From NCBI GenBank assembly GCA_949130485.1, contig OX422194.1, forward strand, positions 645,461 to 709,460: a stretch of 64,000 bases of DNA. Reading direction: 5' to 3'. Position 1 is the stretch's first letter. The number at the start of each line of letters is the position of its first letter. This stretch comes from Agelas oroides. Its lineage: Eukaryota; Porifera; Demospongiae; Agelasida; Agelasidae. Made by a program: the position numbers and the translations under genes. Below are positions 1-64,000 of this stretch, one piece after another. The notes beneath the pieces are model-generated. The model was not told the origin of the DNA, ran no database searches, and saw nothing but the letters and a program-made list of their open reading frames with translations.

Positions 1-134
1 AGCTAAGATAAGCGAGTCCTAGCACCAGAAAGACATTCACAAAGAAGGGCAAGAGGAGAAGAAAACTGAACTACAAAGATAGAGGATATTGTACCTGAGT
101 TTTGGGAATCCCTGTCGTTTTAGAGGAGGGGAGA

Positions 135-2751
135 ATGAAGGCTGAGCTTGCTGTCGTTCTTTGCTGTGTCCAGCTATTGACCCCATTGATTCATGCATGT
201 AAGTGTGCATAGTTTGTATAGTAAGCTGTCTAGCCTCATCCCAAGGCCTCCTCCCAGAGTTATCATGCACCCATAGCTGACGGTCCTTGCATCATAAAAT
301 TCAACAGCCTAATCTTTCTCCACAGCTGCAATATATAAAAACTGGGAGACCTGAAATGAGGCTAGTGACTGTCTGTTAGTATCGTGTCCAGACCCCTTTT
401 GTAAAAATTTTCCAAAAGGGTCCGGGCACGAGACTAACTAACTGTTTGTATATTTGGTATAATGAAATTCTTTTTTCACCAAGCAAAGTGGATTTCCATG
501 CTTTCTCTTGTCTTACAGGGGGTGGGGGGAACAAGGATCGTGTACTTCTGGAAAAAGTCTCGGCTATTACTCTTGAGCATGGCAAAATGACCAATGCACG
601 TAGAACATCTGCAATACCTCAGGTACGTATGTACATGTATTCTAGCATTGTTGGCCCTTCACATGCAGGAGATGTTCTGGTGTATGTTGTATACCAAACT
701 TATTCAGCCAAAGTACCTCTGTTTGCTGAGGTAGCATGGCTGCATGTAGCCTCGTTCCCAGGCTCTCGTGCGTGGGCCTGGGAACGAGGCTAGGCTGCAT
801 GCAATTTACATGTAAGATAGTAGGTTTTACCTGTACTAGGCCAGTGTTGTGATCTGATTGGAATGCAAAAAAATTGCAAGCTGAATAACTTTGACATTTA
901 CCGGACAAGCCAAGGATCAGCAGAGTAGAAAAACAAAGTGCATGTGGACATGGAGCTCTAATTAATGCACACCATTAGTGTATTACCGTACTGATACTAT
1001 ATGAGATAATTGTATGTCTTCTGTTTGTATCTTTGTGTAGATGAGGTGTGTGGGTGGAACTGCCGGGTGCCATGCCTTTCAGCCAAGGGTGGTCCAGTGT
1101 GTCAACCGGGGATTCGATGGTTATGATGTACAGGTATGTGTATGACCATGTGCGTGCATGTGCCATGTGCATGCATGCATGTGTGTGTGTGTGGTCTGTA
1201 CTGTTCTATGAAATTCACGCACTGAGTCATAAGCTTCAGTTACCATGGTTACTGTCTCTTCTTTCCTGTTCAGTGGGAGTGTAAGACAGACATGGACTCG
1301 GCCTACCGGTTTGGGCGCATTCAGGTGTCCTGTGAGGGGTACGAGTACCCCGATGATCCTTACATTCTCAGGGGATCTTGTGGGGTGAGCCTGGTCCCAT
1401 CCTGAGTACCTCCCTACCACTCATGAACACACCTTCCACATGCATATATCTTCCTTCCTCCCACCTTCATTTTTCGTTCCTCTCTCCTTTCTCTCTTCTT
1501 CTCTCCTTTCTCTCTTCTTCTCTCCTTTCTCTCTTCTTCTCTCCTTTCTCTCCTTCTCTCCTTTCTCTCTTCTTCTCTCCTTTCTCTCTTCTTCTCTCCT
1601 TTCTCTCTTTCTCTCCTTTCTCTCTTTCTCTCTCCTTCCCTCTTCCTCTCTTCTCCTTCCCTCTTCCTCTCTTCTCCTTCCCTCCTCCCCCCTCTCTCTC
1701 CCTTCTCCTTCCCTCTTCCTCTCTCCCTTCTCCCTCTCCCCAATAGTTGGAGTATGATTTAGACATGACGGAGGAGGGTTACCGGCAACGACAGGAAGGA
1801 GGGAGACAGTACCATGACCCCTACTACCACAACAGCCCTCCACCTTACTATGATCAGCAGCGGTCAGGAGGCTGGGGGAAATTGATCTCACTGATAGTGC
1901 TGGGGACGGTTATCTATTGGTTGGTGAAATGCTGCTGTTTTCCGCCAAGAAGGACTGCTTACCCTCACTCCAGCTCTTCTTACTCTGGTAAACAGCATTA
2001 AAATCACATGCCATAACGTGATGTAACAGTGTCACATGATATTCTGTTCTGTCATGCTAAAGAAACCCTCATCAGTCACGTGATGTCACATGATCTTACA
2101 CTGAACTCACATGATGTCACATGATTTCCCCCCCATTCAAGGTGACTATAGCACTGGGACTGGTGCCCCTCCTCCCACCACTGGAGGAGGAGCAGGCGGA
2201 GGAGGAGGAGGATTTTGGACAGGTGCATTTTCTGCCTCCCTCACCTCAGTTGAGTTTGTGATGCTAAGTGACAATCTCTCTTCTTTCACCACAGGCGCTG
2301 CCACTGGAGGATTGCTTGGTTACCTCTTTGGAAACGGCGGCTTGTAAGTGAAACACAGACCTATAATGGATATACACCCTTCGAGTTTGGACAGAATGAA
2401 AGCTAAGAGGGTGGGAGAGTCCATCCTTGAGGCTGCATGTACCTATATTATGTATGTTCTCCCTTCAGTGGTGGTGGTAGGAGGTACGGCCCCTCCTGGG
2501 GAGGAGGGTACTCTTATGGCCGCCGTTATACTGGCTGGGGAGGTGGGTCCAGCTGGGGCGGTGGGTCCAGCTGGGGTGGTGGAGGTGGCTGGAGTTCCCG
2601 GTCAACACACAGGAGCAGTGGGTCTCGAACCACTTCTGGTAAGTGTGTTTCTCTCCCACCCTCATCACACAAAGTCGTTATTTTTTGTCTCCAGTTTTCA
2701 GTTTTCCTCTCTAATCTACATGCAGGTTTTGGAGGTACCAGTAGACGGTGA
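135..2751 (+). CDS. SARAF: SARAF (TMEM66) homologue, store-operated calcium entry regulator
   Basis: Nine exons join in frame to 312 aa: 135-198, 519-622, 1041-1133, 1274-1384, 1747-1987, 2142-2222, 2295-2343, 2469-2638, 2726-2751. The protein has a signal peptide (MKAELAVVLCC...), a cysteine-bearing luminal domain with family motifs such as RRTSAIPQ, GCHAFQP, WECKTD and CEGYEYPDD, one membrane segment at about residues 170-186 (LISLIVLGTVIYWLV) followed by CCC, and a Gly/Ser/Trp-rich cytosolic tail containing GGLLGYLFG and ending GFGGTSRR. Vertebrate SARAF (about 339 aa) has the same order and a very similar end. In that family the ER-membrane protein promotes slow inactivation of STIM/Orai calcium entry. 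All introns are GT-AG. Intron 4 is a long pyrimidine minisatellite. The start is the first ATG before the signal peptide; the 5' UTR start is not visible. Confidence 0.93.
747..792. mobile_element. Minimal 46-bp palindromic MITE, family A
   Basis: A near-perfect palindrome starts TAGCCTCGTTCCCAGG and ends with its reverse complement. It lies in SARAF intron 2 and is flanked by the exact 9-bp direct repeat GGCTGCATG (738-746 and 793-801). It is the smallest member of a family seen repeatedly in this window. Confidence 0.85.
1470..1742. repeat. Polypyrimidine minisatellite in SARAF intron 4
   Basis: Degenerate tandem units of about 15 bp built from TTTCTCTCTTCTTCTCC fill the 3' part of the intron up to the acceptor of exon 5. 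Frames read through it in all directions because it is low complexity, so none of those is called as a gene. Confidence 0.9.
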
Positions 2752-3409
2752 ACATTCAGTTGCACCTCCAAACTGATTTTCTGTTCTTAAAATAGCATTT
2801 TGAAACTATCACCTGACAGCTTTTTTGAAATATTTTATGTAGTACACAGTAGTATTTAGTGCATGCATTCAAACACACAGTGTAATTATTTTTCTCTATC
2901 CTGCCTCTGTAACCATTCTTTTCTTAAGATACAAGATGTGTGGATGTGTATGCAAATGTGCATTTAGCTATACATAACAGAATCAATGTTGGGACACAAA
3001 TCTCATCCTCCCTTTGCCTACTCAGAACCTGCTGATGGATGTGTTCAACCGTTATTGGGAGAGAGGAGAGGTCACCATGGGCTCATTCCAGTGCTAAGAA
3101 CTTGTTTGTGAAATTCCACATACCATACTACTTAAGGAGTCAATACTTATACTTGTGTTCGGTTGGAGCACTGGGCTTATGAAGGCTTGAATTAAGGTTG
3201 AAACGTCCATACAGGTTTGTGCTAGAGTGCTAAAAGTCTTTCCATGAAATTGGCAGAACAATTTAAAGACCAAACAAAACAGGACAGTCAGATGGCAGTG
3301 TAGGAAAGATACATGTACAAATAATGTTGTAATTTCTGGTGGGTGCCATGGAAACAGACATATAAAATATATTATATGAAGACTATTGTGAGACAGCTAA
3401 CAGTATGAG
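2752..3409. other. Tail-to-tail spacer between SARAF and GIPC
   Basis: No coding exon, RNA gene or recognisable repeat is visible. The stretch must hold the 3' UTRs of both convergent genes. Confidence 0.6.
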
Positions 3410-6143
3410 CTAGGGCTCCTTGGCATTTCTAGCGCTCTCAACTGCAGTCCAGACATCAATTACAAACTCATCGGGAAACTCAAATTCTCCCAGTGTCTCG
3501 TCCATGGCCAAAGCAAAGTCATCCATTGATGACTTTCCCTTGACCAAGTCCACCATCGTCTGAGCTGGGAGAAGAGAAAGAGAGGAGGAAGATGGTTAAA
3601 ATGACAATCATAGAGGGCTCATTTATACTATCCCAGCTCAGCTAGAAGCAACAAAGCCGACAGGGAAGAGAGATATTCCCACCAAGATAGTCGCAGTATG
3701 TATACCTAGTTCCAGGTCTCGGATGCCCATGAAGCTTTCAAGCAGGTCGTCCACCTTCCTGGCTGCTTTTGACTCCCACACCATCTGATATGAAAGCAGG
3801 CATAAACAAATGTCTCGATTATGTTGTCAGGTGTTGTTATGATAAAATGTGGTCGTGATAATGGTGTCATGGTGTTGTCATGGCAATATGTGGTCATGAT
3901 AATGGTGTCATATAGTTGTTATGGCAATATGTGGTCATGATAACGGTGTTGTCATGGTAATTATGTTGTCATGACAACATGACTGTTAATAGTTTACCAC
4001 TTCTTCCACTACGGCTTTTCCATCTTTCTTCAATCTGAGGGTGGCTCTCCCCTCCCCCTTGCTCACAGCCTCCTCCAGTTTGTTAGGGTCTCCCTCCATT
4101 ACTGGTACCACTGATGCACCCCCCTTGGCCGCACTGCGAGGGGCGATCGCATCTGAGAGGGAAGTGAGAGAGAAGGAGGGAGGAAGGGAGGGAGAAAGAA
4201 AGGGAAGGAAGAAGTGAGGGAGGAAACTTAAAACAAGGCATTCTCTTAGCCTCATTCAGCAGGCCCTGCTCAGCTTTCCATCGCTTGCAGTACTGTGTGT
4301 GGGGAAAGCCTGGGAACAATCCCATTCTTGCTATACTACTCCTACTCACATGCTGTCCAATCAGCTACAATAACAATACTATCACTCTTTCAAAACCTCT
4401 GCCAACGTTAGAGCAAGCAAATGGGGAATGACTTCCTTGTACAACCTGTTCAAGTTGGTGCACTTATTGTTTACAACCTACAACAAACATACGCTCACCT
4501 CTTAGTAATGTAAACAGGTGTGCATAGAATGTCATGCACACCTCTCAAAGTATTTTCGTTTTGTAAAAGGATACACTTTCGTAAGGAGAGACACAATGTG
4601 TGTTTTGAAGACAATGTATGCACGCAAAAACAAACTTACCAAAAGCCTTTCTGGGTTCTATCAACTTGAGTGTAAACAGCGTATACTGCGGTAATTCCTT
4701 CAAAAGTTTCGCCACTTCATAATGTCGAGACCCCAACAAACTTCTGCCATTGATGGACACAATTAGATCTCCGATACACACTTCTGGTACCCTAGCAACG
4801 ACACTGCCTTCCTTCACCCTCTTCACAAAAGCGTACCCTGCCCCATTGTCCGTGATAGTCAGCCCGAGTGATGCTTCACTCTTGTTGATGTTGAGCTCCT
4901 TTGTTTGACCCTTGACATGAGCAAAGATGAAATCCTCAAGACCAATCTGACCCCCGAGTAGCCGGGTCATGTCCACTTTGTGAGTATTTAGAGTGCAGAA
5001 GATGATCTGATTGGACAAAGAGAAGAATACAAAATGTTGCATCTTCTTCCTAGCTGTTACAAAATATTCCAATATCGATTACCGGTAGTTCCCTGCCCAA
5101 AAAGAGGATAAGAATATCAAATGCAGTGGCCAAGATTCCACTAGTCTTGCAAGCCAGACCCTTTCCGTTCCACAGCACTGATCGGCACGCGTAGGAAGGA
5201 TACTGAAAGTGATCGATGCTGTAGAACGGAAAGGGCCTGGCTTGCGAGACTAAGATTCCACTAGATGAGAGTGTTAGTTAGGAGGTGTATGTACTACTTG
5301 ATGTGCCCTTGCATTACTATAGCAACTCGGTATAGTCCCTACAATTAGAGTTCAGACGATCTCGTATCAACATAATATCATGATATATTGACCATACTGA
5401 TATCTTGCAGCAAGAGCGCATAAGAACGGGCGGCTAGAGTAAGAGCGTGTAACTACGTAAAATTCGAAACCGGGCGGAATTTACCGCCAGTACTAAAAAT
5501 AATAACACGCACTGCGCACGCTGCATTGACATAAGCCCTTATGCATTGTTGCTAAGCGCACACGTGACCGGATGTTCTATTTTTAGTACGGTTCAATAAT
5601 TTTGCCCGGACTACGGGCTTCTATTGGAGTTACACGCTCTTACTCTAGCCGCCCGTTCTTATGCGCTCTTGCTTGCAGTAATGAGGGGATTGTGTAATTA
5701 CTTGTGCAGTAGTTTATTGTGCATACTTTCATTGTTGGTCTTATCCCAGCTACCTTGCGATGCCTAAAGATGAGCTAAAATTCAAAATCCGAAGCAGAAT
5801 CACAGCGAATGAACAAAGACGTGGGCAGGGTAGGGTGCTAACACAAAACATACCATACCTCAGACGAAGATATGGCAAATGTCTCCGCTATTCTTGCATA
5901 GAGCTCCTTGACATTTGCAAAGTCTTTGATCTCCTTTGTCGGACTCCCATGTGCCAGCTGACAGTGAAACACCAACTCATGGCGGGAAGGGAAAGCGGAC
6001 TGCGGCGGCGCGCGCTGGTGAGGGAGTTCTTGACCGGCAGGAGGGGGCAACGGGGGCGTGGCCGCTTTGTCACCTACCGATCTCAGGTTATTGGGCTTTT
6101 CTCGCTGAGCCGGCTGCTTTTTTTGACCACCGAATATCGGCAT
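3410..6143 (-). CDS. GIPC1: GIPC family PDZ-domain adaptor
   Basis: Five exons on the minus strand: 6143-5859, 5006-4640, 4152-3998, 3784-3706, 3564-3410; 346 aa against 333 in human GIPC1. After a Pro-rich N-terminus comes the GH1 region ([24 protein letters not shown]), then [11 protein letters not shown] and [17 protein letters not shown]. The PDZ domain spans about residues 130-212 with a carboxylate-binding LGLT loop at 142-145 and [13 protein letters not shown]. The C-terminal GH2 region ([29 protein letters not shown]) is the part that binds myosin VI in the family. GIPC links receptor tails to myosin VI on endosomes. All introns are GT-AG and phases agree. Intron 1 carries two MITEs. 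The symbol marks the family; vertebrate GIPC1, 2 and 3 paralogues cannot be told apart here. Confidence 0.94.
3826..3975. repeat. Tandem repeat in GIPC intron 3
   Basis: Degenerate units of about 40 bp around TGGTCATGATAATGGTGTCA occur three to four times between exons 3 and 4 of GIPC. Confidence 0.75.
5142..5252. mobile_element. MITE, family B (111 bp)
   Basis: The termini TAGTCTTGCAAGCCAGACCC and its reverse complement (ending GCTTGCGAGACTA) flank a short core. The exact 9-bp repeat AGATTCCAC sits at 5133-5141 and 5253-5261. It is inserted in GIPC intron 1. Confidence 0.9.
5410..5672. mobile_element. MITE, family C (about 263 bp, 45-bp TIRs)
   Basis: Terminal inverted repeats of 45 bp (5410-5454 and 5628-5672) begin GCAAGAGCGCATAAGAACGG and match perfectly by eye. 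The direct repeat CTTGCAG lies at each end (5404-5410 and 5672-5678), so the duplication is 5-7 bp depending on where the end is placed. A second copy lies at 47868-48113. Confidence 0.88.
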
Positions 6144-6526
6144 GGCTGATTTCTATCTATTAAAAATGTCTACAAGTCACTGCATAGATTGCATGTGGTC
6201 TGTACTGTTACTCTGGATAACCGACGTATCATACGTCCATCTCATTGTTTCTGCAAGATCCGATTGTTTCCACGAGTCCCTGAACTTATAGATCTCGCAG
6301 TGGGTGCGTCCTGTTCCAGCTTCCTTTGGACAAGAATGCTTGCTTCAGTGCAAACGAACAACAGCAAACCGCGTGCAATAAACGAAGCCTTATTATGCTT
6401 CAGTGAAGTGACTGACTGACTGTTACCCTTCAATTTCAGCAAACAACTGTAACTGTTAACCCATCTCATGCAATTACCTAATTTTACGTTTAACCCCAAG
6501 CGTGTGGAGTTGGTACTGTACAAATT
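6144..6526. promoter_or_regulatory. Divergent promoter region, GIPC / ERCC8
   Basis: The 383 bp between the two start codons must hold both core promoters because the genes are head to head. No TATA box stands out. Transcription starts cannot be fixed from the sequence. Confidence 0.6.
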
Positions 6527-7099
6527 ATGTTGCAGTTGCTCGCGGCACGAGAGCTTGGTCTTGATCCACCCTGGCTACTTCCAAAGGTGTACGGGAGCCA
6601 GCGGTTCACGCAGCTGGGGCTGAGCGAAGAGAAGGAGTTCGCTAAGGCTCACAAGAAGGGCGTGAACTCACTGGATGTAGACCGCGAGTCGGGAAGATTG
6701 TGAGAGTTGTCCACAAATTATTTGGTTTATACCACACAAATTACCGGTATGTAATAAAATATTTGTTGCAGCGTTCTTTCGGGTGGTGCTGATGTGAACG
6801 GTACTCTTGTGATTCATGAGGTTCAAAGACCACCAGGCTGCAGTGGAAGGATCAAGTGTCCCGTAGTCACCAACACCAGTGTGCCGTGAGTGAGAGAAGG
6901 AGAGGGAGGGAAAGAAGGAAAGAGGAAAGGGAGGGGAGGAAGGGGTTGAAATTCAGTGAGCACCTGGCTGCAATCTGAGGGTTGAGTGAGAGGGAAGGAA
7001 AGGGAGGGAGGGAGGTAAGGAAGGAAGGGAAAGAGAAACACATTCAGGGTGGGAAGGATGGAGTAAGTGGAAGGAGAAGGAAGTAATATCCCCTTTTGA

Positions 7100-7137
<38 letters not shown>

Positions 7138-8210
7138 CTGGAACAGTGCAGTCACGAGGACAGAGTCTCACGCCATCTCGGTGGTACAATGGTACCCCCA
7201 TGACACGGGCATCTTCATCACCAGTTCTGTAGACAAAATGCTGAGGATCTGGGACACCAATGAGCTATGTGTAAGCAGGGAGGCACACATCTTTACACCG
7301 TAGTGCTACACTGTTTTATACAGTGCTACACTAATTTGCATATACTTAACAGTAGGAAGTTACTTATCTAAATAGCCTCGTTCCCAGGCCCGCCCAGCTT
7401 TCCGTCACTTATTAGTACGGTAAAGTGGGAGAGGGCCTGGTATCTTTTCTCACGTGAGTGACGTCAGGATAGAAAGGATGGTAGAAAGGGTTTAATTGTG
7501 CGTGGGCGTGTTAATTCTGCAAATTTTCACCATTTTTCGATTATGTCATGCTCAGGCTGGGAACGAGGCTATATCTAAACATATTGGGACCGATGGGTGT
7601 TCGGATAACTGAAATGTTCAGATAAGGGAAACAATTTATTTAGGGGGCTCAGATAACTGAAGATTCAGATGACTGAAATTCGGATAAGTGACTTCCTACT
7701 GTTACTTTTGCGAAGTTTGAGAGCCGGCCCTTCAACATCACAAGAATACAAAAGTTTCTCACATGCAAAGTATTACAGCATTGCAGTAGTTAAGCAGATC
7801 TCTTTAGATCATGTGACTCACTATTAAAGACTAGCCTCGTTCCCAGGCCCCACCCAGCTTTCCGTCGCTCGCCTGGGAAGAACCTGGGAATGAAAGTCAG
7901 CTTTTTGTATCCATGAATGTCTCCGTGATATAATCTCTCCATACCCAGGTTGTGGAAAAGTTCCAGTTTACAGAGCCTGTGTATGCACACTCAATGGCGG
8001 CTGCTAGCACACACTGTCTGACTGCAGGTTGGTTGGTGGACAGTTTGTCTCATTCCCAGAAGAGCCTGGGAATGAGACCAGATGCTGTGTATGCCCACAA
8101 TTCACATGTACAGTCCTACCAGCAGCTGTACTCCATTAATTAGACTCCATTCCAGATTTTGTCTCACAGCTTTGGAAGAAATGAATCACCTACCTGCCAT
8201 TCACATGCAG

Positions 8211-8282
<72 letters not shown>

Positions 8283-9839
8283 GGTGGAAAGGAGTGTAAA
8301 ATCACGCTGTGTGACATGCAGACAGGGTCGGCCACACACATCCTGCGGTCCCACCGCAGACCAGTGTTGGCCTTAGCGTGGTCCCCTCATAGTGACCACC
8401 TTCTAGCCAGTGGAAGGTAATGAAAGTGATGTGGGGGTGTGGTCACATGGTCATGTTGGAAAGTAATGAAAGTGATGTGGGGGTGTGGTCACGTGATGTG
8501 AGTGGGTGTGGTCCCCTCATAGTGACCACCTAGCCAGTGGAAGGTAATGAAAGTGATGTGGGTGTGGTCACATGGTCATGTGATGTGCATGTGGAAGGTA
8601 ATGAAAGTGATGTGGGTGTGGTCACATGGTCATGTGATGTGCATGTTGTAGGTTGGTAGTGTTCCCTTATTGCACTTGCCTACTCTCATAAGACTTAGTG
8701 TTAGTAGCATGTCAAAGTAGCCTTGTTCCAAGGTCCCCACCCAGCTTTCCGTCACTTGCATTAGAGAAAAGCTGGATGAGAACCTGCCAATTAAATGAAA
8801 TAGATCAAGCGCTCACTGTCATTCCTCTTACACAGTCAGGATAACAAAGTTCTCCTGTGGGACGTCCGTAAGGCAACTGGGCCACTTCTGAGTCTGGACC
8901 AGCACAATGGCAGTGGCAGCTCTAACCTAGCCTCTGGTGGGTCAGGAGAAAGGGAGGAGGGAAGAGAAAGGGAAGAGTAGGAGGGGGGGAGGGAGGAGGG
9001 GAGAGGGAAAAGGAGGAGGGGGAGAGGGAAAAGGAAGAGGGGAAGAGGAAGAGTATATAGTTTCTGACTCTCCCTCCCTATAATTATCTTCTCAGTGGTG
9101 ACAGCACACGGGGGTCATGTGAATGGATTGTGTTTCTCTTCCGATGGTCTCTTTCTGGGTTCCTTTGGCACTGACAATCAGATCAGATTGTGGGATACCT
9201 TCTCTGGTAGAAACATGCTGGTGAGGAAAGGAAGGGGGGAGGGAGAGAGGGAGGGAGAGAAGGGAGGGAGGGAGGAGAGGAGAGGAGAGAGAGATATAGA
9301 GGAAGGGGGGGGGAAGGGAGGGTGGATGTACCCTAATTTCATTTGATAAAGCAGCACTTTCCCTCTTCTCTTCTTCTCTTTCCTCCCCTCCCCCCCCACA
9401 CACACACACTAGATCAACTACGGTCGTATCCCCAATACCCTACCGCAGCAGACCTGCCAGTTCACCATCACCCCTCACACCTCCACTCTCCACCCAGTGC
9501 TGTGTGTGCCGAGTGGAGGGGACGTACTCCTGATCGAGATGTTCACAGGGAAGAAGATCCAACGACTCCAGGGACACTACGGCAAGGTCCTCTGCCTCCT
9601 CAGTCACCCCTTTGAACAGGTATAAATGGTACAAGTGTTCAGGCATGCACCCCAAGACGTAAGTCACATAACCTCCTGTGACTGTTCTACAGGAACTATA
9701 CAGTGGTGGGAGCGACACTAACATCTTGGCGTGGAGCCCTCCCCTTCCCGTCTCCCACGAGGGCCACACCCATCAATCTACAGGGGCATCACGGGTGGTC
9801 AGTGTGTACCACGATGCATGGAGCAGTGACGAGGACTGA
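6527..9839 (+). CDS. ERCC8: ERCC8 / CSA, WD40 substrate receptor of the CRL4 ubiquitin ligase
   Basis: Nine exons: 6527-6699, 6772-6885, 7147-7270, 7949-8027, 8281-8416, 8836-8936, 9096-9220, 9413-9619, 9693-9839; 401 aa (human CSA 396). The order of WD40 blades follows [85 protein letters not shown], and the typical C-terminus [14 protein letters not shown] ending DAWSSDED. In the family it recruits DDB1-CUL4 at stalled RNA polymerase II for transcription-coupled repair. The start is the only ATG giving the family N-terminus ([14 protein letters not shown]). The acceptors of exons 5 and 8 sit against (CA)n tracts. The donor region of exon 5 is duplicated inside intron 5. Confidence 0.95.
6890..7134. 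repeat. Purine-rich tract then (CA)17 in ERCC8 intron 2
   Basis: GGGAGG/GGAAGG-type runs follow the donor, and a CA dinucleotide run lies just before the acceptor of exon 3. Confidence 0.85.
7349..7702. mobile_element. pogo/Tigger-like MITE (family F) split by a family A MITE
   Basis: The outer element has ends ACAGTAGGAAGT and ACTTCCTACTGT with flanking TA, and repeated GTTCGGATAA/CAGATAACTGAA motifs typical of pogo-type MITEs. A family A element (7373-7571, ends TAGCCTCGTTCCCAGGC and GCTGGGAACGAGGCTA) lies inside it, flanked by the direct repeat TATCTAAA. This is a nested insertion in ERCC8 intron 3. Confidence 0.75.
8215..8279. repeat. (CA)n microsatellite abutting ERCC8 exon 5
   Basis: About 32 CA units run straight into the AG acceptor at 8280, so the dinucleotide tract takes the place of a normal polypyrimidine tract. 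Confidence 0.95.
8417..8645. repeat. Tandem repeat in ERCC8 intron 5 including a copied exon end
   Basis: Units containing AAGGTAATGAAAGTGATGTG recur four times. One unit (8507-8560) also carries a copy of the last ~35 bp of exon 5 and its donor, with a 3-nt deletion relative to the exon. Confidence 0.85.
8937..9055. repeat. G-rich purine tract in ERCC8 intron 6
   Basis: GGGAGGAGGG-type repeats start right after the donor of exon 6. A similar tract follows exon 7 (9221-9330). Confidence 0.8.
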
Positions 9840-10522
9840 GGATCCACTCCTTGTTGCCCTTCACCACCTTGTGACTGCCATAAGAACTGTACTAGCTACT
9901 GTGAGAGGTGGCAGATGGCGTGACCCAGGGATCAAGGGGATTTTGTAGTTTCGTTTCGTGCAAGGCTTACTTACATAATCATGTTTCAATGAGTTAAATT
10001 GTAGTACTAATATCTGATTGTAACGATTATGACAAGTTTGAGCTCATTTTGCCAACCAGACCCCACCGTAATAACCTATTTTCTCACTCTTCTCCTCGTA
10101 GACCTCTTTCTGAATGTCCAGTTTCCATAGTAACATGGTATATGGAGGTCAAGGTTCATCAAGGCAAGCATACGTTGTGAATATCAGTGAGATGAGAAGA
10201 GTGAGAAATTCAGCAAGAAATGCCTTGATTTACAAAACCATCTGGCCCTTTAAGTGTACATGTTGCTCACATCAACATTGCTAACGTACTCAACCCTGAA
10301 CACTTCACTGCCGATATTACCATATACTCGGAAAAGGGTCTATAATAGCCTCCCCAGTTCAGCTTGTACCCATGCAGGCACCTCCCCAGTTTTTCTGGAG
10401 AGGAGCCTGGGTACAAGGCTAGTTCAGCTCTTCGACCATTCCCACCTGCCTCTTGCATGCAGACAGTTTTAAGTCTCGTGATGCAGAAACAAACATGAGG
10501 GTGACAATACAACTGAAGAATG
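9840..10522. other. Tail-to-tail spacer, ERCC8 / MFSD14
   Basis: No gene is seen. A degenerate family A relic (about 10365-10425, CCCATGCAGGC to GCCTGGGTACAAGGCTA) is the only structure found. Confidence 0.6.
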
Positions 10523-15131
<4,609 letters not shown>

Positions 15132-15276
15132 GAAGCTCGCAGAACAAAAACACTATCTTGCCTACTTTGAAAATTACTTAGAATTTCGCAAAATTAAAGT
15201 ATTAATAGACTTTAGTTTTTTGCTAATAGCGTTTAATTAGGTAAGTACCGCTCACGAAGTGGGAGTGGTATGCGGG
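15132..15276. promoter_or_regulatory. Compact bidirectional promoter, MFSD14 / LMBRD2
   Basis: Only 145 bp separate the two divergent start codons, so the core promoters and 5' UTRs of both genes must overlap or be very short. An out-of-frame ATG at 15270 lies 7 bp before the LMBRD2 start. Confidence 0.75.
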
Positions 15277-18200
15277 ATGGCAGCGGGATCGGGAGCGGGT
15301 AACTCGAGAATAAGTGCGCCCATAATCCTTTGTCTGGAATTTCTACTAGCCCTCCTGTTGGCTACGTATCTGCTTTACAAGTATGGCAACTTGAGGAAGC
15401 AGAATCCATTTGTGACTGGGTGCACCTTGGTAGTCTGGTTTCTGAGTTTTGTCATCATCTTCCTCTTGCCGGTGGACGTCTCATCAGTAAGTAGTGTGTG
15501 AAGGTGTGTATGTGTGAGGGTGTGTGGGTGTGTGAGGGTGTGAGGGTAGGTGAGCAGTAGTCTCACAAGCCGAACCAATGATTTGTTTTGCAGCACTGAT
15601 CACTTCCTGCTTGGCATGAATACAGAACAGAGGGTGTAGCTTGCGAGACTAAATGTGCTCTCACAAGCCACATCCTTCACAGAAAGAGAAAGGATCTGGC
15701 CATGCTATATCCATCATGTTGGGGTGCTTCTCCATGTAACCGGTCACTACATTACATCATCTTGATGTAATGACTATTGTGACAGAGGTGGCTGCAGTGA
15801 GACAGTAGTCACTACAGTGTCAATAGTGACAGAAGTCATTATTTCGAGCCTATAGTGTCCGTGGTGTCTCAGTGTGGTCATTATGTTGTCATCCCATTGC
15901 CATGACAATCACATCCATAATCTTTGTTGATTGTAATTTCCTCCCTCCCTCCCCTCCCCTCCCATCAACCCACACACACACAGGCATTCTACCAGCTCTG
16001 CCTAAACAGTAGAAACTTGAGCACAGGCAGCCATGATGGATCAGGGTCAATATCTTCCAACAACAATCTCACTTGTGCCGGCTTTGTGTGCACAAACCCC
16101 ATGCCTGAGTATCTGAACTCAAACCTCTGTGGGAATGACTTTTGCTTCCAGCCCTACTCCTTTGTTTGCATCCTCCCTCTTGAGATTCTCTGGTACATCA
16201 TCTACTGGCTGTTCTTCGTCCTGTCCTGGTGAGACATGTCTTCTTCTTAGTGTACTAGGCATCAAAGAGGTTGTGTGGTAACATAGTCTCATACCCATAC
16301 TGGCCTGGGAATGAGGCTAATAGTAGTGTTGAACTTAGTCTTCAGACATGATGGGTAGTCCTGTACATGTACATGCAAATTCACACAATTTACATCTTCA
16401 TGTTGCGCACGTTGTATACACACACACTGCACACTCACCACACACACACTCACCACACCACACACACACTCACCACACACACACACAGGGTTGTTCTTCC
16501 ACTTGGTCAATCCTATGTACTCGCAAGCTACTTCAGTGTCTGCAAACGAATTCTGAGGGCGCTCATTGAGAATGCCATCTTCTACATCACCTTCCTCATT
16601 ATCTTTGTGATTCTGTTCGTGTACCTCGTGGTTGTGAGGAAGGTGGTTGCACTGTGAGTCATGTGACTTCCTAGTGGACTCCTACCCACCCAGGAGCTCG
16701 TACGGGCGGAGGGGAGTGCCTCCTACCCACCCAGGAGCTCGTACGGGCGGAGGGGGGTGCCTCCTACCCACCCAGGGGCTCGTACGGGGGGAGGGGAGTG
16801 CCTCCTACCCACCCAGGGGCTCGTACGGGGGGAGGGGAGTGCCTCCTACCCACCCAGGGGCTCGTACGGGGGGAGGAGAGTGCCTCCTACCCACCCAGGG
16901 GCTTGTATGGGGGGAGGGGAGTGCCTCCTACCCACCCAGGGGCTCGTACGGGGGGAGGGGAGTGCCTCCTACCCACCCAGGGGCTCGTACGGGGGGAGGG
17001 GAGTGCCTCCTACCCACCCAGGGGCTCGTACGGGGGGAGGAGAGTGCCTCCTACCCACCCAGGGGCTTGTATGGGGGGAGGGGAGTGTCTCTTGTACATG
17101 AAATATAATCCAATATAACTCAGCTAAAATTTGAACTTTGATTAAATCGAGTTAACCCTATAGCCACTAAATTTTCTGTGCCTCCAGTGAAAGAGAAGCA
17201 GAACTGCTAATAGTAAGATCCCAGGGTGCCCCCCTCCAGGGGACTCCAGTTGTTGAAAATTTGAGGGGGGCGGGGAATCTCAACATGGATGCATGGATAG
17301 CTGGTGTACTGACATTAGAAAAAACTTGCCGCCATACAGTTGCTGGTACGTAGCTGTTCTGGTGTTGGTCCTGGTGGTACTGGAGCAAGTCTAAATACTG
17401 GGGGTCACTTTAGTTGCTAAGGGCTTTCCACTTTGTTTTCTGTCTTTCCCTCCTCCCCCTTCCTCCCTTGCTTCCTCCCTCCCTCTTTCTCCTCCGTCCC
17501 CTCCTTCCCCTTTCCTCCTCCCTTCCTCCTCCCCCTTCCTCCTCCCTCTTTCTCCTCCATCCCCTCCTTCCCCTTTTCTCCTCTTCCTTCTCCTTTATCA
17601 CACTTCCCCTCCCTCCTCTCTTTCCCTTTCCCGCTCCTCCTTCCTCCAGGAAGGACATTCCATTCTTGCTTGCCACTGCTTCCAACACGTGGGGGCTGCT
17701 TATTCTCTCGCTGCTGCTGGGGTACGGCCTGGTAGAGGTGCCTCGGACACTGTGGAATGCCTCACGAAGGAGCTACAGCCTCAACCACTGCTACTTCAAG
17801 GCAGCCAAGCTCTACATGGATCTGTCAGATGCTGAAGAAAAGCTAAAGGAAGTAGTGGAGGTACGTGGGAGCGTAGGGAAAGAGAAGGAGCTTGGGACTA
17901 AATAACTTCCTCTATGAAGGAACATAGGTTCATAGCCTTGTCAACATACAGAGCTACTCGGTAGAACCAGAGTGATCTAACTATAAACGGGCTTGTTTCA
18001 CAAAACCACACCAAGAAAGCTAAGGAAGTACGTGGGTGTGTAGGGGAAGGGAGAATAAGGGGTATGTCAGTGTACATTGTGTGTGTGGAGGAGCTTCTGG
18101 TTATGCAAACTCAATTTGACACAGTCGAAATGTAACAATTTGCTAGTTGGTCAGTGCTAACAGCTGTAGCTTGCTTACCCACCCACCCACCTGCCTACCT

Positions 18201-18943
18201 ACTCACCCACTCACCCACCACCCACCCACCTACTCACCAACTCACCCACCCACTCTCACTAACTCACTCACCAACTCACCCACCCACCCACCTGCCTACC
18301 TACTCACCCACTCACTCACCCACCCACTCTCACCCACCTACTCACCCACCCACCCACCCACTCTCACCTACAGCGGGTGCGAAAGGTATCCCAGAGCCTG
18401 CACTACAACGATCCTCTGCGTCGATATATCGACATCATTATCAAGAAGTTCCCTGAGAATCTTCAGAAAGAGTTCAGCCAGGGACATGATGATTACGATG
18501 ACTTCCAGGGGGGTGGTGAGGACGCACTGTCCAAGAGTTCCCTTGAGTCCCTCCTCAAGAAAACAATGAAAGCAGTACGTTTGTCAAACAGCACAAGGAT
18601 GTGAGTGTGGTGTACCTCCCTCCTCCTCTCTTTGCTCCTTTTCCTCCTCTTTCCTCTTCTCCCCCTTGTCTCTCTCCCTCCTTCTTCTTTCTTTCCTCTT
18701 CTCCCCCTTGTCTCTCTCCCTCCTTCCTCTTTCTTTCCTCTTCTCCCCCTTGTCTCTCTCCCTCCTTCCTCTTTCTTTCCTCTTCTCCCCCTTGTCTCTC
18801 TCCCTCCTTCCTCTTCTCTCTCTCCCTTTCCTCTTTCTTTCCTCTCTCTCCTTCCACCCCTCCCTCCGTCTTTTCCTCCCTTTCCCAATATTACTTCACC
18901 TACCTACAGACTTATGTGAATGTCCAAATTGAATAATACCAAA

Positions 18944-18980
<37 letters not shown>

Positions 18981-21900
18981 CACTGGCTGGCTCTAACAGA
19001 CCAAACGCTAGACTTAGAGGACATAGCCCTGAACTCAGACTCACGACAGAGGTAAGACCTGCCACCGAACTCGGACTTGCAATGGAGGTGTGCTTGATTA
19101 AATAGTGAGAATGAAGCCATTTTACTTTCGTACCTCCACAGGTACTTCAAGTCGTCTGTGAGACCTCCTAAGAATGCCTGGTATAACAAGTGCCTACCTT
19201 ATTTGGGTATGTATGTAACTTAGCCTCATTCCCAGGCTCTTGTGGCATGTGCAGAGGAAGAAGGCTCCTCCGCCCACGCACAAGAGCCCGGGAATGAGGC
19301 TAGTACGTAACTGTAACGTTGTTTATCACTGCTGTGCATGTGTTTTCAGTTTGTGTTTTTTTTTTGTTGTTGTTGTTGTTTGTAAGTTAGTGGAACTATA
19401 TGCCACATTCAAGTGCCGGCTATAGTAAAGGCTAACAGCAATGGCGTCCTTGAGGATTATTTCTTATGGTTTGGTTTTCGCACATTAGCTTAATTTACTC
19501 ATCCATCGTATCATACGGACAAACTTCCAATTTCCTGAAGCCCTTTTGGCTTTTATTCAGTCATCCATAGTTTGATGGGGGAAAGAGGGAAGAGGAGGGA
19601 GGAGATGGGGGAAAGAGGGGAAGAGGGGAAGAGGAGGGAGATGGGGGAAGAGGGGGAGTGATAGACAGGAACGAGATGTGTGTACAAATGTTGACCACAC
19701 CCACATGAGTCTAACTAGCACACCCACTGGTTGACGCTCGCCTCCACACACTAGAGTGGTACTGGAAGCTGTGGTTCCGGCCCTGGGTGTACCGAGTCTG
19801 TGCCATCTTCTTTGCCCTCCTCTCCCTCATCATTGTGTGGTGTGAGGTTACCTTCAGCAGCCATCAAGTGACCCTCTCTGTGTTTGCCTTGCTTGTCCAC
19901 ATCTGGCACAACGTCGGTAACTACATTGCTGTGGAGGTAAGCTCTGTATTCTTGGGAGACTGTTATAGCTCTGTATTCTTGGCTTGTATAACTCTGTATT
20001 CTTGGGAGTCTGTTATAGCTCTGCATTCTTGGCTTGTATAACTCTGTATTCTTGACTTGTAACTCAGTATTCTTGGCTTGTATGACTCTGTATTCTTGGC
20101 TTGTATAACTCTGTATTCTTGGCTTGTATAACTCAGTATTCTTGGCTTGTATAACTCGGTATTCTTGGCTTGTATAACTCAGTATTCTTGACTTGTATAA
20201 CTCTGTATTCTTGGCTTGTATAACTGTATTCTTGGCTTGTATAACTCTATTCCTGGGAGACTGTTATCTGTTGGTGTGTAGTTCAGATCTTATGATAACT
20301 CTTGCCCTCAACACACACATCCCCTCACACTCACCCCTCCACACTCACTCCCCCCCACACACACACATGTACAGACTCTTTCAGTTGTTGTCGTGGCCTA
20401 CCTGAGCGTGTGTGCCTACTTCACAGTCTTCAGGATACGCATCTTCAACCTGTACTACCTTGCTCCCCAGCACTCTACCGACGAATACAGCCTCCTCTTC
20501 AGCGCTGTGTAGGCACAAGAGTTTCAGGTGCCACGAGAGTGGTTCACTAGCCCCTTCTTCCCCCTCCTCCTCACACACCACACCCCTCACACACACACCT
20601 CACCCCTCACACACACACCTCACCCCCCCCCCCCCCCACACACACACAGCATACTTAGTCGTCTGGCCCTTCCTATCTGCCTGAACTATCTCTACCTAAT
20701 CCACGTGGTTCAACTCGAACAACACGATGACGACTATCAAGTTCCAGATACTGCATTTGCTTACGTACGTCTCAACATCTGTCGTGTCTTCTTCGCCTCC
20801 CTTCTTCCTCTTATCCTTCTGTCTCTCATGCTTCCTTCTTTCCTCCCCTCAACCCCCCTCTCCCCATCCATTCACCCCATTCTTCCATCTCTCTCCCCCC
20901 CTCCTTGTTTCCCTCCTCTCCTTTCTCACCTCCTTTCTTCCCTCTACCTCTGTCTTCCTTCTTCCTCCCCTCTCTCTTCCCCTCTTTCTTCCCCCTCTTT
21001 CTTCCCCCTCTCTCTTCCCCTCTTTCTTCCCCCTCTCTCCTTCCTCTCCCTCTCCTCTCCCTCTCTCTCCCTCTCCCTCTCCTCCAGGCTACAGGTAACA
21101 CGGACCTCATTCCGTGGCTGACAAGCTACTTCTATATCTACTACCCTGCACTAATCATTCTGGTGTGTATTGCAACTCTCCTCAGCCTCGGGACACGCAT
21201 CGTCTCCTTGCTTGGCTACCAGAAGTTTATTGGTGAGGATGACTTCTCGGCAGACTACATTGACGAGGGAAAGACGCTCATGAAGAGAGGTGAGGACAGG
21301 ATGGGCAGAGGGTTACTACAAAAGAGGAATTCCGAACAGAATATACACAATTTTATCATACGTCTAACTCACGCGAATGTATGGGAGTCAATGGGGAAGC
21401 CTTGCAGCTGCACGCAGTTTATCAAAAGCCGTATTTTTTACTACAAGTCATGCGAAAATCCGTACCAGTACTGCAAGTTACGTGCGCTGCATCTGAACGT
21501 GGAATGAGGTTTGTATGATAAAATCATTATCACACATTTGCCATGTTAATGGTAGAGGACTGCTACCTTGCTCCAATGCCAGAAGTCCAGTTAGTGATAA
21601 GAGCATCCGGCATTCAGAAGACCCAGGTTTGAATCTGGGCTGGGTCTCGATGTCCTTTTTTGATAAAAAAAAAACAACAACAAAAACAACCTCTTCCATC
21701 AACCATATGGTACTATTGATAACCTCTGACCTTTTGACCTCTTGCTGTTCTTTGTTCTAGAGAGAAGAATCAGAGAACGAAACCTCCGAGAGCATGGCAA
21801 GGCCATGGTAAGCTTAGGAGGGAGAGGAGGGCTTGTCAGGTGAATTTCTCGCTCAGTGAATCCAACAGCCGGCTTTCTTTGTTCATTTGTTTGACAGCTG

Positions 21901-22565
21901 GGTTCAATCTAGTTTGGGGGGGGCTTCCCTCCAAAAAAGGTTTTAAGACTGCCTAAGAAATTGTTCTAGTCATTATTTTACCTCTCAGATTGTATCAGAA
22001 ACAATCTCAGATGACCACATTTTTCTTAGGGAGCATGCCCCCAGACCCCCCAAGGCAACGCTCCCCCCCCCCCCCAAACTCAAAATTCTAGATAGAACCC
22101 TGTTTGAGGACCCAGAAGATTGGCTGTTGAAGGCTAAACAAGCATTCCGATATAGAATTAATCAAAACTCTTATAATATATTATGGTACCATGAGAGAGT
22201 TTACCTTCTCTTTTTCCACGTCAACACAGCACCGAGACCAACTGCCACTTGAGCTACTTAAAGAATCGAAACTCAACAGCATCTATGCAAATGCAAGAAA
22301 AAGCAGACCACATGGGAAGCCTGCACAAACCCCTCCAGAGGACCAATCAATCTTTGAACGCTTCATGACCAAAGCCAAGGGAGTTGCCTCAAAGAGCAAG
22401 ATAAACATGTCAGCTAGGTATCACTCAGCCCGAGAGAAGGGAGACGAGGACGTACTAGAACTATTACAGGACTCTGGCTCAGAAGACCGAGTTGGACGAA
22501 GTGGCAGTGGAGTTAAAATGACAAGTTTCAGAGAACCACCTCGAGATATCTTTGAAGGAGTGTAG
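15277..22565 (+). CDS. LMBRD2: LMBRD2, LMBR1-domain multipass membrane protein
   Basis: Thirteen exons: 15277-15486, 15984-16228, 16489-16653, 17650-17860, 18374-18600, 18980-19051, 19142-19206, 19755-19936, 20375-20508, 20650-20764, 21088-21289, 21761-21807, 22230-22565; 736 aa (human 695). Family motifs: [145 protein letters not shown], and the C-terminus [15 protein letters not shown]. About nine membrane segments are expected from the family, which has been linked to beta2-adrenoceptor signalling. The cytosolic middle (exons 4-7) and the basic tail are soluble. The ATG at 15277 is chosen because the family's first helix follows. Many introns hold minisatellites, and five acceptors abut CA runs. 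Confidence 0.95.
15551..15652. mobile_element. Family B-like inverted repeat
   Basis: TAGTCTCACAAGCC faces GGCTTGCGAGACTA-like sequence about 100 bp away in LMBRD2 intron 1. A further fragment follows at 15660. No clear target duplication is left. Confidence 0.6.
16679..17090. repeat. 41-bp minisatellite, 10 units, with higher-order structure
   Basis: G-rich 41-bp units (CCCACCCAGGGGCTCGTACG core) fill the first part of LMBRD2 intron 3. Variants repeat in the order of a four-unit block: units 3-6 equal units 7-10. Because 41 is not a multiple of 3, all three frames stay open and give repetitive pseudo-proteins; these are not called. Confidence 0.95.
17437..17648. repeat. Polypyrimidine tract before LMBRD2 exon 4
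   Basis: CTCCTCCCTTCCTCC-type repeats lead directly to the acceptor at 17649. Confidence 0.85.
18173..18372. repeat. CACCCACC/CTCACT minisatellite
   Basis: Degenerate CCCACCCACCTACTCACC units fill intron 4 of LMBRD2 up to the acceptor at 18373. Confidence 0.85.
18605..18890. repeat. About 48-bp pyrimidine minisatellite
   Basis: Four units with CTTCTCCCCCTTGTCTCTCT follow LMBRD2 exon 5. Confidence 0.85.
19217..19302. mobile_element. MITE, family A
   Basis: TAGCCTCATTCCCAGGCTC and its inverted copy ending GGGAATGAGGCTA lie in LMBRD2 intron 7. Flanks GTATGTAACT and GTACGTAACT look like a target duplication with one later change. Confidence 0.78.
19946..20265. repeat. About 22-bp tandem repeat in LMBRD2 intron 8
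   Basis: Twelve or more units of CTGTATTCTTGGCTTGTATAA with single-base variants begin just after the donor of exon 8. Confidence 0.92.
20780..21085. repeat. Polypyrimidine tract before LMBRD2 exon 11
   Basis: CTTCCCCCTCTCTCTTCCCC-type repeats of about 300 bp end at the acceptor 21087. Confidence 0.85.
21545..21695 (+). mobile_element. tRNA-derived SINE-like sequence
   Basis: The sequence holds a tRNA-like A-box region (CCAGTTAGTGATAAGAGCAT) and, 30 bp on, a B box (GGTTTGAATCT), then an A-rich tail with AAC repeats. It lies in LMBRD2 intron 11. A degenerate relative is at 58795-58890. It is too diverged at the acceptor stem to be a working tRNA gene. Confidence 0.6.
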
Positions 22566-23507
22566 CTAGTATTTCATGCAGTGGATACTACACATGATTG
22601 ACCTCATATGACTGTACTATTGGTGTTTTTAATAATGACATCATCTGTAACTTGTGCACTATAGCTGTGTATATGATGCCTACTGCCCAGTAACTAGAGG
22701 GTTAAACCTTGTACAGTTCTCACAGGTAGGGCCAAACTGCACAGCTATTCATTGACCTTAATTGTTTCAGCTAGCCAAGGTACACACCCTGCTTTCTGAT
22801 TGATGCTTGTATGTAGGTAGTGGGTGCTGGGTGGAGGCCTGTGAGTTGCCATCTCTGAAATAAGGGTTGGGAGGTGTTTAAGGAAATACAAGGGTCATGC
22901 AGGATATAAATGGTATTTCACTCTCAGCTGCTAACTGCAAACTATTTCCACCCAGAGGAAGAGCAGTATTCAGTGGCTTCTAAGTTGGGCCCTCCATAGA
23001 ACGAACTAATGAAAACATTAACAACTTGAAATTGGAAAACTTTTGCGGACATTTCAATTAACGCTCAGTCAAATGTCAGCAAATGTTTTCCGGTTTCAAG
23101 TTAGTACTTTCTTTGAAGAGCAGCTTTTTACCTAGTTAGGCAATGTGGAAGGCACGTAGGCGTGTAGGGGCTTTAATTAGAGTACACAGCTGTTCTAATT
23201 ATAAGGTATCGTTTTAAAATAACTTTTGTTCCCCAAGCAGTTAATGCACTATGCACTGTAAAGCTATAGAATACAAACAGTAGAAATATGTACAACACAG
23301 TACGGAGAAAGGAGGCTTACAATACAAAACTAAGTCAGACTTGTAACATACACAGGGTAGTGGACACACGGCTGGAAACGCAAAGAAAAAATAAACCCAG
23401 CAAGTAGAGAGTGGCTACACTGCACACACACACACACACAAACAGGGGGTAGATAACGCAGGAAAGAAACCACACGGTAGTTGAAAAACCAAGGAACATA
23501 TACTTCA
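22566..23507. other. Tail-to-tail spacer, LMBRD2 / DOT1L
   Basis: No coding sequence. It contains the 3' UTRs and a short CA run near 23424. AATAAA at about 23389 could serve as a late LMBRD2 polyadenylation signal. Confidence 0.55.
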
Positions 23508-44861
<21,354 letters not shown>

Positions 44862-45174
44862 CTTGGACTTTGGCTTCTAAGCTTTTAAAATACCTTTCGT
44901 TTAGTTCTTGACAGTCCACTTCCAGGACGAATCGACCTCTCTCTCCCTCTCTAACTTCTAGCTTTCAGGAGCGGTGGTCCGCCTTCAAAGATGTAGTGAG
45001 GACCGCGAATTTCTCACCGCCATAGTACGGCTGTACATGCCCTAAATTAAAGTACACTACGTATATTTGTCAAACAACGTGGCCGGATGTAATTATTAGT
45101 CTTACACCGGAAATGAAGAATGCTTAAAATTTGCGTAGGCGTGGTTTGTTTACGTGTGTGAACTGCAGTGGAGG
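44862..45174. promoter_or_regulatory. Divergent promoter region, DOT1L / ITIH-like A
   Basis: The 313 bp separate the two starts. An ETS-like ACCGGAAAT lies about 70 bp before the ITIH-like start, within the only part of this promoter (from about 45100) that was copied with the tandem duplicate. Confidence 0.6.
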
Positions 45175-48100
45175 ATGAAGCTGCTTGGTCTGCTGCAATT
45201 ATTCGCCATTGTTTTGGCCCTGGAGGCCGCCCGAGTATCCCCTAGGCAGGCCCCGACCATCGTCTACCAGCAGTTCCATATCGATTCGCTGATTGTCGCG
45301 AGGTATGCCACTACACGGATCTCTAGCATCGTGCGCAACGATGCTGATGAATCGCAGGAGCTCTCCTTTCGAGTTCAGCTGCCTGAAACTGCTTTCATCT
45401 CAAACTTCACCATGTGAGTAATTGCTCAACCGTAGCGGTATCAGGAGCTCCTGACATTATCATGAGGAGGGTATATTTATTTATCTATGATTAATTGCTT
45501 TGCCATGAACTTTGCAGATTATGTACCTAACGATATTCTCATAATCCATCGTATTTTGCTGAGTCTTACTTACACTGAGAAATTTAACACCAATGTAATG
45601 TCTCTGATATTATTTGCTGGCCTAGTACATGTCACCAGAGGGTGCATCGAGCCGTCCCTTCGGCAGCTGGATGTGCCTTTGATGACATGTATACTCTGCT
45701 CACAGGACTGTGAATGGCACAACCTACCATGGTGTGGCTGAAGAGAGAGCAAGAGCTGTTCAAGAGTTTGAAAATCGTCAGCAGGCGGGGGAAAATGTTG
45801 GACTGGTGGAGTCACGGTACGTACTGCAGAAGATTTATATCCATAACTGAAGAAGAAGACTTATATCCATAACTGCATACATTGAGTAACTTTGGTTCTC
45901 TTCTCCAATGATACAGGGGCACTGATCTATTCCAGATTCGCATCAACACAGCTGCTAGTTCTACGGCTACTTTTGTAATTCAGTACGAGGAACTGATTCT
46001 CAGGCAACTGAGCAAATACCGCCAAACCGTTAATCTTAACCCCGGGAGCAAAGTTGAAAATTTTACTGCCACCGTACGAGCCATTGAAGAACAGGGAATC
46101 ACCTTCACCAATGCCTCGAGCTTTGTAGGTATTCAGAGGGTCTCTTCCCAAGAGGTTCTGTTCTCCTTCTCTCCCTCAATGAACGAACAAAATGACGGTA
46201 GTTTCGGCCTTGCAAGAGACATGATTGTGGAATATGATGTCAACCGCCCTCCCGTTAGTGATCGCAATGCTGGGCTGTTTATCGTAAATGATTGCCATTT
46301 TGCTCAATTTTTTTCACCCTCTGGTGCCAGTAGGTTGCCAGTAGATATAGTATTTGTTATTGATGTATCAGGCTCCATGAGTGGTAGGAAGATTGAACAG
46401 ACTAGGGAAGCACTTGTGACGATCATCAATCAGCTTGGAACAGAGGATCGATTTAGCATGGTGACTTTTGAGTCTAATGTTAACAACTGGAGGGATGTCC
46501 TGGTTTCAGTTAGTGAGTTCCGCCAGCAAGGAATTCAGTTTGCAAGGAGCTTGAGTGCTGGTGGGAGCACAAACTTTGATGGTGGGGTTCAAAATGGAGC
46601 TCAGATTCTGAGGAATGAAGGCAATGTAAACCGAGTCCAGTTGCTTGTTGTGCTTACCGATGGTCAGCCAACTGCAGGTGTGACCAATCCAGATCAGATT
46701 GTGGCAAATGCTAGGACGACACTTGCTGGCACTCAGATCTCCCTGAACTGTCTGGGGTTTGGCTTGAACTTGAACTTTGAACTGTTGGCGAGATTATCAT
46801 TGGCTAACAAGGGCATTGTGAGGCGTATCTACGAAGGATTTGACGCAGCCTCTCAACTCGAGGGATTCTTTGAAGAAATATCGCAGCCAATTCTGCGAAA
46901 CATTATCATTGGGTATCCACCAAATTCATATGAGAGTATTTCCCAAACAACATTCCCACTGTTGTTTAATGGTTCTGAGCTTGTTGTTGCAGGAAAGTTT
47001 TCGGATAATTTGTGTAGCAGCTCTCAGACGATATCAATTAATGTGACAGGCACTGGTGCTTCAAATCAACTTGTATTTGTAAGCCAAGTTCAAACGAATA
47101 GCGAAACTCGAGTTGTTGGACGGAAACCTTCAACCGAGCGCCTTGCTGCCTACCTCTCCATCCTACAGCTAATAGACCAAATCACCATCACCACCGATGA
47201 GAGGGAGTCTGCAGCCATTAAGCAGAAAGCAATCGAACAGGCACTGCGGTACAACTTTGTGACAGAGCTGACTTCACTGATTGTTGTCGAGGAGAGCGGG
47301 AGTAACTTTACCTTGGGCGAAGGTGGTGGGCCGGGTACAACAGAGAATGGCGGTCTTCAGAATTTTGGAGGTCAGAAATTTAGGATAACACATTCATGTA
47401 CAAGATGTGCCAGGTACACATGTGCCTGCAGCCTTTCATTTTTTATTAGATTGCAAGCATTCCTTGAAGTTTTCTTATAGAACAGTCAGAGTTCTGTTCA
47501 CTGCAGAGAAAATAGCCAAGTCTTCTGCCTCCGAGGTTATAAACAAGAATTCCATTGCTCTATAGCCGTGTGTTTGTCCCGTTTTTTGACAAGTATAGTT
47601 CCTATTCTCAACACTCAAAAATATGTTGGTGTGAGTGACATGACATAAATGTGTTTTATAATGAAGGGCCAGACAGTATATAGTACCAGTGTCGCTGTAA
47701 TTAACTTTAACTAAATACTATTTAGCAAGCTAGGCTTTTTAAAGCAGTCAGAGACATTTTTAACGATTGTCGAATGAATTTTAAAACCGGCTCACTGTGA
47801 TTGTGACTCTAGCCTTGTTCCTGGCCCAGGCTACCAACTTCCTTTGACCTCCAGTGTGCTAAATGGCCAAGAGTGCATAAAGAACGGGCAGCTAGAGTAA
47901 GAGCGTGTAACTCCGTAAAATTTGAGACCAACCAGAATTTACTGTCAGTACTAAAAATAGTAACACGTACTGCACATGCTGTGTAACAGCCAATCTTGTT
48001 ACAGCACATGACTGGGTGTTCTATTTTTAGTACGGTTCAATAATTTTGCCTGGACTATGGGCTTCTATTGGAGTTACATGCTCTTACTCTAGCCGCCCAT

Positions 48101-48282
48101 TCTTATGCGCTCTCAAGGAGCCTATAGTCATTAATTTTGTGTATGACTGATGGTTACTGATGGTTACTGCAGTTCCATTTCCTGCAGCTAGAGGTGGAAG
48201 TATGGGCATTGCTCTTACAGTAAAGGCCCTCATGCTCCTACTGCTTGGCAGCCTGGTCTGTTTGTACCTTTTCATTTTCTGA
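45175..48282 (+). CDS. ITIH-like protein A: VIT + vWA domains, hydrophobic C-terminus
   Basis: Exons 45175-45413, 45706-45816, 45917-47370 and 48173-48282 give 637 aa. A signal peptide (LLQLFAIVLALEA) precedes a VIT domain (about residues 35-160; FRVQLPETAFISNFTM, NGTTYHGVAEERARA) and a vWA domain (about 257-440) with a full MIDAS: DVSGS at 266-270, T335, D365. The last exon gives a short linker and a hydrophobic end (ALTVKALMLLLLGSLVC...LFIF) running to the stop, as in GPI-attachment signals. Family members are secreted heavy chains that bind hyaluronan; the usual ITIH C-terminal domain is not seen. The exon 3 donor is GTCAGA, weak but also used elsewhere here. Without that splice the frame ends at 47480. 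Compared with copy B the last exon lacks about 54 bp, and its intron holds a MITE. Confidence 0.85.
47868..48113. mobile_element. MITE, family C, in ITIH-like A intron 3
   Basis: Ends CAAGAGTGCATAAAGAACGG and its inverse (TTCTTATGCGCTCT), matching the element at 5410-5672. The duplicate gene has an empty site at the corresponding place (about 51755-51775). Confidence 0.88.
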
Positions 48283-48531
48283 ATTGATGCTGGACTTGTT
48301 ACTGCACTGTAGTAGCAGTTTTATTTTTATACCACCATGTACTCATTTGAGATCAGTTGGCATATTCAGTTTGTGATCCCTCTCCCAATGCTGTTTGCTT
48401 TTATGTGTATGATCCATAGACCAAAGACATGAACTATGATCTATAGACCAAAGACATGAACTAACTACTGCCACTAACTACATAGCTAATAAACGGCATG
48501 CGCACAATATCACGGAAACACGATAAACAAC

Positions 48532-48690
48532 ATGGCGGCTGCAGCAGCCACTCAGAAAGAAAAAGAACCAGTGAACATCGTTCACCAGAATGCCATTTTC
48601 TGTGAGACTATTCTAAAAGAGCAGAGGCATCAGAAACTCTACACCAGCTATGGTGTGAACCCATACAAAAAGAGCATGGCTTTTTCTTAG
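48532..48690 (+). pseudogene. Relic CFAP144 exon 1 from the tandem duplication
   Basis: Codons for the first 47 residues (MAAAAATQKEKEPVNIVH...) nearly match intact exon 1 at 52289-52430, but the donor changed from GTAAGC to GCATGG and the frame stops after KSMAFS. Exons 2 and 3 are absent. The RFX X-box upstream is also damaged. Confidence 0.93.
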
Positions 48691-48907
48691 AAACTGTTTT
48701 CAGTTGAGTAGGTGAAATGGCACATTTTGAGTAGGCAAAATGGGAGTAGGCGAAATGGCACCAAACCTCAGTTAGGTGAGAGGTTGCTCAATGCTTACGT
48801 GTATTTTTTTTATCCATGGTCTTACACCGGAAATGAGGAATGCAATTTGCGTAGGCGTGGTTTGTTTATGCATGGTTTATGTGTGTGAACGCAGTGGTGA
48901 GTTGAGG

Positions 48908-51900
48908 ATGAAGCTGCTTGGTGTGCTGCAATTATTCGCCATTGTTTTGGCCCTGGAGGCCGCCCGAGTATCCCCTAGGCAGGCCCCGACCATCGTCTAC
49001 CAGCAGTTCCATATCGATTCGCTGATTGTCGCGAGGTATGCCACTACACGGATCTCTAGCATCGTGCGCAACGATGCTGATGAATCGCAGGAGCTCTCCT
49101 TTCGAGTTCAGCTGCCTGAAACTGCTTTCATCTCAAACTTCACCATGTGAGTAATTGCTCAACCGTAGCAATATCAGGAGCTCCTGACATTATCATAGAT
49201 AAGGAGGGTATATTTATTTATCTATGATTAATTGCTTATTTATGAGTGCTTTGCAAATTATGTGCCGATATTCTCATAATCCATCATATAACTAGGTGAG
49301 TCTTACTTACACTAATGTCTCTGATATTATTTGCTGGCCTAGTACCATGTCATCAATGGCACATCAAGCCGTCCCTTCGGCAGCTTGATGTGCCCTTGAT
49401 GACATGTATACTCTGATCACAGGACTGTGAATGGCACAACCTACCATGGTGTGGCTGAAGAGAGAGCAAGAGCTGTTCAAGAGTTTGAAAATCGTCAGCA
49501 GGCGGGGGAAAATGTTGGACTGGTGGAGTCACGGTACGTACTGCAGAAAATTTATATCCATAACTGCATACATAGAGTAACTTTGATTCTCTTCTCCATT
49601 GATACAGGGGCACAGATCTATTCCAGATTCGCATCAACACAGCTGCTAGTTCTACGGCTACTTTTGTAATTCAGTATGAGGAACTGATTCTCAGGCAACT
49701 GAGCAAATACCGCCAAACCATTAATCTTAACCCCGGGAGCAAAGTTGAAAATTTTACTGCCACCGTACGAGCTGTTGAAGAACAGAGAATCACCTTCACC
49801 AATGCCTCAAGTTTTGTAGGTATTCAGAGGGTCTCTTCCCAAGAGGTTCTGTTCTCCTTCTCTCCCTCAATGAACGAACAAAATGATGGTAGTTTTGGCC
49901 TCGCAAGAGACATGATTGTAGAGTATGATGTCAACCGCCCTCCCGTTAGTGATCGCAATGCTGGGCTGTTTATCGTAAATGATTGCCATTTTGCTCAATT
50001 TTTTTCACCCTCTGGTGCCAGTAGGTTGCCAGTAGATATAGTATTTGTTATTGATGTATCAGGCTCCATGAGTGGTAGAAAGATTGAACAGACTAGGGAA
50101 GCACTTGTGACGATCATCAATCAGCTTGGAACAGAGGATCGATTTAGCATGGTGACATTTGGGTCTAATGTTAACAACTGGAGGGATGTCCTGGTTTCAG
50201 TTAGCGAGTTCCGCCAGCAAGGAATTCAGTTTGCAAGGAGCTTGAGTGCTGGTGGGAGCACAAACTTTGATGGTGGGGTTCAAAATGGAGCTCAGATTCT
50301 GAGGAATGAAGGCAATATAAACCGAGTCCAGTTGCTTGTTGTACTTACTGATGGTCAGCCAACTGCAGGTGTGACCAATCCAGATCAGATTGTGGCAAAT
50401 GCTAGGATGACACTTGCTGGCACTCAGATCTCCCTGAACTGTCTGGGGTTTGGCTTGAACTTGAACTTTGAACTGTTGGCGAGATTATCCCTGGCTAACA
50501 AGGGCATTGTGAGGCGTATCTATGAAGGATTAGATGCAGCCTCTCAACTCGAGGGATTCTTTGAAGAAATATCACAGCCAATTCTGCGAAACATTATCAT
50601 TGGGTATCCACCAAATTCATATGAGAGTATTTCCCAAACAACATTCCCACTATTGTTTAATGGTTCTGAGCTTGTTGTTGCAGGAAAGTTTTCAGATAAT
50701 TTGTGTAGCAGCTCTCAGACGATATCAATTAATGTGACAGGCACTGGTGCTTCAAATCAACTTGTATTTGTAAGCCAAGTTCAAGCGAATAGCGAAACTC
50801 AAGTTGTTGGACGGAAACCTTCAACCGAACGCCTCGCTGCCTACCTCTCAATCCAACAGCTAATAGACCAAATCACCATCACCACCGATGAGAGGGAGTC
50901 TGCAGCCATTAAGCAGAAAGCAATCGAACAGGCACTGCAGTACAACTTTGTGACAGAGCTGACTTCACTGATTGTCGTGGAGGAGAGCGGGAGTAACTTT
51001 ACCTTGGGCGAAGGTGGTGGGCCGGGTACAACAGAGGATGGTGGTGTTCGGACTAGTGGAGGTCAGAAATTTGAAATTTAGGATAACAATCATGTTGGTT
51101 TTCTAATACAAGATGTGCCAGGTACGCATGACAGTAATGTGCCTGCAGCCTTTCATTTTTATTAGATTGGAGCATTCCTTTTCCAATTAAAGGTTTCTTA
51201 TAGAACAGTCAGAGTTCTGTTTGTTCGCTAAGAATATACCGCAGGGAAAAGGGTTAAGTCTTCTGCCTCCCAGGTTATAAACAACAAAGTGCACTTGCAA
51301 AAGAATTCCGTTGCTCTATAGCCGTGTGTTTGTCCAGTTTTTGACAAGTATAGTCCTTTTTCACAGATTGTTCTCACCACTCCAGTTTCCATGGTAGTAC
51401 ATCATGCCTAGAATGGAAAGAAAGTTCCTTGTTAGCTACCAACTTAAAATTAACATCATATTGGAAGTCAAAAGTATGTTGATGTGAGTGGCATGACATA
51501 CATGTAAATGGGTTGTATAATGAAGGGCCAGACGGTATATAGTACCAGTGTTAACTTTAACTAAATACTTTTTAGCATGGCCTTTTAAAGCATAAACTCT
51601 ATACTAAAACAACACTGTGGGGAAAATTCAAGAGTCTACATTGTACACAATAAGTCGGAGACATTTAATGATTGTCGGTTGAAACCTGTGACTCTAGCCT
51701 TGTTCCCTGGCCCTTAAGTGTATGGGGCTAACAACGTCGTTTGACCTCAAGTGTGCTAAATGCTAAGAAAGGAACCTATAGTCATTAATTTTGTGTATGA
51801 CTGATGGTTACTGCAGGTGCTTCAGTTCCAGGTGGCCCAGTTCCTGCACGACCAGCTGTAGGAGGTGGTAATCAATTCATCACCGCATTTGGTGGAAGTA

Positions 51901-51980
51901 TGGGCATTGCTCTTACAGTAAAGGCCCTCATGCTCCTACTGCTTGGCAGCCTGGTCTGCGTGTACCTTTTCATTTTCTGA
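48908..51980 (+). CDS. ITIH-like protein B, tandem duplicate of A
   Basis: Exons 48908-49146, 49423-49533, 49608-51061 and 51817-51980 give 655 aa. Exon lengths equal copy A except for the last. The proteins differ at only a handful of sites (for example L6V, IEEQG to VEEQR, TFES to TFGS, NART to NARM, YEGF to YEGL, plus changes around TTEDGGVRTS). Signal peptide, VIT and a vWA with intact MIDAS are kept. The linker in the last exon is longer (SVPGGPVPARPAVGGG) before the same hydrophobic tail. An in-frame stop at 51079-51081 and ATTAAA at about 51190 inside intron 3 would allow a shorter form without the tail. Its upstream region differs from copy A beyond about 75 bp. Confidence 0.86.
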
Positions 51981-52262
51981 ATTGATGCTGGACATTTTAC
52001 TGCACTGTGGCAATTTTATTTTTATACCACCTTGTACTCATTTGAGATCAGTTGGCATATTCAGTTTGTCATCCCTCTCCCAATACTGTTTGCTTTTATG
52101 ATCCATAGACCAAAGACATGAACTAGCCTCTTGGCATGACTATTTGCATTTGTTTTGGTATGTTACGTTGTCTCATCAGCTCAGATGCATCGGGATGAGT
52201 CTTCCGCGTCACGCGCGCCGCGCCCGCATGCACTGTAATAAGCGGCGCGCGCACAATATCAG

Positions 52263-52276
52263 GTTTCCGTGGAAAC
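52263..52276 (+). promoter_or_regulatory. RFX X-box upstream of CFAP144
   Basis: GTTTCCGTGGAAAC fits the X-box consensus RYYNYY-N(1-3)-RRNRAC exactly and is a perfect palindrome around the GT spacer. It lies 12 bp before the ATG of a ciliary gene, a usual place for RFX control. The relic copy has lost the left half. Confidence 0.85.
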
Positions 52277-52288
52277 ACGATAAACAAC

Positions 52289-52883
52289 ATGGCGGCTGCA
52301 GCAGCCACTCAGAAAGAAAAGGAACCAGTGAACATCGTTCACCAGAATGCCATTTTCTGCGAGACTATTCTAAAAGAGCAGAGGCATCAGAAACTCTACA
52401 CCAGCTATGGTGTGAACCCATACAAAAAGAGTAAGCAGTCAACTTCACCCAAGCAAGTTTTGAACTAGAACTAGGAAACTCAGTTAGGTGAGAGGTTGCT
52501 CATGCTTCTATTTCTTTGACAGTGTACATGCTTGCTGGCAAACCAAACTCACAACATGACTCAGCGGATGGAGTGGAAGATGGTAAGAGTGTACAACGTA
52601 TTCTATAGGCTACTACAGGCTGGTCTGTGACCATACAAGAAATGACTCTTGTGTCCATTCTACAGAGAAATTTCTGGAGGTGTATAAAAAGGCCCAGGAA
52701 ACACCTCAGAAGAAGCACACCTTCCCTCAGACAGAGGCTCAGGAAATAGGTTGGGACACTACTCCTCTCGTCGACCCACAAAGGCACGACTCACGGCTTC
52801 ATCATCCCAGGAGAAACTCAGAAATCACAAAGTACATGGATGCAGCATGGAGACAGAAGGAACAAGAAGATCTCCAGCAGTAA
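52289..52883 (+). CDS. CFAP144: CFAP144 (FAM183), ciliary doublet microtubule inner protein
   Basis: Exons 52289-52430, 52523-52582 and 52666-52883 give 139 aa, close to human FAM183A (134). Matching motifs: YTSYGVNPYKK, LAGKPNSQHD, FLEVYKKAQETPQKK, EAQEIGWDTTPLVDPQRHD and ITKYMDAAW. The family binds inside ciliary doublet microtubules. The start is the ATG after a GC-rich leader and an X-box. ATTAAA at 52902-52907 is a likely polyadenylation signal. It follows ITIH-like B on the same strand by 309 bp. Confidence 0.93.
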
Positions 52884-53201
52884 CTGTAATCCCTTCACAC
52901 CAATTAAAGTTCCTGTTCTCAGTCTTTACCGTGATCAATCAAACTACACCAAACTCAACATGAGAGTAGGCAACTGTATTTTGAATGAGAGTGATCTGTC
53001 CCAAAGAACACAGTGAAATTGAGAAATACTTACAACAAAAAATACTTGTGTTCCTAAGCCTTCCTGTTTTTTTTTTTACTTTTCGGTTTGTGTCAACAGT
53101 GCATCAAAGCAGAAGAGTGTCCTTCTGTCGATGCAAACCAAAGAGTAACAGAACAGAGGCCTAGGAATGAGGCTAATAACACAAGACACAACACAATGAG
53201 T
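52884..53201. other. Tail-to-tail spacer, CFAP144 / EBNA1BP2
   Basis: Contains the CFAP144 polyadenylation signal near 52902 and a T-run at 53070. No other feature is seen. Confidence 0.6.
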
Positions 53202-55505
53202 CTAATGCTTCACTCGAGATCTCATTTTCTGTCTTCTAGCTTTGCCAAGTCTTTTTGCCTTCTTTCCAGCCATTGGCTTCTTGGGTTTGCTGTGCTTGGC
53301 GGAGCTGAAAGAACTCATGTCTGCACTGGAGTTAGCAGTGTTGCTCTTCATCCAGCGTTTCTTGCCACCAAAACCAAACTTTGTGTTCTAAGTCCAAGAT
53401 AAACACAGTCAGTTTCAAGAATAATAAACCTAAAACAATGACTTGCATACAACAAAAATTGGTTATGATGGCTAGTTCATTTTGTTGAAATGCTGCATGA
53501 CAACATCAGAAACATCATCATCATGCATTCTAGCCTCATTCCCAGTCCTCCACCACAGCTATCGTCGCTTGCAGTACGAATAACACAGAGAAGGCCTGGT
53601 ACAAATTATCAGGTAATGTATGCCACTGTCTATGTCATGGCTAAACAGGAAGTTAGTTACAAGCGACAATAGCTATGGTGGAGGACTGGGTACGAGGCTA
53701 CATGCATTCTTGACCATACGTACTTCAGTGTAAAATTTACAGCATTACACACTTCACAATTTGTAGCTAGGAGTCCAGTTACCTTCACCTGTCTTTTCTT
53801 AGACATTGGTCTCTCAAATTTTCTCTTTGTAGCAGGCTTGCCCTCCTTCTCTGCCACAATTGGGAAATCATCATCGTCCTCCCTCTGTATAAAGGCTGGT
53901 TTCTCCCCTTTACCTGTGGAGAACAATCCAGCAATGAAAGGAGAAAAACTGGTTGTTGATTCATCTTTGCCAGTGGTCGCCCAAAATCAACCTGTTCACA
54001 AGCTCATCCCCATTCCGTACCTGTTCACAAGCTCATCCCCATTCTGTTTGTTGTTGTACCTTCTGTTAGCTGAAAACATCTCAGGAATGTGGTTGTTTAA
54101 CATTCATCTTTTGTGCTTTGCAGCTCAAGCATGATGAAATCTTCACTAAATGCTCATGAGATATTCACGATCTACCTGCAAATCCAGAAGAGTACATTTA
54201 CAACTCGATCAAACACACCTTTTCTGAACCTCTTGACAGCCTCAATAGCCACCTTCTTCTCTTCCCTTCTCTTCTGCAAGATTTCTTGTTGGACCTAACA
54301 ATGAGGTTATTACATGCATAGTTTGTGTTACACTCACTAGTAACACCATCACCATCTTACCTTCTTACCATACTTCTTCAGTTCTCTGAGTTTTCTTGCC
54401 TTCTCCTTCTGTTCCAAACCCTTCTGTCGGCTCAGCAAACTCTCCCTCACCTACATTTTGTACATAATACATACCCAGTGGCTCGATACATACCGGTATG
54501 ACCCGTGCAAAGGCATATTACCTTTCTCATGTGGTCATCTGTTTTGACCATCTCTGCAAAATAGTCATCTGGTCTTTGTGTTGGGATTCCTAACTCCTCT
54601 AGTTTTCTGAGTCCAACAGAAGCAGCCCACTGTGCTTGCCGGTAACTAGAGCAGAGAGACCACCTCACTATAATCAAATTCTCCCAACTTCCAAGAGGGA
54701 TCCTAGAGCTTACAAGTGCATCTCTCTCCCAAAGTCATCATCTGGGTCAACTGTCTCTTCCCCCTCCTTTCCCTCCACTGTACCTGACCCACTAGCAGAT
54801 GGGGATACTACAACATCCATCCTCTCCAACCAGTCTAGCTCCTTTCTCCTCAGCAATGCAAGCTGCTCACGAAGTCCCGACTGATTTATAAAGAGCAACA
54901 AAAGTTCATCTTTCAATATTTCTGATTGATCACTTACTAGTCTCACTCTTAGGCTTTCCCACTGTTCAGTTTTTGATCATTGACCATTAGCCTCGTAAAA
55001 ACAGAGGGGAATGCCTGGGAGATTTTAATGATGTCAATGTCTACCTAGATAGACAGAGAAGGTGAGGAGTTTCAACCAAGAAAATGTATTTCATGCTTGC
55101 ATGCATCCTCAGGCCTAGACAAGGAGTGGTACATTTTCACAAATGTTGTGGAAATGCATCTAATTTCCAAGGCCTTCCCTCTCTTTTTCCAAACCACAAG
55201 TGATCAAAAGCTGGATGGTAAGAAGGCCTCAGAATGAGGTTCATCACTTACAACATTGTTCGTGTAGGTCTTTGGTGGAGCTGCTCTAGTCAGGAGTCCT
55301 GGCTTCAACCTTCCTTTGGAAAACTCTGATTGCAACTGGAAAGATTAGGCACCAATCAACATGTCAAAGAACAACCTCATACATTCTAAACTAAAGTAAA
55401 CTTACAAGTAAAGCACAGAATGCAAGACCTAGATTATTATACCTCTTCATCACTACTCAGTTCAGAAGAAGAAGAAGAGCTCTGTTCTTCGTGTTCAAGC
55501 TCCAT
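53202..55505 (-). CDS. EBNA1BP2: EBNA1BP2 / EBP2, nucleolar ribosome biogenesis factor
   Basis: Eight exons: 55505-55443, 55335-55252, 54880-54714, 54645-54522, 54450-54361, 54294-54219, 53913-53783, 53387-53202; 306 aa, the length I recall for the human protein. Motifs: KGRLKPGLL, KELDWLERMDV, TVDPDDDFGREMHFYRQAQ, IPTQRPDDYFAEMVK, RKLRELKKYGKKVQQEILQKR, NTKFGFGGKKRWMK and a Lys/Arg-rich nucleolar tail (KKAKRLGKARRQKM). The N-terminus is acidic and Ser-rich. EBP2 acts in processing of the 27S pre-rRNA and 60S assembly. An in-frame ATG at 55520 would add MSHVC; the shorter start is preferred but not proven. Confidence 0.95.
53531..53700. mobile_element. MITE, family A (170 bp)
   Basis: Ends TAGCCTCATTCCCAGTCC and GGACTGGGTACGAGGCTA, subterminal CCACAGCTATCGTCGCTTG inverted on the other side. 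Exact 9-bp duplication CATGCATTC at 53522-53530 and 53701-53709. It lies in the last intron of EBNA1BP2. Confidence 0.93.
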
Positions 55506-55815
55506 ACATACATGCGACATGCATAAACAAACACACCATGTGGCCAGGAGCGTGTAATTACGTAAACGTCCGTAATCTAACGGCGTTGCCCTGAACGACA
55601 CGTGATTTGAATAAAAACATGTTGACTGAGGTCGCACTTTTTGTTTGTGTGTGCAGCTGGAAAAAAAAACTACAGACTTCGACCATCTGTGGCAGTCTTG
55701 GTAAAAGCTAGTTCCGCAGAGAAGTGATTTTGACAGAAACTCTGAAAAGCAACCTTCGGGTACAAGCAGTGAAGTGGACCAGAATAATTTATCTTAACTA
55801 TTTTTTAATGCCATC
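55506..55815. promoter_or_regulatory. Divergent promoter region, EBNA1BP2 / FZR1
   Basis: 310 bp between start codons. It includes GAGCGTGTAATTACGTAAAC, which resembles the inner edge of the family C MITE. Transcription starts are not visible. Confidence 0.55.
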
Positions 55816-58800
55816 ATGGAACAAGGCTACGCCGACCGGTTGTTGACCACAGTGGATGGGGTAAGGCAGTGTGTGCTTACGTTCTGAAACCGCAGATATT
55901 ATACTGATGACACTATTTTTGAATAGAGGTGTGTGTTTTGTTTACATAGGCCCCGCGTGGTGCGCTCTCTCCACTGAAATCACCATCATTTGCAAAATCA
56001 CCGTTCCGATCTCCTTCTACACAGGAGAATTACTATGACAGGTTTGTGGCTATTGTTACTCCAGTTTTGGGTAGTGTTGATTCATAATCTGATTTTCTCG
56101 TTGTGTAGGTTTATCCCAAGTAGAACGTCACCATGCTTTGCCAGAAAATGTCTGTTCGGATCACCACAAAGTCCAGCCAAAGGCAAAGGGAACGAGTGAG
56201 TGAACATATCTGTAACTAGTGATGTCCCTCCTGCCCCTTCCCCTCTTCCTGTCCTCCCTCCTGCCCCTTCCCCTCTTCCTGTCCTCCCTCCTGCCCCTTC
56301 CCCTCTTCCTGTCCTCCCTCCTGCCCCTTCCCCTCTTCCTGTCCTCCCTCCTGCCCCTTCCCCTCTTCCTGTCCTCCCTCCTGCCCCTTCCCCTCTTCCT
56401 GTCCTCCCTCCTGCCCTCCTCTTCATGTGTGAATTACCCATAGTAGAGTAGCTGAGTTAGTGTTTGTCTTGTACAAATGTCTGACAAGCAATTTCTCTCC
56501 TTCGTAGGAAACTTTACACTGATCCACCCAAAGGTATGGCATAGCAATACGCAACAAGAAAGCAAAAACAAGCGAAGACATGTTATGATGTACTCCATGC
56601 CTGTCTGTTCCCTGCAGTTGAAGCCCTGACCTATCAGTGTACACTACAGAATGAGCTGTTAGGGAAGAACATTACCGAAGCCCCTGTACGTATGTTGGGG
56701 AGTACGCTAACGAATCTGTGATCTAGTAGTTGTTGATGTGGTGTAACATTTCATTTCAGGACCCACAAAACATGGAACATGGAAAGCCACTAAGCATCAT
56801 CTCGCCGTCAAAGAACAATATCTTCAAGGTATCTGTTCACATCCACCTGGCCTTGGGTCCATGTGTTTGAAATTTGTGGTTGTGTATTTGTCATAGTTGT
56901 GGCCAGAGTTTGAAACCTCAAGTCGTGATTGTTGTTATGAACTTTTGTTTTTCGTTCTGACAGTATCAGTCCTCTCCGAGGAAACTGGATCACTTTGCCC
57001 CCTACTCCATCTCTCCTCTGAGCAAAAGCAGGTATGAGTTGATAACTTTTGCCACCTACAAAGCCAACCAGGCCGTGTGGCCTTTAGTTTACACGGTCAA
57101 CTTCTTCGCACTAGACCTCTGACTCTCTCCACTCTAAAGTTGTAGCCTTCTTTGCCTTTGTTTTTGGGGACTCGGGTATTTCTTACATGTACCGTAACCT
57201 GCTGACAAATTAGGATCTGTGTCTACCGATTGCACTCACATATCAGCCTCTTGGGCCCTGCGGTTTGTAGTCTTGTGTTATAGAATACGCATACACAGGC
57301 TGCATGCTAACTACCAGAAATCCGTATCCATCTCGATGCATTTTCTGTTCGTGGAGTTTTGAGACACACTATACCATACCATGATACTTGTGGATGAAAT
57401 TATACCCCTCATTCAGTCTTCCTTCCTCCTCCAGCAACAAACTGCTTCTCTCACCTCGGCGGGTGATGAGAAAGATCTCTAAGACCCCCTTCAAGGTCCT
57501 GGATGCTCCTGAGCTGCAAGATGACTTTTACCTCAACCTGCTTGACTGGTCCTCCCAGAACACCCTCTCCGTGGGGCTTGGGACTGCCGTCTATCTCTGG
57601 AGTGCATGCTCTTGTCAGGTAACACATGGTGACCAGCTTGTTTCAACATGCTGCTACATATATGTATTGATATATGAGGAGTATGTACTTCACTAGACGA
57701 TTCACCCAGACGTTATGACCAGCTTGGTTCAATATGCTCTTACATATAATTATTATGTATTGATATATGAGGAGATGTACTTCACTAGATGATTCACCCA
57801 GACGTTATGACCAGCTTGTTTCAACATGCTGCTACATATATTATGTATTGGATATATGAGTAGATGTACTTCACTAGATGATTCACCCAGACGTTATGAC
57901 CAGCTTGTTTCAACATGCTGCTACATTTTATGTGTGTTGCAACAGTTCTTACAAAGAGAATAATAGCGTTGTTCTGTGTGAGAAGAACAAAGGAATATAT
58001 TGTAGTGGTTTTATTATTATGCCTCTTTCTCCCCCCCCCCCCCCCCCCCCCTCCCTCCCCAGGTTTCCAAGTTGTGTGACTTGCACGACGAGGGAGACAC
58101 AGTCACTTCAGTGTCATGGTCAGATAGGGTGAGTAGAGTAGGGTTGTTGACATGTTGTACTGGCTGTGTACAGTGGGAACCACTCTATTCCGGACGGACA
58201 CCTTGAGACCAAAACAGTGTCCTGATTAGAGAAGTTTTCTTATTTTGGGGGGTTGGAATAGAGGGGTTTCACGGTAGTTATAACCTTATTCTGACTGCTT
58301 TCGTTTGAGGTCAATGTGAGATTTACCCTTCTCCTCTTCCCTTTGTCCATCCAGGGCCAGTACTTGGCAGTGGGTACGCACATGGGCCTAGTGCAGATCT
58401 GGGATGCAGCTGCCGAGAAGAAGACCTGCACCATTAGTGGGCATACAGCAAGAGTCGGTGAGGAAACACTGTTCAGCTTGCCAGTTTAGCGTTACAATCT
58501 GAGTCCTAGTTGGATTTAAGCATACTGTCTATTGCTCACACATCACACAGGCTCTCTCTCTTGGAACGGGGACTTTCTCTGCTCTGGCAGTCGGGACCAC
58601 AGCATTCTACAATGGGATCCTCGCTTGCCCCTAACACCGACACGCAAGCTCATTGGACACACCCAGGAGGTCTGCGGGCTCAAGTGGTCCCCAGACCACC
58701 AGCTCCTCGCATCAGGAGGAAATGATAATAAGGTACGTTCTACCTCAATCCTGAGTACATTAGCTACCAGAGATCACTAGCCTGAGAACCAAACTGTGCC

Positions 58801-60313
58801 TATCCTCTGCTCCAATGCCAGAGCTCCAGAGGCTCAGTTAAAATCCAGAAGACCCAGGTTCAAAGATTGGCTGGATCTCAAATCTGCTTCAGAGTACTCA
58901 GAGCCTCACAAGAAGCTATAGGAAGCCATAAGTAGTCTTGGCTCTCTAACTACTCACCTTCCTACCCCCTCTTGTCTCCCCCCCTCTCCTCTTGCCAACA
59001 GCTGCTGGTATGGAACACCTCCTGTAATACCCCAGTGCAGCGCTACACAGAGCACTCGGCTGCAGTCAAGGCCATTGCGTGGTCACCTCATCAGGTCAGT
59101 GTAGCACATTGCCACTGCTAACAGGAGACTAGCGTCCTCAAACAAGACTATGGTCCTACTAACAAGATTTGTTATAGTCAAAAAATGCCTAAAAACAATT
59201 GTTATGCTTAAAACAGAATTGCTACAATAGATTGTTACCAAAATAGCTCAACTAATGAGAGATTAATTGTTTACTGCTAAGAATTAATTACAATTGAATA
59301 ATTACTGCTAGTGTGGTTGACAAGAGAATCGTTATTACAATCCAACTTTGAAATACTCGACTTCAATTGATGAGACTCGTGAATTCTGACACACAAAATG
59401 TAGGATTTTATCTGTCCCTCTTCTCTCCTCTTACACAGCATGGCCTCCTTGTCTCGGGCGGAGGGACGGCAGACAAGACCATTCGGTTTTGGAACACCAT
59501 GACAGGACAGCCCTTGCAGTGCATCGACACAGGGTCTCAGGTGTGCAATCTGGCGTGGTCTAAGGGGGCCAATGAGCTAGTGAGCACACATGGCTACTCA
59601 CAGAACCAGATCATCATATGGCGATACCCCTCGCTGACTCAAGTGGCCAGACTCACGGGGCATACAACACGAGTCCTCTACCTGGTGAGAAATACACTTA
59701 CAGCATGAATCAAACTTCCGACATATTTCAATTTCTCGTTCTTTCATGTCTCTATTTATACATGCATCTCTTGTACAGCTTAGCATGAACCAAAATTCCA
59801 TTTATGCATGTATTTCAATTTTTCATTTACTCATGTGCACACATGCAGGCCATTTCCCCCGATGGTCAGACGGTGGTGACAGGTGCCGGTGACGAAACAC
59901 TCCGGTTCTGGAACGTCTTCTACAAATCAAAGTCCCACAAGGTACAATCGGGCTGCTGTTTTACGTTTCACGGAATGTGACTGTTAGTAACACTGTTTAT
60001 TACTTGCACTGGTAGTGCGAATTTACTAAAATGCTACCAAACTAGAATGCTTTAGGGCATCTTACCTTAGCCGGCGATGATGTATGTTTGGGCCTCCATT
60101 TCTGGCATTTTAGGCAGCTTTTAGTCAGGAGGAGGGAGCGTTCACTTGTCGGAGGGCCCTGACTATTGAACGCTCGCTAATGAGTGGATGAGCCTCATGA
60201 ATTTCTGAGACTAATTTACTAGCCTGTTTGGCAGTTGTTTACAACCATCCCTTCCTCTCCTTCCTCTGTAGGAACCCAACTCTCCACTAAATATGGCCGC
60301 CTACATCCGATGA
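55816..60313 (+). CDS. FZR1: FZR1 / CDH1, WD40 co-activator of the APC/C
   Basis: Fifteen exons: 55816-55860, 55950-56041, 56109-56195, 56508-56533, 56618-56685, 56760-56828, 56964-57031, 57435-57618, 58063-58128, 58355-58457, 58551-58732, 59002-59094, 59439-59684, 59849-59941, 60272-60313; 487 aa (human 496). The N-terminus has Ser-Pro sites and a C-box DRFIPSR (residues 45-51), then ISKTPFKVLDAPELQDDFYL. The WD40 propeller contains LGTAVYLWSA, VQIWDAAA, QEVCGLKWS, LASGGNDNKLLVWN, KAIAWSPHQHGLLVSGGG, RFWNTMTGQPLQCIDTGSQV, HGYSQNQIIIW and GAGDETLRFWNVF. It ends in an IR dipeptide, the APC/C-binding tail. It recruits substrates to APC/C in late mitosis and G1. The tail linker (NSPLNMAAYIR) differs from vertebrates. 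A polyadenylation signal AATAAA is near 60635. Confidence 0.96.
56225..56418. repeat. 30-bp minisatellite, about 6.5 units, in FZR1 intron 3
   Basis: Near-identical units of CTCCTGCCCCTTCCCCTCTT plus TCTGTCCTC-type sequence. Because the unit is a multiple of three, it reads open on both strands. Confidence 0.95.
57630..57935. repeat. About 90-bp tandem repeat in FZR1 intron 8
   Basis: Three full copies and part of a fourth contain GACCAGCTTGTTTCAACATG and ACTTCACTAGATGATTCACC. Confidence 0.9.
58795..58890 (+). mobile_element. Degenerate tRNA-derived SINE relative
   Basis: CTCCAATGCCAGA, GGCTCAGTTA and AGAAGACCCAGGTTCAAA keep the order seen in the element at 21545-21695. The match is partial. 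Confidence 0.5.
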
Positions 60314-60633
60314 CACGCGTCAAAGTGTGTTATGCTGACCTATTACGCACATTACAGTAGCTATGGTACAAACATGGATGAAACAAAAAAACTCAGAAAT
60401 ATACTCCATCAGGTTTTATTCAATTGGATAGCTACGACTGCTATCTATGACATCCTCTTTTTTGCAAAATTTCAATATTTTTCTGATCAGGCTCGTTATT
60501 TTGTATTGCATCATTGTGCATCATGTGATTGACGCTGATTTGTCATGCAGGTGTATTAGTCTATTGTATGGTCATACTTCATCAAGCTCAATGTGATTGT
60601 TTTCTGAGTTCATGTGTGATTCTCTTTTGATTG

Positions 60634-60662
60634 TAATAAAGATGAAAATTTTAGATCATTGC
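60634..60662. terminator. FZR1 polyadenylation signal at convergent 3' ends
   Basis: AATAAA at about 60635 lies under 30 bp from the stop codon of RTCA on the opposite strand. TTTATT at about 60416 would be AATAAA for RTCA, so the two 3' UTRs probably overlap. Confidence 0.6.
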
Positions 60663-63600
60663 CTACAAATTCTTGTTTTCAAGTCCAATTCCTTCACATT
60701 CCAATAAGTTAACTTCTCCATCAAGCTTTGTAATAGTAAATTTTGCCTGCAAGGAGGAAGTAAATTACAGAGGTTTGCAGGTTGCTTGTCAAACTGCAAG
60801 TGCAAAGTCCACTTATGTAAAAATAACCACCAATCAGATTTAACCCTGTTTACCAAAGCCTGCTTGTGTAACAATTTAATTAGTGGTTAGTTTAATTAAA
60901 CAAGTGTGAATGCATCAAGTTTAGTCACGTTTCATCAAACAAAGAAACGTGACTAGGGTTCCATTTTTACTTAATGTGTTCACAAGTGGACTTTGCATAT
61001 GGCACTCAAAGCGTAATTCTTGCATACTGATCAAAAACTGCAGATGAGAACAGCCTGAAAAGGAGCTTGAGGCTGGCAGGTTTCTGGAGAAGTTTCGAAA
61101 GCAAACGTAATGTAGGGTCAAACCTTCCGAGGCTCCCACTGGCTCTTCATCACTATAAGCGACAGCAGTACTATATACAAGCGACTGAATGCTGGGTTAG
61201 GGCCTGGAAATACTGGGCTCCTGCATAAAACTTGAGGACACAATGGACGAATTATATCATCCCTTGGATAGAGACCCGGTTGACTCATGAGACAAGATAA
61301 GAATACAGGAATAAGAGGAAATTGGGGGAGAGGGGTAGGTTTGGGACGTGTTACCTGCGTCATCAACTGTGCAATGTGTATGGCAGTCTGTGTGTGGAGA
61401 GTGACAGGTCCTGTACGCACCGCAGACCTTCCCTTAGCCAGAGCCATCAGAATTACAAGCTAGAGAGTGGAAACTGGCATTCAACAGTAGCTCTACTCAT
61501 CCCAGTATTTGTCACTGGGGAGCAGCTAGCTAGTAGCCTTGTTCCCAGTCCCCCCCACCCCCCACAGCCATCGTTGCTTGCATGCTATTCACACTGCAAG
61601 CAACGATGGCTTGAGGACTGGGATTGAGGCTATCTAGCCAGTACTGCAAGTGGATAAACGCATGCTTGGGGTGAAAGGTTTGGGTACAAAGGCTAATTCA
61701 CCTGTAAGCGATCAAAAAGTGGGGAGGCCTGGAAAGGAGGTTACACAAAGCTTCCAATGATAATGAGTCAGATCTGACTGCACCTGGTCTTGCAAGTGTT
61801 CATCCACACAGCCTCCTGCCTTGATGTTCCTAATGAGCTCCTCAGCTGCACTTCGCCCGGTCTTCTCAGCTGGATCACCTGCATGCAGGTGTCAGTCACA
61901 TGACATTTGACCAATCACACTTGCGGGTCTTGCAGGTGCACTTCAAATGTACAGGCTGCATGGCTGTATTGTCAAGGTAACACACTTTTTCTTCCATTAG
62001 CGGAGCCAGCCAATAGACAGCCAGTGGAGGTTTCAGCCACGACACTGTTGCAAAATAAACATATGACTGTTAGGTCTTGTAACAATCCGATTGGTCAGAG
62101 CTCACATGATCCCTGAGCTGTTTCCAAATGCAGTGGCTGGGGTCTCCTGGACTTCACTTACGACTATCTTGACGTTGGGTAACTCGCGTTGTATCAGCCC
62201 TCTGGCAGAGTGAACCAACTGCCTGGATACCTTATGGGAGGGATGAAGGAGAGAGGGTGGGAGGGAGAAGGTGTGCAGGTATGAGGGAAGGAGTAGTGCA
62301 AGTGTGTGTGCACATGTACCTTTGGAGGAACAGCTCCAGCGACAAAGGCATGTATTCTCACCCTCTCCACCCTTCCCGGGTCTGTGATATGCACAGGAGA
62401 GAGCCCCTTGATAGGGGTGGGGGTGACGATAACTTCACCACCGCCCTTGGGATAAAATCCTCTATAATGAATACAGAAAGAACAACATGTGTGCTACCAC
62501 GCTACAATCAGTCTTAAATTGTTACTGTGAAGGCGTCACATAATTATGTACACACGGCTAACGTATAACCTCGCACCCACGCCATGTGGGTAAAGAAAAC
62601 ACAAATCTTCCTTTGGCCTGGGAACGAGGCTAGTTCCCAAGTGGCCTGGGAACGAGACCAGTTCCCACATGGCCTGGGAACGAGATCAGTTTCCATGTGG
62701 CATGGGAACGAGGCCAGTTCCCATGTGGCCTGGGAACGAGGCAGCACATGACATCCTGATGTTGCTGACCTTTTGCGTAACTGACATTCAAACGTAATAC
62801 CAAATTTTTCAGCGATGGGTTGAAAAACCTGCAATAGAAGGAAAGATTCTAGTGTGCCATTTATAGAGCCAATGACAGTGCAGTTCTCACTTACCTTTGT
62901 CACATAGTCAATCGGGGGGGCCATGTCTGCGTTGGTTCCTCCCTTTAGTGCTATTTTTGAGGGTTTGGGGGAATAGAGCAGGCATGGCAGAGCAGCTTGC
63001 AACAGAAGACAGATGCTCCTACGCAGATGAGAGATGAGGGGGAAGTACAGAGAGAAAGAGAGTGGAGGAGGGAAGGGGGAAGTACAGAGAGAAAGAGAGT
63101 GGAGGAGGGAAGGGGGAAGAGGAAGAAGGAGTACTTAACCTACTGAATACATCTCTTTATAGCCGGCTCTCCCCTTGCCCCGATGAAAAATAAAAACGGA
63201 GGGGCGAGGGGAGAGCCTGGGAACGAGGCTAATCTCTTTATGATGTATTCATATATTCAAACACCAGATTCTATCTTGTGTCATGTGTTGGACAGGTCTG
63301 TTAACTTTGGCCTCCTGCTGTAGTTATACATTCGTACATGCAAACTAAAAATGCTTTCCAAAAATATTCGAGAAGATCAGCAGAAACAGAAACAAGGGCT
63401 TCCTCACCCTGCTGTCTTTGTGTCTGCAGTAAAATCTCCACCCCTCACTGCTCCAGGGTGGAACGTGATCTGTGAGGACCCCACCGACTCCCCCTCCAGT
63501 TGGCCACCACATAGTCTGGATATCAGCTGGAGAAAGACATGATGTAACCATGATGTAATGCTGGCCACACCCACTTTATGTTTAACGTTGACATTGACTG

Positions 63601-64000
63601 ACAGTAAGAGGTCACTTATTCAAACATGTTGGGACTAAAGGGTAATTCCACGCAAAGCAAATGATTGTTTGGGGGTCGGTTGAGTGAAGACTAGGACAAA
63701 ACCCCCCAGGACAGTTTGAGAGCCGATTGAGTGAAGACAAGGACAAAAAAAAAAACTCGCTTAGCTTCAGTAGTAGGAAAATAGCTTCCTATTACTGTAG
63801 CAAAATCTGACCAATCAGAGGGCTTCTCTAGAGTAAATATGATTTTAGCCCCGCCCCCTGCAGCACACGACCATTTGCTCCATCCAACCTGTATCCCCGT
63901 GAGGTGCTGTGGCCGGAGCCCTGGCTTGTCCCGTCCTGCCCTGATGCGAGAGACCCGGATGGGTTGTCCCAGGAGACAGCTCATTGCCATAGCATTCCGC
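60663..64000 (-). CDS. RTCA: RTCA, RNA 3'-terminal phosphate cyclase (5' end outside the window)
   Basis: Ten exons: 64000-63889 (partial), 63526-63408, 63018-62895, 62828-62770, 62461-62320, 62230-62106, 62044-61986, 61878-61784, 61459-61355, 60746-60663; 340 residues, lacking roughly the first 25. Motifs: SCLLGQPIRVSRIRAGR, PGLRPQHLTG, GGQLEGESVGSSQITF, GGDFTADTKTAGS, LKGGTNADMAPPIDYV, FYPKGGGEVIV, RIHAFVAGAVPPK, VVAETSTGC, GGCVDEHLQDQ, GPVTLHTQTAIHIAQ and the end CEGIGLENKNL. The His of TLHTQ corresponds to the adenylated catalytic His of the family (H320 in human by my count). The enzyme turns RNA 3'-phosphates into 2',3'-cyclic phosphates. All splice sites are GT-AG and phases agree. Confidence 0.95.
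61530..61632. mobile_element. MITE, family A (103 bp)
   Basis: TAGCCTTGTTCCCAGTCCC and GGACTGGGATTGAGGCTA, with inner arms CCATCGTTGCTTGCA and inverse. Flanks GCTAGCTAG and TCTAGCCAG may be a decayed duplication. Confidence 0.78.
62615..62742. repeat. 28-bp tandem array derived from a MITE end
   Basis: GGCCTGGGAACGAG recurs at exactly 28-bp steps (62615, 62643, 62671, 62699, 62727) in RTCA intron 4. The unit is the terminal motif of family A. Confidence 0.92.
63161..63231. mobile_element. MITE, family A-like (71 bp)
   Basis: TAGCCGGCTCTCCC faces GGGAGAGCCTGGGAACGAGGCTA in RTCA intron 2. Confidence 0.65.

Follow-up and report, generated by a model that had tools for sequence, protein, structure and literature searches.

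The window, which is the whole 64-kb stretch of Agelas oroides DNA that was analysed, contains an intact CFAP144 gene with a palindrome shortly before its start codon. On its upstream side, and reaching into its intron 1, lie two tandem copies of a unit that carries a gene with VIT and VWA domains and the 5' end of CFAP144. The features are as follows.

45099..48798, plus strand: left copy of the tandem duplication, comprising the VIT/VWA gene followed by promoter and exon 1 of CFAP144; its right end is approximate
48514..48519, no strand assigned: GGAAAC, the half-site that the relic promoter retains; this promoter has 8 bp fewer than that of CFAP144 and one mismatch
48523..48529, plus strand: ATAAACA, a forkhead-like core by its sequence, kept in the relic
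48532..48690, plus strand: relic CFAP144 exon 1, with the splice donor changed from GT to GC at 48674-48675
48819..52505, plus strand: second (right) tandem copy, which extends into the intact CFAP144 as far as the intron 1 breakpoint; its right end is likewise approximate
48908..51980, plus strand: gene resembling inter-alpha-trypsin heavy chains (VIT + VWA) in the right copy; its ATG follows that of the relic by 376 bp
52263..52276, no strand assigned: GTTTCCGTGGAAAC (exact match), an X-box-like 6-2-6 inverted repeat, best read as an RFX dimer site
52280..52286, plus strand: ATAAACA, a forkhead-like core 3 bp after the palindrome (weak statistics)
52289..52883, plus strand: CFAP144 (FAM183) gene, 139 aa, exons 52289-52430, 52523-52582 and 52666-52883

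The three coding exons of CFAP144 are joined via GT/AG introns, and the product matches PDB chain 8snb_1Y (E 6.3e-57) and Pfam PF14886 (E 1.4e-39). A search of the genome at E <= 0.001 gave four matches, namely the three exons of the intact gene and the one relic exon. The gene downstream of GTTTCCGTGGAAAC is thereby a ciliary gene. The preliminary description had placed the 14-mer 12 bp 5' of the CFAP144 ATG, and the exact sequence match confirmed this position relative to the ATG at 52289; an exact search of the 64-kb window found no second GTTTCCGTGGAAAC.

Half-sites of the palindrome and RFX factors of the genome

GTTTCCGTGGAAAC consists of two inverted half-sites, GTTTCC and GGAAAC, separated by GT, which lies within the spacing of 0-3 bp of an X-box. 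It had been called a perfect X-box. The 6-2-6 palindrome is indeed perfect, but both half-sites depart from GTTRCY at position 4; T replaces the purine in the left half, and the right half has A where this position is mirrored. The RFX consensus is given as GTNRCC N0-3 RGYAAC, with the half-site GTTRCY, in the available part of PMC10530576, and GTTTCCGTGGAAAC fails this strict form at one position per half. It fits RYYNYY N1-3 RRNRAC, which the part of PMC2375033 at hand presents as the most degenerate published form of the X-box. Our literature search found no paper that joins GTTTCCATGG with the X-box, and no composite of RFX, FOXJ1 and X-box.

A profile search with PF02257 revealed six exon matches at four places in the genome (C12, C2 twice and C11), the best of which was on C12 (1.6e-22). 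The RFX domain of C12 matched human RFX1 (1dp7) at 2.3e-39; of the 74 residues aligned, 61 are identical. As judged by these alignments, the genome encodes RFX factors with a DNA-binding domain of the RFX1/2/3 type. Next to the palindrome, ATAAACA at 52280-52286 fits RYAAAYA, which we take to be the forkhead core. RTAAACA occurred 3 times in 1680 bp near 28 palindromes, including that of CFAP144 itself, versus 12 times in 27,692 bp away from them; this count is post hoc and small, and a forkhead composite was therefore dropped as a claim.

Occurrence of the site across the genome

The exact 14-mer GTTTCCGTGGAAAC has six copies in 259 Mb, where about 1.8 are expected from the base composition of the window. 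Because the reversed-pattern control has five, the 14-mer as a class is not clearly enriched genome-wide. Two of the six copies precede an ATG by exactly 12 bp, namely that of CFAP144 and that of a five-exon gene at locus L002. The best match of the L002 gene is LRRC34 (9fqr, E 9.1e-29; 8j07, E 2e-26), and the next-best is at 7.5e-22 among many other leucine-rich-repeat proteins. The LRRC34 match begins at exon 2, and exon 1, before which the palindrome stands, is linked to it only by its splice donor and reading phase. LRRC34 is described as an RSP15-type radial-spoke protein in the available part of PMC10721216. With 400 to 1000 ciliary genes assumed, the probability of two of six copies falling no more than 50 bp from a ciliary ATG is roughly 9e-8 to 6e-7; both the gene number and the 50-bp limit were set post hoc.

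None of the other four exact copies was identified as a ciliary promoter, L001 and L004 having been viewed as sequence and open reading frames only. The reading frame that contains the L005 site has a match to XK-related further along, and the L006 site is in an exon that we presume to be of coatomer beta. A Pfam scan of seven ORFs near sites (L002, L005, L011, L022, L023, L041 and L045), one per locus and a hand-picked part of the loci, revealed no ciliary family; it gave histidine phosphatase, XK-related, FGGY kinase, immunoglobulin and transposase, and nothing for two of the seven.

We also started from genes rather than from the motif. Five ciliary-type genes were picked by family, tektin (PF03148) and TPH (PF13868); another tektin match, on C4, was under the family cut-off and was left out. 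The tektin gene on C19 has GTTGCATAGCAAC 68 bp 5' of its ATG, and that on C17 has GTTGCCATGGCAAT 297 bp 5' of its ATG, at a distance of 95 bp from a divergent ORF. On C15, the tektin-like gene has no X-box-like site in the 1.1 kb upstream. For the TPH gene on C6, which we take to be MNS1-like and whose start is uncertain, the 5' flank shows paired half-sites, CATAGCAACTGTTGCTATG, and otherwise only weaker matches at 8 of 10 positions. The start of the TPH gene on C1 was not reached, so its upstream region was not scored. In this small sample (n=5), there are thus two genes with a near-palindrome, one with paired half-sites, one with none and one with its start unreached. As for the background, 63.8 kb of the window contain GTTRCN2-4GYAAC once per strand and 164 kb of locus flanks contain it 13 times; the looser X-box score of 8 of 10 is common. 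For the RFX reading this sample is suggestive: the sites at the C19 and C17 tektin genes speak for it, the genes on C15 and C6 against it. As a separate observation, the region between the tektin gene and the divergent ORF on C17 (L056, C17:533700-534900) with its X-box-like GTTGCCATGGCAAT is a possible bidirectional promoter.

Looser palindromes were far more numerous than their controls genome-wide: 86 versus 5 for GTTTCCRYGGAAAC, 1213 versus 16 for ATGG-centred palindromes and 3806 versus 180 for GTTNCCNNGGNAAC. The GTTTCCRYGGAAAC count favours the RFX reading. The GTTNCCNNGGNAAC count was rejected as X-box evidence, since many of the listed matches are GTTGCCTAGGTAAC or its complement. The TAGG-centred palindromes in the fetched loci sit in a repeat; L007-L010 align with one another at length, and L021 does so briefly. 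Because the A. oroides genome contains this repeat, any X-box count is inflated. Among 38 ATGG-centred rows from fetched loci, 16 have flanks that match those of another row, and two sites were doubly counted because L029 and L030 overlap. As to the repeat itself, it carries its palindromes (GTTACCTAGGCAAC / GTTGCCTAGGTAAC) at L007, L008, L009, L010 and L021, sometimes paired 52 bp apart (L021).

Placement near an ATG did not distinguish these looser sites. GTTNCCNNGGNAAC followed by ATGGC within 25 bp was found 167 times (once in the reversed control), versus about 172 expected from site count and base composition, and there is no excess genome-wide; ATG-proximal placement is therefore no general rule. 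Likewise, GTTTCCRYGGAAAC followed by 12 bp and ATG was found in 4 of 172 site flanks versus 2.8 expected (control 1). On both counts, ATG proximity was rejected as a general property of the palindromes.

The preliminary description regarded the X-box as the functional cilia switch. An RFX-type ciliary switch is plausible because of the identity of CFAP144, the RFX factors and the identical site at the identical distance at the LRRC34-like gene, although neither the exact 14-mer nor the two counts near ATGs show an excess. GTTTCCGTGGAAAC would most likely be an ordinary ciliary, X-box-like element bound by RFX whose half-sites deviate from the consensus. It is unlikely that a look-alike factor binds the palindrome instead of RFX, for example STAT at TTCCNNGGAA or Su(H)/RBPJ at CGTGGGAA with one mismatch. 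TTCC-GT-GGAA does fit a STAT-type inverted repeat, and T/A at position 4 departs from the RFX half-site GTTRCY as given in the available part of PMC10530576. However, the outer GT...AC letters are those of the RFX half-site, both copies that stand 12 bp before a gene ATG are at axonemal genes, and RFX genes are present in the genome.

It is quite unlikely that the palindrome arose by chance and has no regulatory role. The closeness of the exact 14-mer to its reversed control and the lack of enrichment of the palindrome class before ATGGC are consistent with chance; against it, two of the six copies are equally far from the ATG of an axonemal gene, and only about 0.0004 copies of GTTTCCGTGGAAAC are expected per 64 kb on both strands, given the base composition of the window.

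The relic promoter and the tandem duplication

The duplicated promoter was said to have lost the left half-site, and the relic indeed reads CACGGAAAC at 48511-48519, with one half-site. It was also said to be otherwise nearly the same (about 48505-48531). This holds for about 48 bp before the ATG but not for about 110 bp further up; between the copies, 0 of 97 14-bp windows are intact in 52126-52236, which includes a GC-rich stretch, and as few as 4 of 38 in 52237-52288. One global alignment of the whole duplication unit leaves 255 of its 1474 noncoding 14-bp windows intact, so that a noncoding 14-bp stretch picked at random has a chance of about 83% of differing between the copies. Drift would therefore usually remove the site, and thus the lost half-site of the relic says little about function. 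The preliminary description had seen this loss as fitting a relic with no working gene downstream; it does fit a relic, but it does not show that the site works, since neutral decay predicts it.

The left copy does not have exons 2-3 because the duplication breakpoint is in intron 1 of CFAP144. The relic ORF reaches a stop after 52 codons, and with exon 1 only and GC as its donor, the relic has lost the coding capacity for the whole protein and is a CFAP144 pseudogene. What leaves the relic without a working gene is the end of the duplication within intron 1 together with the missing splice donor. Between relic exon 1 and the intact exon, 2 of 142 bp differ, and neither change alters the protein (Poisson 0.03 on an assumed change of 5%). 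This is not claimed as constraint on the relic exon, because the intact copy is itself constrained.

Some other features were observed in this region. A foldback element at 47870-48113, with inverted arms 72% alike, is present by eye only in the left copy; it was inserted there after the duplication or was lost from the right copy. Just past relic exon 1, at 48690-48768, there are short GAGTAGGCGAAATGGCAC-like repeats, where the intact gene has intron sequence. The DNA upstream of the right VIT/VWA copy, which is the copy that was scanned with Pfam, is CFAP144 relic DNA. At 53530-53705, an inverted repeat surrounds CCCAGTCCTCCACC ... GGTGGAGGACTGGG, and the adjoining GTACGAGGCTA is also found in L058 and L059; the inverted repeat is perhaps a common mobile element.

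Two further readings give the VIT/VWA gene a part. It is very unlikely that RFX sites with GTTTCC halves and a non-AT centre form a sub-class that is placed at start codons, sometimes with a forkhead core, and marks axonemal genes, and that the truncated copy was captured by the non-ciliary VIT/VWA gene and disarmed through the loss of a half-site. That the right-hand VIT/VWA gene took over the relic promoter, half-site loss having freed it from ciliary control, is highly improbable: the relic ATG does lie 376 bp upstream of the VIT/VWA ATG in DNA derived from CFAP144, with the GGAAAC half-site and ATAAACA persisting, but the two VIT/VWA genes have 76-89 bp of proximal flank of their own in common, and the site loss is expected neutrally.

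A probable promoter-proximal RFX site and its known relatives

We conclude that GTTTCCGTGGAAAC is probably a promoter-proximal RFX (X-box-like) site of CFAP144, and that the relic is a truncated duplicate whose half-site was probably lost through decay. An RFX1/2/3-type dimer would bind both inverted half-sites and thereby activate CFAP144 in ciliated cells, perhaps with the help of a forkhead factor bound to the neighbouring ATAAACA. The relic promoter would be the CFAP144 5' end carried along in a tandem duplication of about 3.7 kb of the neighbouring VIT/VWA gene. The duplication itself would have cut the relic off in intron 1, and the half-site would have gone through ordinary decay. On this reading the relic would have lost the 8 bp, and CFAP144 would not have acquired them. 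If GTTTCCGTGGAAAC is bound by RFX, CFAP144 becomes a further ciliary target, one whose site is unusually close to the start, and the RFX programme acts on this gene. The half-lost duplicate promoter would provide a ready reporter pair, yet it is weak as evolutionary evidence because neutral decay alone predicts the loss.

The CFAP144 site resembles those of animal X-box/RFX systems (C. elegans DAF-19, Drosophila RFX and vertebrate RFX2/3) in that an inverted repeat with a 2-bp spacer lies 5' of a ciliary gene, and in that the A. oroides genome has RFX genes. The usual X-box has AT at its centre, whereas the CFAP144 site has GT. The available part of PMC1794439 gives -50 to -200 from the ATG as the preferred position of C. 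elegans X-boxes; the CFAP144 site, at 12 bp, is closer.

A member of the same gene family under a ciliogenic programme is known from mouse and frog, where Fam183b is a FOXJ1 target (PMC6168554). In the available part of that source, FOXJ1 is reported, whereas RFX appears only in the reference list and no RFX site is given; the partly available literature that we searched for CFAP144/FAM183 with RFX contained no report of an RFX site at CFAP144.

Furthermore, the cRFXa system of the choanoflagellate Salpingoeca rosetta likewise joins ciliary promoters with an RFX half-site, since the motif enriched there contains GTTGYCA according to the available part of PMC10530576. That motif resembles a single half-site, whereas the CFAP144 site is a palindrome with GTTTCC halves.
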